64,000 bases of DNA from Lachnospiraceae bacterium (GTDB lineage Bacteria; Bacillota; Clostridia; Lachnospirales; Lachnospiraceae), in NCBI GenBank assembly GCA_902363835.1, contig CABJBM010000011.1, positions 62,001 through 126,000 of the forward strand, written 5' to 3'. This document shows, one piece after another, positions 1-64,000 of this stretch (position 1 is the stretch's first letter; each line of letters begins with the position of its first letter). Below the pieces are notes generated by a model. The model did not search any database and was not told the DNA's origin. It saw only the letters and a list, made by a program, of their open reading frames with translations. Made by a program: the position numbers and the translations under genes.

Positions 1-89
1 GCTTCTTTTCTCTCTTCTTTGTTTAAGTTGCCCATAGGCTCTACCATCTTGATTTTGAAAGGCTCCGGTGCAAATTTCATCATATCCAT
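1..89 (-). CDS. Beta-eliminating lyase (tryptophanase / tyrosine phenol-lyase type), N-terminal fragment
   Basis: Only the first 29 codons are in the window; the gene runs off the left edge. The visible start reads MDMMKFAPEPFKIKMVEP, which matches the N-terminal pattern (PEPFRIK-VEP) of PLP-dependent tryptophanase and tyrosine phenol-lyase. These enzymes split tryptophan or tyrosine into indole or phenol, pyruvate and ammonia. The ATG follows a GGAGGA ribosome binding site inside the end of the upstream symporter gene, and the symporter stop lies only 2 bases before it, so the two are translationally coupled. Coupling to an amino-acid symporter fits a lyase fed by its own uptake. Which of the two substrates applies cannot be told from 29 residues. 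Confidence 0.6.
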   Translation of the reverse strand, partial: MDMMKFAPEPFKIKMVEPMGNLNKEERKE

Positions 90-91
90 TA

Positions 92-1630
92 CTATTCCTC
101 CTGCAAAATATTTATATTTTTATTTTTTTTAATTAAAAAATTCTTTTCGTAATCCTTAAGAGATGCAATGGCCTGACCTGATAAGGGAATGATTGCCAGC
201 ATATTGAAAATAGTCATAAGTCCTACACCAAGGTCTCCTAAATCCCACACAAAGCTATATGCAGCGATTCCGCCCACAAACAGCATCACCAGTGCAAAAA
301 TCTTATATCCTGTCTGAGCTGCCCATGTATCCTTGAAAATATAAGCCACATTGCTGCGTGCATAGTACAAAATGCCAATAAATGTGGAAAAGCTGAACAG
401 AAACAGGATAATCGCGATAAAAATAACTCCGAATCTACCCAGGTGATAGTTCATAGCTCCCTGCAAAAGATCCATTCCCTCTAATCCGCTGATAACCTCA
501 GCCGGGGCCAAAAGCATCAGAAATGCGGAACAGCTGCAGATTGCCAGGGTATCAATGAAAACACCCAGAGACTGAATCAGCCCCTGCGTTACCGGATGAT
601 CCACCTCAGCAGCCGCTGCTGCACAGGGGGCGGAGCCGCTTCCGGCTTCATTTGAAAAAAGTCCCCGCTTTACTCCGTTCATAACAACGGCTCCCATTCC
701 TCCGCCTACCAGAGGTTTAAGTCCAAATGCCTGGGAAAAGATGCTGCCAAACACAGCCGGAAGATGAACAATGTTCCTGGCAATGACGAAAAGCGTAATT
801 GCGATATAAGCGCATGCCATAATCGGCACAACCTTATCCAGTACCTTCACTGTGGCATTCTTACGGAGCACGATGCATGCGGAAACCGCAACCAGAACCA
901 CAGTCGTGGTGATCTGAGGAATGCCAAATGCATTTTTAAAGGCAGTGGAAACCGAGTTTCCGATTACCTGGCTGATACCGGCCCAGCAAAGCAGACCAGA
1001 GAGCGCAAACGCAATTCCAAGAAATGTGCACTTGCATCCTTTTATGTAATAGGTGTTGCCGTCCATTGCCACATACTCTGCTTCCTTCTTTACATCCTTT
1101 ACAAAGATATCTTCATGCTTCACCTTTGTAATAAACCGGATCCGGTTCATGAAGTAGGCAGGTCCGCCTCTGTATCCTCCATAGAGAGGATCCTTTTCTT
1201 TGTAAATCTGCGCCAGCGTTGATTCAATGAATGAAGTAGATGAGCCTATAATGGCAGTCACCCACATCCAGAATACTGCACCTGCGCCGCCAAAGGAAAT
1301 GGCCGCTACCACGCCTGCCAGGTTCCCCATACCCACGCGGGTGGCTGTGGCGATGATCAATGCCTGAAGACCAGAGATGGAATTCTGATCCTCTCCCTTT
1401 TTTTTCCTCAAAGTCGCCCGAATCATTTCAGGAAAAAGCCGGAACGGCAGGAATCTTGTTTTAACGGTGAAATAAAGTCCTGCGGGAATCAGCAGGATTA
1501 CCAGCAATGATATGCCGAACTGGGTTTCACCATTTGAAAATTCCAGAATAAACATGTCGCCCCACAACAGTTTATTGAGTGCCGTTACAATCTTTACGAT
1601 GTAAAACACCAGCCATTCAAATAGATGCAT
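92..1630 (-). CDS. Sodium:alanine symporter (AGCS) family amino-acid transporter
   Basis: A 512-residue polytopic membrane protein of the AGCS (AlsT/DagA) family, which imports small neutral amino acids with Na+ or H+. Family marks are the TRVGMGNLAGV segment near residue 96, GGYRGGPAYFM near residue 150 and the conserved NEAGSGSAPCAAAAAEV block near residue 330, with about ten hydrophobic segments. A charged insert of about 30 residues around 167-200 separates two membrane segments and is longer than in typical members. The gene lies directly upstream of, and coupled to, the lyase gene, so its substrate may be tryptophan, tyrosine or another amino acid that the lyase uses. A consensus promoter with a likely GntR operator lies upstream, next to the divergent GntR gene. 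Substrate is inference. Confidence 0.9.
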   Translation of the reverse strand: MHLFEWLVFYIVKIVTALNKLLWGDMFILEFSNGETQFGISLLVILLIPAGLYFTVKTRFLPFRLFPEMIRATLRKKKGEDQNSISGLQALIIATATRVGMGNLAGVVAAISFGGAGAVFWMWVTAIIGSSTSFIESTLAQIYKEKDPLYGGYRGGPAYFMNRIRFITKVKHEDIFVKDVKKEAEYVAMDGNTYYIKGCKCTFLGIAFALSGLLCWAGISQVIGNSVSTAFKNAFGIPQITTTVVLVAVSACIVLRKNATVKVLDKVVPIMACAYIAITLFVIARNIVHLPAVFGSIFSQAFGLKPLVGGGMGAVVMNGVKRGLFSNEAGSGSAPCAAAAAEVDHPVTQGLIQSLGVFIDTLAICSCSAFLMLLAPAEVISGLEGMDLLQGAMNYHLGRFGVIFIAIILFLFSFSTFIGILYYARSNVAYIFKDTWAAQTGYKIFALVMLFVGGIAAYSFVWDLGDLGVGLMTIFNMLAIIPLSGQAIASLKDYEKNFLIKKNKNINILQEE

Positions 1631-1686
1631 TTCCCTATCCTCCTTTACATATTTAGTTTTTGCTTTCTACCTTCAAGTCCGTTTTG

Positions 1687-1710
1687 TGATGCATTATGTA
1701 TGATGCATCA
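1687..1710. promoter_or_regulatory. Candidate GntR operator: tandem TGATGCATYA boxes
   Basis: Two copies of the same ten-base box lie 14 bases apart: TGATGCATTA (1687-1696) and the perfect palindrome TGATGCATCA (1701-1710). They sit just downstream of the -10 of the symporter promoter, where a bound repressor would block transcription. The divergent neighbour encodes a GntR/FCD regulator, a family that usually binds short palindromes. Assignment to that regulator is inference. Confidence 0.5.
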
Positions 1711-1724
1711 CATGTGTTAGGTTT

Positions 1725-1752
1725 ATTATACAACTAAAAGGCATTTTGTCAA
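1725..1752 (-). promoter_or_regulatory. SigA-type promoter of the symporter-lyase operon
   Basis: Read on the minus strand, TTGACA (1752-1747) and TATAAT (1730-1725) are both perfect consensus hexamers separated by 16 bases. Transcription would start near 1718 and enter the leader that carries the TGATGCATYA boxes. Confidence 0.75.
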
Positions 1753-1910
1753 TATTTTTTTAACATTTTTTATATTTTTATATTTCTGCGGTTGTGGGAA
1801 ATATATAGACAAGCCCGACCAACAATTGTCCCTATTATTGCTTTTAAAAGAGATTTATAGTAAGATGTAAACTACAAGTAATTAAGACAAGCAGGAAGGA
1901 GAAGATGATA

Positions 1911-2552
1911 ATGAGTACTCTTGTGAAAATGACCTTAAGCGAACAGATATACAATATCCTAAAAAATGAGATCATGAGCGGAACCATTCCTCTGGGAAGC
2001 AAAATAACAAACAGAGAACTGCAGGAACGCTTTTTAGTTTCCTCCACACCGGTGCGGGATACCATCAACAAGCTTTATCAGGATGGCCTGGTAAAAGAGG
2101 TTACTAAAACAGGCGCCCAGGTAATCAGCTTTGACTATGGATATGCCACAGAAATCAATGAATTCATTGCGTCTATCTCCTGTGTAGCTCTTAAAATGAC
2201 TGTTGCCAAGGGTACTGACAGGGAAGTGACAAAGCATTTGGAGGAATATTTAAAAAAGCAGACAATTGCTTCGGATGATGATGCCTACTTTGATGCAGAC
2301 TTCCATTTTCATAAGTCATTTTTTGACTTCTGCGGCAATCAGTTCTTAAAAGAGACCTACAAAAGATACAATCTTCTCCGTTTCCTGCTGATAAAGTTTG
2401 CTATCCGCACAGCGGAAGACCGGTCCTGCTCCACCAAGCAGCATGGGGATATTGTCAATGCCTACAGCTCCGGCCAATTTGACCTTGCCTCCCAGCTTCT
2501 GGAGCAGCACTATATCCACGGCCTTTCGCTGATTAAAGGATACAATCCATAA
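1911..2552 (+). CDS. GntR family transcriptional regulator (FadR/FCD-type)
   Basis: About 213 residues. The N-terminal winged helix-turn-helix spans residues 1-70 (LSEQIYNILKNEIMSGTIPLG, then a recognition helix region VSSTPVRDTINKL). The C-terminal all-helical FCD ligand-binding domain contains the family pattern D-FH-H near DADFHFHKSFF. Another ATG lies two codons upstream at 1905, but the AGGAGA site at 1897-1902 is too close to it; the start at 1911 has proper spacing. The gene is divergent from the amino-acid symporter and lyase and probably represses them, with an amino acid or breakdown product as effector. The effector cannot be read from the sequence. Confidence 0.88.
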   Translation: MSTLVKMTLSEQIYNILKNEIMSGTIPLGSKITNRELQERFLVSSTPVRDTINKLYQDGLVKEVTKTGAQVISFDYGYATEINEFIASISCVALKMTVAKGTDREVTKHLEEYLKKQTIASDDDAYFDADFHFHKSFFDFCGNQFLKETYKRYNLLRFLLIKFAIRTAEDRSCSTKQHGDIVNAYSSGQFDLASQLLEQHYIHGLSLIKGYNP

Positions 2553-2559
2553 GAAAAAC

Positions 2560-2682
2560 CAAGAGGCTGAGTAACCGCTTTAAATCCCACCTTACCATGG
2601 GCGGGTCCTGCCTATATCCTTCCTGCTGCCGGTCGCATTTCCGGACTTTCACCTTATAGAACGTACACCCGTCGGAAGCATC
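2560..2682 (-). other. Non-coding stretch with a group II intron-like motif (weak)
   Basis: Between the GntR gene and the terminator of the SSS symporter there is no open frame. Read on the minus strand it contains GGTGAAAGTCC (near 2650) followed by a GC-rich tract with repeated purines (GCGACCGGCAGCAGGAAGG). GGUGAAAGUCC-like strings occur in domain I of bacterial group II intron RNAs. No reverse transcriptase gene and no complete domain V hairpin were recognised, so at most this is an intron relic. Confidence 0.2.
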
Positions 2683-2720
2683 AAAAAAGAAGCTGCACAC
2701 TAATCACTTAGTGTGGCAGC
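2683..2720 (-). terminator. Intrinsic terminator of the SSS symporter gene
   Basis: A strong hairpin (GCTGC-ACACTAA / TTAGTGT-GGCAGC, 2692-2720, with one unpaired base) is followed on the minus strand by a TCTTTTTT tract at 2690-2683. It lies about 90 bases past the symporter stop. On the plus strand it is followed only by CCCCTCTTT, so it may also weakly end the GntR transcript. Confidence 0.75.
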
Positions 2721-2807
2721 CCCCTCTTTCCCTGCTGAAATATTCTATTTCTTAAGTTTTCCGCCTCAATCCCCTTATAGAAAATATCCGCTTATCTGAC
2801 AAGGCGA

Positions 2808-4265
2808 TCAGTCATCCTCCTCCGGGACCAGCTCCGTAGTCTCATTCTTAGGCGGCATGGCAAAGGAGAAAATAATAAATCCAATCAGCCCCGCGATCAG
2901 TCCCGGTATAATGGGCTGGCTGAATTTGACTCCAAACAGCACGCCTCCGGAAATATGCTCTAAATATACCACCACAATGGTTCCTGCTATGAGAGAAGCA
3001 ATGGTTCCCGCTGATGACGCCTTTTTCCAGTAATGCCCCATAACATAAGGGAAGAACGAGCCTGCAGCCCGAAGGGTAAAGCAGAACATGAGAATGGATA
3101 CGATGCTCTGGGTATTAAACAGGGCAATGAACATGGAGGCCACGCCCACCAGACACATGACTATTTTTGTGACTCTCATGACAGACTGGCTGGAAGCATC
3201 CGGCTTTAACACGGCTTTATAAATATCATTGGAGAAGATGGACCCTGCTCCCAAAAGGTCGGAATCCGAACTTGACATGGTTGCTGAGATAATGCCGGAA
3301 AACAAAAGTCCGCAGACCACTGCAGGCATGGTGTTGATTGCCAGGATGGGAAGCGCATATCTGGCTCCTACCTCAGCAAACTGTTCAGAATTAAATTTCC
3401 CCATATTCATCAGTGCCAGGGTGATGACTCCCAGAATCGTGGGAATAAAGGCATAGATGAAGTTAATAAGGGCTGCCAGCCAGGCTCCGCCTTTTGCTGC
3501 CTTCTCATCCTTGGCCGCATAAAAACGGGATACCGCCTCCTGCCCCACGGAGAATGTAGCTGTGTACATGATGATAAGGGAAATGATTCCGAATAAATCA
3601 TAGCCCTGAAACATGCTTAAGGTCCCCTCCGGAATATTAGCCGTCACATTTTCCCAGCCTCCTGCATACCGGAGCGCAAAAGGTACTGCAATGATCATTC
3701 CGATAACAATGAGAAACACCTGGACAAAGTCCGTCAGGGTAACGCTCCATAAGCCTCCCATAATGGAGTAGACCGTTACCACTACCGCCACAATGATGAC
3801 CGCCACCTGGTAATCTATGCCCAGCATGGTGGACAAAATGACCGCTGATGCAATAAACTGTCCCGCCGTAAGCCCTACCAGGGGCAAAAGCATGATAACA
3901 GCCGTAATGATGCCGCAGGACTTATTATAACGCCTTCGGAAATATTCCGGTACCGTCTTAACCGTTGCAGCCCTGAACCGGGGCGCAATAAAGCTTAAAA
4001 TGGCAAATGCGATCCCCATGGTGATTATGTACCAGGAAGCACTGAGTCCAAAGCCTGACATCCCGTTCTGCACCACTCCAAGGGAACTTCCCCCGCCGAT
4101 TTCCGTAGCAGCCAGCGTTCCGGCCATGAGAAGCGGCCCAAGGCGGCGTCCAGCCACCAGAAAGTCTGTACTGGTAGAAATCTTGGAGGATGAATACCAA
4201 CCGATCCACAGCATGAGCAGCAGATAAATGATAACAATAGCAGTAACAACAACATTTGCTCCCAT
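2808..4265 (-). CDS. Sodium:solute symporter (SSS family)
   Basis: 485 residues with about 13 hydrophobic segments and the SSS family marks: a hydrophobic N-terminal helix, then STDFLVAGRRLGPLLMAGT near residues 32-50 and ATEIGGGSSLG near 53-63, the region that contributes to the sodium and substrate sites in PutP/SglT proteins. It would import a small organic solute (proline, pantothenate, carboxylate or sugar types exist) with Na+; the substrate cannot be assigned. Start ATG is 6 bases after an AGGAGGGG site. It is transcribed away from the two-component pair at 4443-6462, which may control it. A Rho-independent terminator follows. Confidence 0.88.
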   Translation of the reverse strand: MGANVVVTAIVIIYLLLMLWIGWYSSSKISTSTDFLVAGRRLGPLLMAGTLAATEIGGGSSLGVVQNGMSGFGLSASWYIITMGIAFAILSFIAPRFRAATVKTVPEYFRRRYNKSCGIITAVIMLLPLVGLTAGQFIASAVILSTMLGIDYQVAVIIVAVVVTVYSIMGGLWSVTLTDFVQVFLIVIGMIIAVPFALRYAGGWENVTANIPEGTLSMFQGYDLFGIISLIIMYTATFSVGQEAVSRFYAAKDEKAAKGGAWLAALINFIYAFIPTILGVITLALMNMGKFNSEQFAEVGARYALPILAINTMPAVVCGLLFSGIISATMSSSDSDLLGAGSIFSNDIYKAVLKPDASSQSVMRVTKIVMCLVGVASMFIALFNTQSIVSILMFCFTLRAAGSFFPYVMGHYWKKASSAGTIASLIAGTIVVVYLEHISGGVLFGVKFSQPIIPGLIAGLIGFIIFSFAMPPKNETTELVPEEDD

Positions 4266-4388
4266 AAAAAACCCCTCCTGTTTTTATATGAAAATTCTTT
4301 TATGAATCCAGTTTAACACATTCACAGGGCAGGGCACACAACCGATTCTGCCGATTTCCCACCAAATATGCAGATTCTTTCTCTCCGC

Positions 4389-4417
4389 TTGACTTCTCTG
4401 AAAAATCTCAATAAAAT
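4389..4417 (+). promoter_or_regulatory. SigA-type promoter of the LytTR two-component operon
   Basis: TTGACT (4389-4394) and TAAAAT (4412-4417) are separated by 17 bases, placing the start near 4424, about 20 bases before the response-regulator ATG. A short inverted repeat (ATCTCA ... TGAGAT, about 4406-4428) brackets the -10 and could be an operator. Confidence 0.6.
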
Positions 4418-4442
4418 GGAATGAGATCGGAGGGACTTTTCT

Positions 4443-5150
4443 ATGCTGCGTATTGCCATCTGTGACGACAGCAGAGAGGACAGGAAGAGGATTCTTGACT
4501 TTGTGCGCGACTACTATAAAAAGCATGATATGGATGCTCAGATTGATGATTTTGAAACCGCCGGAACATTGCTTTCCGCGGAAGAAACCTATGACATCTA
4601 TCTTCTGGATGTCATCATGCCTGACATGACCGGCATTGAAGCCGCCAAAAGGCTGGTGAAAAAGAAAGAAGCTCCTGTAATCATATTCATCACCTCATCC
4701 TTAGAATCCGCCGTAGACGGTTACCGGGTCAATGCTTCAGGCTTTGTCTTAAAGCCCCTGGCGGAAAAGGATTTTGAGGAAACCTTAAAACGGGTCATGG
4801 AACAAAACTTTAAATCCAGGGAAGCTGCGATTTCCATCGTACATAACCGGGTTCCCATGGAGCTTAAGCTAAGCCGGATCCTGTACTTTGAAAACAGGCT
4901 GCACCGGGTCTACATTGTCCTTAAAAACGGGGAGGTTCTTTCCATCCACCAAAAGCTCAATGAGCTTCAGGAGGAATTAAAGCCTCAGACCTGCTTTCTC
5001 CGCTGCCACCAAAGCTATATTGTAAACTTGAACCACGTGGAAGCTTTGGAAGCCACGGGCTTTGTGATGACAAACGGGGATATGGTCCCTGTTTCCCGCA
5101 ATTTTTACAAGGAATGCAAATATGTTTACTATCATTTTCAATTGAAGTGA
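4443..5150 (+). CDS. LytTR family response regulator (AgrA/LytT-like)
   Basis: 235 residues. Residues 1-120 form a receiver domain with acidic pair D8-D9, phosphoacceptor D56 (YLLDVIMPDMTG) and the conserved K near residue 103 (FVLKPL). Residues 135-235 are a LytTR DNA-binding domain (LYFENRLHRVYI ... FLRCHQSYIVNLNHVEAL). It follows a GGAGGG site and is 7 bases upstream of its histidine kinase. LytTR regulators often control peptide signalling, bacteriocins or transporters; the divergent SSS symporter is the nearest candidate target. Confidence 0.92.
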   Translation: MLRIAICDDSREDRKRILDFVRDYYKKHDMDAQIDDFETAGTLLSAEETYDIYLLDVIMPDMTGIEAAKRLVKKKEAPVIIFITSSLESAVDGYRVNASGFVLKPLAEKDFEETLKRVMEQNFKSREAAISIVHNRVPMELKLSRILYFENRLHRVYIVLKNGEVLSIHQKLNELQEELKPQTCFLRCHQSYIVNLNHVEALEATGFVMTNGDMVPVSRNFYKECKYVYYHFQLK

Positions 5151-5157
5151 GGCAGCC

Positions 5158-6462
5158 ATGAACGAAGCAGCATGTAATGTTATATTAAATCTGATCAATC
5201 TGGCAGTCCGCATGATGCCTATTTTCGTCTGTCTGGAGCCAAAAAGGAAGAACCGGGAAAACATCGCGGCCGTATCCGTTTATCTCTGGGTCATCATGGT
5301 ATCCCTCCAATCTCTGTTTCACATCAGGGAACCGGTGTTTCTCTTTGTCCAGGGGATCTTTTCCTGCCTCTTTTTTCTCCTTCTTCTCATATTTTTTAAC
5401 GGAGAGCTGATAAAAAAGGTATTTCTTTACTTATCCGCCTGGCTTTTTGCAGTCTTATCCATGTCATTAAACGAGTTTGCCGCCTCGGTTTTGGGAAAAT
5501 CCATATTCCTTTCCTACAGCCAGATCTGCGTCATCGTTTCCTTCCTGTCCGCCTGCGGATTTTATATTTTTGTCCGTTACTGGCTGAAGGACAGGACCGG
5601 TCGGCTTTTTATCCAGCTGTCCAGACGCTCCCATCTGCTCCTTGCCGCGTATCCGGCTATTTCCCTGGCCATTTCCCTGTTTGGCACCTCCACCATCTTT
5701 TCCAGAGAATCCCTTGCAAAAAGAGGGTTTGAAGATGTGGTTTTCTATCTTGCCTTCTGCACCATGATCCTGGTCCTTTATGTCATGATCCTGGACGGCA
5801 CCCTGGAAGCTGTATCCAGAAAGAAAACAGAGGAAGAGCTTATATTTGCCAGGCAGCTCATTGGAAAGCAGAGAGAGCATTACAACCAGATGCTGGAACA
5901 TGCCGATGAGCTTCGGATCATCCGCCACGATTTCAGGCACCATATCCACGCCCTTCTCCATATGGACAAGGACCAGCAGAGAAAGTACCTGCTTGACTTA
6001 AACAAGGAACTGGATACTTCAAAAGAGCAGAATTACTGTGAAAATCCGGCCGTCGACCAGGTCCTTCAGGAATATGGGGCCCGCTGTCAGGAAAACCAGA
6101 TCGAATTCGTGGCAAGCCTGGATATATCAGCCCACATCCCAATCGATGACTTAACCCTTTGCATCGTCATAGGCAACCTTCTGGAAAACTCCATGGAAGC
6201 CTGCATAAAGCTTAAGGAAGGCCGCTTTATCCATTTGCAGGCGAGATGGAGGCAGGATCATCTCATGATGCTTGCGGAAAACTCCTATAACGGCCAGATC
6301 AAAGAAAGCGGAGGAAGGCTTTTATCCAGCAAACAGGATGGGGGCCTGGGGCTTTTAAGCATCCGCAGGATATTGAACCGGCCGGGAGATGACTTTGATG
6401 TATGCTTTAACGATACCACTTTTACGGCCATGGTAAATATTATGGACCGCTCAGGAATCTGA
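5158..6462 (+). CDS. Sensor histidine kinase, AgrC-like (GHKL type)
   Basis: 434 residues. About six hydrophobic segments fill residues 1-215, with no extended extracellular loop. A helical dimerisation region follows with the phosphoacceptor H257 in RIIRHDFRHHIHALL, the motif of the AgrC/SpoOB-like kinase family. The C-terminal ATPase domain holds the N box NLLENSMEAC near residue 345 and a G box GGLGLLSIRRI near residue 403. It is cotranscribed with the response regulator. The architecture suits sensing a peptide or membrane-borne signal. No AgrD/AgrB genes are nearby, so the ligand is unknown. Confidence 0.9.
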   Translation: MNEAACNVILNLINLAVRMMPIFVCLEPKRKNRENIAAVSVYLWVIMVSLQSLFHIREPVFLFVQGIFSCLFFLLLLIFFNGELIKKVFLYLSAWLFAVLSMSLNEFAASVLGKSIFLSYSQICVIVSFLSACGFYIFVRYWLKDRTGRLFIQLSRRSHLLLAAYPAISLAISLFGTSTIFSRESLAKRGFEDVVFYLAFCTMILVLYVMILDGTLEAVSRKKTEEELIFARQLIGKQREHYNQMLEHADELRIIRHDFRHHIHALLHMDKDQQRKYLLDLNKELDTSKEQNYCENPAVDQVLQEYGARCQENQIEFVASLDISAHIPIDDLTLCIVIGNLLENSMEACIKLKEGRFIHLQARWRQDHLMMLAENSYNGQIKESGGRLLSSKQDGGLGLLSIRRILNRPGDDFDVCFNDTTFTAMVNIMDRSGI

Positions 6463-6529
6463 CGGGTTCTCACCTATAATCCTTCCTCAGATAAAAATAG
6501 TCTTACATTTACATAGCTGCTATATATAG

Positions 6530-6566
6530 AAATATCCTATAAATACTTTGTATTTATAGGATATTT
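6530..6566. repeat. Perfect 16-bp inverted repeat (AT-rich) next to a -35 box
   Basis: Arms AAATATCCTATAAATA (6530-6545) and its exact complement (6551-6566) flank a CTTTG loop. It ends four bases before the -35 of the MetNIQ-like operon and lies about 70 bases after the kinase stop. It lacks the GC-rich stem and T-run of a standard terminator, so it could be an operator, a weak bidirectional terminator, or both. Confidence 0.7.
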
Positions 6567-6570
6567 CAAT

Positions 6571-6599
6571 TTGACTAATTCATACAGGTAAGACATAAT
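6571..6599 (+). promoter_or_regulatory. SigA-type promoter of the MetNIQ-DUF169 operon
   Basis: TTGACT (6571-6576) and CATAAT (6594-6599) with 17-base spacing. The leader of about 85 bases to the GTG start holds no recognisable SAM riboswitch or T-box, unlike many methionine transport operons of Firmicutes. Confidence 0.6.
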
Positions 6600-6691
6600 G
6601 AAAGAGTTTCTGATTAAAACCGCTGTTTATCGCTGTGAAACTTTCCATGTACTGATACAAAATAAACCATACAAACAGATTAGGTGCAGCC

Positions 6692-7654
6692 GTGATAGAA
6701 ATAAAAAATGTAAACAAAACCTTCGGAGATCTGCAGGTTTTAAAAAATATCAGCCTTACCATTGAAGACGGAGAGGCATATGGGCTTGTAGGATCAAGCG
6801 GAATTGGAAAATCCACACTGTTAAATTGTCTGGCCGGACTGGATTCTTATGAGTCCGGTTCTATTATTGTAGACGGTGTGCGTCTGGAATCCCTGGGCGA
6901 AAAGCAGGCAAGACTTTTTCGGAAAAATATGGGGATGATTTTCCAGAACTTTTCTCTGGTAAGCAGGAAAAATGTATACCAGAACATTGCTCTCCCCATG
7001 GAATGCTGGAAGGTTCCAGGATCTGATATTAAAAAAAGGGTCTATGAACTGGCAGAGATGGTGGGGCTGGAAGACAAATTAAAGGCAAGGCCCGCGGAAT
7101 TAAGCGGCGGACAAAAACAGAGAGTGGCCATTGCCCGGGCCCTGACCATGAACCCTAAATATATACTTTCTGATGAAAGCACCTCTTCCTTAGATCCCAA
7201 TATCACTGCCTCCATTTTAAATTTGCTGGACAAAATAAGGAAAGAAATGGGAATCACCATTGTCTTAGTTACCCATGAAATGCCTGTGGTTCAGCAATTC
7301 TGCAGCAAAATGACCATTATGGAAGCCGGTACGGCAGCAGTCTCCGGAGAAGTAAGGGAGCTTTTCTTTCAAAAACCCCCTGCCCTGCAAAAGCTTCTGG
7401 GCATGGATAACGGAGAAAACATTCCCAAATCAGGAGTCAATATCACATTGGGGACTTCCCATGACACCCTGTTGTGGGAACTGGGAAAATTGATGGAAAA
7501 ACCTTATAAAATGGTAAATTCTAACTTTTTTGAATTTCAGAACCAAAAACATGGCAATATAACGATTAATATAGATGTACAAGATCTTCCCGTTTGCGAG
7601 AACTATCTGCAATCCCATAGAATTCTTTACCGGACAGAGAGGAGCGTGCTTTGA
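6692..7654 (+). CDS. Methionine-type ABC transporter ATP-binding protein (MetN-like)
   Basis: 320 residues starting at GTG with a weak AGGTG site. ABC ATPase marks in order: Walker A GSSGIGKST (residues 34-42), Q-loop QNFSLVSRKN, signature LSGGQKQR near residue 138, Walker B with an unusual LSDESTSSLDP (SDES in place of the common ADEP), and the switch histidine VTHEM. The last 90 residues resemble the NIL/ACT-like regulatory domain of MetN, which binds the substrate and shuts the importer. The family imports D/L-methionine or related compounds. It overlaps metI by one base. With a DUF169 partner and no methionine riboswitch, the true substrate is open. Confidence 0.85.
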   Translation: MIEIKNVNKTFGDLQVLKNISLTIEDGEAYGLVGSSGIGKSTLLNCLAGLDSYESGSIIVDGVRLESLGEKQARLFRKNMGMIFQNFSLVSRKNVYQNIALPMECWKVPGSDIKKRVYELAEMVGLEDKLKARPAELSGGQKQRVAIARALTMNPKYILSDESTSSLDPNITASILNLLDKIRKEMGITIVLVTHEMPVVQQFCSKMTIMEAGTAAVSGEVRELFFQKPPALQKLLGMDNGENIPKSGVNITLGTSHDTLLWELGKLMEKPYKMVNSNFFEFQNQKHGNITINIDVQDLPVCENYLQSHRILYRTERSVL

Positions 7655-8337
7655 TGAACACCATTTCCCAATGGCTGGAAAGATCATACTTATTTCAATA
7701 TTTCCCCTCAGTCATCGTACCGGCAATCTTCGCCACTCTCCAAATGGTTTTTGTCTCCGCCATTTTATCCATTTTCTTTGGCATGATCCTGGGGATCATT
7801 CTCTTTATCACGGATAAAGACGGGCTTTCTCCTAACAGAGCGGTAAACTATGTCCTTGGGAAGATCACGGATATTGTCCGGTCATTTCCCACCATGATAT
7901 TGATCGTTGCCATTGCACCTGTCACCAGACTGGTCCTTGGAACAAGGATCGGAACCGAAGCCGCAATATTTGCAATTACCATCGGCTGTACCCCTTTTGC
8001 AACAAGGATGACAGAGAATTCCCTTCAAACAGTGGACCCTCAGCTCATAAAAGCAGCCAAGGCCTTTGGTGCTTCCAAGCCTCAGATCATATATAAGATC
8101 ATGTTAGTAGAGGCGTTGCCAAGCCTTGTATCCAATTTCACCATTATGCTGATCAACATGCTGAATATGACCGCCATGGCAGGCGCCGTGGGAGCAGGAG
8201 GCCTTGGAGCCGTTGCCCTGACCTATGGATATCAGCGGTTTGATTACGCAATTATGTATTTTGTAGTTATCATTCTCATTCTGTTCGTTCTTCTGATCCA
8301 GGGATTAGGAAAAATGATATATAACAAGCTGAATTAG
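7654..8337 (+). CDS. Methionine-type ABC transporter permease (MetI-like)
   Basis: 227 residues with about five membrane helices and the BPD_transp_1 coupling motif around residues 130-150 (KAAKAFGASKPQIIYKIMLVEALP), the EAA loop that docks on the ATPase. The ATG at 7654 shares a base with the upstream TGA and follows a GAGAGGAG site; a TTG one codon earlier is less likely. It forms the membrane channel of the importer with the neighbouring ATPase and lipoprotein. Confidence 0.88.
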   Translation: MNTISQWLERSYLFQYFPSVIVPAIFATLQMVFVSAILSIFFGMILGIILFITDKDGLSPNRAVNYVLGKITDIVRSFPTMILIVAIAPVTRLVLGTRIGTEAAIFAITIGCTPFATRMTENSLQTVDPQLIKAAKAFGASKPQIIYKIMLVEALPSLVSNFTIMLINMLNMTAMAGAVGAGGLGAVALTYGYQRFDYAIMYFVVIILILFVLLIQGLGKMIYNKLN

Positions 8338-8351
8338 CAAAGGAGAAAGCA

Positions 8352-9263
8352 ATGAAAAAAAGAACTATATTTTTAGCTTTAACTGCCATGCTTACAATCG
8401 TAAGTACAACCGGATGCGGAAAAAACAGCGCCCAGCCAAAGGCAGAAGAAACCACTGAAGTCACAACAAGTCAGGAGACCACCAAAAGCGAAGAAACTAC
8501 GAAAAGCAAAGAAACGAAAAAAACGGCATCTAAAAAAATCGTAATCGGAGGAACCTCTATTTCCAAGGTTTACTACGATGCCATCAAGGATATCTTTGAA
8601 GCAAAAGGATATGAAACGGAATTTAAAACCTTTGATTCCAATCCGGTGGTTCTGGAGGCATGTGCAAGCAAAGAAACAGACATGGCTCTGGGGCAGCACA
8701 AAAAGTTCGTTATGAGCTATAACCAAAATAACAATGCAAACCTTGACATGGCAAAGCCATATGCTATGTATACAGGAATCGGCCTGTATTCTGAAAAACA
8801 TGCCTCAATTTCAGAATTTCCTGACGGCGCAAGGATCGCGGTAATGAATGATGCCATGAACGAGGACATTGCCCTTAGGATTCTGGAAAGCCAGGGCCTG
8901 ATCAGGCTGAACGCAGACCAGAAGCAGGCAACAGTGGCTGACATCGTGGAAAACCCGAAAAAGCTTGAAATCATTGAAATGGACCAGGGACAGACAGTGA
9001 CCACTTTAGGTGACTTAGACGGCGCATGTGTATTCTTTACCCACATGGCTGCCGCAGGTAAGGATGCATCTTCTTATATTGCAAGAGATTCTTCCATGAT
9101 CAATTATCCCATGGGCGTCATTGTAAGGAAAGAAGACGCGGATTCTGACTGGGCTGTTGCTTTTGCAGAGTGTTTTAAGGATCCGTCAGTCCAGGAAAAG
9201 ATAAACAAGGCCTTTCCAAATGTATTTGAATTCTATACAAACGACGATCAGGTAAAAGAATAA
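8352..9263 (+). CDS. Substrate-binding lipoprotein of MetQ/NlpA family
   Basis: 303 residues. A lipoprotein signal peptide with lipobox STTGC places the lipidated cysteine at residue 22. A Thr/Glu/Lys-rich linker of about 35 residues follows, and then a MetQ-like periplasmic-binding fold beginning IVIGGTSISKVYYDA. It would capture the substrate outside the membrane and deliver it to the MetI/MetN pair. AAAGGAGAAAGC precedes the ATG. The stop overlaps the DUF169 start (TAATG). Sequence is divergent enough that methionine is not assured as ligand. Confidence 0.85.
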   Translation: MKKRTIFLALTAMLTIVSTTGCGKNSAQPKAEETTEVTTSQETTKSEETTKSKETKKTASKKIVIGGTSISKVYYDAIKDIFEAKGYETEFKTFDSNPVVLEACASKETDMALGQHKKFVMSYNQNNNANLDMAKPYAMYTGIGLYSEKHASISEFPDGARIAVMNDAMNEDIALRILESQGLIRLNADQKQATVADIVENPKKLEIIEMDQGQTVTTLGDLDGACVFFTHMAAAGKDASSYIARDSSMINYPMGVIVRKEDADSDWAVAFAECFKDPSVQEKINKAFPNVFEFYTNDDQVKE

Positions 9264-10042
9264 TGAATGACCATTGGAAGGAAGATGTTGCAAAATTATA
9301 TGCTTCTCTTGACCTTTCCCGTAAAGCCGTAGGAGTAAAGCTCATTAAAACGGAAGCTGAGTTTCAAACCATTGGCGCGGTATTTCCTCAAAAGCCCATC
9401 CGCTACTGCCAGATGGTGAAAGGAGCCTGTGCAGGCCATAGCATTAAGGCCAATGCAGGTTCCTTCTCCTGCCAAAGCGGCCCAAGAGTTCTTGGAATCA
9501 ATCCTGCCGATGAAAAAAACGCTCATGGAGAAAACTGGGCCAGATTAGGCTTATACGCCAGCCGGGAATTAAGTGCACAGGTACGGGAAGGGCTTTCCTA
9601 CTCTCAAAATCCTATGTACGGAGTACTGGTACAACCACTGGAAAAGTATGAAACAGCGCCGGATGTGATTATAATCGTGGCCAATCCCTACAACCTTATG
9701 AGAATTACCCAGGGATACGCTTATTCTTACGGTATGCCCGGTAACATCAATATGCTGGGGAATCAGGCCGTCTGCCTGGAATGTTCCGCAAGGCCTTTTG
9801 TGACCCAGGACATGAATATCTCTCTGTTATGCATCGGTACAAGACATTTGGCCGGCTGGGGAAAGGATGAGATGGCAGCAGGAATCCCTTCATCGAAATT
9901 TCCCGGGGTAGTTGACGGAATTTATCAAACCATTAACATCATGGAAGACGATGAAGGCAAAAAAAGGATTGCAAAAAATTTCGCGGAATGCGGAATTTCA
10001 TTTGATATGAAGTATCAGTATAATTACTATAAGGATTGCTAA
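9263..10042 (+). CDS. DUF169 family protein
   Basis: 259 residues, no signal peptide or membrane segment. It belongs to the DUF169 group (conserved VGVKL near residue 24, then CQMVKGACAG). Five cysteines sit in two conserved clusters, C49/C56/C70 and C171/C174 (CLECSARPF), which could bind a metal or Fe-S cluster; that is inference. No biochemical function is established for the family as far as I know. It is translationally coupled to the binding lipoprotein gene, so it likely acts on, or senses, the imported compound in the cytoplasm. Confidence 0.8.
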   Translation: MNDHWKEDVAKLYASLDLSRKAVGVKLIKTEAEFQTIGAVFPQKPIRYCQMVKGACAGHSIKANAGSFSCQSGPRVLGINPADEKNAHGENWARLGLYASRELSAQVREGLSYSQNPMYGVLVQPLEKYETAPDVIIIVANPYNLMRITQGYAYSYGMPGNINMLGNQAVCLECSARPFVTQDMNISLLCIGTRHLAGWGKDEMAAGIPSSKFPGVVDGIYQTINIMEDDEGKKRIAKNFAECGISFDMKYQYNYYKDC

Positions 10043-10061
10043 AGCAGTTATAAAATTCTGC

Positions 10062-10116
10062 AAAAAACAAGCATGAAAAATATCGGCTTCCCGGTGATTT
10101 TTCATGCTTGTTTTTT
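10062..10116 (+). terminator. Bidirectional intrinsic terminator
   Basis: A 20-base perfect inverted repeat (left arm AAAAAACAAGCATGAAAAAT at 10062-10081, right arm 10097-10116) with a 15-base loop ends in a T-run on both strands. It closes the MetNIQ-DUF169 operon and also the oppositely oriented GlsB-like gene. Confidence 0.85.
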
Positions 10117-10180
10117 ACTTAAAACCTTATCCTGATTGTGCCAGGATGTTCTTGCCTGTGGCATTAACAGCCAAATTAAT

Positions 10181-10438
10181 TTATTCTCTCTGCCTTTTCA
10201 TTGTATTTACAATGGATAATAAAATGACCGACCCCACAACGGAAACGATCAGGCTCCAGATATTAAATCCGGTAATGCCGGTTCCACCCAGGAGTCCCAT
10301 GATAAATCCACCGATCAATCCGCCGACAATTCCTACCAAAATATTGGCACCGGCTCCCATACTTTTATTATTACCGGTGAACATACTGGCAATCCAACCT
10401 GCAAGAGCACCAATAATAATCCAGCTTATAATTCCCAT
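10181..10438 (-). CDS. GlsB/YeaQ/YmgE family membrane protein
   Basis: 85 residues, three glycine-rich hydrophobic segments (IISWIIIGALAGWIASMF; ILVGIVGGLIGGFIMGLLGG; WSLIVSVVGSVILLSIV). This is the transglycosylase-associated / GlsB stress protein family, small inner-membrane proteins often induced by envelope or acid stress. The start ATG follows GAGAGGAATTAAGC. It is a single gene between two terminators. Confidence 0.88.
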   Translation of the reverse strand: MGIISWIIIGALAGWIASMFTGNNKSMGAGANILVGIVGGLIGGFIMGLLGGTGITGFNIWSLIVSVVGSVILLSIVNTMKRQRE

Positions 10439-10548
10439 TGCTTAATTCCTCTCTTTCAAAACTTTATTTATAATGAAATTTTCATTATTTGCGTGATGAT
10501 CTGTCAATTAATATAGATCTTTATCAGAACAAAAAAACATCCACGCAT

Positions 10549-10572
10549 TGATACACGGGATCCCATGTATCA
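10549..10572. terminator. Palindromic hairpin, probable terminator
   Basis: A 24-base near-perfect palindrome (TGATACA-cGGGATCCCa-TGTATCA) is followed by GTTTTTAA on the plus strand; on the minus strand a T7 run comes about 14 bases later. It lies about 100 bases past the lipoprotein stop and upstream of the GlsB-like gene, so it could end the minus-strand two-component operon. Confidence 0.45.
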
Positions 10573-10677
10573 GTTTTTAACCTCACCAGGTATTTATAGT
10601 TAGATTGTGCCATATTTGTATTTTTTATACACGAAATTAAATTTTCTCTTCCCAATAATAATACGGTGCCGCAGGAT

Positions 10678-11433
10678 TTATTTTTCACTAAGGCTTAGTC
10701 CCATGATTCCTGCCTGAACCTCGTTAATCCTGTCATTGGCAATGATTGCTTTTCCTTTAATTCCCTCCAGACTTTGGATCATCTCCCCATCCGGTACATT
10801 AGGGTACGCTCCATTCTTATACTTCAATACAGAATACTGAGTCTTGCTTTCGCTATAATATGGAATAATTAAATTATGGTAACCATTCTCCAGCTTATCA
10901 CTGATTATGACCGGCTCATTTACTAATGTAAACTCCTGAACAATATGCAGTTTTCCACCATTTTCAGACAGCAGCAATGCACTGCTTCCACCGGAGCCAC
11001 TGGTGTAAGGCCCCGCGACCATAACAAATATTTCATCTTTCCCGTCATCATTTAGATCAAGGTAATTATAAAAGTAATGTGTTGTTTCGTAGTATTCCTC
11101 CGGTACCTCCATATCTTCAATGATCAGATCCCTCAATTCTTTAAACGGTTTAGTCTCTGCTTTCATACCTGATATGCCTTCCGGTAATTTCAGCATTGGG
11201 ATTTCAGCCGTTCCGGCTTTTACCTTATCGGCAACTGTAGACATATCGGCAACGGTTGCTTCCTCTGAATCATCTGGTTCCTCTGATCCTTTTTGTGATG
11301 CTTCCTCTGTTACTTTTGCAGCTTTATTATCCCGCTGCAGGCCGGATGCTTTATTCCCGCAAGCGCTCACTGACAGCGTTACAGCAATTGCAAGGCTTCC
11401 CAATAGTAATATCCTGTAATTCTTGTTTTTCAT
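10678..11433 (-). CDS. Putative lipoprotein with a DLNDDGKDE repeat-like motif
   Basis: About 251 residues. The start is placed at the internal ATG (11433) because a GGAGGA site lies eight bases upstream and the signal peptide begins there (MKNKNYRILLLGSLAIAV); lipobox LSVSAC. A Glu/Ser-rich linker follows. The folded part contains NYLDLNDDGKDEIFVMV, a calcium-binding-like or VCBS-type aspartate motif seen in many clostridial lipoproteins of unknown function. It is the last gene of the two-component operon, so it may be a surface product or modulator of that sensor. Confidence 0.7.
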   Translation of the reverse strand: MKNKNYRILLLGSLAIAVTLSVSACGNKASGLQRDNKAAKVTEEASQKGSEEPDDSEEATVADMSTVADKVKAGTAEIPMLKLPEGISGMKAETKPFKELRDLIIEDMEVPEEYYETTHYFYNYLDLNDDGKDEIFVMVAGPYTSGSGGSSALLLSENGGKLHIVQEFTLVNEPVIISDKLENGYHNLIIPYYSESKTQYSVLKYKNGAYPNVPDGEMIQSLEGIKGKAIIANDRINEVQAGIMGLSLSEK

Positions 11434-11499
11434 TTTAAAATCCTCCATTTGTTTTTTAAGTACCACTGTATTTTCACAAATAGATGTAACAAACTTGTA

Positions 11500-12054
11500 T
11501 TATTCCTGAGGTTCTTTTAAATATCTTTCCCACTGCATGTTCAAAACATCATCCTCTTTTCCTACAGGCTGGATGGACAGGACTTTACCGCTTTCTTCCT
11601 CCAATGTAATCTGATATTTAATATCCTTTATTGTCAGAAAACCTTTCCAAGTAATCATAGAAATTGACGGTGTTTCCGGGTCAATCAGCAGGTAAGGAGT
11701 TATATCAATCTCATTTAATATGGGACCGTATATGCTTACCTCCAGAACAGGGATCTTGCACAATTCTCGAAAGCATTGCCTGCGCGCTTCATATAAACTA
11801 TACCTGTCCCCTGTCTTGAGTTCAATATGCCTTAGGTTTACATTACCGTCAGATAATAATGCTCTTTTTTCTTCTGTGGTTAAGGCGTTACGATTCATCC
11901 TGTCCATTTGAAAAACGTTCATATCCATTTCTTTTATCTCACGGAACAGCCTTTGGTCCTGATATTGAAAATAAAAATGCGGAAGTATCAGGATTCCAAA
12001 AGCCAAGGCTGATATCTTGGTAAAATATATTGCGTAGTCAAATGTCCTGTTCAT
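11500..12054 (-). CDS. Membrane-anchored extracytoplasmic protein of a two-component operon
   Basis: 184 residues of unknown family. One membrane anchor at residues 7-26 (YAIYFTKISALAFGILILPH) precedes a charged outside domain. The ATG at 12054 has an AAGGA site inside the kinase gene, whose end it overlaps by 17 bases, so expression is coupled. Placement between a sensor kinase and a lipoprotein recalls accessory proteins that tune kinases, such as YycH/YycI-type arrangements, but I see no clear sequence match to them. Confidence 0.7.
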   Translation of the reverse strand: MNRTFDYAIYFTKISALAFGILILPHFYFQYQDQRLFREIKEMDMNVFQMDRMNRNALTTEEKRALLSDGNVNLRHIELKTGDRYSLYEARRQCFRELCKIPVLEVSIYGPILNEIDITPYLLIDPETPSISMITWKGFLTIKDIKYQITLEEESGKVLSIQPVGKEDDVLNMQWERYLKEPQE

Positions 12055-13456
12055 CCACAATTCCTTTCCATATCAATGTTACCGTAGTCCCTTTACCAGG
12101 CTCGCTTTCAAACAGCATTTTTCCATTATGAATGTTCATAATGTTAGCGCAAATTGCTAATCCCAGGCCAGCTCCCCCTTCTGCTCTGGAACGGGATTTA
12201 TCCACCCGGTAAAATGCTTCCTGAATTTTAGAAATCTCCTCTTTTGCCATTCCCATTCCATTATCCGTTATTGAAATCCATACTTGACTGTTATTACAGC
12301 CGGATTCTATGGAAATCTCCCCATTCATTCCTGCTGCTTTTCCCCCATTATCCAATACATTTAACAATACATTTTTCATAAGCTCCATATCTGCTTTTAT
12401 GGGAAAATCCATAGAAGACTTTTTTACAGTAATATTCTTTTTGTCAAAGACTGGTCTCATTGCTTCCAGCGCATCCTCCAGCAAATTCTGCACCGTGCTG
12501 ACGGTATCATTGGGTACTGCGTTCTTTTCTATCAGCAGCTGCATCATCCTGTTAGAAAGCGTTTCCAGCCTCTTTCCTTCTGAAATAATATAATTAACCG
12601 CATATAGGAAATCCTGTTCATCCATTTTGCTTCTCTTTATCAAATCTGCATACCCTATCATGGCAGTAAGGGGTGTTTTAATTTCATGGGCCAGGCTTCC
12701 CGCTAATTCTTCCTGCTTTTTTGCTGTTTCCTTCAGCAACCGGATTTTTTCTTCTAATTGTTCTGCCATGCTGTTAAAATCAGATGCCAGTATACCGACT
12801 TCATCTCTTTCCTTATATTCCACCCGCTCTGTATAGTCCCCTGATCTGACTTTTTTCACTGCATAAATCAATTTGTGAATTGGCTTAGTCAGCTTAAAAA
12901 CATTGACGGCATTAATCAAAGCGCTTATGGTTCCCACAGCAATTATGGTTATTATAAATATTCTTTGCTGCTCAGCTTTCTCCGTGAAAATATGTGTTAA
13001 ATCCTTATTGACCTCTATTATAACAGGTTTTTCCAGCAGCTTTGTCAGAACTGACATCTGCAAAAAGTATCCCTTTTCGTTCTTTTCTACACCATATACA
13101 ATCCTGTAAAGAGACAATTCCTTTCCCTTTTTATCCAAAAACTCTGCATCATGGTTCTGAAAAAGTACCTTTCCGCTTTCATCACTTATTCTATATGATT
13201 CTCCCCGCCAATTATCTTTCAAAATATCAATTGCAGCTTCAATACTTTTTATTGGCTCCTTATACAGCGTACTGCTGTCATTTGCCAGTACGGTTATCAA
13301 TTCCCTATGAATATTTTCTATATTTTCTTTTTCCCGCTCAACTTCCAGCAAATATGCTTTATGAAATGTTGTGGACAGCAGTACAACTCCTTCCAATGTT
13401 AAAGAAAATAACACAACCAAAAATGTATTTGAGAATATCTTCCAGGAAAGCTTCAT
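12038..13456 (-). CDS. Sensor histidine kinase (HAMP, EnvZ-like)
   Basis: 472 residues. Membrane helices at about 8-30 and 165-185 enclose an outside sensor domain of about 135 residues. A HAMP segment follows (KPIHKLIYAVKKVRSGDYTE), then the H box SLAHEIKTPLTA with phosphoacceptor H257, an N box NVLDNGGKAA, G1 ITDNGMGM and G2 GGAGLGLAI. It phosphorylates the response regulator encoded just upstream; stop and start abut (TAAATG) with GGAGGA at the junction. The signal is unknown; a cell-envelope cue is likely given the two exported neighbours. Confidence 0.92.
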   Translation of the reverse strand: MKLSWKIFSNTFLVVLFSLTLEGVVLLSTTFHKAYLLEVEREKENIENIHRELITVLANDSSTLYKEPIKSIEAAIDILKDNWRGESYRISDESGKVLFQNHDAEFLDKKGKELSLYRIVYGVEKNEKGYFLQMSVLTKLLEKPVIIEVNKDLTHIFTEKAEQQRIFIITIIAVGTISALINAVNVFKLTKPIHKLIYAVKKVRSGDYTERVEYKERDEVGILASDFNSMAEQLEEKIRLLKETAKKQEELAGSLAHEIKTPLTAMIGYADLIKRSKMDEQDFLYAVNYIISEGKRLETLSNRMMQLLIEKNAVPNDTVSTVQNLLEDALEAMRPVFDKKNITVKKSSMDFPIKADMELMKNVLLNVLDNGGKAAGMNGEISIESGCNNSQVWISITDNGMGMAKEEISKIQEAFYRVDKSRSRAEGGAGLGLAICANIMNIHNGKMLFESEPGKGTTVTLIWKGIVDEQDI

Positions 13457-14110
13457 TTATTCCTCCAAACGGTATCCAACCTTAAATACAGATACCAGTT
13501 GATCATATAAATCTAATTTTTTGCGCAATCTTTGTATATGCATGTCCACCGTCCTGCTGTCTCCGGTATACTCCCCTTCCCATACCTTCTCATATATTTG
13601 TTCTCTAAATAATGCCAGATTTTTATTTTGAATAAATAGTACCAATAATTTAAATTCTTTTTCTGTAAGCGTAATCTCCCTTTCCGCCTTTGTAACTCTG
13701 TGAGATGATACATTCACTGAAATATTTTTATAAGATAAGATTTCATCCGTTTTATAATACCGCCTGAGTACGTTTTCAATTCGAGCCTGCAATTCTTCAA
13801 TCTGAAAGGGCTTTGTCAGGTAATCATCTGCCCCCAGCTTAAAGCCCTTTACTTTGTCCTGTGTACTTCCTTTTGCCGTCAAAAAAATTACCGGTATTTT
13901 CATGGGGCGAATAAATTCCATTAATTCAAATCCATTCGCTTTTGGCAGCATGACATCCAGAAGAATCAACGAATATCGTTTTTCCAAAATTTTATTTGCT
14001 GCTTCTTCCCCGTCATAAGCCTGTTCACACTCATATCCCATAGTTTTTAAGCTTAGCCTGATAAAATCAGATATGGGCTTTTCATCTTCGATAATTAAAA
14101 TATTATGCAT
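13457..14110 (-). CDS. OmpR/PhoB family response regulator
   Basis: 217 residues from the internal ATG at 14110, where the receiver domain begins (MHNILIIEDEKPISDF). Receiver: acidic pair near residues 8-9, phosphoacceptor D52 (LILLDVMLPKANG), switch T near 79 and K near 101 (DDYLTKPF). The C-terminal winged helix is of the Trans_reg_C type (LTEKEFKLLVLF ... DSRTVDMHIQRLRKKL). A GGAGGG site lies 13 bases upstream, a little far. First gene of a four-gene operon with kinase, membrane protein and lipoprotein. Confidence 0.92.
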   Translation of the reverse strand: MHNILIIEDEKPISDFIRLSLKTMGYECEQAYDGEEAANKILEKRYSLILLDVMLPKANGFELMEFIRPMKIPVIFLTAKGSTQDKVKGFKLGADDYLTKPFQIEELQARIENVLRRYYKTDEILSYKNISVNVSSHRVTKAEREITLTEKEFKLLVLFIQNKNLALFREQIYEKVWEGEYTGDSRTVDMHIQRLRKKLDLYDQLVSVFKVGYRLEE

Positions 14111-14281
14111 TTCTATTTCTTTTCCCTCCGTTTTCCCTTTTATCACTTTGCAATAATCTTCACCTTATTATTCCATATTGTTCAACTTACTATATAAGAA
14201 AACATATAAATGTATCAATCTTGTAAAAAGCAGTAATTAACCGAACCAACTAATGATACGTGATTTATCAGATACAACATG

Positions 14282-14310
14282 AAAAAGACTCCACACTTTC
14301 ATGTGAAGCC
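14282..14310 (-). terminator. Intrinsic terminator after the truncated GNAT gene
   Basis: On the minus strand GGCTTCACA pairs with TGTGGAGTC around a short loop and is followed by TTTTTC. A near copy of this element occurs at 45765-45795 after rpsR. Confidence 0.65.
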
Positions 14311-14370
14311 CTGTTTTAAACAATTGAACTCTCTTATAAATCTGTGTTGTACAACGTTTGAATTATATAA

Positions 14371-14673
14371 TTAAAACTTCTTTTCCCATTTCCAAACTTC
14401 ATTTTCAGCTTCTGTTAAAAATCCCAAATCCCAATAAAACTGTTGGTTGCCTCCAACCATCCCCTTGCATAATGGGTACTTTTTCATGACTCTGTTGGCT
14501 AACTCATAAATCAATGCTCTTGCAATCCCCTTACGCCTGCACCACCATACAACACCCAAAGGTTCTAGTTCACAAAATCGCATGGCTTCATTGTACCATA
14601 TGATAGCAAGGCCCACTGGTTTTCCTTCCATTGTTTTGATCACAGATTCAGAATAAACAAAATGGACAGTCAC
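14371..14673 (-). pseudogene. GNAT acetyltransferase, N-terminally truncated
   Basis: The 100-residue frame starts at GTG and matches only the second half of a GNAT enzyme: substrate strand VYSESVIKTMEGKPVGLAIIWYNE, then the acetyl-CoA loop in altered form (WCRRKGIARALIYEL, compare R/Q-x-x-G-x-G/A) and C-terminal FYWDLGF. Whole members have an extra N-terminal helix-strand unit of about 100 residues. Upstream the frame hits a TGA 21 bases before the GTG, and no good ribosome binding site is visible. It is probably a decaying remnant, though expression as a short protein cannot be excluded. Confidence 0.55.
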
Positions 14674-14698
14674 TTTAATTTCCCGGCCGGATCATTTT

Positions 14699-15082
14699 TT
14701 ACGAGACAAGCCATTCCTTTGCCTTTTCCATATCATCGATACAGGCCATCATAAATGAAATATCTGCTTTTCTCTTTTTAACATGGCCCTTCATTTTTAA
14801 ACTCAGTCCCACAAAAACCACTTTGCTCAGCGGCCTCTTTAGCATAACAAACCTGTCAATGATCAGGTCCAGAATTTCTCTGTCAACATCCGATTCATCA
14901 AGAACAACTATGATAAAGGAACTTGCAGACGGTCTGCTGATCTGTATGAAATCTCCTTCAAACTTCTGCTTTAACAATTCCTTTTCTCCATAGAGGGAAT
15001 CCAAATGTTCACACCATATTTCTCCCCCATTAAAAAACAAGGAAAAAGACTTTTTCTTTAAACCAAGTTCATACTTCTCCAT
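14699..15082 (-). CDS. Hypothetical protein, possibly STAS/SpoIIAA-like fold
   Basis: 127 residues, soluble. The alternation of hydrophobic strands and helices (SSFIIVVLDES, LSKVVFVGLSLKMKG, FMMACIDDMEKAKEWL) and the closing DDMEKAKEWL resemble SpoIIAA-like/STAS domains, but no diagnostic motif is present, so this is only a fold guess. It starts with ATG 15 bases past the stop of the MmcQ-GNAT gene and follows a GGGGAGTG site. No function assigned. Confidence 0.6.
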   Translation of the reverse strand: MEKYELGLKKKSFSLFFNGGEIWCEHLDSLYGEKELLKQKFEGDFIQISRPSASSFIIVVLDESDVDREILDLIIDRFVMLKRPLSKVVFVGLSLKMKGHVKKRKADISFMMACIDDMEKAKEWLVS

Positions 15083-15096
15083 TGAACACTCCCCTA

Positions 15097-15936
15097 TCAG
15101 ATTTTTCGTCCCATACAGATTGAATCCGGCATATCCACATACTGCCCATAATTTGGAATCATTTTATACCCTGCCTTTTTGTACAGACAACAGGCAGCCT
15201 CTAAGGGCTTTCCGGTCTCCAGAATGCACCAGCCATATCCTTTGATTTTTGCCTTTGCTTCTAATCTCCGAACCAATTCTGCACCCAGCCCCATCTTCCG
15301 ATGGGATGGCTCCACATATATTCTTTTTAATTCTGCATGTTCCTCATCATACATTTTAAAGGAGCCGCATGCAACCGGCTCACCTTTCTGATAAGCCACA
15401 ATCACGTCATGAATGCTGTCTCTTTGATTATACTGTTCATACTGACTCCTCTGAAATGCCCCACCAACAATTTCATCAAGAGCACTGTCCAGCCTGCTGC
15501 AAAGCAATGCAAAATCCTGATCTTCTCCATCCGCATCTTTAAACTCCAATTCAGACAGATTTAACAAGTCCGCTTTTGCTTTTTTACTGAATTTATGAAT
15601 AACAGCATCATATGCTTCATCAATCATCTGAAAAAGCATTTCCATATCAGAGAACCCATCCAGATTAACCGTATTCCAATATGGCTGCTGCACAGGAGGG
15701 CAGTGATATCCCCGGATCACAATCCCCGGATAGAGCTGCCGATAAAGATTTGCTTTATCCGGCTCACATTTTAATGTGATCTTATAAAATCCTGCTTCCG
15801 GATTAAGCTGCGCAAATATCTTTCCCATGACCTTATAACAGATTGGATACTCTCCAAATGGCCTTGCCTCATATGCGCCAGGATGCTTTAAACAGTATTC
15901 TTCTATTGCTCCAATTATTTTTGTATGATTCTCCAC
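15097..15936 (-). CDS. MmcQ/YjbR domain - GNAT acetyltransferase fusion
   Basis: About 279 residues. The first 115 residues are an MmcQ/YjbR-like domain (EEYCLKHPGAYEARPFGEYPICYKV, a double-wing DNA-binding-like fold of uncertain role). Residues 125-279 are a GNAT N-acetyltransferase with the acetyl-CoA motif SHRKMGLGAELVRRL and a C-terminal YKKAGYK. A GTG start at 15936 is preferred because GGGAGA lies at the right distance; an ATG seven codons upstream has no ribosome binding site. Fusions of these two domains occur in Firmicutes. Acceptor substrate unknown. Confidence 0.8.
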   Translation of the reverse strand: MENHTKIIGAIEEYCLKHPGAYEARPFGEYPICYKVMGKIFAQLNPEAGFYKITLKCEPDKANLYRQLYPGIVIRGYHCPPVQQPYWNTVNLDGFSDMEMLFQMIDEAYDAVIHKFSKKAKADLLNLSELEFKDADGEDQDFALLCSRLDSALDEIVGGAFQRSQYEQYNQRDSIHDVIVAYQKGEPVACGSFKMYDEEHAELKRIYVEPSHRKMGLGAELVRRLEAKAKIKGYGWCILETGKPLEAACCLYKKAGYKMIPNYGQYVDMPDSICMGRKI

Positions 15937-16017
15937 GCTTTGTCTCCCATATCGCATTGAAATTCACAAGATCCATGATTAATATCTTATTGCTGCATTA
16001 AAATACCGTTCATTGCT

Positions 16018-16275
16018 TTGTTTCGGTTAAGTATTTTACTACTGATCATTATATATCATGTTGTTTTTATTTACCAGTTAAATGCTGATCTTTCATTACC
16101 CTATCAAATAAAATTAATATATAATTTGATGCTTGTTGCAGAGGAACAAGGCAAACAGGTGGATGCGTCTAAAATTGAAAAGCGCCTTAGTATACCGGTT
16201 ATCCCTTTTGTCGCAGCGGACAAAAAGAATTACGACCTGTTCTATAAAGCTAATGGTAAGCCTGTGGTAAATTAA
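16018..16275 (+). pseudogene. FeoB GTPase-domain fragment
   Basis: The 85-residue frame has a nonsense hydrophobic beginning but from about residue 25 reads like the middle of a FeoB ferrous-iron transporter G domain: IYNLMLVAEEQGKQVDASKIEKRLSIPVIPFVAADKK, compare FeoB N-M-x-D-x-A-x-x-x-G-x-x-I-D-x-x-x-L-x-x-x-L-G-x-P-V-V-P. The G4 motif is lost (NLML in place of N-x-x-D), and no G1/G3 motif or transmembrane domain flanks it. It stands next to an Rrf2 regulator, a family that often controls iron genes, so a feo locus was probably here and decayed. Confidence 0.5.
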
Positions 16276-16277
16276 AA

Positions 16278-16312
16278 GCTGTAAAACCATGCTATTCCAG
16301 TGGTTTTACAGC
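16278..16312 (+). terminator. Hairpin after the FeoB fragment
   Basis: GCTGTAAAACCA (16278-16289) pairs exactly with TGGTTTTACAGC (16301-16312). A T-run is weak (CTTATGATT), so efficiency is doubtful; it may be the surviving terminator of the lost feo operon. Confidence 0.45.
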
Positions 16313-16422
16313 CTTATGATTAGGTTCAGCAGTTATTCCGGACCTACTGAACTTCTGCTGTGTCTCCCGCCTTTGCTGCCACCATTTTCATTCTATTTGA
16401 AAAATATCCCCTTTGCCGTTAT

Positions 16423-16830
16423 TTACCGGCATAGTTCATATATTTTTTTCTTTTTTAATACATTAATGATATCCGTCTGAACCGACTCAAAAAAACGACG
16501 TACCCCGCAGCTGCTGCTGAGCGGCCCATGCATGCTGCAATGACTTCCCTCTTCCAGGCAGCGGTTGATACGGATGCTTCCCTCCATAGCTTCAATGATA
16601 TCGTAGAGAGATAAATTGACGGCATTTTTTGCTAAACGGTAGCTATCGTCATCACCTTGTACTGATTCAATAAAACCAGCCTGTTTCATGGTTGTTACGA
16701 TTCTGTTGAAATAATTATAGGTAATTCCCAAACGTTCTGCAATTTCCTTTGCAGTAAATATTTGTGCATCATGATTAGCAAGATCAACCATAATACGGAT
16801 TGCGTAATCGGTTGTAATTTGAAATTTCAT
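16423..16830 (-). CDS. Rrf2 family transcriptional regulator
   Basis: 135 residues. Winged helix-turn-helix in residues 1-60 (TTDYAIRIMVDLANHD, AKEIAERLGITYNYFNRIVTTM), then the linker with three cysteines C91, C98 and C108 in the spacing of [2Fe-2S]-binding IscR/NsrR/RsrR-type Rrf2 members. It would act as a redox, nitric oxide or iron-sulfur sensor that represses or activates nearby genes. The adjacent FeoB fragment suggests iron uptake as a former target. The translation start is the only ATG; no strong upstream GGAGG is seen. Confidence 0.88.
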   Translation of the reverse strand: MKFQITTDYAIRIMVDLANHDAQIFTAKEIAERLGITYNYFNRIVTTMKQAGFIESVQGDDDSYRLAKNAVNLSLYDIIEAMEGSIRINRCLEEGSHCSMHGPLSSSCGVRRFFESVQTDIINVLKKKKIYELCR

Positions 16831-17174
16831 TTTATATCCACCGTTCTCTTAATTTTCTTTCGTATAATGTTCGAAGCAAATTTGCGCCTTTGGCTTTTTA
16901 AAGTAAATAATTTTGTATGTTAATGGGGCGTCATCCTTTCTTATGTTTGATGTATAGGCGGCACTTTCATTTGCTTCTCAATGCAAGTTTAATTTGGGCG
17001 GAAGTTTTATGTTAAGTTTTGTAACGAATTTATATTTTAAAGTAATGGATTTTATTATTTCATATATTGATTGCCGGAACATCCCAAAATGCCTTTCTTT
17101 GTGACAGAAGCGACAGCATATGATAAAATGTATTTATATACCTTTTTATTGACTTTTTCCAGGGCGGTGTTTCA
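16831..17174. other. Intergenic region, no gene seen
   Basis: About 340 bases upstream of the Rrf2 gene. No frame longer than about 20 codons has coding character, and no clear promoter was found, though the AT-rich part nearest the gene probably contains the rrf2 promoter. Confidence 0.5.
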
Positions 17175-17285
17175 ATGATAACCAAAGAGAACCTATTAAC
17201 ATATCAATATCCTGCCATTTTGACGGACGAAAACAACGTAATTGTTGCGCCCCACAAATTGCTGCGTAGGATATTCCAAAAATAA
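17175..17285 (+). CDS. Small ORF or gene remnant
   Basis: 36 codons from ATG to TAA (MITKENLLTYQYPAIL ... LLRRIFQK). A weak GGGCGGTG precedes the start. The composition looks protein-like, and it may be the surviving N-terminus of a longer gene. No family recognised; it ends just before a strong hairpin terminator. Confidence 0.3.
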   Translation: MITKENLLTYQYPAILTDENNVIVAPHKLLRRIFQK

Positions 17286-17307
17286 GAGGAAGTCCTTGTT
17301 AAAGCAT

Positions 17308-17355
17308 AAAAAATGACGGAAACCGCTGATGAAATCAACGTGCCCGTCATTTTTT
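17308..17355. terminator. Bidirectional intrinsic terminator after deoD
   Basis: AAAAAATGACGG (17308-17319) pairs exactly with CCGTCATTTTTT (17344-17355), giving U-tracts on both strands. It closes the minus-strand nucleoside operon. Confidence 0.8.
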
Positions 17356-17424
17356 ATGAATCAGGGAGCAACATTCTTAACCAGAACCTTTTGCAACGCT
17401 CCCTCTTCAATATTTCTCACTTCC

Positions 17425-18156
17425 CTAAATAATCGAAAGTGCCAGTTCCATCATCCTGGTAAAAGAATTCTGCCTGCCCTCAGCAGAAATTTCTTCCTCT
17501 TCAAACGGCGAATCTGAGATCGTTAAAATACACAATGCATCCGCTTTTCCATAAGCCGCATTGGCATAAAGTGCAGTGGACTCCATCTCACACGCCAGAA
17601 CCCCCATATCCGCCCATGATACCCCTGCTTTCGGAAGCTCCGGTTTATAAAATGCATCTGTGCACAGAATATTGCCCACATGATACGTCAGATCCATCTC
17701 TTCCGCGCTCTGTACTGCCTGACGTAATAATTTGTAACTGGCTGTACAGGAATAATCTCCCGGCAGCTGGTATGTTGCCAGATAATTGGTCTCCGTACAG
17801 CTGCCAATGGCAATGATGACATCCCGCAGTTTCACCTGAGGCTGCATCGCTCCGGCAGTTCCGATCCGAATTAAATTCTTCACACCGTAAAAATGAATCA
17901 GCTCATAAGAATAAATCCCCATTGACGGGCAGCCCATTCCGGTTCCCATCACCGATACCCGTTTACCCTTAAAGTAACCGGTATATCCCAGCATTCCTCT
18001 TGTATTATTAAACTGTGTTACATTTTCCAGGAAGTTTTCCGCAATAAACTTAGCACGCAGCGGATCACCTGGAAGCAGAATTGATTCTGCAATATCACCC
18101 GGCCTTGCATCAATATGAGGAGTTGGTGTGTGTTTCATAGCATCAATTTCATTCAT
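17425..18156 (-). CDS. deoD: Purine-nucleoside phosphorylase DeoD
   Basis: 243 residues, the usual length of the hexameric bacterial family. Visible marks: LLPGDPLRAKFIAENFL, the phosphate-binding GTGMGCPSMGIYSYEL, RIGTAGAMQ, the nucleoside site ACEMESTALYANA, and SDSPFEEEE with the catalytic aspartate that lets the enzyme accept 6-aminopurines. It cleaves purine (deoxy)nucleosides with phosphate to base plus (deoxy)ribose-1-phosphate. Last gene of the nucleoside operon; AAGGAAG precedes the ATG, 5 bases after the ribokinase stop. Confidence 0.93.
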   Translation of the reverse strand: MNEIDAMKHTPTPHIDARPGDIAESILLPGDPLRAKFIAENFLENVTQFNNTRGMLGYTGYFKGKRVSVMGTGMGCPSMGIYSYELIHFYGVKNLIRIGTAGAMQPQVKLRDVIIAIGSCTETNYLATYQLPGDYSCTASYKLLRQAVQSAEEMDLTYHVGNILCTDAFYKPELPKAGVSWADMGVLACEMESTALYANAAYGKADALCILTISDSPFEEEEISAEGRQNSFTRMMELALSII

Positions 18157-18160
18157 CCTT

Positions 18161-19072
18161 TTATCTTCCTTTCCTTTTGTTTTTTATCGTTTCTTCCACT
18201 TCTTTTCGTTCCGGGATTGATGGTGCCGCTCCTGGCCTGGTGACTGCAATGGCCGAAGCCACGGACGCCCGGTACAAAACATCCTCAATCTTTTCCTCTC
18301 TCATAATCCCGGAAATAAAGTATCCTGTATAAGTATCTCCTGCTGCCGTTGTATCAACTGCTTCCATACTTACCGCTTCCTGATGGTAAATCTGCTGTCC
18401 ATCCCAGTAAACAGATCCTTTTTTCCCAAGTGTCATGACAATTTTGGCATCAGGAAATTTCGCCGCCAGCTTTACCAGAACCGCTTCGTCACTTTCGTCC
18501 GATGATTCTGCTAAAGATGCTGCTTCCGCCTCGTTCACCAGAAAGTAATCCACCAGATTTAACGGCAGTTCCAAAACCTTATGATCCATTGGAGAAGGAT
18601 TCAAAACAATCGTCATTCCTATTTCATAGGCCCGGCTGATGATATATCCCAGTTCACTGATCTCATTTTGCAGAACAATAAAATCTCCGGCACAAAAACC
18701 AGACAGAACCTGTTCAACCTGCTCCTTACCAATCCTTTGATTTGCTCCGCCGAAAAGAATGATGCAGTTATCCCCCTCACTGTCATTCTGGATCATTGCA
18801 TGACCGGTCTGAACTTCATCGTGGACTGCAACACAGCCGGTATCCACCCCCGCCTGGTTTAAGACCTCCAGCAAAAATTCACCCTCATTCCCAATAGCTC
18901 CGGCATGATATACTTCTTCCCCTGCTCTGGCCAGGGCAATGGACTGATTTAACCCCTTCCCGCCGCTGAATACATTTAAATATTCTGAAGATATGGTTTC
19001 TCCTTTGCGCACAAAGTGTTCTACTTTATATACATAATCAATGTTCATAGAGCCAAAATTTAATAGTTTCAT
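18161..19072 (-). CDS. rbsK: Ribokinase (PfkB family)
   Basis: 303 residues. N-terminal PfkB signature with FSGGKGLNQSIALARAG near residue 36 and C-terminal catalytic signature DTTAAGDTYTGYF, whose Asp is the base; this DTTAAGD form is typical of true ribokinases. It would turn ribose released by the nucleoside hydrolases into ribose-5-phosphate. It lies 1 base after the hydrolase stop and before deoD. A second PfkB domain is found in the divergent LacI fusion. Confidence 0.9.
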   Translation of the reverse strand: MKLLNFGSMNIDYVYKVEHFVRKGETISSEYLNVFSGGKGLNQSIALARAGEEVYHAGAIGNEGEFLLEVLNQAGVDTGCVAVHDEVQTGHAMIQNDSEGDNCIILFGGANQRIGKEQVEQVLSGFCAGDFIVLQNEISELGYIISRAYEIGMTIVLNPSPMDHKVLELPLNLVDYFLVNEAEAASLAESSDESDEAVLVKLAAKFPDAKIVMTLGKKGSVYWDGQQIYHQEAVSMEAVDTTAAGDTYTGYFISGIMREEKIEDVLYRASVASAIAVTRPGAAPSIPERKEVEETIKNKRKGR

Positions 19073-19073
19073 A

Positions 19074-20042
19074 TTATACCCCGTAGCTTTTTATGGTTTG
19101 AATCAGCAGTTCTTTAAAACGCGCCTTATCAAACTCCATTGCAACAAGCACATTCTTTTCGCCGCTTTCTGCCGGATAGCAGACTTCCCTGCCAATATCC
19201 TCCTTTGGTGCCATTCCGATATAATCCCGGTAATCGCAAACAGTCATTCCTCTTGTGAACTCTCCCTTTGTCTCCACATCTACATGCATTGGCAGGGCGC
19301 AGGTAATAATCTCAGGATCAATCAGCCATGCTATGGTACAAGCATCACACAGTTGTGATTGCCGCCCCTGATTGACCGAATATTCCAGTAAATCTGCTGC
19401 CGCTGCCGCTACCCGTCCCGGCAGCGCCTTAAGCTGTTCCACTTCATCTATTGTCATGGAATTCTGACGGCATAAGTTAAGCCCAACCATGCGGATGGGA
19501 ATCCCGGATTCAAAAACAATTTTTGCTGCCTCCGGATCCGCAACTATATTAAATTCTGCACAGGCGTTATAATTTCCGTTTGTAACTGAGCCCCCCATAG
19601 AGATGACTTCCGGAATTTTATGCTTTAACTCCGGCTCCTTTAAAAGTGCCTGTGCTACATTGGTCAATGGCCCCAGCGTTACCAGTGTCATGTCTGTCTC
19701 ATCACGGAAAGCATTAATTAGCGCATCCACCGCATGTTCCTTTTGGGGCGCTCCTTCCAGTTCCTGCACCATGATATTCCCCAATCCGCTGCTGCCATGA
19801 ACATATTCCGCCCGCTCAGGTTTTGCAGACATCGGCATATCGTAGCCGGCATAAACGGGAATATCTCCATATCCCGCCAGCTCCGTCAAATATCTGGCAT
19901 TACGAAACGTATGTTCAAGTCCGGTATTTCCCCCAACCGCTGAAATCCCCACAACCGCCAGATGCTTCATTGCCAGCAGCAGTGCAAAACTGTCATCAAT
20001 TCCAGGATCACAGTCAATCCATACCTTTTTACTCATATCCAT
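19074..20042 (-). CDS. Inosine-uridine preferring nucleoside hydrolase
   Basis: 322 residues. The N-terminal calcium-binding aspartate cluster DCDPGIDDSFAL and the internal GSVTNGNYNACAEFNIVADPEAA are hallmarks of the IunH family, which hydrolyses ribonucleosides to ribose and base without phosphate. AAGGTG precedes the ATG; it follows the permease gene by a few bases. It works with the ABC importer upstream and the ribokinase downstream. It differs from the second hydrolase at 26340-27275, so the pair may split purine and pyrimidine substrates; that is inference. Confidence 0.92.
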   Translation of the reverse strand: MDMSKKVWIDCDPGIDDSFALLLAMKHLAVVGISAVGGNTGLEHTFRNARYLTELAGYGDIPVYAGYDMPMSAKPERAEYVHGSSGLGNIMVQELEGAPQKEHAVDALINAFRDETDMTLVTLGPLTNVAQALLKEPELKHKIPEVISMGGSVTNGNYNACAEFNIVADPEAAKIVFESGIPIRMVGLNLCRQNSMTIDEVEQLKALPGRVAAAAADLLEYSVNQGRQSQLCDACTIAWLIDPEIITCALPMHVDVETKGEFTRGMTVCDYRDYIGMAPKEDIGREVCYPAESGEKNVLVAMEFDKARFKELLIQTIKSYGV

Positions 20043-20045
20043 TGT

Positions 20046-20990
20046 TTACGCACCTTCTCTCTTCAGTCCTTTTTCTATCCGCTTCTTCTGATTGATCCGT
20101 ATCATATTAATCAATACAAGAGCAATGATTGTTGCTGCATAGGGAATCATTTCAATGAATTCCGTTGGGAAATTAGTTCCCTGACTCTTCAGCGTAGTTG
20201 CCAAGGCATCTGAAAAACCAAAGAAAACTGCTGCCACCGCGGTTCCGATGGGATTACTGCCGGCAATGTTCATGGCTGACAAGCCGATATATCCCCTGCC
20301 GTTTGTCATGTTTTTCATAAAGAAACTAACCCACCCCATGGACATGAATGCTCCGGCAAAACCGCAAAGCACTCCTGAAACCAGAAATGATATGTAACCA
20401 ATCTTTTTCACATTGATTCCTACGGATGATGCTGCCTGTGGGTTTTCCCCAACTGCCCGCATCCTGAGTCCCAGCCGGGTCCGGTACAGGAAAAACCATA
20501 CCAAATAAATGCTCAAGAACGCCAGATAAGTAAGCAGGTTATGTCCCGACAGTACCTGTCCCAAAAACGGGATCTTATCAATCAGGGGGATTACCACCGA
20601 AGGAATCGTATAAGCCTTAATCGCTGCCGATGTAGCCGCTTTTTCTCCGGTCAGCAAATACATAACAAATACGGTGCCGCCGCCGGCAACCAGGTTAAAT
20701 GCAATACAGGTCAGATAAAGATCTGTTTTTCCGGACAGATTGGACAATGCCAGTACCCCGCCGGCAAGCACGCCAAAGATAACCGCCCCCAGCAAACCAA
20801 TCCAGACATTCCCGGAAAAGCCGGCAAAAATAACGCCTGCCAGGGCTGCCGAAAGCATCATTCCTTCCAGTGCCATGTTAAGCATTCCGGCCTTCCGGTT
20901 AATGACCGCTGCCAATGCTACAAAAATCAGCGGTGTTGACAAACGCAGTACTGAAAACCCAAAATTTGCAAACCATTCTATTGTAAACAT
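20046..20990 (-). CDS. Nucleoside ABC transporter permease (NupC/BmpC-like)
   Basis: About 314 residues from the ATG at 20990; an upstream in-frame start would overlap the neighbour and lacks support. Eight or more hydrophobic helices of the BPD_transp_2 family, with NRKAGMLNMALEGMMLSAALAG near residue 33 and VGENPQAASSVGINVKKIGYISFLVSG as the coupling loop. Closest to the second permease of RbsC/BMP-type nucleoside importers. It pairs with the product of the next gene upstream. Confidence 0.88.
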   Translation of the reverse strand: MFTIEWFANFGFSVLRLSTPLIFVALAAVINRKAGMLNMALEGMMLSAALAGVIFAGFSGNVWIGLLGAVIFGVLAGGVLALSNLSGKTDLYLTCIAFNLVAGGGTVFVMYLLTGEKAATSAAIKAYTIPSVVIPLIDKIPFLGQVLSGHNLLTYLAFLSIYLVWFFLYRTRLGLRMRAVGENPQAASSVGINVKKIGYISFLVSGVLCGFAGAFMSMGWVSFFMKNMTNGRGYIGLSAMNIAGSNPIGTAVAAVFFGFSDALATTLKSQGTNFPTEFIEMIPYAATIIALVLINMIRINQKKRIEKGLKREGA

Positions 20991-21009
20991 ATGCGTTTCT
21001 GCATGGACC

Positions 21010-22155
21010 TTACTCCACGCTCTCCTTCCCGGCTTCTGCTGCATTGTCTGCCAAAATTTCCTTTGATTCTTTTTCCCGGTCCTTTTTCATGTCTTCCTGG
21101 GCCGCTTTATAGATCAGTTTCTTCTTATACCTTCCCATGAATTCCTCAGCAGCTACCAGAAGAATAACAATCCCCTGGATAACAGTAATGAATTCAATGG
21201 GAATATCACCTTTGGAGTTTACAACATCCGCACCGATCCTGATATATGCCAGCAGAATTGCCGCTACCGGGACCAGAATCGGATTCCTTCTCGCCAGAAC
21301 GGCTACCATCAGGCCATCAAAGCCATGCTGGGTACTGACGACCCATTTGTAACGGTCATAATTGCCCAGGATCTCACACGTACCGCCCATACCGGCAAAA
21401 ACACCGCCAACTAACTGAGCCAGAATAATTGTCCCGGTCATGTTGATACCGCTTGCTTTGGCAAAGTTCGGATTACTTCCAACAACCCGCATCTTATATC
21501 CGAAAATGGTCTTATAAAATAAAACTCCAACAAAGGCCACAGCAATCAATGCCACAAAAAATCCCGACTGAACCCGGAACTTGCCAAAGATCATAGGAAG
21601 CTTTGCCGAATCCGGAATCATATAGGATCCCAGGGAACCAATTGACGGATCCCGCATAAAATACTTCAGCACCCAGATGGATAAAAATGTCAGAATGCTG
21701 TTAAGCATCAGGGAAACCACCACAATATTGGCCTTAAACTTAACATCCAGCCAGGCCGGAATAATGGAAACCAGAAACCCCACTACCGCACCAACTGTCA
21801 GCAGGATCAAAAGCATAACCAATGTCGGCAGACCTGCCCCTCCTAATGAAATAGCAGTCAAAGAAACAATGCACCCTGAAAACATAAATATGCCTTCACC
21901 GGAGAGATTAAACTTATTCACTGCATACATAAAACAGAAACACAATCCGGTGAATGTAAACGGAATCGCCAGGTTAATGATGCTTCCGGCTCTCCGCACG
22001 GAAGAAAACGGGCCTAACACAAATTGCTGAATAATATAGACCGGATCATCGCTGATGGCAAATAATGTGACCAGCGCAATTCCGTAAGCAATGCCGATGG
22101 CAACCAGGATGCGCACCAATTCGACTGTTGTTTCTATTCGCCTTGTTTTACTCAT
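21010..22155 (-). CDS. Nucleoside ABC transporter permease (NupB/BmpB-like)
   Basis: 381 residues, BPD_transp_2 family with about nine helices and the coupling loop VGSNPNFAKASGINMTGTIILAQLVGG. The C-terminus carries an extra charged cytoplasmic tail of about 45 residues rich in Lys and Glu. It overlaps the ATPase gene by 4 bases and is the first of the two permeases, consistent with a heterodimeric channel as in other BMP-dependent nucleoside importers. Confidence 0.9.
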   Translation of the reverse strand: MSKTRRIETTVELVRILVAIGIAYGIALVTLFAISDDPVYIIQQFVLGPFSSVRRAGSIINLAIPFTFTGLCFCFMYAVNKFNLSGEGIFMFSGCIVSLTAISLGGAGLPTLVMLLILLTVGAVVGFLVSIIPAWLDVKFKANIVVVSLMLNSILTFLSIWVLKYFMRDPSIGSLGSYMIPDSAKLPMIFGKFRVQSGFFVALIAVAFVGVLFYKTIFGYKMRVVGSNPNFAKASGINMTGTIILAQLVGGVFAGMGGTCEILGNYDRYKWVVSTQHGFDGLMVAVLARRNPILVPVAAILLAYIRIGADVVNSKGDIPIEFITVIQGIVILLVAAEEFMGRYKKKLIYKAAQEDMKKDREKESKEILADNAAEAGKESVE

Positions 22156-23702
22156 AGCACAGCCTCCATTTCTTTTGCTGTCATCGTCTTAATACCCAGC
22201 ATATATTCCCCTAATTCATCTTCTGAAACCAGGTTCGCCTGCTTAAATGCTGCTACAATCTTCCCTTTTCGCATAACCATCAGCCGGTCGGAACACTCCA
22301 GCACTTCGTTCAAATCAGCTGAGATCAACAGGGAAGCCGTCTTTTCTTCCCTTGATTTACGGACAATTGTCTTGCGGATCATTTCCGCTGCGCCAACGTC
22401 AATTCCCCGGGTCGGCTGATTGGCCAGAATAAAATTGCTGCCGGAAGTGAACTCTCTGGCCACCACCACCTTCTGGATATTACCACCGGAAAGCATACGT
22501 ACCGGCTGGTTTCTATCATCGCAGGCAATTTCAAAATCTTTAATGCACTGATCTACAACCTGGTCAATATATTTTCTGTTAATAAACGGCCCCTTCCGGT
22601 ATTGAGGCTGAAAATATCGGTCTGAGATGATATTATCCCGGATTGACATATCTCCGGCACAGCCAAAATCCATTCTGTCTTCCGGAATAAATGCCAGCCC
22701 CAGCTGCCGGATCTGGTGAACGGTTTTTCCTGATATGCTGGTTCCGTTAATAGATACTTCACCGGAAGAGAAGATCCCAAGTCCTGATAATACATCAGAA
22801 AGTTCACTCTGGCCATTGCCTTCTACACCGGCAATGCCTACCACTTCCCCCTCCCGAATATCAAGAGATACACCATCCAGTACGGTTTTTCCCATTTCGT
22901 TGATCTTAGTCAGATCCTTAATATGTACAACAACCTTGCCGGGCTTTGGCTGATCTTTGTCAATTTTTAGCACCACATCCCGGCCAACCATCAGCTTTGA
23001 GATATCGGATTGGCTCATATCCTCCAATTCATAACTGCCCAGGCAAAAACCATGGCGCAGGACCGTAACACGGCTGCAGATCCGTTTTACTTCCTCCAGC
23101 TTATGGGAAATAAAGATAATCGAATGACCGCTGTCCTTTAACAGAATCAGCTGTTCAAACAATTCATCTGTCTCCTGAGGCGTCAGGACTGCCGTCGGCT
23201 CATCCAAAATGATAATTTTCGCTCCCCGGATCAATACTTTCATAATCTCAACCTTTTGCATCTGACCAACCGAAAGATCCATTACTTTCATTTTGGGATC
23301 AATGTTAAAATTATACTTTTCTGCCACTTCTCTGGTCATTTCCACCGCTTTGTTATAATCAAACGTTCCTTTTTTCATAGGTTCGATTCCCAAAGCCACA
23401 TTCTCCGCTACAGTCAGTGACGGAACCAGCATAAAATGCTGATGTACCATTCCAATGCCTTTATCAATGGCATCCAGTGTATTTTGAATATGAACCTCCT
23501 GCTCTTGTACCAGAACACGTCCGGACTGGGCATTTTCCAATCCAAAGAGAACTTTCATCAACGTCGTTTTTCCTGCTCCGTTTTCCCCTACCAGAGCCAG
23601 AATTTCCCCTTCATTCAGCCAAAAGGTAATGCCTTTATTGGCAACAAATCCATTACTGTAAATCTTGGTAATATTCTCCATTCTCAAAACTTCACCAGAC
23701 AT
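22152..23702 (-). CDS. Nucleoside ABC transporter ATP-binding protein (two cassettes)
   Basis: 516 residues with two ABC domains, as in RbsA/NupA. The first has a complete Walker A GENGAGKTT, signature LSVGQMQKVEI and Walker B IIILDEPTAVLTP. The second has a degenerate Walker A (GVEGNGQSEL) and LSGGNIQKVVVAREF, the usual asymmetry of this group. It drives uptake through the two permeases encoded downstream. An AGGAGGAAGATATG region gives a strong translation start. Confidence 0.92.
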   Translation of the reverse strand: MSGEVLRMENITKIYSNGFVANKGITFWLNEGEILALVGENGAGKTTLMKVLFGLENAQSGRVLVQEQEVHIQNTLDAIDKGIGMVHQHFMLVPSLTVAENVALGIEPMKKGTFDYNKAVEMTREVAEKYNFNIDPKMKVMDLSVGQMQKVEIMKVLIRGAKIIILDEPTAVLTPQETDELFEQLILLKDSGHSIIFISHKLEEVKRICSRVTVLRHGFCLGSYELEDMSQSDISKLMVGRDVVLKIDKDQPKPGKVVVHIKDLTKINEMGKTVLDGVSLDIREGEVVGIAGVEGNGQSELSDVLSGLGIFSSGEVSINGTSISGKTVHQIRQLGLAFIPEDRMDFGCAGDMSIRDNIISDRYFQPQYRKGPFINRKYIDQVVDQCIKDFEIACDDRNQPVRMLSGGNIQKVVVAREFTSGSNFILANQPTRGIDVGAAEMIRKTIVRKSREEKTASLLISADLNEVLECSDRLMVMRKGKIVAAFKQANLVSEDELGEYMLGIKTMTAKEMEAVL

Positions 23703-23768
23703 ATCTTCCTCCTACGGCAAACTGCCGAAATTTCTGTAAAAAATCCCGGCAGTTTACGTTTTGTTCTG

Positions 23769-24923
23769 TTAAGGTGCCACACTGTCAAGCATTGCCTGAT
23801 ACTCGGCCTCATCAGCAAAATCATAGTAAGATTTTACTGTTTTTTCGCCGCTGATGATCTTAGCCTGTGCCTCTTCCATCTTCTGACGCACTTCTTCAGG
23901 AACGTTTTCTTTGAAGAAATCATTATCTACATATCCAACCGAACTTTCTGCCAGACCCAGACGGTTTACTTTCTTCCAGACATCTTTTCCAGCCTCTACA
24001 TCATGGAAAAACGATACAAAAGAATCACCCACATTTTTCAGCATGGAGGTTAAAATCACATCGGCCAGTTCCGGATTCTCAGAATTTTTATAATACTGAT
24101 ACTGGTCGGAATCCACACCAATTGCCCAGGTATTCAGCTCTTTACAGGCTTCAAACAAACCGCCGCCTGCTCCGCCGGCAACCTGATAGAATACATCAGC
24201 TTTTTTATCTCTTGCCTGAGACAGACAAAGCTCTTTCATCTTGGCCGGATCCGTCCAGGAACCAACTGCCGCCTTAACAACCTTGCACTCCGGATCGTAA
24301 TCCTGAACACCATTTACAAAACCGGTGACAAAGTCAGCAATAACCGGATTATCCATTCCCACATTAACTGCCACAACTTTTGATTTAGACATACCGGCGG
24401 CCAGCTGGCCTACCATGTAAGAGCCCTCATTCTGAGCATAGAAAATCAGAGCCATGTTTTCCGGTATCTCAGATTCATCCATGGAATCATCAAAACATAT
24501 AAACTTAACATCAGGATATTCCTTTGCCAGGCGGATCAAAATATCACGATACGTGGAGGATGCCACAATATATTCATAACCTTCGTCAATGGTATCCAGC
24601 ATGGCATCTTCCCATTTGTCCGCTTTTGTCTCATCACCGGCTTCAACAGTCTTGCAGTCCCAACCTTCCTTACGCAGTATTTTCATTCCCTCTTCACCGG
24701 AATCGTTAAAAGACTTGTCCCCCAGATTTCCCACAATATAGGCAATCCGTCCTTTTTCACCGTCCTTGGCAGCCGGGGCCCCGCTTTCGGCTTTTGTTTC
24801 CTTGCTGCCGGTATCACCTGCACCGGAAGATCCTGTTGTTCCTCCAGAACCACAGGCTGTAAGACCTGCTGCCATTGCCATGGCTATCACGACCGCAATT
24901 ACTTTCTTTACACTTTTTTTCAT
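23769..24923 (-). CDS. BMP family nucleoside-binding lipoprotein (PnrA-like)
   Basis: 384 residues. Signal peptide MKKSVKKVIAVVIAMAMAAG with lipobox LTAC (lipidated C24), a Gly/Ser/Thr/Lys linker, then the basic membrane protein fold beginning RIAYIVGNLGDKSFNDSGEEG, which contains the conserved phenylalanine-asparagine-aspartate segment of PnrA-type purine nucleoside receptors. It delivers nucleosides to the ABC permeases encoded downstream. Start ATG follows AGAGGAGGTCTCAT. About 40 bases separate it from the MATE gene upstream, so it is probably in the same transcript. Confidence 0.92.
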   Translation of the reverse strand: MKKSVKKVIAVVIAMAMAAGLTACGSGGTTGSSGAGDTGSKETKAESGAPAAKDGEKGRIAYIVGNLGDKSFNDSGEEGMKILRKEGWDCKTVEAGDETKADKWEDAMLDTIDEGYEYIVASSTYRDILIRLAKEYPDVKFICFDDSMDESEIPENMALIFYAQNEGSYMVGQLAAGMSKSKVVAVNVGMDNPVIADFVTGFVNGVQDYDPECKVVKAAVGSWTDPAKMKELCLSQARDKKADVFYQVAGGAGGGLFEACKELNTWAIGVDSDQYQYYKNSENPELADVILTSMLKNVGDSFVSFFHDVEAGKDVWKKVNRLGLAESSVGYVDNDFFKENVPEEVRQKMEEAQAKIISGEKTVKSYYDFADEAEYQAMLDSVAP

Positions 24924-24963
24924 ATGAGACCTCCTCTTTTCTATTTGGTTTCTTGTTTTATTT

Positions 24964-26343
24964 TCAGCCCGATGTCAGATTGCGGACCCATTTCATCGAC
25001 CGAATCCGCCATACTCCCACCAGTGCTTCTAATACAATATTAAATTTAATGATTCCGATCACCACCGCAGGCGGCCAGGCAAAAACAAAAGCACCTAATG
25101 ATGCAAGCGGTATGGTTACCAGCCACATGGTAAAGATATCCGTGATCAGCCCGGTCTTTCCATCTCCCCCGGCCCGCAAGGTAGCAATGATTCCGGTCAT
25201 CTCCACACCGGCAAAGGGCCAGATCAGGGCCAGAATCGCCATAAATTGTATGGCAAAAGCCCGGGTCTCATCAGTCAGCCGGTAAAGCTTTGTAAAGGGT
25301 ATCCCAAATAGAATCGTGATCAGCCCCATCAGCGTTCCTCCAACAAGTCCAATAACCAGAACACTGTAAGCCTGCTTTTTAATCTCCGCCTTCTTCTGCC
25401 CCGAACCGATAGCTTTACCAATCGCAACACTGCAGGCCTGTAAAATTCCGTTCATAACGCAGGCAACCAACTGGTAGAACGTATTGGCAACATTATAGCC
25501 GCCAACTACGCTTATACTCATCTGCCCGGTGATTGCACTTCCTGCTGTTGTTCCCGTTGACCAGATCAGCTCATGGACAACAATCGGAATACCAATCAGG
25601 TAAAAATTTCTGCTTAACCGTTTGTCCGCTTTCAGTAAATCTCTTACTTTCAGCTGAATTTTCTTTTCTTTTTTAAATACAAATACACCCAGAATAACAA
25701 ACTCCACCAATCTGGCAATCACAGCTCCCAGGGCTGCTCCCTGAATCCCCATCTGTGGAAGTCCGAACTTACCAAAAATCAGACAATAATCCAGTAAAAT
25801 GTTAATGGGATAAGAAATCACATTGGCAATAAATGATATCTTAACCTGTTCAATTCCCCGGCAGCAAGCAAACATCATGGTACTCACACCGCACGGAAGA
25901 TACATCCAGGCCGCAATCCGCAGATAAGAAGCCCCCAGTTGGATAATGGCCGGGTCACTGCTGTAGATCCTCATAAATATCCAGGGAAATGTCAGTACCA
26001 GACATGAAATCACCGTTCCAAAAACAGCCACTGCCCGGATACCTGTTGCAAAAAGTATTCTTATCTCTTCCTTGCCCTGACGCCCCCAATATTGAGCAAT
26101 CAGGACGCAGCATCCTGCCGAAAAACCGCTGCATAAAGTATAGAAAATAAAAAATATCTGCTGTGCCTGGGAAACTGCTGACATTTGCACCTGGTCAATC
26201 CGACCCAGCATAATGCTGTCCGCCGTATCAACACTAACCCGCAAAAACTGCTGCAGGATGATGGGTACCCCCAGCATCAGAATATTGGAATAAAACCGTG
26301 CCTCATTAACAATGGGAAAGCTTTTGCCCTTTACCAGGCTCAT
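24964..26343 (-). CDS. MATE family efflux transporter
   Basis: About 459 residues, twelve hydrophobic helices in two similar halves (FYSNILMLGVPIILQQFLR and FYLIGIPIVVHELIW), typical of MATE/NorM-DinF transporters, which export cationic or aromatic compounds against Na+ or H+. The ATG at 26343 overlaps the nucleoside hydrolase stop by 4 bases (ATGA), so it is strictly coupled to it. Placement inside a nucleoside import and cleavage operon suggests it could export the released nucleobases or toxic nucleoside analogues; that is inference, as no MATE base exporter is known to me. Confidence 0.85.
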   Translation of the reverse strand: MSLVKGKSFPIVNEARFYSNILMLGVPIILQQFLRVSVDTADSIMLGRIDQVQMSAVSQAQQIFFIFYTLCSGFSAGCCVLIAQYWGRQGKEEIRILFATGIRAVAVFGTVISCLVLTFPWIFMRIYSSDPAIIQLGASYLRIAAWMYLPCGVSTMMFACCRGIEQVKISFIANVISYPINILLDYCLIFGKFGLPQMGIQGAALGAVIARLVEFVILGVFVFKKEKKIQLKVRDLLKADKRLSRNFYLIGIPIVVHELIWSTGTTAGSAITGQMSISVVGGYNVANTFYQLVACVMNGILQACSVAIGKAIGSGQKKAEIKKQAYSVLVIGLVGGTLMGLITILFGIPFTKLYRLTDETRAFAIQFMAILALIWPFAGVEMTGIIATLRAGGDGKTGLITDIFTMWLVTIPLASLGAFVFAWPPAVVIGIIKFNIVLEALVGVWRIRSMKWVRNLTSG

Positions 26344-27275
26344 AGTATGCGGCTGTTGCCGATGCAGCCAATCAACCATTCCTTAAATAAATCAACGCGG
26401 ATATCCATTGCCACCTTCACATTAGGCTGCCGGTCCAGGGTATTTCTCAAATCCACTGCTGTATGACCTACCGTATAAGAATCCAGACACTCAACATCCA
26501 CAAAGTAATCATTGCATGACAGGCACTGCGGACACAACGCAGCGGCTAAGGCCAGGGCATCGTGCATCACCGCATCCTCTCCGCCTTTTTCATGCCGCCT
26601 GAACATGTAATCCAGAATATCGGCTGTCAGTACAGCAGCTTTTGTTCCCATGTTTCTTAAAATTTCTTCATCCTGGTGGTTCAGGATTGCCAATTCCGTC
26701 ACATCTAAGCCCACCATTGTACAGGGAATCCCGGATGCCAGAACCAGCCTGGCCGCTACCGGGTCCACCCAGATATTAAATTCAGCCGAGGTAGAAACAT
26801 TCCCGCCTTTTACCGCCCCGCCCATGAACCAGATATGCTTGATTTTTTCTGCAATGTCCGGATAGAGGGAAAGAGCAATGGCAATATTGGTCATCGGGCC
26901 AATGACAAGCAGTTCCAACTCACCTTTTAGTTCGTCTGCTTTCCGGCGTATCACCTCAATCGCATTTTCTTCTGCAAAATTACTGGTCACGGCAGTTGGC
27001 AGCACAATATCACCAAGTCCTGTCTGGCCGTGAGTATTACCATAATGCAGCGGCCTTAGAAACAGAGGCTTCTCAGCTCCCCTGGCAACCATAATATCAG
27101 CGCCAAGATACTCCATCAGATTCAGATTATTCTGTGAGGTATACTGGTGCGATACATTTCCATTTACCGAAGTAATAGCCGCCAGTTCGATCTCCGGACT
27201 GTATAAAGCAGCTATAATCGCAATTGCATCATCAGTACCCGTATCACAGTCAATAATAAATGTTCTCTTTGCCAT
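26340..27275 (-). CDS. Nucleoside hydrolase (IunH family), second copy
   Basis: About 311 residues from the ATG at 27275 with GAGGT upstream; a longer frame exists but runs through the promoter region. N-terminal metal cluster DCDTGTDDAIAI replaces the Pro of the usual DCDPGxDD by Thr. Internal GGAVKGGNVSTSAEFNIWVDPVAA and C-terminal TVGHTAVDLRNT follow the family. It is the first gene of the long nucleoside operon, just after the promoter and candidate operator. Substrate differs perhaps from the downstream hydrolase. Confidence 0.9.
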   Translation of the reverse strand: MAKRTFIIDCDTGTDDAIAIIAALYSPEIELAAITSVNGNVSHQYTSQNNLNLMEYLGADIMVARGAEKPLFLRPLHYGNTHGQTGLGDIVLPTAVTSNFAEENAIEVIRRKADELKGELELLVIGPMTNIAIALSLYPDIAEKIKHIWFMGGAVKGGNVSTSAEFNIWVDPVAARLVLASGIPCTMVGLDVTELAILNHQDEEILRNMGTKAAVLTADILDYMFRRHEKGGEDAVMHDALALAAALCPQCLSCNDYFVDVECLDSYTVGHTAVDLRNTLDRQPNVKVAMDIRVDLFKEWLIGCIGNSRIL

Positions 27276-27325
27276 TGCCGTCAACCTCGCTTTCTTCTTA
27301 TGCCTTTGCTCTGTTTTAATAAGAT

Positions 27326-27344
27326 AACTGTTTCCGAAAGTGTT
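27326..27344. promoter_or_regulatory. Candidate LacI-type operator
   Basis: Minus strand AACACTTTCGGAAACAGTT is an imperfect palindrome with 7 of 9 base pairs symmetric about the central G. It lies between the nucleoside-operon -10 and the hydrolase start, about +5 to +23, where repressor binding would block transcription. The divergent gene encodes a LacI-type regulator, which is the likely binder. Confidence 0.45.
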
Positions 27345-27355
27345 TATTTTATTAA

Positions 27356-27383
27356 ATAATACCACTTTTTTCCAATTTGTCAA
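27356..27383 (-). promoter_or_regulatory. SigA-type promoter of the nucleoside operon
   Basis: On the minus strand TTGACA (27383-27378) and TATTAT (27361-27356) are 16 bases apart. It would drive the hydrolase-MATE-BMP-ABC-hydrolase-ribokinase-deoD operon of about 10 kb; no further terminator or promoter of similar quality is seen inside it. Confidence 0.65.
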
Positions 27384-27467
27384 TTATTATTATGCATTTT
27401 AAATAAAAATAAGTTTTAGGAAAGCTGTTTATTATGTATTCTTTTACATTTCACTTTATCTTCGCCG

Positions 27468-27496
27468 TTGACAAATATATCTTTCTGTATCATAAT
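27468..27496 (+). promoter_or_regulatory. SigA-type promoter of the LacI-PfkB gene
   Basis: TTGACA (27468-27473) and CATAAT (27491-27496) with 17-base spacing. The start would be near 27503, about 24 bases upstream of the ATG at 27527. Confidence 0.65.
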
Positions 27497-27526
27497 TCAT
27501 TTATAACAATGAAACGGAGAGATCTC

Positions 27527-29446
27527 ATGACAATCAAAGAAATTGCCCAGTTAGCGGGTGTATCTATATCAACCGTATCAAAAATCGTAAACGGCAAGGA
27601 TGACAGCATTAACCCAAAGACCCGAAAGCGTGTTCTGGAAATTGTAAAAGAGTATAACTATACGCCTTATGCCAGTGTCAAGCTCGTTTCTGAGGCCAAG
27701 ACTTTTGTATTGGGGGTATTGCTTAATTCCTTCACCAGATCAAGCCTGTTTTTAAATGGTGCCATTGCTGTTGCCCAAAAAAACGGCTATGGACTTTTGG
27801 TCTATGACAGTCTGGGTTCATTGGAAACCGAACTGAAAAACATCACTACAATCTGCAAAAGTCAGGTAGACGGCGTAATCTGGGAACCGGTGAGTAACGA
27901 AAGCAAAGAATACGAGCATTATTTTAAAAAATATAAAATTGAAGTCTGCTGCATTAACTCTCCCTTTGACCCGAATCATTATTTTATCGATTTTTCCCAA
28001 ATCAGCTATGAGGCGACCAGGCTCCTCCTTTCCTATGGCCATACAAAAGTAGGGTGCCTGATCAGACGCGGCAGCATCCGTTCAGAATTAGCCTTAGAAG
28101 GCTTCAAAAAGTGTCTTCTGGAACATGGGATTCCTTTTCGGGATAACATGGTTCTTCCTGAGGAAAATGATGAATGGTACAATCAGATCTTTGCACATTT
28201 ACTGACCGGCATTATCAGCACCCATTTCACCTCCGCACAATTACTGGTTGAGGATTTAGAAAAAAAAAGGCTGCAAATGCCATATAACCTTTCACTGATC
28301 AGCTTAAGAGATGATCTGCGTGGGAATGCCCAGTCCTCGAAAATTTCCAGCATCCGAATTCCTAATTATGAACTTGGTTCTTTTGTTTGTGAACGGCTCA
28401 TTGAAAAATGTGAAAAGAGGCAATTCAATACAGAAAGATTCCAAACCGCTTATCCGCTGGAAAATACAAACAGCCTGGATGTTCCTTACTTTTCCCAGAC
28501 CAAGCAGATCGTGGTAGTTGGAAGTATTAACATGGATATAATCCTGAATGTAACCGAACTGCCCCAGCCGGGACAGGTAGCCAGTACAAATACCAGCTTT
28601 ACCATCCCTGGCGGAAAAGGTGCCAATCAGGCTGTTGCTGTGGCCAAACTGGGGCATCGGGTGTCCCTGATCGGAAAAGTAGGTAATGATTACGACTCCG
28701 CTCTCGTCTATTCAATTATAGAAGAAAATCATGTAAACACCCTGGGAATTCTGCGCGCCCCCCAGGCCGAGACCGGCAAGGCGTATATCCACCTTCAGGA
28801 CAACGGGGAAAGCACGATCACACTTTTAAACGGTGCCAATGAAACCCTGTGCCCGGAAGAAATCCTGATGCATAAGGATCTCTTCCAAAACGCCAGTTAC
28901 TGCTTATTACAAACGGAAATCCCGGAGAACGCGGTTGAAGCGGCCGCCCGCCTGGCTCATGAATGCGGTGTAAAAAACATCCTGAAACCAGCAGTGATGA
29001 AGCGGCTGCTCCCGTCATTAATGAAGTACATAGATATCTTTGTACCGAATAAAGCAGAAGCAGAGCTGCTGTGCCCGGAAGAAACCACAATTGAGGGGAA
29101 AGCTGAAGCATTTATCAGGTATGGTGCCAAGTCTGTTATTATTACCCTGGGACATTCCGGATGTTATATCAAGGATCCTGCTTTTACCGGTTACCTGCCG
29201 GCGATCCATTTTTCAACAATTGATACCACCGGGGCCGCCGATGCCTTCATCGGAGCCTTGGCCGCTTACTTAACCGATGGATATCCCATTGAACATGCTG
29301 CACGAATCGCTACCTATGCCGCCGGCTTCAGCGTTGCCAGACAAGGGGTCATACCGGCACTGATCGACCGCAATTCACTGGAAGCTTACATCAAAAAAGT
29401 GGAACCCCAGATTATTCAGACCAGAAACAGGAAGGAAATTACATGA
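27527..29446 (+). CDS. LacI-type regulator fused to a PfkB (ribokinase-like) sugar kinase
   Basis: 639 residues from the ATG at 27527, which follows a CGGAGAG site; earlier in-frame ATGs lie in the promoter. Residues 1-55 are a LacI helix-turn-helix (TIKEIAQLAGVSISTVSKIVNG). Residues about 60-320 are a periplasmic-binding-type effector domain. From about residue 328 a complete PfkB kinase follows: VVVGSINMDIILNV, IPGGKGANQAVAVAKLG, and the catalytic DTTGAADAF with Asp near residue 572 (GAAD in place of GAGD). Both halves look intact. It probably represses the divergent nucleoside operon and phosphorylates ribose or a nucleoside, which could couple kinase substrate level to DNA binding. It overlaps the M20 hydrolase gene by 4 bases. 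Confidence 0.9.
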   Translation: MTIKEIAQLAGVSISTVSKIVNGKDDSINPKTRKRVLEIVKEYNYTPYASVKLVSEAKTFVLGVLLNSFTRSSLFLNGAIAVAQKNGYGLLVYDSLGSLETELKNITTICKSQVDGVIWEPVSNESKEYEHYFKKYKIEVCCINSPFDPNHYFIDFSQISYEATRLLLSYGHTKVGCLIRRGSIRSELALEGFKKCLLEHGIPFRDNMVLPEENDEWYNQIFAHLLTGIISTHFTSAQLLVEDLEKKRLQMPYNLSLISLRDDLRGNAQSSKISSIRIPNYELGSFVCERLIEKCEKRQFNTERFQTAYPLENTNSLDVPYFSQTKQIVVVGSINMDIILNVTELPQPGQVASTNTSFTIPGGKGANQAVAVAKLGHRVSLIGKVGNDYDSALVYSIIEENHVNTLGILRAPQAETGKAYIHLQDNGESTITLLNGANETLCPEEILMHKDLFQNASYCLLQTEIPENAVEAAARLAHECGVKNILKPAVMKRLLPSLMKYIDIFVPNKAEAELLCPEETTIEGKAEAFIRYGAKSVIITLGHSGCYIKDPAFTGYLPAIHFSTIDTTGAADAFIGALAAYLTDGYPIEHAARIATYAAGFSVARQGVIPALIDRNSLEAYIKKVEPQIIQTRNRKEIT

Positions 29447-30732
29447 AAATAAAAAAGCAGATGCTGACCGATTCCTTGGAAAAACAAAAACAAGAGCTAA
29501 AAGAGCTGGGCCGGACACTATTTGCCTGTCCGGAAGTGGGATTCCGGGAAGAAAAGACAGCCGCTCATCTCCTGTCATTTTTTCAAAGAAATGGTATCTC
29601 CTGTCAGGGAGATCAAGCCCTGACAGGTGTACGCGCGGACATTGGAGAGCGAAATGGCTCCGGTTATCATATTGCCCTGGTTGCCGATATGGATGCTCTT
29701 TATGCCGGCAGCGGTGATAAAAAACAGGCGATTCACTCCTGCGGCCACAGCATCCAGGTTGCTGATATGGCCTTTTCCATGAAGCTTATAAAAGAGAGCG
29801 GACTGCTGGATGAAACCGGAGGCAGCATTACCTTTATCGCCACCCCGGCCGAGGAATTTATTGATCTGGAATATAGGGAAGCCCTTGTACAGGCCGGAAA
29901 AGTTCGTTTTTTCTCAGGAAAACAGAATCTAATTGCCGATGGTTTCTTCGATGACCTTGACTGTATATTATCGGCTCATGTAAATAGTGAAGAACACACC
30001 CTTTTTGATATTGGCAGCAGCCTCACCGGTTTTACAAAAAAACGGATTATTTTCACCGGACAGGCCGCACATTCCGGAGCGCTGGCTCACCAGGGGCGCA
30101 ATGCCATGCATGGAGCGGCGTTATTTATCAATGCATTATCATTTTTAAAGGAACAGTTTCCCCCGGAAAAAGGCATTCACATTGCTCCGGTTATTACCAA
30201 TTGCAATGGCAGTGTCAATGCCATTCCGGACCAGGCTGTTTTAGAAACCTATGTCCGGGCCAATTCCCTAAGCACCCTGCTTGAAGCATGCCAGTCATTA
30301 GATCGCTGTGCCAATCATTGCGCCCTTGCATTAAATCTAAAAAGTTCAATCGAAAATCAGACGGGATATATGCCTCTTCAACAGTCTGAGCCGCTGCTTC
30401 AAGTTGTTTTCCAAAATATGCTCACCCTTTGTCCGGCCGAAAGGATTCTTAAAAATACGGTTTCCGGAGCCTCCGGTGACATTGGTGATTTAAGCTGCCT
30501 CATTCCTTCCGTACAATTCGGTTTTTCCGGTATTGAGGGGCAGATCCACAGTGCCAATTTCAAGATCCGGGATGAAGAAAACGTCTACACAAATGTGGTC
30601 CGGGTGGTTTTAGGAACCATTTACGATCTGCTGACCAGAAAAGAGCTGCAGATAAAATATGATGATTACGATATTCGTAAAAAAGCATACTTAAAGGACT
30701 GGCTGGGAATTTCCCAGAACAATATTACCTGA
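29443..30732 (+). CDS. M20 family amidohydrolase
   Basis: 429 residues of the M20 amidohydrolase/peptidase group (HipO/AbgA-like). Metal-binding marks are VADMDALY near residue 80 and HSCGHSIQVADMA near residue 99, and the acidic PAEEF near residue 135. The dimerisation domain follows (ITFTGQAAHSGA-like IIFTGQAAHSGALAHQGRNA). The start overlaps the LacI-PfkB stop (ATGA), so the two are coupled. Substrates of the family are N-acyl amino acids, carbamoyl or ureido compounds; within this locus a product of base breakdown is conceivable. That is inference. Confidence 0.85.
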   Translation: MKIKKQMLTDSLEKQKQELKELGRTLFACPEVGFREEKTAAHLLSFFQRNGISCQGDQALTGVRADIGERNGSGYHIALVADMDALYAGSGDKKQAIHSCGHSIQVADMAFSMKLIKESGLLDETGGSITFIATPAEEFIDLEYREALVQAGKVRFFSGKQNLIADGFFDDLDCILSAHVNSEEHTLFDIGSSLTGFTKKRIIFTGQAAHSGALAHQGRNAMHGAALFINALSFLKEQFPPEKGIHIAPVITNCNGSVNAIPDQAVLETYVRANSLSTLLEACQSLDRCANHCALALNLKSSIENQTGYMPLQQSEPLLQVVFQNMLTLCPAERILKNTVSGASGDIGDLSCLIPSVQFGFSGIEGQIHSANFKIRDEENVYTNVVRVVLGTIYDLLTRKELQIKYDDYDIRKKAYLKDWLGISQNNIT

Positions 30733-30747
30733 GCACTTTCAATTAAA

Positions 30748-30782
30748 ACACCCCATGAATTCAATACCAATTCATGGGGTGT
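30748..30782. terminator. Bidirectional intrinsic terminator
   Basis: A perfect 14-bp stem (ACACCCCATGAATT / AATTCATGGGGTGT) with a 7-base loop, followed by TCT on the plus strand and by TTTTAATT on the minus strand. It separates the converging M20 and GH1 genes. Confidence 0.75.
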
Positions 30783-30788
30783 TCTCTG

Positions 30789-33627
<2,839 letters not shown>

Positions 33628-33681
33628 TTTTCCTTCCTCTCTTATAATCTGATGAATTTTTATAGTTTTTTGCTGATTGTG

Positions 33682-33710
33682 ATTATACTGTTTATCAGGT
33701 TTCTTGTCAT
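33682..33710 (-). promoter_or_regulatory. Promoter of the PTS-GH1 operon
   Basis: On the minus strand ATGACA (33710-33705) and TATAAT (33687-33682) with 17-base spacing. No LicT-type antiterminator RNA site was recognised, in keeping with control by the adjacent RpiR protein. Confidence 0.55.
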
Positions 33711-33721
33711 CAATTCTAAGG

Positions 33722-33763
33722 CGTAAAAAAACAAGTGACGGCTTTTCTCACTTGTTTTTTTTA
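33722..33763. terminator. Intrinsic terminator after the RpiR gene
   Basis: GTAAAAAAACAAGTGA pairs with TCACTTGTTTTTTTTAC around a 9-base loop, giving U-tracts on both strands. It separates the RpiR gene from the downstream PTS operon promoter. Confidence 0.8.
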
Positions 33764-33796
33764 CGTAACAATATGTTTTTTTAACTTGCAGATTGC

Positions 33797-34546
33797 TTAA
33801 TTTAAAGTATGATCCGATCCTTCAGAAGTATACCGGTACAGCTTTTTCCCCAGCCGTTCCACAATGCTGACAGCAGGCATCTGAGTAGTAATATCATAAA
33901 CCTTCAGCCGCATATAGGTCACGTAATATGCAATGTTATAGTCAGATAATTTTGCCACAGTGCAGTTTTCCGTATTGGTCACACTGAAAATCTGGCAATT
34001 TTGTTCCTTAAAACGGATCACATGACCAATGGTATCATTGGACTCTCCTGAGACGGAAAATACAATAACCAGGGCATTTTCAAAAAACTTGCTTTCTGTT
34101 GGATAATGGGGTTCGTCAATGTAAAGACAGAACTTTCCCATACTGGAAAAATACCTTGCCCCATATTTTGCCACAATCCCAGACATGCCGCTGCCTACAA
34201 AAATCACGCGGTTTGCACGGACAATAACTTCCGTCATCATTTCCAGCTTTTTCTCAAATTCTTCCGAAGTAGTTTTCTTTAAAAAATCAATGACTTCCGT
34301 TACATCATCCGCCGCATGTAATTCTTTTCCCTTATCAAAATGCTGTTTTAACTTTATCTTAAACTCAGCATAGCCATTACAATCCATTTTCTTGCAAAAA
34401 CGCAGCACCGTAGAAGTGGAAACATGGGCTTCCTGAGCCAATTCCCGAATTCTCATGTACTTCACTTTATCATAGTTTTTCGTCACATAATGATACACTT
34501 CCATTTCCAGATCATTCAGTGATTTAACCTGCTCCACACGAAACAT
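33797..34546 (-). CDS. RpiR/MurR family transcriptional regulator
   Basis: About 249 residues from the ATG at 34546, which follows GAGGGGGAACAG. Helix-turn-helix (HTH_6) in residues 1-75 (IRELAQEAHVSTSTVLRFCKKMDCNGYAEFK) and a SIS sugar-phosphate binding domain from about residue 105 (RVIFVGSGMSGIVAKYGARYF; VIVFSVSGESNDT). SIS ligands are phosphosugars, so it likely senses the phosphorylated beta-glucoside or glucose-6-phosphate and controls the adjacent PTS-GH1 operon. Confidence 0.88.
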   Translation of the reverse strand: MFRVEQVKSLNDLEMEVYHYVTKNYDKVKYMRIRELAQEAHVSTSTVLRFCKKMDCNGYAEFKIKLKQHFDKGKELHAADDVTEVIDFLKKTTSEEFEKKLEMMTEVIVRANRVIFVGSGMSGIVAKYGARYFSSMGKFCLYIDEPHYPTESKFFENALVIVFSVSGESNDTIGHVIRFKEQNCQIFSVTNTENCTVAKLSDYNIAYYVTYMRLKVYDITTQMPAVSIVERLGKKLYRYTSEGSDHTLN

Positions 34547-34655
34547 CCCTGTTCCCCCTCCTATGAAATGAAACCACCTCTCCTTTCCCATTGAGAATAC
34601 TTTAAAAGAGAGGCTGGAATAAATGGATGTCACTTCTATATGCTATAAAATATAT

Positions 34656-36410
34656 TTAAGCCTGAGCTTGAAACTGACTCATATACAGTTTTTCATAAAA
34701 TCCTTTCTTTGCTATTAATTCCTCATGGGTTCCCTGTTCAATAATCATTCCGTTATCCATAACAAGGATCAAATCCGCATTTCTAATGGTTGAAAGACGA
34801 TGGGCAATTACAAAACTCGTTCTGCCCTTCATGATATTTTTCATAGCTGTCTGAAGCATTAATTCAAGTCTGGTATCCACTGAACTTGTTGCTTCATCAA
34901 GAATTAAAATGGCTGGGTCGGCCAGGAACGCTCTCGCTATTGTTAAAAGCTGTTTCTCACCTACTGATACGTTTGAGGATTCTTCATTTAATATCATATT
35001 GTAGCCATCGGGCTGAGTTTTGATAAAATGATTTACGTTTGCTGTTTTTGCAGCATTTTCAATCTCTTGCTGGGTTGCATCCTCTTTCCCGTATTTTATA
35101 TTATCTGCAATCGTTCCTTTAAATAGCCAGGTATCCTGTAACACCATACCAAAAATCGAACGGAGGTCATCCCGTTTCATATCCTTAATTTTCACACCGT
35201 CAACCTTGATTGCGCCTTCATTTATATCATAAAAACGCATTAAAAGATTGATAAGTGTTGTTTTTCCGGCTCCAGTGGGGCCGACAATTGCTACCATCTG
35301 ACCGCTTTTCACGTTAACATTCAAATGTTCAATGAGCATTTTATCTTTGCTGTAACCAAAAGATACATCTTCAAACGTAACGTTTCCTTTTATGTTGTCT
35401 ATTACCACAGGATTGGAAGTTTCCGGCACTTCTTCTGTTTCAGAGAGAAACGCAAATACTCTTCTTCCTGCCGCCATTGCAGATTGAATGGATGCGGACA
35501 ATTGTGACACCTGTTCCAGCGGCTCATTTAACTGCCACATATACCGGATAAATGCCTGAAGCTGTCCAACCGTTACGGCGCCTGTAACTGCAAATGTGGC
35601 ACCTAATATGCACACAGCTACAATCCCTATATAAGTAATGAACGAAATTAACGGTGACATAAGCCCGGATATAAACTGCGCCTTAAATCCGTTCTCACAA
35701 AGATTATTATTAATCTCCTTAAACTGTTCTATGGAATCTTCTTGCTTTCCATATAGTTTAATTTCAGTTAACCCGGTGTATCTTTCTTGAATATAACCAT
35801 TTAAATTTCCAAGTGCAACCTGCTGTTTTTCGAACATAGAAGAAGAGCGTTTCATAATAAATCTCATAATAAAAGCGCTTCCCGGTATCAGTAAAACCGC
35901 AACAGTACCCATAACCGGATTAATATAAAACATTAACACGGTTGCCAAAATAACGGATAAGAAGGCACTCAATATCCTTGACAAACTCTGCTGAAGGGCA
36001 TTTGACATGGTATCAATATCGTTTGAGATGATGCTGAGAATATCTCCCACCGTGCGTTTATCAAAATAGCTGATTGGCAGCTTTGTAATCTTTTTCTGCA
36101 CATCATTTCTCAAGTCACGCATTGTATTTTGTATGCCATTTGTTAAAAAATATTGAGAACCAAAGTTGCTGAGTATGTTTCCGATATAGATGGCAAGTAA
36201 CAGCTTTAAGATTTTAATAACATAAGAAAAGCTGATGGCTGCCCCGGGAACTTTGTTGGCGATATCTACAACATCATCTTTCAGTCTTGTTGTAATTAAG
36301 CCTTCCACCATTGGTGCTGCTGATAAGAAGCCGGAGTATCCTATGGTAAGGAGAATCGCAACAATAAAATATTTCAAATATGGTTTTATATATGGATATA
36401 ACTTTTTCAT
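34656..36410 (-). CDS. ABC exporter half-transporter (permease-ATPase)
   Basis: 584 residues: six-helix ABC membrane domain (residues 1-310), then the ATPase with Walker A GPTGAGKTT, signature NVSVGEKQLL (a non-canonical VSVGE) and Walker B AILILDEATSSVD, H-loop AHRLST. The start overlaps the partner gene by 4 bases (ATGA), so the two form a heterodimeric exporter of the BmrCD/LmrCD or EfrCD type. The promoter upstream of the pair is of the MerR type. Substrate probably a drug, peptide or lipid. Confidence 0.9.
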   Translation of the reverse strand: MKKLYPYIKPYLKYFIVAILLTIGYSGFLSAAPMVEGLITTRLKDDVVDIANKVPGAAISFSYVIKILKLLLAIYIGNILSNFGSQYFLTNGIQNTMRDLRNDVQKKITKLPISYFDKRTVGDILSIISNDIDTMSNALQQSLSRILSAFLSVILATVLMFYINPVMGTVAVLLIPGSAFIMRFIMKRSSSMFEKQQVALGNLNGYIQERYTGLTEIKLYGKQEDSIEQFKEINNNLCENGFKAQFISGLMSPLISFITYIGIVAVCILGATFAVTGAVTVGQLQAFIRYMWQLNEPLEQVSQLSASIQSAMAAGRRVFAFLSETEEVPETSNPVVIDNIKGNVTFEDVSFGYSKDKMLIEHLNVNVKSGQMVAIVGPTGAGKTTLINLLMRFYDINEGAIKVDGVKIKDMKRDDLRSIFGMVLQDTWLFKGTIADNIKYGKEDATQQEIENAAKTANVNHFIKTQPDGYNMILNEESSNVSVGEKQLLTIARAFLADPAILILDEATSSVDTRLELMLQTAMKNIMKGRTSFVIAHRLSTIRNADLILVMDNGMIIEQGTHEELIAKKGFYEKLYMSQFQAQA

Positions 36411-38134
36411 TGCTCCAGTTCCTCCTTTGTTAATTGTGAATCTGCAATTTCATAATATACACTGCATGATTTTAATAGTTCTTTATGGGTTCCCATGCCA
36501 ACCACTTCACCCTCATTCAGTACTATTATTTTATCCGCATTCATGATTGTACTGATTCTTTGTGCAACAATGAATACAATGGATTCTTTTGTTTCTTCCT
36601 TAAGTGCGGCACGTAAAGTAGCATCTGTTTTATAGTCAAGGGCAGAAAAACTGTCATCAAAAATGTAGATTTCAGGTCTTCTTACCAATGCTCTGGCAAT
36701 GGAAATTCGCTGTTTTTGGCCTCCCGAAACATTTTTGGCACCTTCACTTATATATTCCTGTAATTGATCCGGCTTATTCTGAATAAACTCCTTTGCCTGT
36801 GCTACTTCAATTGCATGATCAATTTCTTCCGGTGTAGCATCAGGATTGCCGAATTTAAGATTTTCTTCTATGGTTCCTTTAAACAAAAATGCCTTTTGAG
36901 GGATAAAGCCGATTTTTTGACGGAGGGCCTTTAAGTCATAGTCAGATGTATCCACACCATCAATTTTAATAGAACCGCTTGTCACATCATAAAATCTTGG
37001 AATCAAATTAATTAATGTACTCTTTCCGCTGCCTGTACTGCCAATAAATGCAACGGTTTCTCCCTTGTTTGCAGTAAAAGATACATCCTTTATAACAGGG
37101 AGTTCGCCATCAGGATACTGAAATGTTACATGATCAAATTCCACTACACCTTTGTTTTCAGCCGTAACGCCCTGTAAAGGGCTTTTCACCAATGGTTCCT
37201 CATCTAATAATTCCTGAATACGGTTTGCAGATACCTGGGCTCTGGGGTACATGACAAATACCATGGAAAACAGCATAATAGAGAACATCGCATGAAACTG
37301 ATACTCTAAGAAAGCAACCAACTGTCCCACCTGTAAGGTGCCATTATTAATCATTATACTTGATATCCAAAACACTGCCATCATTGCAAGGTGCAGCAAG
37401 AAGAAAAAGGCCGGCTGCGTAAAGGACATAATTTTAAATAATTTCTTGGAATTAGTGGCATAGTCTTCATTAGTTTCTGCAAAGCGCTCTGCTTCATACT
37501 CACTTTTCCGAAAGGCCCTGATTACACGGACCCCTGTTAAACTTTCTCTTGAAATCCGGTTCAGCCGGTCCATACCCTTTTGCTGCTTTTCGGAAAGAGG
37601 ATTGGTTAATTTGGCAATGATAATAACGCCCGCCACTATAAAAGGAAGACTTCCTCCAATAACCAGAGAGAGATTAACACTAGTCTTGATGGTCATAAAG
37701 ACACTGATAAAAATCATGACAGGTGCCAAAAGCGCGGTTCGAAACAACAGATTGGAAAACAGCATTAACTGGAATGCATCGTTCGTTGTTCGTGTAATCA
37801 TGGAAGAGACGCCAAATTTATTATACTCTGTGTGGGAGAATCTCTGGGACTGTGCAAACACATCATTTCTGATGTCACGAATCATATAGGTTGAAATTCT
37901 CGATGAAGCGAAAGTTAATAAAATAGTTCCTGCACCCCCAAGGATGCAGATAATCAGCATAATTCCTCCCATTCTCTTTATATAAGCTATATCACCATTA
38001 CCGATTCCGTTATCAATCATCCATGCCATGACAGTAGGAATTCCCAGCTGCACCGCAACGAAACTAAAGATTCCAATGGTGTTTAATAAAATTAGCTTTG
38101 GATATCTTTTCAGATATTTTAACATTAATTTCAT
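36407..38134 (-). CDS. ABC exporter half-transporter (permease-ATPase), partner
   Basis: 575 residues. Membrane domain with six helices, then Walker A GSTGSGKST, signature NVSGGQKQR, Walker B IYIFDDSFSALD, in which Asp (DD) replaces the catalytic Glu of DE, and an H-loop replaced by Gln (VAQRIST). These losses make this half carry the degenerate site, the usual asymmetry of heterodimeric exporters; the partner holds the intact site. First gene of the MerR-controlled operon; strong AAAGGAGTTATGGT upstream. Confidence 0.9.
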   Translation of the reverse strand: MKLMLKYLKRYPKLILLNTIGIFSFVAVQLGIPTVMAWMIDNGIGNGDIAYIKRMGGIMLIICILGGAGTILLTFASSRISTYMIRDIRNDVFAQSQRFSHTEYNKFGVSSMITRTTNDAFQLMLFSNLLFRTALLAPVMIFISVFMTIKTSVNLSLVIGGSLPFIVAGVIIIAKLTNPLSEKQQKGMDRLNRISRESLTGVRVIRAFRKSEYEAERFAETNEDYATNSKKLFKIMSFTQPAFFFLLHLAMMAVFWISSIMINNGTLQVGQLVAFLEYQFHAMFSIMLFSMVFVMYPRAQVSANRIQELLDEEPLVKSPLQGVTAENKGVVEFDHVTFQYPDGELPVIKDVSFTANKGETVAFIGSTGSGKSTLINLIPRFYDVTSGSIKIDGVDTSDYDLKALRQKIGFIPQKAFLFKGTIEENLKFGNPDATPEEIDHAIEVAQAKEFIQNKPDQLQEYISEGAKNVSGGQKQRISIARALVRRPEIYIFDDSFSALDYKTDATLRAALKEETKESIVFIVAQRISTIMNADKIIVLNEGEVVGMGTHKELLKSCSVYYEIADSQLTKEELEQ

Positions 38135-38189
38135 ACCATAACTCCTTTCCTTTTACTGATTAAAACGCAAATAATTTCAGCCAAATTCC

Positions 38190-38218
38190 TTGACAGGAAA
38201 AGGCTGCTTGACTATTAT
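38190..38218 (+). promoter_or_regulatory. Promoter of the merR-like gene
   Basis: TTGACA (38190-38195) and TATTAT (38213-38218) with 17-base spacing on the plus strand. Its -10 overlaps the -10 of the opposing exporter promoter, so the regulator likely controls itself. Confidence 0.6.
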
Positions 38219-38244
38219 AAACTATAAGGTTATCTTATAGTCAA
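38214..38244 (-). promoter_or_regulatory. MerR-type promoter with 19-bp spacer and dyad operator
   Basis: On the minus strand -35 TTGACT (38244-38239) and -10 TATAAT (38219-38214) are 19 bases apart, too long for normal SigA recognition. The spacer holds a perfect dyad ACTATAAG-N5-CTTATAGT (38221-38241). This is the standard layout of promoters that a MerR protein activates by untwisting DNA, and a MerR gene is divergent to it. Confidence 0.85.
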
Positions 38245-38338
38245 GAAGAAAACAGCAAGATAAAATGTATTAAACCCGGGGCTGTGCTGCAGCTGCAAAC
38301 AGACCCCTGTAAAATGCAGTATAAAACGAGGTGGTTTT

Positions 38339-39169
38339 ATGTCCGAAAATAAAAACGAATACTTAACAACAGGAGAATTTGCAAAAATCTGCGGAATTCC
38401 CAAACATATTTTATTCTATTATGATCAAATAGAGCTTTTTCAGCCGGAGATCACAAAAGAAAATGGTTACCGCTATTACTCCTTCCGGCAATTCGATACA
38501 TTTTCCATTATTTCTGCCCTAAAAAGGCTGGGAATGCCATTAAAAGAAATCAAAAAGTACATGGATGAAAGAACCCCGGCAAAATTAATAGATTTACTGG
38601 AACAAAAGTCAAATGAAGTGGCAAAGGAAATTATAAAGTTAAAAAACACAAAACGGGGGATAGATTTTCTTAAGGATTTAACTGAAAATGCCTTATCCGC
38701 AGAATATAATATCATTAAACCCGCTTATCACAAAAGCTTAAAAGCTCTATGCAGTACCTATATGGATAATGGCAAAGATGATTCTTACTCAAACTTTCTA
38801 ACAGAACTGATTGCATTCCGAAATGACAACAATGCAAGCATGATTGATTTTCTGGGAGGATCACTTACCATTGAAAATATCCAGGAAAAAAGATTTGACA
38901 GCTTTTCCTATTTGTATACGAAAACTAACAATGTTGATAAAAAAAACAACACTCTGGTGCGAAAAGAGGGCTGGTATCTTCAGGTTTATTATAAAGGAAG
39001 TTACCGGAATATCAGTGAAATGTATACAAAGATTATGCAGTATGCAAATGAACATCAGATCAAGCTTGGAAAGAATGCTTATGAGGAATATCTTATCTTT
39101 GAGATAGGTACAAAAAACAGAGATGATTATGTTACGTTAATATTGGTTGAAATTGAGGGAGAACCATAG
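38339..39169 (+). CDS. MerR family regulator with GyrI-like effector domain
   Basis: 276 residues. Residues 1-85 form a MerR winged helix ([51 protein letters not shown]), a coiled-coil dimerisation helix follows to about 120, and the remaining 150 residues resemble a GyrI-like/BmrR-type multidrug-binding domain. It faces the ABC exporter operon whose promoter has a MerR dyad, so it is the likely drug-responsive activator. GAGGTGG precedes the ATG. Confidence 0.9.
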
Positions 39170-39184
39170 AAACACAAATGAAAC

Positions 39185-39212
39185 AGGGTCTCCCTATGGG
39201 AAGCCCTTTCTT
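39185..39212. terminator. Intrinsic terminator between converging genes
   Basis: AGGG-TC-TCCC / GGGA-AG-CCCT stem followed by TTTCTTATT on the plus strand closes the merR-like gene. Confidence 0.6.
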
Positions 39213-39243
39213 ATTACCGTATGCTCATTCGCGGAAGCTGTAA

Positions 39244-39672
39244 TTACAGCTTCTTTTCCATTTCTACATAAAGACCATTGCGAAATGTTTCAAAAAATCC
39301 GGAATGTTGGTACAATGTAATTGCAGGTTCAAGTGTAATGCGTGTACTCGAATGCAGGGTATGGTCATCACACTGTTTTGCATATTTCTCAACCATATCA
39401 AGCAATGATTTCGATATTCCACGTCCACGATATTCATGTTTTATAAACATACGTTTCACTTCGCCCACATCAGAAGATTTTTTGCGATAAGCAACGCAGC
39501 CGATCGGTAAGTCGTCAAAGTAGGCTACCCAAACTTTTTCTATATTTTCACTTTTGCTATAGCGGGCATAATAAACACTATCATCACCGAGAAAGTCTAT
39601 CATAAAATCATCTTGTTCTGAAAAGAGTTTCAAAACCTCTTCGGAAATAACCTCCACGAGTGTTATCTTCAT
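39244..39672 (-). CDS. GNAT family N-acetyltransferase
   Basis: About 142 residues from the ATG at 39672 (GGGAGG eight bases upstream). Acetyl-CoA loop HEYRGRGISKSLLDMVEKYA near residue 85 with the R-G-x-G-x-S form, and a C-terminal LYQHSGF. It acetylates an amine on a small molecule or protein; target unknown. It stands alone between a terminator and the Crp-like gene. Confidence 0.85.
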   Translation of the reverse strand: MKITLVEVISEEVLKLFSEQDDFMIDFLGDDSVYYARYSKSENIEKVWVAYFDDLPIGCVAYRKKSSDVGEVKRMFIKHEYRGRGISKSLLDMVEKYAKQCDDHTLHSSTRITLEPAITLYQHSGFFETFRNGLYVEMEKKL

Positions 39673-39753
39673 AATTACAACCTCCCGCACAAAATACGAT
39701 AAATTTGCGGCTCACATTTTACAAATAGTATGAACTGCAACTTTATAAGCACT

Positions 39754-40407
39754 TTATAGCCTATTTACTATTTCAATCATTTTATTATTTAGTTTTATTA
39801 ATTCATCCCTTTCCATTCTAGAGAATTCCCTTGACACGGAAGTTCGTTGTACTCCAAATCTATTGGCAAGTTCTGTTTTTGAAATAGGTAAAGTAATGAT
39901 AGACGAACCCTGAAATAAGCTTTGCGAATATAAATATTCCATAATATTATTCCTTAATGGCTTTCGCTTGGCAAGCCTGATTTTATCGCCGAGACTTATG
40001 GCACGATCTGAAATAAGAATCAAAAACTGTTTAAGGACATTGGGCTTTTTTATAAAAAGATCAAACAAAAACAACTTATTAACCTGCAATAAAGTTCCTT
40101 TTGTTTCAGAAAAAAAGGACAAAGGATACTTCGCCATAGTTCCAAACAGGATATTACCGGCAATTATTTCATAGCTTTCAAAAGTATTTATAACCAATTC
40201 TGTCCCATATTCATCAATTTGCATACTGACAATACTGCCAATCAGCAAAATTTCCAGACTAAGACATTTCTCACCCTCCAAATGTAAAAACTGCCCCTTA
40301 TCGAAATGCTTAATTATCAAATCAGAATTCTTGCGAGCCATCCTTATTTCATCATCTGTCAATTGACAGCCAATAAAAGTATTTTTTATCAAATCTACAT
40401 ATTTCAT
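39754..40407 (-). CDS. Crp/Fnr family transcriptional regulator
   Basis: About 217 residues from the ATG at 40407 (GAGGCG upstream). N-terminal cyclic-nucleotide-binding fold (GQFLHLEGEKCLSLEILLIGSI) and C-terminal HTH_Crp with ISKTELANRFGVQRTSVSREFSRME. No Fnr-type cysteine cluster at the N-terminus; only two cysteines in the cNMP region, so it is not an obvious Fe-S sensor. It is divergent from the chemoreceptor region at 40809 and could control it; that is a guess from position. Confidence 0.87.
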   Translation of the reverse strand: MKYVDLIKNTFIGCQLTDDEIRMARKNSDLIIKHFDKGQFLHLEGEKCLSLEILLIGSIVSMQIDEYGTELVINTFESYEIIAGNILFGTMAKYPLSFFSETKGTLLQVNKLFLFDLFIKKPNVLKQFLILISDRAISLGDKIRLAKRKPLRNNIMEYLYSQSLFQGSSIITLPISKTELANRFGVQRTSVSREFSRMERDELIKLNNKMIEIVNRL

Positions 40408-40703
40408 CAAAATTCGCCTCAAAATCGTAGCATGTGACACGGTGGGTTATCTAATTATATGCTAAAATTAATTAACTGTAAAGTATAGTTATTAGCAATT
40501 AAACCATAAAACAGGAGGTTTCCACAATAAAAATAAACATCTTAACTGATAAATAAAAAGAATAAATAACTAATTCATTATGTACTTTAGGCCATGTCCT
40601 AATTCTGTATTCATTCCTCACCCAGAAACATTGTTAAATGTTACGCCGTTTATAATATTACAAATCTATAAATGAGGCTTTAATCAAAGGAGGGATATCA
40701 TAC
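40408..40703. other. Intergenic region upstream of the chemoreceptor
   Basis: About 300 AT-rich bases between two divergent genes. It must hold both promoters, but I see no clearly consensus pair; a TAATTATATGCTAAAAT stretch near 40450-40470 is a weak candidate for the Crp-like gene. Confidence 0.35.
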
Positions 40704-40800
40704 ATGAAAAAAATCTATAGAAAATTGCTAAAGAGTATGGTGTTACAGTGTCAGAATTAAAAAATCAAAACAATTTAAATCAATTAATATTACCGGGAGG
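40704..40800 (+). pseudogene. LysM-domain remnant with frameshift
   Basis: An AGGAGGG site and ATG (40704) start MKKIYRK, then a shift of one base in an A-run near 40721-40724 is needed to continue as [25 protein letters not shown], which follows the LysM pattern (IA-YGVTVSELKxxNNLx-xLIxPG). Without the shift the frame stops after 18 codons. The remnant ends where the chemoreceptor's ribosome binding site begins (GGGAGG at 40795). It may now only be a translated leader. Confidence 0.45.
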
Positions 40801-40808
40801 TTGGGACG

Positions 40809-42878
40809 ATGAAATCAATCAAATACAAACTTTTATTGATATTTACAGCAATTATTCTTATCTTAAATATAGGCATAGGAACCTTTACAACAACTGCCAT
40901 TACCAAACAACTTGTTCGAGATGCCCACGATCATTTAATGGATATGGCAAAGCAAGAGGCAAAGTATGTACAAGCAAGAATTGACGGGCAACTGGCTTAT
41001 ATCAGCTCTCTTGCCCAAAACCCTATTTTATTAGATGAAAATCTAACGCTTGACGAAAAGGTTGCCTTTTTTGAAGCAGAAGCCAAAAGATCCGGGTATC
41101 TTGCTTTCGCCTTTGCTGACAAGGAAGGAAACTCAACCGTTTTTAACTCAAAACATGAAACCACGAATGTAGCTTCCCGCGAGTACTTTCAAACTGCCCT
41201 AAACGGTCAGACATCAGTGTCAGACTTGATTATTAGCAGCGCTACCGGTGAACTTGTCACCATCTTTTCTGCACCTGTTTATGATCAAGGCGAGCTTGCA
41301 GGTGTCATCTATGGAAGAAGAGATGGCAATACATTAAGTGAAATTGTAAGCAGCGTCAGTTATAAACAAACAGGCTATGCTTATATGATTAACAATCAAG
41401 GCGTAACAGTGGGGCATAAAAATACAGATTTGGTTTTTGCTCAGGATAATGACATCGAAAATATGAAAACCGATGAATCTTTACGAGAACTGGGAGAGCT
41501 TACCCAAAAAATGACTTCCCGTGAAATTGGCAGCGGAGAATATACATATCATGGAGTTACAAAAATCGCAGGTTACGCACCAATTCAGGATACTCCCTGG
41601 ATTGTCATATTCGGGGTTGAAAAAAATGACATTCTATCCAGTATCAACTTGCTGGTAAAAACCCTGGCGGTTATATCTGTTGCGGCAATCCTCATAGGTG
41701 CATTAATAACGTATTTTGTCAGCAGCAGTATATCCATGCCTATTAAAAAGGTCACTATTGCAGCACAGGAAATCGCTCAAGGTAAATTTGATGTTATGCT
41801 TTCCATAAAGTCCAAAGACGAAGTTGGCCAGCTTGCTGATGCGTTTAATCTTACCATTAAGCAACTGGTAAATTATCAGGGATATATAGATGAAATATGC
41901 GATGCTTTACAAGATATGTCACATGGTAATTTAAGAATTGAGCTTCATAAGGAATATGCCGGTCAATTTAAAAAACTTAAAGATAATATGCAGGCATTGC
42001 TTGAAAACTTAAATTCTACATTACTGCAAATTAATCAATCCGCAGAACAAGTTAACAGTGGCGCAGAGCAAGTTGCAAACAGTGCACAAGCTCTTTCCCA
42101 AGGAGCAACCGAACAAGCCAGCTCCATTGAGGAATTATCAGCTTCACTTGCCGAATTAACCGAACAAATTAGGAAAAGCGCTGAAAACGCAAAATCAGCA
42201 CATGAGAAATCAGGATATGCGGAAAAGGAATTACATGGCAGCATTGACCAAATGAAGGATATGATAGCCGCAATGAATCAGATCACCTTAAAATCATCTG
42301 AGATATCTAAGATCATTAAAATTATTGATGATATTGCGTTCCAAACAAATATTCTCGCCCTGAATGCTGCAGTTGAGGCCGCCCGTGCAGGTTCCGCCGG
42401 AAAGGGCTTTGCTGTTGTCGCAGATGAAGTCAGAAACCTTGCCGGAAAGTCAGCTGAGGCAGCAAAAAATACGACTGTTTTAATCGGCGAAACAATTAAA
42501 GCGGTTGAAAATGGATCTCAAATTTCCAGCAATACAGCTGCTTCTTTAAAGAAGAATGTAGAAGTGACAACGGAGGCAGTTGCATTAATAGACGAGATTG
42601 CACAAACTTCTCAAGAACAGGCTATGTCAATAACTCAAATAAATCAGGGCATTGATCAAATTTCTTCAGTGGTTCAGACAAACGCTGCCACTGCGGAAGA
42701 AAGTGCTGCAGCAAGTGAAGAACTATCCGGTCAATCCACTGTTTTAAAGGAGCTTATTTCTAAATTCAGTCTTGCTGAAATCAATTACTTGTCATATTCA
42801 AAGAATGATAATATGGAATCCGATGATTCCTTTTTGGTTAATAACAATACGGTAAGCATTATCGATAGAAAATATTGA
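40809..42878 (+). CDS. Methyl-accepting chemotaxis protein (dCache sensor)
   Basis: 689 residues. Helix 1 (residues 7-30), an extracellular dCache-like sensor to about 275, helix 2 near 280-300 ([23 protein letters not shown]), HAMP ([20 protein letters not shown]), then a long coiled signalling domain with the hairpin tip [21 protein letters not shown] and [17 protein letters not shown]. dCache domains bind amino acids or similar small ligands; the ligand is unknown. GGGAGGTTGGGACG precedes the ATG. A second receptor is at 52389-54410. Confidence 0.92.
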
Positions 42879-42938
42879 AGAAAGCATTAATAAAATTTAA
42901 TTATTGTTATTTCTGAAATATAATGTCTCAAATAAATG

Positions 42939-42971
42939 CAGCTGCAAATTCCAACATGGAATTTGCAGCTG
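42939..42971. terminator. Hairpin after the chemoreceptor gene
   Basis: Perfect stem CAGCTGCAAATTCC / GGAATTTGCAGCTG with an AACAT loop. The T-run is weak (TAAGTTTAAG), so it may be a transcript-stabilising hairpin or a weak terminator. Confidence 0.5.
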
Positions 42972-43144
42972 TAAGTTTAAGAAAAGTTCAGGTGAGCAAA
43001 TGCAATCCTGTATCAAAATTTATTACCAATTACTTTACGGCAATATGGAGCACCTGCAATCGTACTCATATAATGTAATTATCCAACCATTACTCAAATT
43101 ATAACTTAACTTGAGGCAATTTTAACTCATGTACCAATACAATA

Positions 43145-43639
43145 TTAAAAACCCCGCTTCATTTGCTCCAAGTAAAGCGACTTATTATCAACTGCGCGCA
43201 TTGTAGCTAATATTCCATCTAAATGATCATATTCATGCTGTAATAACTCTGAAAGATCACCTTCCAAATACATCTTTTGTGGATTTAAATCTTTATCCAA
43301 ATAGGAGATCTCTGCACGCTTGTAGCGTTCTACTTTGACTATCAGGCCTGGAAAGGACATGCAATCATCTAATAATGTGTATTTTTCGTTGTCAGGGAAA
43401 GACATTACCGGATTTATAAAAATATAGGGTTTATCCGTAAACATGTACAGCAATCGCTTCTTAATTCCTATCTGTGGTGCTGCAACCGCACGACCCGCTC
43501 CATATCTTTCCCTATAATCCATAAGAGTATCATGTAAATCTTGTACCCACTCCGGCAAAGAATCAAGATCCGCTTTCGTAACTTCTTCACTTATTTCGTA
43601 TAATTGCGGATTTCCAAGTTTCAATATCTCCCGTACCAT
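43145..43639 (-). CDS. def: Peptide deformylase paralogue
   Basis: About 164 residues from the ATG at 43639 (GGGGAG upstream); a TTG start 14 codons earlier is an alternative. Motif I GRAVAAPQIG, motif III QHEYDHLDG with the two metal histidines, and motif II DDCMSFPG, in which the metal cysteine is present but Glu-Gly of the usual EGCLS is Asp-Asp. It removes the formyl group from nascent proteins. The divergent motif II suggests a secondary copy rather than the main enzyme. Confidence 0.85.
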   Translation of the reverse strand: MVREILKLGNPQLYEISEEVTKADLDSLPEWVQDLHDTLMDYRERYGAGRAVAAPQIGIKKRLLYMFTDKPYIFINPVMSFPDNEKYTLLDDCMSFPGLIVKVERYKRAEISYLDKDLNPQKMYLEGDLSELLQHEYDHLDGILATMRAVDNKSLYLEQMKRGF

Positions 43640-43704
43640 CGCCTTTGTTCTCTCCCCTTCAATTAAATCTATGCCCTGCAAATTCTTATCCTCACAACGA
43701 TTTA

Positions 43705-44160
43705 TTAATCCAAATAGTTATGCAAACTAAATCTATATATACACTTTTCTGTTTCTCCGTTTAACCTCATGTCATTTTGCTCTGGCAATTGAACTACCTC
43801 TTTTAAAATTCCACCGGCATACTCACATGCCTTTCTCGAAGCATAGTTATCAGGATTACAGGTAATAATCAGATATTCCATATTATGCCTTCTTGCAAGT
43901 TCAAACAACAGCTTACAAGCCTTCCCTGCAAAATGGTGTCCCCTGTATTCTTTATATATGTAATAACCAATATTGCCTCCATAGTACGCTTTTTCGTTAT
44001 GACCAATACGTAAGTCACAGTCACCCATTTTGGTACCATATTTATTGCAAATAGCAAAGTGATATACCGGAAGCCAATCTTTATCTGTATTTCCTTCAAC
44101 AGTTTTTTCTAACTTAAGAAATATTTCATCGCTTCTAAGAAAGTCTGTATCTATAAACAT
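43705..44160 (-). CDS. GNAT acetyltransferase (RimJ/RimL-like)
   Basis: 151 residues. RimJ/RimL-type strand pattern (YHFAICNKYGTKMGDCDLRIGHNEK) and acetyl-CoA loop EYRGHHFAGKACKLLFELA, where the common G-x-G is H-F-x-G. C-terminal CNPDNYASRKACEYAGG is the typical N-x-x-S-x-x-x-x-E/A motif. Possibly acetylates a protein N-terminus or small amine. Its stop lies about 65 bases upstream of the deformylase start, so cotranscription is possible. Confidence 0.8.
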   Translation of the reverse strand: MFIDTDFLRSDEIFLKLEKTVEGNTDKDWLPVYHFAICNKYGTKMGDCDLRIGHNEKAYYGGNIGYYIYKEYRGHHFAGKACKLLFELARRHNMEYLIITCNPDNYASRKACEYAGGILKEVVQLPEQNDMRLNGETEKCIYRFSLHNYLD

Positions 44161-44291
44161 ATTTGGTTTCTCCTAAAACAGATATTTCAATCAATTTTTA
44201 TATCCATGTGAATCAATTTCTTTTATTATCATTTTTGTTTTTCCCTGGTTGCTTTGTCTGCTTGATAAACGGAAAATTACAGGTGTTATTC

Positions 44292-45161
44292 CTATCGCTC
44301 TACCATGCTCCAATCGCAAAGAGATTCGTTTTGTGTAATCCGGCGAAGTTCGTCCCTCACTTCCATCAAGGCAAAGCCCAACAGATTTTGGCCGCGCCAT
44401 TTCAACGGAGTCTGTGCATCAGGGGAGTCTGCGGAGAGTCGGATTCCCCAGATCGCATCATAGGGGCTTGCTTCCACCAAAGCGCTGTCACCAGTCGAAA
44501 TCAAAAAGTCCCTCAAGTCCGGGTTCTGGCTGAATTTGCACCAGTTCCCATTGAGTACAATAGAATATTTGGCCTTATCCCATATTGCCTGGTCAAAGTC
44601 CCGGACTTTTCGGCCAAGTGCCTTAATCTGATTGGGTTCTTGACTCTCCAAAATCTGTCGCCGGATTTCCTCGTCTCCAAACAGTTTTGCTTTCTGTTCC
44701 ATCATAAACTGCTCCATACAGCAGTAGTTGTGAGCAACAGACCAGAACTCTTCTATCCACCATTGACTAAAACAGCTTTTGGTGATACTTCCATCTTTTG
44801 AGGGTTGATGCCCCCAAAACAGGCACAAGTCATGCTGCTTACCATTGGCAGCCTCTTGTTGGAATTGGGTCTGAGTGTATTTAGGTTCTCCAGACTGCTG
44901 CCATAAGGGAATACAAAACTCGCCATGCGACAGCACCTCGCCGGTATCATCATCTTCCCACCAACCTTGCCATGTGACTGGCTCTGGGAATAAGGTCTGG
45001 TACTCTGTCTGTTCCTCTTTGGAAAGAGAGTCCGACCAACTAGAAAATCGGCCTATGTAATCCTCCCCATAACCCATGCGCCAACCAATGGAGTATCGTT
45101 CAATCTCTGGGTAGGCCAACCAGGGTGGAGGCATTATTTTCTTATCTTTTTTAATCTGCAT
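44292..45161 (-). CDS. NADAR family protein (YbiA-like)
   Basis: About 289 residues; a longer frame to 45245 has no ribosome binding site, and the ATG at 45161 follows an AAGGGACG. The C-terminal half (residues about 145-289) is a NADAR/DUF1768 domain: WSVAHNYCCMEQFMMEQKA, ALGRKVRDFDQAIWDKAKYSIVLNGNWCKFSQN, LVEASPYDAIWGIRL. NADAR proteins hydrolyse N-glycosidic bonds, including ADP-ribosyl-guanine on DNA/RNA and riboflavin pathway intermediates. The N-terminal half is a tryptophan-rich domain I do not recognise. Confidence 0.8.
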   Translation of the reverse strand: MQIKKDKKIMPPPWLAYPEIERYSIGWRMGYGEDYIGRFSSWSDSLSKEEQTEYQTLFPEPVTWQGWWEDDDTGEVLSHGEFCIPLWQQSGEPKYTQTQFQQEAANGKQHDLCLFWGHQPSKDGSITKSCFSQWWIEEFWSVAHNYCCMEQFMMEQKAKLFGDEEIRRQILESQEPNQIKALGRKVRDFDQAIWDKAKYSIVLNGNWCKFSQNPDLRDFLISTGDSALVEASPYDAIWGIRLSADSPDAQTPLKWRGQNLLGFALMEVRDELRRITQNESLCDWSMVER

Positions 45162-45245
45162 TTTACTTCGTCCCTTCTGATCGATAGCCCATGAAAGACT
45201 CCTTATTTTCGCGTCAATTTCCGATTGTCGTTCTTTTCCTTTCAT

Positions 45246-45764
45246 TTTACCATAATTCAGAGAACGTGGAAATATCTTCTTTTTCAGGGCGATTTCCCAC
45301 CTTCCGGATATACGGGAAACTATGACAAAATACGGAAACAGTATTTAAAGCTCTTAGGACAACTTGCAAGGCTGGTTGTACTTTAAGGCTCCAGGCCAGG
45401 TTGACCCAAAGTCAAATAAGGAATGAGCGACAATGATATAAGACAATAAAAGCCGGGGCTGAGGCGCGGAACACAGTAAATATAAGCAAACTAATTCCAA
45501 AAGCAACTTGACTGTATGTTCCAATAAGACATATGGACGTAAATTTCCTGCAGTAAAATGCAATAGTAAATTCGTGTTTGATGATTTTAGAATTGCCATC
45601 TCTCATCCCATCTAAGGAACAGCACCCCTCCAGGCTTATTTATCCAGACTTGAACTCCTCCTATATTTCAATAATCAACCACTTTCTTTCCAGCCTTGGT
45701 CTAAAATCCAAAAGAATCTGCGAAATTTACAATCCCCGCTAAAACCTTCCTAAAATTGCCGCAT
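45246..45764. other. Intergenic region with possible gene debris
   Basis: About 520 bases without a supported gene. One short plus-strand frame near 45280-45380 (TGNYDKIRKQYLKLLGQL) looks like a fragment of a coding sequence, but it has no start or family. Overlapping minus-strand frames around 45354-45606 lack ribosome binding sites. Confidence 0.4.
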
Positions 45765-45795
45765 CAAAAAAGACCCCACACTTTCATGCGGAGCC
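45765..45795 (-). terminator. Intrinsic terminator of the rpsF-ssb-rpsR operon
   Basis: On the minus strand GGCTCCGCA ... TGTGGGGTC folds, followed by TTTTTT. It lies about 65 bases past the rpsR stop and is nearly identical to the element at 14282-14310. Confidence 0.8.
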
Positions 45796-45858
45796 TCTCT
45801 GTAAACATCTAATGTTTTCGATATTTGTTTAAACCTTATTCCACTGGTATAAAATGCT

Positions 45859-46125
45859 TTATTCCATTGTGTAAGGCATAAGAGCGATATGTCTAGCTCT
45901 CTTAATTGCAACTGTAAGCGCTCTCTGATGCTTTGCGCAGTTGCCAGTGATACGTCTTGGAAGGATTTTTCCTCTTTCAGACACATATCTTTTTAATTTA
46001 TTTACATCTTTGTAATCAATAACGCCATTCTTCTCTCCGCAGAATACGCATACTTTTTTTCTTCTGCGCATGCCGCCTCTTCTGATCTTAGCGCCATCAG
46101 CTTTGTCATTCTTATTATATGCCAT
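45859..46125 (-). CDS. rpsR: 30S ribosomal protein S18
   Basis: 88 residues, the family length. The core [43 protein letters not shown] is the bS18 signature; it keeps four cysteines (C26, C29 and others) of the zinc-binding C+ form common in clostridia. Third gene of the S6-SSB-S18 operon, 20 bases after ssb. Sits in the 30S platform with S6. Confidence 0.97.
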
Positions 46126-46146
46126 TGGTACTACCTCCTGTTAGAT

Positions 46147-46599
46147 TTAGTTGAATGGAAGTCCTTCGTCTTCGACTCCATCCGGAATATTCATAAATCC
46201 GTCGCCGATTGCGCTGGAGGGTGCCGGCCTGGAGACTGGCTGATAACCGCCGCCTTCTCCTGGTGCTCCGCCCTTGCTGTCAGCGAATTCCTGATCTTCT
46301 ATCACAATATCAGTTGTGTAAACTTTAACGCCTTCTTTATTCGTATAACTTCCAGTCTGGATCCTTCCGGAAATCAGTACTCTCATACCCTGACGGAAAT
46401 ACTTCTCCGCAAACTCTCCTGCTTTGTCAAATGCAACGCAATTGATAAAATCAGCTGTCTGCTCATTGCCGTCCTGATTCCTGCGGCCTCTGCGGTCAAC
46501 TGCAAGGGTATACCTTGCAACCGCCATAGCGCGTTCACCCTGGGAATATCTTACTTCTGGATCACGGGTCAATCTGCCCATAAGGATTACTTTGTTCAT
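46147..46599 (-). CDS. ssb: Single-stranded DNA-binding protein
   Basis: 150 residues. OB fold in residues 1-105 (MNKVILMGRLTRDPEVRYSQGE; FINCVAFDKAGEFAEKYFRQGMRVLISGRI), a glycine/proline linker and an acidic tip ending GVEDEGLPFN, the variant of the D-D-x-P-F tail that recruits replication and repair partners. It lies between rpsF and rpsR, the standard arrangement in Firmicutes. Confidence 0.97.
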   Translation of the reverse strand: MNKVILMGRLTRDPEVRYSQGERAMAVARYTLAVDRRGRRNQDGNEQTADFINCVAFDKAGEFAEKYFRQGMRVLISGRIQTGSYTNKEGVKVYTTDIVIEDQEFADSKGGAPGEGGGYQPVSRPAPSSAIGDGFMNIPDGVEDEGLPFN

Positions 46600-46621
46600 A
46601 CGATCACGCTTTCTTTATCTA

Positions 46622-46909
46622 TTATGCCTCTTGTCTTACGCATAAGTATCTGATGACAGGTTCCATAATACGAATGTGTGCTTCCAACTCGTTGGGAGTT
46701 GTGGAATCGCCATCAAATTTGATGAAGTAGTAGAATCCTTCTTTCATTTTCTGAATCTCGTAAGCTAATCTCTTCTTACCCCATTCATCAACATTGGTTA
46801 CAGCGCCGCCGAAACGAGTAATATAACCTGTAACTTTTTCGATGGCTGCTGCTCTCTCTTCATCTTCGAGCTTTACGTTAAGAACAACGGCTAACTCATA
46901 TTTGTTCAT
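46622..46909 (-). CDS. rpsF: 30S ribosomal protein S6
   Basis: 95 residues, full bS6: MNKYELAVVLNVKLEDEE, FGGAVTNVDEWGKKRLAYEIQKMKEGFYYFIKF, and IRIMEPVIRYLCVR at the end. First gene of the operon, with an AAGGAGG site that also pairs inside the leader (see 46917-47014). S6 forms a dimer with S18 on the small subunit. Confidence 0.97.
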   Translation of the reverse strand: MNKYELAVVLNVKLEDEERAAAIEKVTGYITRFGGAVTNVDEWGKKRLAYEIQKMKEGFYYFIKFDGDSTTPNELEAHIRIMEPVIRYLCVRQEA

Positions 46910-46916
46910 GCTTCTT

Positions 46917-47014
46917 TACCTCCTTGTGGTCTCTGGCCCCTGCTTTCAGTTTCAGGAGCAAGGAATCTATATGTCACGGATTAATATTATACAGGAAACA
47001 TTTGATAAAAGCAA
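46917..47014 (-). promoter_or_regulatory. rpsF promoter and foldable leader (possible S6:S18 element)
   Basis: On the minus strand TTGCTT (47014-47009) and TATAAT (46991-46986) are 17 bases apart. In the leader, TCCTTG (46964-46959) can pair with the ribosome binding site CAAGGA (46926-46921), and CTCCTG (46958-46953) with CAGGGG (46942-46937), leaving an unpaired CCAGAGACCA strand. S6:S18 autoregulatory RNAs in Firmicutes have a related two-helix shape. Pairing is seen; protein binding is inference. Confidence 0.5.
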
Positions 47015-47060
47015 GTCCTTTTCCCATTTTCTCGAACTTTTTCCTTTGTTTTTCGTCATA

Positions 47061-47258
47061 TTATGCCTTTGGAAGTCCATCATGTCCTTTCAGTCCCTTG
47101 GTGTTCTTTTCCACCAGCTTCCTTGACACCATGACCTGATGGCCGCAGCCCATGCATTTTAACCGGAAATCCGCACCAACCCTTAAAATTTCCCATTCCT
47201 GGCTTCCGCAGGGATGCTGCTTTTTGAGTTTTACAATATCTCCAACCTCGTAATTCAT
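47061..47258 (-). CDS. DUF951 family protein
   Basis: About 65 residues from the ATG at 47258 (AGGTGA at proper spacing; an ATG three codons upstream is too close to it). MNYEVGDIVKLKKQHPCGS, then LKCMGCGHQVMVSRKL: a small conserved Firmicutes domain with a C-x-x-C and a Cys-Gly pair likely to bind zinc. Its function is unknown, though it tends to sit near ribosome and replication genes, as here. Confidence 0.88.
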   Translation of the reverse strand: MNYEVGDIVKLKKQHPCGSQEWEILRVGADFRLKCMGCGHQVMVSRKLVEKNTKGLKGHDGLPKA

Positions 47259-47305
47259 ATCATTCACCTGCCCTGACCTCCTTGAAAAACTTTCCTTGTT
47301 TCCTG

Positions 47306-48295
47306 TTATTTTAAAATGGAATCAATCTTTTTCAATTCTTCCTGTGTAAATTTTAAATTCTCAAGGCAAGCCGCACTGTCTTCCAGCTGCTTTACGCTGC
47401 TGGCTCCGATGAGCACAGAAGTCACAGCCTGTTCCCGAAGCACCCAGGAAAGAGCCATTCTGGCCAGTGTCTGTCCGCGCTTCAGGGCCAGTTCATTTAA
47501 CTGCCTTATCTGGTCCACCTTTTCCTCTGATAAATAGCGGCCGCCCACGGTAGTTCCCTGTCTTGAGGCTCTGGACCCCTGAGGAATGCCCTTTAAATAC
47601 TTGTCCGTCAGGGCACCCTGAGCCAGAGGACTGTAGCAGATGCAGCCAACGCCGTTTTCAAGAAGCGTATCAAACAGCCCTTCTTCTGCCCCTCTCTCAA
47701 ACATGTTGTATCTGGGCTGCTCGATCAGACAATGAACTCCCATATTCTTTAACATGAGAACCGCTTCCTTTGCTTCATGATCCCCGTAATTGGAGATTCC
47801 CACATAAAGGGCCTTCCCATGTTTCACAATGTCAGCTAAGGCTCCCATGGTTTCCTCTAAGGGCGTTTCCGGGTCCGGCCTGTGGTGATAGAAAATGTCC
47901 ACATATTCCAGTCCCATCCGTTTTAAGCTTTGATCCAGACTGGCCATTAAGTACTTTCTGGATCCCCAGTTTCCATAAGGTCCTGGCCACATATCAAATC
48001 CAGCCTTGGTGGAAATGATCATCTCATCCCGGCATTTTCCCAGATCACTTTTTAAAATTTCTCCGAAATTTTCCTCCGCTTTCCCTACTGCAGGAGAGCC
48101 GTAGTTGTTTGCCAGGTCAAAATGAGTGATCCCCATATCGAATGCCCTTAAAAGAATTTCCCGCTGCTCCGGCAAAGGCTTTTCCAGGCCAAAATTCTGC
48201 CATAAACCCAGGGATACCATAGGAAGCAAAACTCCGCTCCTTCCGCAACGCCTGTATTCCATTTTCTCGTATCTGTTTTCTGCTGCCTGATACAT
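47306..48295 (-). CDS. Aldo/keto reductase (YghZ-like)
   Basis: 329 residues of the TIM-barrel AKR superfamily. Catalytic tetrad positions are visible: Asp and Tyr in FDLANNYGSPAVGKAE, Lys in STKAGFDM and His in FYHHRPD. NADPH-binding end SVLIGASSVKQLED. The N-terminal stretch and GFDMWPGPYGNWGSRKYL match the L-glyceraldehyde 3-phosphate reductase (YghZ/AKR14) group, which reduces aldehydes such as methylglyoxal. AAGGAGAGAAAAGGT precedes the ATG. Confidence 0.9.
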   Translation of the reverse strand: MYQAAENRYEKMEYRRCGRSGVLLPMVSLGLWQNFGLEKPLPEQREILLRAFDMGITHFDLANNYGSPAVGKAEENFGEILKSDLGKCRDEMIISTKAGFDMWPGPYGNWGSRKYLMASLDQSLKRMGLEYVDIFYHHRPDPETPLEETMGALADIVKHGKALYVGISNYGDHEAKEAVLMLKNMGVHCLIEQPRYNMFERGAEEGLFDTLLENGVGCICYSPLAQGALTDKYLKGIPQGSRASRQGTTVGGRYLSEEKVDQIRQLNELALKRGQTLARMALSWVLREQAVTSVLIGASSVKQLEDSAACLENLKFTQEELKKIDSILK

Positions 48296-48433
48296 ACCTT
48301 TTCTCTCCTTCTATTCATGCTTTTATGATTCGCTCCAGCAGCAATTTCTGCAGCCGGATATTTTTTAAAACATATGGCGGATTCAAACGAACCCGCCAAA
48401 ACTTCTGTATTACATTTCCCGCCCATGACCCCC

Positions 48434-49483
48434 TTAGGTGATCTCGTCAAAGAACACACCTTTTAAAGGCCGGATCCGTTCCACCATGGACCTTCTGTCC
48501 TCAGGCACAGTTGGTATACAATATCCAAACAGCCAGGAGGTCATTTCATTGATTCCTAAGGACAAATGAGGTTTTATCCCTTCCCCGTCCTTTACAGGGA
48601 AAAGGGAGGAGCCTTCCTGATCCAGCCTCCACCGGAACACTCCGTCATTCTGGCGGATAAAATCATCCTTTACCTCAATGAACAATTCCATCTCACTGAC
48701 CGGACATTCCTCCTTTAAGCGTATTACGGAAATAAACTGTTCCAGGTGAATGATCCTGCCCATGACAGCCGGTTTTAAGGGTCCTGTTTCCTTTACATAA
48801 TCAGGCAGGCAAATAAGCTCCCTCTGGTTTTCCCCAGTCTCTCCGTAATAAGCCCATACTCCGGACAGTTTTTCCCTCTCATCCCTGGAAAAAAGAAGGA
48901 TCAGATCTCCTCTGTCACTTCTGACTTCCCGGCTGAGATTCTGATAATATTCCTCATCTCTGAGTGCATAGACCTCATACCTTTTCTCCAGCTGCCGTCC
49001 AACAAATCTTGCAGCTTCCCTGCACTCATCTGACCGTTCCACAAAAGCCCGGCGGCTGAGCTGCAGCCGCCCCTTTTCATTCAATGCCACTTCCGGCAGA
49101 TCACAGATATAGGCAAAATCAAAAGGAAAATAAATTGCAGGATCGGCAGGCACAAGAAAACAAAAACCCATCCGCTCCATATACATATCGGAAAAGCAGC
49201 GGCTCAAAAGCCGTCTCATATGTCCCTGATGGCGAAAGTCCGGATCCGTAGCAACCCCTGCAATATAATCCACCTTCCAAAGACGGTCCTTTACCACTAC
49301 GTCATAAGGATTGCGGTGCAGCATGGCTACCACACGGTCCTCCTTCCAGACAGTGAGAAGCTTATTTTTCCGCACTCTGTCTGAATAATAATAATCAATA
49401 AAGCTCTGGGAATCCTCAGAAAAAACCTTTTCCCAAAGCGCCCGGCTTTCGCCTTTTTCTTCCTGCTTCAAATACCGTATCAT
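48434..49483 (-). CDS. GNAT acetyltransferase with SCP2-like C-terminus (Eis-like)
   Basis: 349 residues. GNAT domain in residues 1-150 with AGVATDPDFRHQGHMRRLLSRC (acetyl-CoA loop R-x-x-G-H), a second GNAT-like domain, and an SCP2-like region near the end (HLSLGINEMTSWLFGY). This three-part layout is that of Eis-type enzymes, which acetylate amines on aminoglycosides or proteins. It starts 3 bases before the DUF2156 stop region (AGAAGGG site). Acceptor unknown. Confidence 0.85.
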   Translation of the reverse strand: MIRYLKQEEKGESRALWEKVFSEDSQSFIDYYYSDRVRKNKLLTVWKEDRVVAMLHRNPYDVVVKDRLWKVDYIAGVATDPDFRHQGHMRRLLSRCFSDMYMERMGFCFLVPADPAIYFPFDFAYICDLPEVALNEKGRLQLSRRAFVERSDECREAARFVGRQLEKRYEVYALRDEEYYQNLSREVRSDRGDLILLFSRDEREKLSGVWAYYGETGENQRELICLPDYVKETGPLKPAVMGRIIHLEQFISVIRLKEECPVSEMELFIEVKDDFIRQNDGVFRWRLDQEGSSLFPVKDGEGIKPHLSLGINEMTSWLFGYCIPTVPEDRRSMVERIRPLKGVFFDEIT

Positions 49484-49485
49484 AG

Positions 49486-50406
49486 TTAAAAGCCCTTCTG
49501 AACTACTCCGTATTTTCTTGCAAAATCAATGGGGTAATAAGACATCTTTGCCTTTCGCAGGCCTTCCATTCCAACATCATCCTCCCGGTTGACAAGCACC
49601 GGGTTTTCCGGAAATGCGTGAATTAAAAACTGCTGGTTAATAAACTGATAAAGCCCCTTAACATTTGGGTCAGCTTTTTCGATATGGATGACCGCCATAT
49701 TTTCAAAGGGGTTGTAGGTACCGATGGTAAAAGCCTTTAAAGCGCCGTCAATGTAAACGCCCGCCATCCTCACGTTAAGCAGAGAACAGTTCTTTAAAAT
49801 ATCGTGGATGCCCATCACTTCATAATCCAGCTGGCGGACAAATTCTGCGGCTTCCACCTTATTCTCCCACCAGTCATCCAGAAATTCCAGCACATCATCC
49901 CGGTCCGAGCAGCAAAGCGCCCGGTACTCATACCTGCCTTCGTACTCCCTTAAAAATGAGTTTAAATGGTTTTTCTTCTTATGAAGCTTTTTCCCTGCCA
50001 AAGTCCTCATGGCGTCTCCGTTATAAAGATAATCCTTTAAGTCCTCTTCTTCCTTGACTTCAAACTTTTCCGGGTCCAGCTTTAAGAAATTAATTGCCTC
50101 TTCGTCTGCAAGAAAAATGCGAAAAGGCTTTTTTAAAACCTGGTTAAAATAATCTACCATTTCCTGAAAGTAATGAGGAAGATCCTCTTCCTTGCACATG
50201 GGCATTGCGGTAAAAGGCTCTCCGTCTTTTTCCATTAAAAACTGCAATGCCTTGCCATCGCTTATGGCGTATTGCACATGGTAATAGTCTCTCCAGATAA
50301 AACTGTCTAAATATACACTGTCACAGGTCCTGTTGGGCCGTAAGGCGTAAAAAGGAGCTATTTTTCTTATGTCCTCTGCCTCGACCGGCTTAAATTGTAA
50401 ATTCAT
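49486..50406 (-). CDS. DUF2156 family protein (GNAT-fold, LPG synthase C-terminal domain-like)
   Basis: 306 residues, cytoplasmic. It matches the DUF2156 group related to the aminoacyl-transferase domain of lysylphosphatidylglycerol synthase (MprF): KLHKKKNHLNSFLREYEGRYEY near residue 140 and GLRKAKMSYYPIDFARKYG at the end. Members without a membrane domain are common in clostridia, and their acceptor is unknown. It lies between a zinc-ribbon membrane protein and an Eis-like GNAT, all in one operon. Confidence 0.85.
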   Translation of the reverse strand: MNLQFKPVEAEDIRKIAPFYALRPNRTCDSVYLDSFIWRDYYHVQYAISDGKALQFLMEKDGEPFTAMPMCKEEDLPHYFQEMVDYFNQVLKKPFRIFLADEEAINFLKLDPEKFEVKEEEDLKDYLYNGDAMRTLAGKKLHKKKNHLNSFLREYEGRYEYRALCCSDRDDVLEFLDDWWENKVEAAEFVRQLDYEVMGIHDILKNCSLLNVRMAGVYIDGALKAFTIGTYNPFENMAVIHIEKADPNVKGLYQFINQQFLIHAFPENPVLVNREDDVGMEGLRKAKMSYYPIDFARKYGVVQKGF

Positions 50407-50430
50407 AATCGTTCCCTTCTATTATTACTG

Positions 50431-50835
50431 CTAACTTTTTTTAATAAAATCCGTCCCGCATTTAGGGCAATGAATGCTGATCTTTCCTTTTCCCCTTGGG
50501 ATCCTGATCTTCTGCCCGCAGCTGGGGCATTTATAAATATGAAATTTCCTGCTTTGCTGAAGCTTAAAACGCCATTTCCGAAATGCTTCCGAGATACGAA
50601 ACCAGATGCGTTCAAATTTCTGGTTTTCTTGGAAGCGCTTTCCTATATTCTTTGAAAACATGCGGAAATAACACAAAATCAGAAAAACCATCCCTGCCAT
50701 GTCCAGAAGTCTGATCCGGCTGAAAAAACCGGCCGCAATAAAAACAAAAGCAGCGCCGTTTAAAAAATGTCCCAGCCTGTCCATGCCATATCTTCCGACC
50801 ATAAAACGCTGAAAATGTTCCCTAAACCCATTCAT
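50431..50835 (-). CDS. Small membrane protein with C-terminal zinc ribbon
   Basis: 134 residues. Two hydrophobic stretches (residues 25-60, HFLNGAAFVFIAAGFF and MAGMVFLILCYFRMF), a basic middle, then a zinc ribbon CPSCGQKIRIPRGKGK ... CPKCGTDF with two C-x-x-C pairs. Of unknown function; such proteins are frequent in Lachnospiraceae. First gene of the cluster with DUF2156 and Eis-like GNAT genes, 24 bases upstream of the former. Confidence 0.75.
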   Translation of the reverse strand: MNGFREHFQRFMVGRYGMDRLGHFLNGAAFVFIAAGFFSRIRLLDMAGMVFLILCYFRMFSKNIGKRFQENQKFERIWFRISEAFRKWRFKLQQSRKFHIYKCPSCGQKIRIPRGKGKISIHCPKCGTDFIKKS

Positions 50836-50932
50836 CCCGTGCCTGCCGTCCCTTCATCATTTTGCCTTAACTATAATAACCTACGGGATGAAAGTCAATG
50901 TTCCAGGGAAATATTTCATAATCTTTTCAGAA

Positions 50933-51901
50933 TTAGTCCTTAGACTTATCCCTGTACTGCTTAGGCGTCATTCCATACCGTTCCTTAAACAGCCGGTGAA
51001 AATAGCTGCTGTTTTCATAGCCGATTTCCGCAATGATCTCTTCCACCGGCTTTGATGTGGAGGCAAGAAAATTTGCCGCCCTGATCATCCGGATAAGCTG
51101 AAGGCATTCCGTAAACGTCACTTGAAAATGCCGTTTAAACAAACGGCTGATGTAATACGGCGGCTGCATGGACAGAGCCGAAAACTCTTCCAGGGTTGCT
51201 GAGGGATAATTGTTCTCTAAATATTGATATGCAGTCATTGCCATTTTCTCCTCATATTGAGCCAGATCATGCAATTCTGCCTTATCTGCATTATGAAACA
51301 ATTCCATGATCAGTATTCCCATGGTAGCCTGATTAATTTCCTGCCTTCCCTTTTTATCTCCAATCATAGACCAGATCAGATTCTCCAACAGGTTCTGGGC
51401 AGGCAGCATATCCTGTAAGTGAAAGTGAAGGTAATCCGCTACAGAATGCTTTCCAGAAGCCGGTCCTGTAATAAAATGGCGGAGAATGCTTCCATCTTCT
51501 ACCATAAGCTCCGGCTGCAAAAAGAATTCCGGCTGTAAAAAGAAATGAACTGCAATATCTTCCTCGCCTGCCGGTTCAACGGCATGACTCGTCCCCTGCC
51601 TTAACAGCAAAAGATCATTAGTATCCAACCGCAGGATTCCGGTTCCGTTAATCACATGAACCGTGGAACCACTGCACATATAAACCAACTCCACATAATT
51701 GTGGCTGTGATCCGGAATAGGAACATTGCAAGGCTGACAATACATATCCATCAATCTACCCTGCCTGATTACAATATTTTTATCAACCACATTGCTTCCC
51801 GGTTCAGTTACACCATTACATAAGATCGAAGATGTTTCATTCCATATACCGCACTTCACCTCAGATGCGTTTTTTAAATATTTTAAAAATTCTTCTTTCA
51901 T
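50933..51901 (-). CDS. AraC family transcriptional regulator with cupin domain
   Basis: 322 residues from the ATG at 51901 (GGGAGGGTAAC upstream); an earlier in-frame ATG lacks a site. N-terminal cupin (IPDHSHNYVELVYMCSGST ... LLLLRQGTSHAVEPAGEED) binds the effector, likely a sugar or metabolite. The C-terminal pair of HTH_AraC motifs is complete (ATLEEFSALSMQPPYYISRLFKR; VEEIIAEIGYENSSYFHRLFKERYGMTPKQYR). It is divergent from the HPr-like gene and may control it. Confidence 0.88.
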   Translation of the reverse strand: MKEEFLKYLKNASEVKCGIWNETSSILCNGVTEPGSNVVDKNIVIRQGRLMDMYCQPCNVPIPDHSHNYVELVYMCSGSTVHVINGTGILRLDTNDLLLLRQGTSHAVEPAGEEDIAVHFFLQPEFFLQPELMVEDGSILRHFITGPASGKHSVADYLHFHLQDMLPAQNLLENLIWSMIGDKKGRQEINQATMGILIMELFHNADKAELHDLAQYEEKMAMTAYQYLENNYPSATLEEFSALSMQPPYYISRLFKRHFQVTFTECLQLIRMIRAANFLASTSKPVEEIIAEIGYENSSYFHRLFKERYGMTPKQYRDKSKD

Positions 51902-52083
51902 GTTACCCTCCCAGCGGCAAATTCTCGTGCCCTTCCCCTGATCATTATACCACCGTTTCGACATTATTTGCAAGAAAAGACGGTTTTTATACAAATTTAG
52001 ACATAGCTTGTTCATTACGCATTCCTTATAATAATGTACATAATTTATTCAAATGTAACTATTTTATTAACGAGGTGATCTAT

Positions 52084-52326
52084 ATGAAAAAATACCCCAT
52101 TCGTTTAAGAGGTATAGACGAAGCGACTGCATTTGTCAGGACAACCATTAAGTATGACTACGACATGGATTTGTGCAAAGGAAATATGATCATTGATGCA
52201 AAGTCTTTTCTCGGTGTTTTGACCATCTGTCCGGATGATGATCTGGAGCTTATCATCCACAATAACGATCACAATGATATTCTGGATTCTCTGTCTGATT
52301 TTCTACATAATCAAAAAACAGCATAA
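52084..52326 (+). CDS. HPr-like protein without the active-site histidine
   Basis: 80 residues, HPr/PtsH-like fold by its strand-helix pattern (MKKYPIRLRGIDEATAFVRTT; GNMIIDAKSFLGVLTICPDDDLELIIH). The G-L-H-A-R-P segment with the phosphorylated His of true HPr is absent, but the Ser-46 region (DAKSFLGVL) is kept. It probably cannot carry PTS phosphate; a regulatory role like Crh is possible, but that is inference. GAGGTGATCT precedes the ATG; TATAAT lies near 52025 without a good -35. Confidence 0.7.
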   Translation: MKKYPIRLRGIDEATAFVRTTIKYDYDMDLCKGNMIIDAKSFLGVLTICPDDDLELIIHNNDHNDILDSLSDFLHNQKTA

Positions 52327-52342
52327 TCAGTGCATAAAGCTA

Positions 52343-52375
52343 AAGATGCCCGGTAAATTACTTACCGGGCATCTT
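52343..52375. terminator. Bidirectional intrinsic terminator
   Basis: AAGATGCCCGGTAA pairs with TTACCGGGCATCTT, followed by CTTTAATG on the plus strand. It separates the HPr-like gene from the converging chemoreceptor gene. Confidence 0.75.
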
Positions 52376-52388
52376 CTTTAATGATTCA

Positions 52389-54410
52389 TTAATGAAACTT
52401 AAATTCATTTACCAGATCTTTTAACATCTCTGCCTGATCGGAAAGCTCTTCGCTGGCGGCAGCTCCTTCTTCTGCTGTGGCAGAATTGGTCTGAACCACG
52501 CCGGATATCTGGTCAATTCCCACAGAAACCTGCCGGATGGCCTCAGACTGCTGAACCGAAGCCTCTGATACCCTTCCTATCATTTCGGAAACAGAACGGG
52601 TGCTGTTTACGGCATTTGTCAGGGACTCAGCCGCTTCATCCGCAAGTCTGGAGCCATTTGCAACTGCCCGAATGGACCCTTCAATCAGATGAGTGGTGCT
52701 TTTAGCCGCCTCTGAACTCTTGGAAGCTAAGTTCCTTACCTCATCGGCAACCACTGCAAAGCCTTTGCCTGCTTCTCCCGCACGGGCCGCTTCCACAGCC
52801 GCATTTAAGGCCAGAATATTGGTCTGGAAGGCAATGTCCTCAATGGCCTTAATGATCTTCCCGATCTCACTGGAACTTTCATTGATCTCTGCCATGGCTG
52901 AAACCAATTCATTCATGTGATGGTTGCTGGTCTCCAACTCCTTGGAAGCAAGAGCGGCCTGTTCATTGGCACCGGTGGAATCCTTTGCATTTTGCTGAAT
53001 CTTATGGGAAATCTCACTGATGGTCGCTGCCAGCTCTTCCACGGAACTGGCCTGTTCTGTCGCCCCCTGTGCCAGAGCCTGGGAACTGGCTGAAATACTC
53101 TGGGCGCCATATGCCACCTGATCAGAAGTAATTGTGATCCGCTCCATGGTGGTGGTAAGAGTGCTCCTGATATTCAGCAGGGACCTTTTAATTTTCTCAA
53201 AATCACCTTTATAATCGTACTGCAGCTGGAAAACCAGATCTTTTTCCGCAATCTGATTTAATACCGCGGCGATTTCGTCTATGTAATTCACATAGTTCTT
53301 TAACTGGCTCACCGTATTTCCCAGGGACGATGCCACCATGCCGATCTCATCATTGCTTGTTACATCCACCTGAAGATCAAGCTCTCCTTTTGCGATCCGC
53401 TCCGCAATAACGGACAGTTTTTTCAGCGGCCCAGATATCCCTCTTGCCATGAGGAAAATAATCAGGACAAGCATAACGGAGCCAAGGGCAAAGATTGTGA
53501 TTATAATGCTCACTATCGCTTCCTTAGCGGAAAGCACCTCCGTCTGGTGAATGCTTGACAACACAAGCCAGCCCGAATCTCCTACCCGGTTAATGGAACC
53601 GAAATACGGCACCTTTTCCATGGTATAATCGTAATTTCCAACTGCCTGGCTGGTAAATGCGTCCTTGATATTCTGGGAAATATCAATCTCCGAAATGGTC
53701 TTCTGGATCAGGCCGTTGTTAGGGTGATACACAATCTGCCCGCTTTCTGTGGCCAGAATTACAGATCCAGTCTTTCCAATCTTATAATTTCCTAAGATTG
53801 TAACCAACTGGGATAATTGAATATCAACTCCCGTCACCCCCAACGGTTCCCCTGTTTTGTCACTAAATACTCCACAGACAGCACTAACAATAGTCTGTCC
53901 CGTGCTGACATCCACATAAGGCTCAGTCAGTATGGGATGGTCCAGTTCCATTGCCCGGTACCAGGGCCTTGTGGTAATATCCCATCCCTCACCTGAGGTG
54001 AAATTATCCGACTGAGTCACCTGGCTCACATCCAGGTCTGCGACCCACGCTGCAAGAATATTTTCCTTATCCGTAGCCTGCAGCTTATCCAGGGTTTTCT
54101 TTATCTCCGGATACCCCTCACTGTCCGGCAGCCTTACCTTCCCAGTAGCATTTGCAAGAAATGCTTCTACCTGGCTGCTGGCCGCTGCGCTCTGTACTTC
54201 AGCCAAATAAAAAGTCAGAAATGAATTCACTTGATTTGCAGCCGCCAGGGAAGCCGAGTCCAGGGTTTGTACTGACTGGGCCTGCATGCTCTTTCCCGTC
54301 TGCGTTGAAATGAATATTCCTGACAGAATAAAAATTAATACAACTGGAATGGAGATACCGAACAACAGCTTTGTTAAAATGCGTGTTTTTCTTTTGTGCT
54401 TCATAGACAT
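52389..54410 (-). CDS. Methyl-accepting chemotaxis protein (dCache sensor)
   Basis: 673 residues. Helix 1 at 13-35, an extracellular dCache domain with [19 protein letters not shown] (the Cache-type R-x-W-Y ligand motif), helix 2 near 290-315, HAMP ([20 protein letters not shown]) and signalling domain with [21 protein letters not shown] at the tip. The R-P-W-Y pattern is typical of receptors for amino acids or related ligands. Layout and tip match the receptor at 40809-42878, and the two are paralogues. Confidence 0.92.
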
Positions 54411-54517
54411 CCGTCCTCCTTTGCTTGGTTACACTAAATATAGCATGGCAGATGCATGTTAGCAACCAAAACGATGTGTTTTTAATGACCGCTTTATGAT
54501 TGTTTTAAATTACAATT

Positions 54518-55408
54518 TTATAGGTGTGGAAAGTAAAATTTCATAACTTGTATCAAAGCTTCTCTATCTTTATCCTGCATACGGGTCAGGGGAAGTCTGT
54601 AGGTTTCATTGCACAGCTTAAGCATGGATAAGGCCGCCTTCACCGGCACAGGATTCACATCCATAAACATGGCGTTCATGATATTCAGCAGCTCCAGCTG
54701 CATGTTCCTGCTTTTTTCTATTTCCCCCTCAAAAAAGTACTGGCATATCATATGCATCTCAAAGGGCATAATATTGGCTAAAACAGAGATCACGCCCTTA
54801 CCTCCCAGGGAAAGAATCGGGACAGTCTGGTCATCATTTCCCGAATAAAGATCAAGGCTGTCACCGCATAGGGACGCAACCTTTGCAATATGGGAGATAT
54901 TTCCCCCGGCCTCCTTAATTGCTTTGATATTCGGATGCTCTGAAAGCTTTGCATAGGTTTCCGGATTAATGTTCACCCCGGTACGGGTGGGGACATTATA
55001 AAGGATGATGGGAATATCCACGCTGTCTGCCACAGCAGTAAAATGCTCCACCAGCCCATGCTGGGAGGTCTTGTTGTAGTACGGGGTCACCTGTAACAGT
55101 GCGGAGGCCCCTAAGGACTGGGCTTTTCGCGACAAACGCACGGCATGGGACGTACAGTTGCCGCCGGTTCCCATGATCACAGGAACACGATGGTTTACAT
55201 AATGCACCACAAATTCGATCAGTTCCAGTTTCTCCTTTTCTTCCAGGGTGGAGGATTCCCCTGTGGTCCCATTGACTACAATGGCATCCGTGCCGTTTTC
55301 CAGCTGAAATTTCAGTAATTTCTCCATTGCCTTAAAGTCTAAGTTACCATGCTCATCCATGGGCGTAACGATGGCTACTGCTGAGCCTTTAAAAATCGCA
55401 TCTTTCAT
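54518..55408 (-). CDS. dapA: 4-hydroxy-tetrahydrodipicolinate synthase
   Basis: 296 residues from the ATG at 55408; a GTG two codons upstream is possible. NGTTGESSTL near residue 46, catalytic Tyr137 (LYNVPTRTG) and Schiff-base Lys165 (AIKEAGGN) are present. It condenses pyruvate with aspartate semialdehyde in the lysine pathway. It is divergent from dpaAB, whose products use the same intermediate for dipicolinic acid, so this copy may serve sporulation. The shared intergenic region is only 120 bases. Confidence 0.93.
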   Translation of the reverse strand: MKDAIFKGSAVAIVTPMDEHGNLDFKAMEKLLKFQLENGTDAIVVNGTTGESSTLEEKEKLELIEFVVHYVNHRVPVIMGTGGNCTSHAVRLSRKAQSLGASALLQVTPYYNKTSQHGLVEHFTAVADSVDIPIILYNVPTRTGVNINPETYAKLSEHPNIKAIKEAGGNISHIAKVASLCGDSLDLYSGNDDQTVPILSLGGKGVISVLANIMPFEMHMICQYFFEGEIEKSRNMQLELLNIMNAMFMDVNPVPVKAALSMLKLCNETYRLPLTRMQDKDREALIQVMKFYFPHL

Positions 55409-55528
55409 AGGCACTCATTCCCAAAATTAGAGGTTCATACTAACAAAAGTATGACAAACATCCCCTGTTGGTACCATACACAAATCATTTTTTTTATCAT
55501 ATAAACCATTATAAGGAGTGATGACCGT

Positions 55529-56359
55529 ATGCATAATTTTCTTCTATTAGGCGGCGATTCAAGGCAGCTTTATTTAAACCAAATATTGATCAAAAACGGC
55601 TTTCAAACAACCTTTCACTATAGCAGCGGGGATTCCTCATTTTCCATGGAGGAAGCTTTGAAAAACAGTGATGCCATCCTTTGTCCCATCCCTTTTACCA
55701 GGGACAAAATCAACCTGTTTTCCGTCAATGGTATGGAAGACCTGGGAATTGGAAATCTTTTAAGCCTTTTGACATCTGACCACACCCTTTTTGGCGGAAA
55801 CATCCCTGCCTATGTAAAGGAATATGCCGGAGAAAACGGCATTGCATGTTTTGACTATATGGACATGGAAGATGTCACCGTTAAAAATACCATTGCCACC
55901 GCAGAAGGTGCCATTGCCGAGGCGATCCGCTTAAGCCCCGGATGTCTTCACAAAAGCAAATGTCTGGTAACCGGTTTTGGCCGGTGTGCAAAAACCCTGG
56001 CAATGAAATTAAAGGGCCTGGATGCCGACGTGACCATTGCAGGCCGGAAAGAAACACAGCTTGTTGTGGCGGACTCCATGGGGTTGCATACCAAGGCCCT
56101 CAGTGAGCTGTCCATTGATATGGGAAATTATCAGTTTATCTTTAATACCATCCCTGCACTTGTCCTGGAAAAAGACCTGATCCGTTCCATGGATCCGGAC
56201 GTAACGATTATTGATATCGCCTCTGCCCCCGGCGGGGTTGATTTTGATTTCTGCAGGCAGCAGAATATCCGCGCTAAGCTTTGCCCCGGACTTCCTGGGA
56301 TCTATGCGCCCAGAGACTCAGCGGAGATTTTATTTGAAGCAATTGTAAAATACCTGTAG
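55529..56359 (+). CDS. dpaA: Dipicolinate synthase subunit A
   Basis: 276 residues, the SpoVFA size. Rossmann-like start MHNFLLLGGDSRQLYLNQIL, central GFGRCAKTLAMKLKGLDADV (G-x-G-x-x-A nucleotide site) and closing IYAPRDSAEILFEAI. With subunit B it oxidises dihydrodipicolinate to dipicolinic acid in the mother cell late in sporulation. AAGGAGTG precedes the ATG. A CATACACA at 55475-55482 loosely resembles a SigE/SigK -10; no firm -35 is seen. Confidence 0.9.
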   Translation: MHNFLLLGGDSRQLYLNQILIKNGFQTTFHYSSGDSSFSMEEALKNSDAILCPIPFTRDKINLFSVNGMEDLGIGNLLSLLTSDHTLFGGNIPAYVKEYAGENGIACFDYMDMEDVTVKNTIATAEGAIAEAIRLSPGCLHKSKCLVTGFGRCAKTLAMKLKGLDADVTIAGRKETQLVVADSMGLHTKALSELSIDMGNYQFIFNTIPALVLEKDLIRSMDPDVTIIDIASAPGGVDFDFCRQQNIRAKLCPGLPGIYAPRDSAEILFEAIVKYL

Positions 56360-56373
56360 TAAAGGAGTGTCCT

Positions 56374-56952
56374 ATGAAGCTGGAAGGAATAAAAGTAGGC
56401 CTGGCAATCACCGGGTCCTTTTGTACTTTTGATAAAATAGAAAAGGAAATAAAAGTTCTGGTGGATAAGGGAGCCGATGTCTATCCCATTTTCTCCACTA
56501 ATGTACAGACAACGGATTCCCGTTTTGGAGATACGGGAGAATACATGGATCGGATCTTTGCCATGACAGGCAATAAGCCCATCTTAAGCCTGGAGGAAGC
56601 AGAGCCTATCGGACCCAGAGGTTATCTGGATATCCTGCTCATTGCTCCCTGTACCGGCAACACCCTGGCAAAGCTGGCCAACGGCATCACTGATACCCCG
56701 GTGCTCATGGCAGCCAAAGCACACTTAAGAAATTCCAAGCCCCTGGTAATCTCTCTTTCCACCAATGACGCTCTTGGGATCAATTTTAAGAATGTGGGTG
56801 AATTATTTAATATAAAGAATATCTATTTCGTCCCCTTTGGCCAGGATGATCCGGTGAAAAAGCCCAATTCCATGATTGCCCACACCGAACTTATCCCGGA
56901 TACACTGGAATACGCTTTAAACGGGAAACAGATTCAGCCTGTCATTTTTTAA
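56374..56952 (+). CDS. dpaB: Dipicolinate synthase subunit B
   Basis: 192 residues of the flavoprotein family (SpoVFB), with KVGLAITGSFCTFDKIEKEI at the start, IGPRGYLDILLIAPCTGNTLAKLANGITD in the middle and SLSTNDALGINFKNVGELF later, typical of DpaB. 14 bases separate it from dpaA and AAAGGAG precedes the ATG. Together they show the host forms endospores. Confidence 0.93.
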   Translation: MKLEGIKVGLAITGSFCTFDKIEKEIKVLVDKGADVYPIFSTNVQTTDSRFGDTGEYMDRIFAMTGNKPILSLEEAEPIGPRGYLDILLIAPCTGNTLAKLANGITDTPVLMAAKAHLRNSKPLVISLSTNDALGINFKNVGELFNIKNIYFVPFGQDDPVKKPNSMIAHTELIPDTLEYALNGKQIQPVIF

Positions 56953-56964
56953 TCCTTGTGATGC

Positions 56965-57008
56965 AAAAGCCTCAAAAACCTGTGTATACGGGTTTTTGAG
57001 GCTTTTTT
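56965..57008 (+). terminator. Intrinsic terminator of dpaAB
   Basis: AAAAGCCTCAAAAACC pairs with GGTTTTTGAGGCTTTT around a 10-base loop, followed by a T-run on the plus strand. Confidence 0.85.
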
Positions 57009-57099
57009 ATAAGCATATTCTCATCCGTATTCTGCTTTCCCCTCATATCAAAATAAGCTATAATGAATACAAGAATCATACGTTGAAAGGAGCCTGTTT

Positions 57100-59394
57100 A
57101 TGAATCAGACATCAGTAGGGATTACGCTTAACAGCATTAAAAATATACTTCCCCACACCCACAGCTGCCTGGAGTGTGTACTGCTGCTTAAAGGGAAATT
57201 ACAAGTGGAGATCAATGGTGATATTTACCACATGTCTCCGGATGACATTGTGCTGATCAATTGCAGGGACATCCACTCCTACTCTGCCCAGTATAATAAT
57301 CTGGCCATTATGCTGCTCATTGAAGAAGATTTCTTAAAGAGCGAATGTGAAGAAGTATTAAACAACACCTTTCAATGCAACTCCATCCTGCAGCCAGATT
57401 CAGACAAGCTATATGACATCAAGCGCCTGCTCACCCGAATGCTCCTTGTACATATGAAAAGGGAAGAGGGGTCTGATCTGGAATTCCGGTCTCTTTTATT
57501 CCGTTTTTTAGTCACCCTTATGCAGCGCTTTAAGATTGAGAACAATTCTCCTCATGGAAAGCAGAGGCAGAGCACGGCATCCCTCAACCACATTGTAGAT
57601 TATATCCACCGCAACTATGCATCCACCATCACCCTTGCAGATACAGCCAAGCAACTGTACCTTTCCCCTCAATATTTCTCCAAATATTTTAAAAACAAAA
57701 TGGGAACAAGCTTTTTGCAGTACTTAAATCAGGTCCGCCTGGAACATGCCGTAGTGAGTTTGCTGGGAACCAGCCAGCCCATCATTAAGATTGCCATGGA
57801 TCATGGATTTGCCAATGCCAAAGCCTTTTCCGCCTCCTTCCAGAGGCAGTATGGAAAATCTCCCGGAGAATACCGGAAACTATATGCAGCGCCCAAGGAA
57901 AAGAAGACCAGCAGTCTGGAAGAAATCACGTCAGATTTGCAGGACGATCTGCTGGAACTGGTCAAATATATGAAACGGCATGATATGGATCATGACATAG
58001 CCCTGTATTCTTCAGGTGCCATTAAACTGGATATGACCAAGGTATCCCCCATCCATCTGAAAAAACCAAAAAAAATGATCTACATAGGCCATATGACAGA
58101 CATTCTCAAGGCGGAGCTTCTGGAGCAGCTTAAGGAGCTGCAGCGGCTGTCCTTTGACTTTATTTATTTTGAATCCTTTGATTTAGATGATATCAGAGCA
58201 GAGGAGGACCATTTTTATTCCAATTATATTTACAATCAGTGCATACATCAAATTTGTGAACTTAAGCTTACCCCTTACGTGCAGATTGATGTATCCCGTC
58301 ACTTCAAGCGCTGTCAAGGTGATCTCAATGGTTATATGAAGCGTTTGTCCTGCTTTGCCGGCATACTGCGCTCTAATACCAGTTGCCAGGCTATGGAGCA
58401 ATGGAAGTTTGAAATCGCATGCAAGGATCCGGCCCATTTAAAAAGCTTTGTGGATTTTTATAATTCCCTGTGGAAGCTGTTAAAGCAGGAAGAATTTAAG
58501 GTTCAAATGGGCATCCTGATCCCGGACTGGGCCTTAACGCCCGGGGAAGGGCACAGCGCTTTTTATGAAGCTTTAAAAACTCTTATTTCTCCTGCCTGCT
58601 TTGCCGGATTCCACGCATATCCCCACCCGTTTCCAGAGCAGGACCATTTAAGAACAAAACAGCAATTGGAGGATTTCTACGTATGCCGGATCAAAACCAT
58701 AGAAACGTCCTTTCAAGCCCATGGGCTGCCGGTTCCTCCCTTGTATATAACCCGTTGGAATACCCTTGCAGGCTCCAGCGTGGCAGAAGCAGGAGCCTTC
58801 TTCCGCTCCGCCCTGATCTTTGATACGATGATGAAATTATGCGGTAAAGTGGAAGCCATTGGATTTCCGGTGAGCACTTACCATATCCAGGAGCTTGAAG
58901 GGAGCAACGATTTTGGAATACTGGGCTTATTCCTTCTTAAAAAGATCAAGCGCCCTGTTTACTTTGTACTGGAAGCCTTTAATTATGTAAGCGGCAGACT
59001 GGTATTTTATAATAACAATCTTGTGGCTGCCAAAGAAGGGGAGGATGAATTTCATATTGTCATATACAGCCCCCATTACATGAACCCCCTTTATTCTGTG
59101 GATCTGTATTTAATTGAACATGAGATCCATCAGATAACCTTAAGCCTCCAGGGACTGACACCAGGCACCTACCGGATCAAACGGTTTATCTTTGACCAGG
59201 GAAGCGCAGGCATATTCAACCGCTGGTCAGGAGCCGGTCTGCCTGATCTTAATGATCCTGATGTTATAGAGTATCTGGAACGGGTCGTGCAGCCGGATTT
59301 CTATTTTTTAGAGCAGAAAATAGACGGGGAATGCTCCCTTCATACAAGCCTTACATTTAACGGTTTAGTGCTTTATATCGTAAAAAAACAGTAA
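57100..59394 (+). CDS. AraC family regulator fused to a degenerate GH39-like domain
   Basis: 764 residues. A cupin-like segment (residues 1-110) is followed by two HTH_AraC motifs (residues about 165-265; NYASTITLADTAKQLYLSPQY; QPIIKIAMDHGFANAKAFSASFQRQYGKSPGEYRK). From about 300 to the end the chain follows GH39 xylosidase-like (beta/alpha)8 layout. The expected acid/base motif W-N-E-P reads A440-C441-K442-D443, and the nucleophile motif T-E-W-N reads T551-R552-W553-N554. Both catalytic glutamates are therefore missing, so it is probably a sugar sensor, not an enzyme. It is followed by the DUF5058 operon, its likely target. GAAAGGAGCC precedes the ATG. Confidence 0.88.
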   Translation: MNQTSVGITLNSIKNILPHTHSCLECVLLLKGKLQVEINGDIYHMSPDDIVLINCRDIHSYSAQYNNLAIMLLIEEDFLKSECEEVLNNTFQCNSILQPDSDKLYDIKRLLTRMLLVHMKREEGSDLEFRSLLFRFLVTLMQRFKIENNSPHGKQRQSTASLNHIVDYIHRNYASTITLADTAKQLYLSPQYFSKYFKNKMGTSFLQYLNQVRLEHAVVSLLGTSQPIIKIAMDHGFANAKAFSASFQRQYGKSPGEYRKLYAAPKEKKTSSLEEITSDLQDDLLELVKYMKRHDMDHDIALYSSGAIKLDMTKVSPIHLKKPKKMIYIGHMTDILKAELLEQLKELQRLSFDFIYFESFDLDDIRAEEDHFYSNYIYNQCIHQICELKLTPYVQIDVSRHFKRCQGDLNGYMKRLSCFAGILRSNTSCQAMEQWKFEIACKDPAHLKSFVDFYNSLWKLLKQEEFKVQMGILIPDWALTPGEGHSAFYEALKTLISPACFAGFHAYPHPFPEQDHLRTKQQLEDFYVCRIKTIETSFQAHGLPVPPLYITRWNTLAGSSVAEAGAFFRSALIFDTMMKLCGKVEAIGFPVSTYHIQELEGSNDFGILGLFLLKKIKRPVYFVLEAFNYVSGRLVFYNNNLVAAKEGEDEFHIVIYSPHYMNPLYSVDLYLIEHEIHQITLSLQGLTPGTYRIKRFIFDQGSAGIFNRWSGAGLPDLNDPDVIEYLERVVQPDFYFLEQKIDGECSLHTSLTFNGLVLYIVKKQ

Positions 59395-59558
59395 AATTAT
59401 TAAAAAGTGACCTCCTATTTTTATCCTGCTTTTAATATCAGCTTAAAAAAGGATTGAAACCTCCCACATTATATACAATAAATCATTTCTTTTTTATGAT
59501 TTTTTCTCTAAAATTTACTTATTAAGAGTGGGATCGCTCAAAAAAGAGGAGGTCTTTT
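59395..59558 (+). promoter_or_regulatory. Promoter region of the DUF5058 operon
   Basis: A weak TTGAAA box near 59453 and AATAAA or TATACA around 59475 could serve as promoter; no consensus pair stands out. CTCCCAC near 59461 and GTGGGAT near 59530 are inverted copies that an AraC protein might use. The ribosome binding site AGAGGAGG lies at about 59546. Confidence 0.3.
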
Positions 59559-60305
59559 ATGAACAATTATTTAGACATCGCAAACGGCGGTGTGGTATTC
59601 CTGCTTTGCGCCATTGTTATTGCCTATGTGCTGGCACAAGCCGTCATATTCATGCGCAAGGCCTGGGCAAGGGGCCTGGAACTGGGGATGGAAAAAAAGG
59701 CTATGAAAAAGGTCATGATCAACAGCTGCGTTGTATCTGTTCTGCCAAGCTTGCCCATCCTGATCATCCTGCTGCTGTTAATGCCTTCCCTTGGACGCTA
59801 TTTCCCTTGGCTGCGCCTCAGTGTGGTGGGCTCCGGCGTGTATGAGAATATGGCGGCAGACGTTACAGCAAAGGCATTTGGTCTTGAAGGCATTGCTGAC
59901 AACCGGTTTTCCCTTGAGGTTTTTGTCAGTGCCATGTGGGTCATGACAATTGGCATCATCTGGGGGCCCCTGTACACTGCCTTTGGTTCCAAGCTGATCC
60001 AAAAGGGAATTAAGGTGCTAAAGGGAAAACAGGAAAAACGTTTCCAGGCAATCTTTGCTTCCATGTTCCTGGCACTGCTTTGTGTCTTTTCAGGACCATA
60101 TTTATCCTCTCCTTTCCGGGTAGGAATCACAGGGTCCATCGGCCTTGTTCCGCTGTTGGTGGTGATCGCTTCCATGGCAATCAGCTGGCTATTGGACATT
60201 GCAGCCAAGAAAAGCAACATCAAGGCCCTGTCAGAGTTTTGTTTCCCCATCAGCCTTGTGATGGGCATGATCTCTGCAATTGTATTCAGTCAGATATTAG
60301 GGTAG
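59559..60305 (+). CDS. DUF5058 family membrane protein
   Basis: 248 residues with about six hydrophobic helices (GVVFLLCAIVIAYVLAQAV; SVLPSLPILIILLLLMPSLG; GPYLSSPFRVGITGSIG). It belongs to the DUF5058 group, of unknown function. It is cotranscribed with another membrane protein and an AbgB-like amidohydrolase, so it probably forms part of a transporter for the amidohydrolase's substrate. AGAGGAGG precedes the ATG. Confidence 0.78.
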   Translation: MNNYLDIANGGVVFLLCAIVIAYVLAQAVIFMRKAWARGLELGMEKKAMKKVMINSCVVSVLPSLPILIILLLLMPSLGRYFPWLRLSVVGSGVYENMAADVTAKAFGLEGIADNRFSLEVFVSAMWVMTIGIIWGPLYTAFGSKLIQKGIKVLKGKQEKRFQAIFASMFLALLCVFSGPYLSSPFRVGITGSIGLVPLLVVIASMAISWLLDIAAKKSNIKALSEFCFPISLVMGMISAIVFSQILG

Positions 60306-60321
60306 AGGAGGAGAAAAAAAG

Positions 60322-60984
60322 ATGAAACAGAATGATTATTACAGTTCCATTCACCGGTTAGGACGCTGGTCCACCCTGATCGGCATTGCACTGATGTTCA
60401 TGGTGCCAATTGCTACCACAATCATTTATGATGTGAAACTGAATACTGCAACCGTAGTGGCTGCCGCGATTCAGCTTTGTATTGTGTTTATCCCCACCCA
60501 GCTTACAGAGGTTATCTCCTTTTCTCCCATCCTGGGAGCAGGCGGAACTTATCTGTCTTTCATTACCGGCAATGTTATGAACATGAAGCTTCCTGCTGCC
60601 GCCGCAGGCCACCGCCTCATGAATGTGGAGCCTCACAGCGACGAAGGAGAGGTAGTTTCCGTGCTTGCCATCGGCATGTCCTCCATTACCACCACTTTGA
60701 TCATATTTGCAGGCATGTTCTTATTTACTCCGTTTATTCACTATTTAGATAACCCTGTATTAAAACCAGGTTTCAGCAGCGTTATGCCGGCACTTTTAGG
60801 AACCATGCTGCTGCCCTATCTGCGTAAGAACTTTCCTTTGGCAATCACTCCGCTCATTATCAGCACTTTATCAGGAGTCCTGTTTGCTGCCAATTACGGC
60901 CAGGTTCAGGGATATCTGCTTCTTGTTACAATGATTCTTTCAGTGGGAGCATCTATTTTAATTACAAATGCAAAAAACAAATAG
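60322..60984 (+). CDS. Hypothetical membrane protein, partner of DUF5058
   Basis: 220 residues, about six hydrophobic helices (STLIGIALMFMVPIATTIIYDV; ATVVAAAIQLCIVFIPTQLTEV; GFSSVMPALLGTMLLPYL). No family recognised with certainty. TAGAGGAGGAGAAAAAAAG gives a strong ribosome binding site 17 bases after the DUF5058 stop. Size and helix number resemble DUF5058, so they may form a two-subunit membrane complex. The internal GAGGTYLSFITGNVMNMKLPAA has a glycine-rich loop of the kind seen in transporters. Confidence 0.75.
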   Translation: MKQNDYYSSIHRLGRWSTLIGIALMFMVPIATTIIYDVKLNTATVVAAAIQLCIVFIPTQLTEVISFSPILGAGGTYLSFITGNVMNMKLPAAAAGHRLMNVEPHSDEGEVVSVLAIGMSSITTTLIIFAGMFLFTPFIHYLDNPVLKPGFSSVMPALLGTMLLPYLRKNFPLAITPLIISTLSGVLFAANYGQVQGYLLLVTMILSVGASILITNAKNK

Positions 60985-61011
60985 AACGAAAACAAGAAAG
61001 GGAGACTTGCT

Positions 61012-62445
61012 ATGAGCGGAAAAGAACGTATTATAGAATTAATTGAACAAAAAAAGGATTTGTTTACAGACCTGTCCGATCAGGTATGGGGATTTGCGGA
61101 GACCCGTTTTGCCTTAAAACAATCGGCTGATTTATTATGTGATGCAATGGAAAAACAAGGCTTTAAGATCACCAGAGACCTTGCCCGCATGAAGGATGCC
61201 TTTATTGCCGAATACGGTCAGGGAAGCCCGGTAATCGGAATTCTCGCGGAATACGATGCACTGGCTAATATGAGCCAGGAATCCGATGCTGCGGCTCCGT
61301 GTCCCATCAAAGCAGGGGAAAGCGGCCATGGTTGCGGTCATCACCTGCTAGGTGCAGGAGCGGCCGCAGGTGCGGTTGGCATTAAGGATTACATGGAGGA
61401 AGCCGGCATATCCGGTACCATCCGCCTCTTTGGCTGTCCTGCAGAGGAAAGCGGCTACGGAAAAGCATTTATGGCAAGGGACGGCGTTTTTGACGGCACA
61501 GATGTTGCCCTTACCTGGCATCCCATGGATTCCACAGGCATTTGGGATTTCAGCTCCCTGGCAGTATTCCAGACATATTTCCGGTTTAAGGGACGTGCAG
61601 CTCACGCTGCCGCAGCCCCAGAACACGGACGCAGTGCATTGGATGCCGCGGAATTGATGAACATTGGAGTGAACTTTTTAAGAGAGCATATAATCGACGA
61701 AGGGCGTGTTCATTACGCCTTTACAGATGCAGGCGGAACTTCAGCTAATGTAGTACAGCCTACATCGGAGCTTTACTATTTTGTACGCGCACCAAGAACA
61801 GATCAGGCAAAGGAAATTTATGACCGAGTGATCAAGATCGCCCAAGGAGCTGCAATGATGACGGAAACAGAACTGGAAATTGATTTTGACTCCGCCTGTG
61901 CAAGCTATCTGGTAAATCAGGAACTGGGCCGGATCATGTATGATAACATAAAGCAGGTAAGCCCCATTGAGTATACCCTGGAAGAAATGGCCTATGCAAA
62001 ACAGTTCTATGACCAGCTTCCGGAAACTACCAGGAACCAGATCGCCAGAAAGATCCAGGCTTTCCTTCCCAATGAAGAGAAATCAGTCATTGAAAAGGAA
62101 GCAAAAAGCCCGATTAACCGCCTGGTAGCCCCCCTTACATTTCCCAGAAAGCCTATGAGCGGTTCCACGGATGTAGGAGATGTGAGCTGGACCATTCCTA
62201 CGGTCACCGCAGTTGTTACCACTGCTCCAAACGGAACTCCCGCCCATTCCTGGCAGTGGGTCGCCACAGGTAAATCGAGCATTGCCCATAAGGGAATGAT
62301 CGCCGCCGGAAAGACCATTGCAATGACTGCTCTTGATCTTTTAGAGAATCCTGAGATCATTATAAGGGCAAAAGAAGAGCATGAAAGAAACCTTGACGGC
62401 AAGCCCTATGTGAGCGCTATCCCACCGGAGGTATCCCCCCGTTAA
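61012..62445 (+). CDS. M20 amidohydrolase, AbgB-like
   Basis: 477 residues. M20 metal-binding marks GHGCGHHLLGAGAAAG near residue 105, ILAEYDAL near residue 77, and CPAEESGYGK near residue 142; dimerisation domain with FRFKGRAAHAAAAPEHGRSALDAAELM. C-terminal GSTDVGDVSWTIPTV is typical of the AbgB subunit of p-aminobenzoyl-glutamate hydrolase and relatives. It cleaves an amide (aminobenzoyl-glutamate or an N-acyl amino acid). Uptake would come from the two membrane proteins upstream. AAAGGGAGACTTGCT precedes the ATG. Confidence 0.88.
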   Translation: MSGKERIIELIEQKKDLFTDLSDQVWGFAETRFALKQSADLLCDAMEKQGFKITRDLARMKDAFIAEYGQGSPVIGILAEYDALANMSQESDAAAPCPIKAGESGHGCGHHLLGAGAAAGAVGIKDYMEEAGISGTIRLFGCPAEESGYGKAFMARDGVFDGTDVALTWHPMDSTGIWDFSSLAVFQTYFRFKGRAAHAAAAPEHGRSALDAAELMNIGVNFLREHIIDEGRVHYAFTDAGGTSANVVQPTSELYYFVRAPRTDQAKEIYDRVIKIAQGAAMMTETELEIDFDSACASYLVNQELGRIMYDNIKQVSPIEYTLEEMAYAKQFYDQLPETTRNQIARKIQAFLPNEEKSVIEKEAKSPINRLVAPLTFPRKPMSGSTDVGDVSWTIPTVTAVVTTAPNGTPAHSWQWVATGKSSIAHKGMIAAGKTIAMTALDLLENPEIIIRAKEEHERNLDGKPYVSAIPPEVSPR

Positions 62446-62470
62446 ATTCATTGCCTAAATAAAGAAGTTT

Positions 62471-62680
62471 CCCATATTCACCTTAACGGAAGGTGACCCT
62501 GCCATTGCCATTTCCAGTCTTATGGATCTGGTATGTGATCCCATTGTCAAAAACAGAATGACGTTGATGCTTCAAATGCACTGGTTTGCAGGTCTTACCA
62601 ATAACAGCCAGCCTTTTAATCTATGCTCAGATTATAAAAGGTTGGCTGTTTTTATAATTACAAATCCACAAAATACCTCA
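62471..62680 (+). pseudogene. Orphan coding fragment
   Basis: From about 62456 a plus-strand frame without start reads PIFTLTEGDPAIAISSLMD, then DLVCDPIVKNRMTLMLQMHW, then runs through the terminator hairpin to a TAA at 62681. The first 45 residues look like a real protein end, but no family was recognised. It follows the AbgB stop directly, so it may be what is left of a fifth operon gene. Confidence 0.35.
62603..62655 (+). terminator. Intrinsic terminator of the DUF5058-AbgB operon
   Basis: AACAGCCAGCCTTTTAATCT pairs with AGATTATAAAAGGTTGGCTGTT (two mismatches) and is followed by TTTTTATAA on the plus strand. Confidence 0.75.
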
Positions 62681-62771
62681 TAAGCTCTTGCAACGATTTA
62701 TAAACATCATCTTTGACAAGCAATTCTGTCCCGCTTATAAGGCAAGCAACCAGGCGATTCCTCTCATTCAT
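62658..62771 (-). CDS. Short ORF coupled to the GNAT fragment
   Basis: 37 codons, MNERNRLVACLISGTELL to the end. Its ATG shares a base with the stop of the upstream frame (TAATG) and no other ribosome binding site is seen, so it would rely on coupling. Helical, weakly hydrophobic; no family recognised. It could as well be chance or a fragment. Confidence 0.3.
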   Translation of the reverse strand: MNERNRLVACLISGTELLVKDDVYKSLQELMRYFVDL

Positions 62772-63166
62772 TATTTCAGGCAAATGCGGTTCAAGTAACT
62801 TCTGGTATTGTTTGTATTATTTATCCCATTTACATCATTTTGATTAAAGCTCATTAAAAAGTGAGTTCTTGACTGATCATAAATCTTAAATCCAAATTTC
62901 TTATATATCTCTTGAATCGGATCAGATTTATAAGTATTAAAAAATATCGGCTTGTCTGTATCCTTGGAAAGCGATGTAATATGACTTAGGTAAAACGATT
63001 CTATCCCTTTGTTTCGAACATCTTCTATAAGCTGGAGGGATATTTCACTGATCCTGTCTGCGTGTTCATTATATGCAAAAAAACCTACCACCTTATCGTG
63101 CAGCAATATCTTTTGAAAACAAGTATATTTTTGCATTCTGTAAAAACTATCCGTGTTTATTATCAC
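62771..63166 (-). pseudogene. GNAT acetyltransferase, N-terminally truncated
   Basis: 131 residues starting at GTG. ILLHDKVVGFFAYNEHAD is a GNAT beta strand pair, and DPIQEIYKKFGFKIYD with a HFLMSFN end is the C-terminal GNAT motif. The classical acetyl-CoA loop (Q/R-x-x-G-x-G/A) is not visible. The frame continues upstream of the GTG as HKYVDEYNGGWIED, so the coding part ran further, but it stops at the repeats at 63223-63260. The upstream part was probably removed by the insertion there. Confidence 0.5.
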
Positions 63167-63222
63167 TTGTATATCTTCAATCCAGCCGCCGTTGTATTCA
63201 TCTACGTATTTGTGGAGCGGTG

Positions 63223-63260
63223 AGCAAAACGCAACTGACCTTCAAGCAAAACGCAACTGA
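63223..63260. repeat. Tandem 16-bp repeats, IS21-like element end
   Basis: AGCAAAACGCAACTGA occurs twice, at 63223-63238 and 63245-63260, with a 22-base period. IS21-family elements carry several such repeats inside each end, which their transposase binds. No istA or istB gene is in the window, so this would be a leftover end. It lies at the junction between the broken GNAT gene and the phage genes. Confidence 0.45.
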
Positions 63261-63333
63261 AAAGAAGAATTAAAGTAATTTTATGCACTTGTTTTTGTAT
63301 AAACAGCTCTATATTTTAAGCCTATAAAACGAG

Positions 63334-63372
63334 TTTAAACCGCCTTTAAAGGGTTCTTAAAGACGGTTTAAA
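63334..63372 (-). terminator. Hairpin after the phage genes
   Basis: TTTAAACCG-CCTTTAA / TTAAAG-ACGGTTTAAA form a long, mismatch-poor stem with AGGGTTC as loop, just past the stop of the gp10-like gene on the minus strand. The T-run is modest. Confidence 0.55.
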
Positions 63373-63375
63373 GCC

Positions 63376-63780
63376 TTACATTTCATGTTCGCTTAGGAAG
63401 TTTGCAAGCCATTCTCTCAGGTAATCAGGAAGGGCAGTATTCACCTTTCCCATTGAAATTTCCATCATGTGTTTACCCTTTACAAATCCCTTGCCCCCAC
63501 GAGTTCTATGACCATATTCCACATGCTCCACGTATTCGGTGTTGTTGTAAACTTCAATGTAATATTCTCCATCTCTCTTTACAATATCCCCGACATTCCA
63601 ACCGTTTCTTAGATTTCCGGTTTCCCCGACTGGAGTATTTTCTTTTACCTCACCTTGGAGCTGAAACGCTAAATCAATAACCATTTTTTCAAATTCTTCT
63701 GGATAGTCCTTTTCAATGGCTTGGGTCAATGCCTTTTCCAGTTCGTCAAGTCCATCAAATGAATAATCTGTGTTGCTCAT
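63376..63780 (-). CDS. HK97 gp10-like phage protein
   Basis: 134 residues. FDGLDELEKALTQAIEKD at the start, TPVGETGNLRNGW in the middle and YVEHVEYGHRTRGGKGFVKGKHMM later are the marks of the HK97 gp10 / minor tail-joining protein family. It acts in head-to-tail joining of tailed phages. AGGAGGACGCT precedes the ATG, 10 bases after the stop of the preceding capsid-like gene. The phage module reads to the left on the minus strand and continues beyond the right edge. Confidence 0.88.
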   Translation of the reverse strand: MSNTDYSFDGLDELEKALTQAIEKDYPEEFEKMVIDLAFQLQGEVKENTPVGETGNLRNGWNVGDIVKRDGEYYIEVYNNTEYVEHVEYGHRTRGGKGFVKGKHMMEISMGKVNTALPDYLREWLANFLSEHEM

Positions 63781-63791
63781 AGCGTCCTCCT

Positions 63792-64000
63792 TTATGCCTG
63801 CTGTCTTGATACATAGATGGCATTTTTCTTGTTTTTCAGCACAAACGCATCAAAGTATATACGACCTTCCACAAGCCAACCGTTAATTCCCTGTGGGTTC
63901 TCATGCTGTTTATAGTCTGCCAGCTTAATAGGGGCGGTCATAGCCATTGGGTGAGTAATCAGGTAATTTACACCACTTGCAAAATAATCGGTAGGAGCTA
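63792..64000 (-). CDS. Phage capsid-like protein, C-terminal part
   Basis: The last 69 codons of a gene that begins off the right edge (visible end LADYKQHENPQGINGWLVEG ... NAIYVSRQQA). NYLITHPMAMTAPIKLADYK and VEGRIYFDAFVLKNKKNAIYV match the C-terminal strands of phage major capsid-type proteins. The position just before a gp10-like gene fits a head module, though usually several genes intervene. Family call is moderate. Confidence 0.6.
   Translation of the reverse strand, partial: APTDYFASGVNYLITHPMAMTAPIKLADYKQHENPQGINGWLVEGRIYFDAFVLKNKKNAIYVSRQQA

Follow-up and report, generated by a model that had tools for sequence, protein, structure and literature searches.

A LacI-type repressor fused to a ribokinase-like domain in Lachnospiraceae and relatives, with a sensor that may have moved into the kinase half

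Introduction

What does a LacI-type repressor sense when a whole sugar kinase is attached to it in the same chain, and does the kinase still work as an enzyme? This question is raised by a gene of a Lachnospiraceae bacterium, which lies in a stretch of 64,000 nucleotides (here called the window; positions are counted from its first letter). A preliminary description of the locus proposed that the regulator could phosphorylate its probable ligand, ribose or a nucleoside, and so reset its own signal. Here, the gene is compared with its relatives, residue by residue and locus by locus, and this proposal is weighed against others.

The Fusion Gene and Its Relatives

The gene is on the forward strand and runs from the ATG at 27527 to the stop at 29446. 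Based on the list of open reading frames and the translation, it is a single uninterrupted frame of 639 aa. Three Pfam modules are matched in the protein over their cut-offs: the LacI helix-turn-helix (HTH; PF00356, residues 2–47, E = 1.6e-15), Peripla_BP_3 (residues 166–301, E = 2e-8), and PfkB (residues 326–611, E = 4.9e-57). All three are also matched in 37 of the 37 members of alignment A1. On the DNA, the HTH corresponds to 27530–27667, the hinge (residues 48–57) to 27668–27697, the LacI-type core (residues 59–322) to 27701–28492, and the ribokinase-fold domain (residues 326–625) to 28502–29401.

The fusion of a LacI-type repressor and a ribokinase-like domain is genuine. The preliminary description had placed a LacI-type repressor and a PfkB kinase in one chain and proposed a search for the LacI, Peripla_BP, and PfkB domains; the open frame and the three modules bear this out. 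A sequencing frameshift or a missed stop, which it had named as grounds to separate the two parts, is rejected, since the frame is open and full-length homologues are common. A match spanning residue 1 to residues 625–635 is seen in all 12 genomes hand-picked from the 79 fetched loci (13 matches), and the single stop seen in two of these 13 matches is where the frame ends normally.

In a protein search space of about 5.8 billion, 1272 of the 7995 scored candidates match at E of 1e-3 or better. Each of the 120 matches listed contains both the LacI and the PfkB domain and is 627–663 aa long. Their public names differ (ribokinase, PfkB family kinase, or LacI regulator). Records that name an organism are often from Lachnospiraceae or other Clostridia, and one homologue, at locus L076, belongs to Hungatella hathewayi DSM 13479. 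A Synergistaceae bin and spirochaetes also contribute single loci (L049, L059, and L069). Among 200 genomes sampled from the family of one of the chosen genomes, 15 contain a fusion match at E of 1e-70; in one of these 15, G131, the match is restricted to residues 309–638. The residue comparisons below use 195 fusions (200 minus 5 that are identical over the last 300 residues), which are related sequences and not independent events.

The LacI Half

In LacI, residues of the Arg197, Asn247, and Asp275 types bind the inducer, and Asn50 belongs to the hinge helix. At these positions, the 195 fusions were set against 37 standalone LacI proteins, which are their nearest full-length relatives (P0292 was excluded). 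The numbering is that of P0291, taken as close to LacI's own. The Arg197-type residue is seen in none of the 195 fusions but in 36 of the 37 standalone proteins. The counts are 2 against 36 for the Asp275-type residue and 7 against 30 for the Asn247-type residue. None of the three is left in 186 of the 195 fusions. Instead, Arg or Lys occupies the Asp275-type position in 156 fusions, His occupies the Asn247-type position in 149, and the Arg197-type position is hydrophobic in most. The fusion in the window has A189, H233, and R261 at the positions of the pocket Arg, Asn, and Asp, respectively.

The hinge is also atypical. Tyr replaces the canonical Asn50 in the window and is found at this position in 195 of 195 fusions, while Asn is found in 33 of 37 standalone proteins. 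Predicted structures have low pLDDT at residues 48–57 or 48–54. By comparison, the recognition helix (VSISTVSKI) varies little among the fusions.

The fusion is a LacI-family chain by its HTH and its fold, with a non-canonical pocket: PF00356 and the periplasmic-binding-type core fold are present, but the canonical pocket Arg, Asn, and Asp and the hinge Asn are retained in 0, 7, 2, and 0 of the 195 fusions, respectively. Judged against the 37 standalone relatives, the LacI sugar pocket appears to be lost. The effector-binding and kinase domains had been described as all intact, which has to be corrected for the pocket and hinge residues here, and for two substitutions in the kinase half, A571 and K487.

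By sequence, CcpA is the top-scoring PDB relative of the LacI half. It is among the top by fold as well, where CcpA, RbsR, and PurR are matched. The standalone relative P0291 also has CcpA as its top match, and therefore the likeness of the LacI half to CcpA is not specific.

Many cysteines (C110, C177, C196, C288, C295, C459, C516, and C546) are conserved among the fusions and not among the standalone relatives. C459 is present in 194 of the 195 fusions, and C546 in 188.

The Ribokinase-Like Half

For the kinase halves of the 195 fusions, the reference set was 157 standalone PfkB kinases: 98 from the database and 59 encoded in the same loci. The 59 neighbouring kinases are complete and 280–380 aa long; truncated ones and those of other lengths were left out. 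The residues on the ribose side and the nucleotide side are kept: equivalents of D16, G41, G42, N46, E190, and D255 of E. coli ribokinase are retained in all 195 fusions, and those of K43, E143, and N187 in 194. The catalytic Asp, which the preliminary description had located in DTTGAADAF, is indeed present there as D572, and no fusion lacks it (195 of 195). The equivalent of N14 is retained in 172 fusions. In the other 23 (for example L051, L064, and P0071), His replaces this ribose-binding Asn, and the subgroup perhaps has a different ligand. The retained catalytic Asp and substrate residues would be equally expected of a working enzyme.

Two other positions differ between fusions and standalone kinases. 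The first corresponds to N166 of E. coli ribokinase, an outer metal-site residue, and opens the D-P-N-x-R stretch (DPNLR and DPNIR in two of the standalone kinases). It is Lys in all 195 fusions and in none of the 157 standalone kinases, where it is Asn (124) or Asp (33). In the window, this is Lys487, encoded at 28985–28987. The second is the anion-hole Gly254, which comes third in the (A/G)AGD motif. It is Ala in 174 fusions, Ser in 8, Cys in 3, and Gly in 10, against Gly in 157 of 157 standalone kinases; among these, the normal Gly254 is found in 59 of the 59 complete neighbouring kinases. In the window, Ala571 takes its place and adjoins the catalytic Asp572 (29237–29242).

A study of Vibrio cholerae fructokinase (VcFRK; PMC6240065) describes the backbone amides of GAGD as facing the gamma-phosphate, and D172, together with two further residues, as keeping in place the water molecules that surround the divalent cation. 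On the basis of the spacing relative to N174 and R176, we equate position 166 with D172 of VcFRK, and Lys at this site would bring a positive charge into the metal site. We infer that phosphoryl transfer was slowed or lost and that ligand binding was retained. From these two substitutions, it seems that the ligand is bound and not converted. The change of Gly254 alone need not inactivate the kinase, as Gly is found again in 10 of the 195 fusions, in about four lineages. Parsimony on the kinase tree gives Ala as the ancestral fusion state at position 254, with seven changes, and Gly was regained in those lineages; Lys166 is retained in 10 of the 10 sequences. It is also conceivable that Lys166 serves catalysis, as R176 of VcFRK contacts the gamma-phosphate.

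As for membership of the ribokinases, the PfkB/ribokinase fold is present, but A571 and K487 depart from (G/A)AGD with Asn or Asp at position 166. The score of the fusion against TIGR02152 is 267.7 bits, below the cut-off of 299.65 bits. The standalone kinase of the window scores 239.2 bits, also below, so this cut-off does not set the fusion apart.

Genes around the Fusion

Divergent from the fusion in the window is a nucleoside hydrolase gene (PF01156; 26340–27275, reverse strand), whose start, the ATG at 27275, was chosen by reading the sequence. A MATE efflux gene follows inside the nucleoside cluster (24964–26379); its cluster is found in 12 of 80 loci. Next are the genes of a BMP-type ABC transporter (20046–24923, reverse strand; PF02608, PF00005, and PF02653), which encode the binding protein (23769–24923), the ATPase (22152–23702), and two permeases (21010–22155 and 20046–21044). 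They are followed, on the same strand, by a second nucleoside hydrolase gene (19074–20042), a standalone ribokinase-like kinase gene with the canonical DTTAAGDTY (18161–19072), and deoD for a purine nucleoside phosphorylase (17425–18156).

The 80 loci are the window and the best 79 of 443 matching loci. Their neighbouring genes were grouped into clusters, and the label of each cluster was taken from a single representative. Within nine genes of the fusion, a PfkB kinase is found in 56 of the 80 loci, a nucleoside hydrolase in 38, an ADP-ribosylglycohydrolase in 23, and a BMP protein in 19. At least one of the latter three is found in 59. If only the 69 loci with at least five upstream genes are considered, one of these three is present in 56, a PfkB kinase in 55, and both in 47; the PF01156 hydrolase is seen in 37. 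Five of these 69 (L014, L017, L018, L019, and L027) have none of the four expected neighbours within nine genes. In 63 of 75 loci, the gene just upstream of the fusion is transcribed divergently.

Chance juxtaposition with nucleoside genes is rejected. PF01156 occurs 34 times in the 12 genomes (about 62.9 Mb), and so about 0.01 occurrences are expected per 20 kb, against 37 of 69 loci observed. The hydrolase is not obligatory, because PF01156 is absent genome-wide in 4 of the 12 fusion-bearing genomes. At E of 1e-40, TIGR02152 has 42 matches in the 12 genomes, 13 of which are the fusions themselves. Judged by the coordinates, one of the other 29 matches lies no more than 10 kb away for 10 of the 13 fusions.

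The ribose or nucleoside context that had been assumed from the window is thus supported by neighbours for nucleoside and ribosyl catabolism. Most likely, the targets of the fusion are genes for taking up and cleaving ribosyl compounds, and an enzyme that can phosphorylate the sugar is usually encoded close by.

A second type of context is seen, for example, in L009, L024, and L066. Here belong ADP-ribosylglycohydrolase-like genes (23 of 80 loci) and the binding protein of a sugar ABC transporter, SBP_bac_1 (22 of 80), which suggests the uptake of some ribosyl compound. On the other side of the fusion in the window, an M20-type amidohydrolase gene (29443–30732) overlaps the fusion stop (ATGA) and may be co-transcribed with the fusion; its cluster is found in only 3 of 80 loci. 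Further downstream, 30789–34633 contains genes for a glycosyl hydrolase of family 1, PTS EIIB/EIIC, and an RpiR-type regulator, a separate cluster of beta-glucoside type.

Candidate Operators and Promoters

Of the 78 regions upstream of fusions (80 minus 2 that are too short), 22 contain an exact copy of GAAAANNTTTTC; in five shuffled sets, no pattern of this kind exceeds 5. After refinement, the predicted operator is a 24-bp palindrome, tTTTAgGAAAATATTTTCcTAAAa. The first scans used mononucleotide shuffles; the repeat used leave-one-out scoring, first-order Markov shuffles, and other intergenic regions. With leave-one-out scoring, 70 of the 78 regions are above the 95th percentile of the Markov shuffles and 64 are above the 99th. 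In the earlier scan, a convincing site is missing in 8 of the 78 (p above 0.05). The 99th-percentile score is reached by 12 of 218 other intergenic regions of the same loci, with a matrix trained on the same upstream regions minus the window.

In the window, the best match over the 64 kb is TTTTAGGAAAGCTGTTTATTATGT at 27414–27437 (site 1), with a score of 13.8 from a matrix trained without the window. Site 2 (27317–27340), 97 bp from site 1, scores 9.0 and ranks fifth. The second to fourth matches, at positions 131, 34690, and 50080 (scores 10.4 to 9.1), are probably due to chance. The palindrome at 27326–27344, proposed in the preliminary description for binding tests, does overlap an operator-like site, but this is the weaker of the two, and site 1 replaces it as the main predicted operator (13.8 versus 9.0). 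Two sites scoring above 9 are found in 25 of the 78 regions, with spacings of 38–39, 72–74, 84–88, and 97–100 bp, and one of 178 bp.

A consensus scan gives a promoter-like sequence TTGACA-16-TATTAT for the divergent nucleoside operon (27356–27383, reverse strand), with site 2 just downstream, and TTGACA-17-CATAAT for the fusion gene (27468–27496, forward strand). Four such matches are seen, against a mean of 2.2 in shuffles, and matches of this kind are common by chance. If the promoters are as predicted, site 1 would precede each of the two -35 boxes by about 30 bp. Site 2 would lie just past the predicted start of the nucleoside transcript, and this layout would suit repression with looping.

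What the Fusion May Sense

The LacI pocket is lost and the substrate residues of the kinase are kept; the best joint reading of these two facts is that the kinase domain is the ligand sensor. From the residues and neighbours compared, we lean somewhat to the explanation that the fusion is a LacI-family repressor of ribose or nucleoside catabolism in which the role of sensor passed from the LacI pocket to an exapted ribokinase domain, probably one of reduced catalytic power. The repressor would sit on two operators flanking the divergent promoter and repress the operon for nucleoside uptake and hydrolysis. Ribose, or a close ribosyl product, would bind to the ribokinase domain together with ATP or ADP, and closure of the ribokinase lid would be transmitted to the LacI core and weaken DNA binding. 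Because of Lys in the metal site and the missing anion-hole Gly, phosphoryl transfer is proposed to be slow or absent, and the ligand would be read, not consumed. Catabolic phosphorylation would be left to the separate, normal kinase. A further possible role of the kinase domain is to assemble the repressor into tetramers and to aid looping.

The idea of the preliminary description, a bifunctional protein that represses, senses ribose, and removes its own signal with a working ribokinase, seems rather unlikely to us. The catalytic Asp and the substrate residues are retained, and residual activity with self-resetting is possible, if less likely. The idea requires an active kinase, and against this stand Lys166 in 195 of 195 fusions and the loss of Gly254 in 185 of 195, neither of which is seen in the 157 standalone kinases. 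In addition, most loci encode a standalone kinase of the normal type close to the fusion (55 of the 69 with at least five upstream genes). The pocket loss, the two kinase substitutions, and the nearby normal kinase together fit a kinase-derived sensor better than a self-clearing regulator.

As another possibility, the kinase might make ribose 5-phosphate, and the remodelled LacI pocket might read this anionic product. Arg or Lys at the Asp275-type position (156 of 195) and His at the Asn247-type position (149 of 195) amount to a shift toward positive charge, and the substrate residues of the kinase are retained; both would favour such an enzyme-coupled sensor. This too depends on an active kinase, so that Lys166 and the loss of Gly254 count against it, as does the hydrophobic Arg197-type position in most fusions, and we regard it as improbable. 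A form of it in which the kinase makes ribose 5-phosphate slowly, with the pocket rebuilt by His for Asn and Arg or Lys for Asp to read the product within a single chain, is quite improbable; if true, the repressor would respond to pathway flux and not to sugar concentration. Equally doubtful is a kinase domain that is only a module for oligomerisation or stability, with a LacI core that binds another effector or a protein partner, as CcpA binds HPr-Ser46-P. The rank of CcpA among the PDB relatives of the LacI half, by sequence and by fold, and the two-operator arrangement in 25 of 78 regions would agree with such a role. But the likeness to CcpA is unspecific, as P0291 matches CcpA best too, near-invariant substrate residues in 195 sequences would be unexpected in a structural module, and the neighbours are ribosyl-catabolic.

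Comparison with Known Repressors and Kinases

The fusion shares the LacI HTH and the periplasmic-binding-type core fold with RbsR (PDB 9ny7/9ny8) and CcpA, and would resemble them in its predicted palindromic operator and its probable control of sugar use. Unlike them, it lacks the canonical pocket Arg, Asn, and Asp and the hinge Asn, and it carries an appended ribokinase domain of 300 residues. With RbsK (PDB 1rk2), it shares the fold and the positions of the ribose-binding residues, NxxE, and the catalytic Asp. It differs from RbsK in having Lys at N166 and Ala, Ser, or Cys at G254, and in the attached DNA-binding repressor.

The ROK family already includes repressors that arose from sugar kinases (PMC12696579). 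NagC and Mlc, the ROK repressors, belong to another kinase family, and the fusion has a complete LacI core between the HTH and the kinase. ROK membership is rejected, as no ROK is found among the six Pfam families of the fusion (P0001) at E of 0.001. In the trifunctional NadR (PMC12421817), an N-terminal HTH repressor and an ATP-binding, nucleoside-type kinase domain are present in one chain. The combination of an HTH repressor and a kinase domain in a single chain is common to NadR and the fusion, but NadR has an NMN adenylyltransferase domain and an active kinase, and acts in the NAD pathway. Membership here is also rejected, because Pfam gives only LacI, HTH_3, Peripla_BP, PfkB, and Phos_pyr_kin in the fusion. 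The fusion stands apart from the ROK repressors and NadR by its combination of folds, by the loss of the LacI pocket, and by its Lys/Ala signature. No description of the LacI–ribokinase fusion family was found in the open PMC literature, outside of which subscription journals mostly lie.

If the sensor moved as proposed, the fusion would represent a second route, beside the ROK repressors, from a sugar kinase to a transcription sensor. In this route, a kinase would have been grafted onto a complete LacI repressor, whose own pocket was then lost. New annotations would be needed for many bacterial proteins that are currently called ribokinase, PfkB kinase, or LacI regulator. The lineages that regained Gly254 offer a natural test of the change from enzyme to sensor. 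The comparison also provides a predicted operator and target genes for the scavenging of nucleosides and ADP-ribosyl compounds in Lachnospiraceae and relatives.

Origin of the Family and Derived Copies

The phylogeny suggested in the preliminary description was built for the kinase half, with FastTree. The kinase halves of the 195 fusions form one clade with a support of 0.97, and none of the 157 standalone kinases is placed inside it.

Excluded from the 98 database kinases were 22 short database matches (P0122–P0143), which score far above the rest and resemble pieces of the fusion. When they are added again, all 22 fall within the fusion clade, whose support is then 0.84. They have Lys at position 166 (22 of 22) and Ala or Ser at position 254 (21 of 22, with one gap). 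The LacI half is incomplete or missing in them, and most begin in the middle of a domain. Some, such as P0130, P0134, and P0138, start near the start of the kinase. These 22 matches are probably fragments of fusions, and a few of them (e.g., P0130, P0134, and P0138) may be real kinase-only derivatives.

Apparently, a second, broken copy of the fusion is present in genome G161 (C2:108657-110553), about 10 kb from the intact fusion of L001. Judged by matching coordinates, this stretch is at the end of L001. In the broken copy, residues 1–203 and 192–632 are matched in separate frames.
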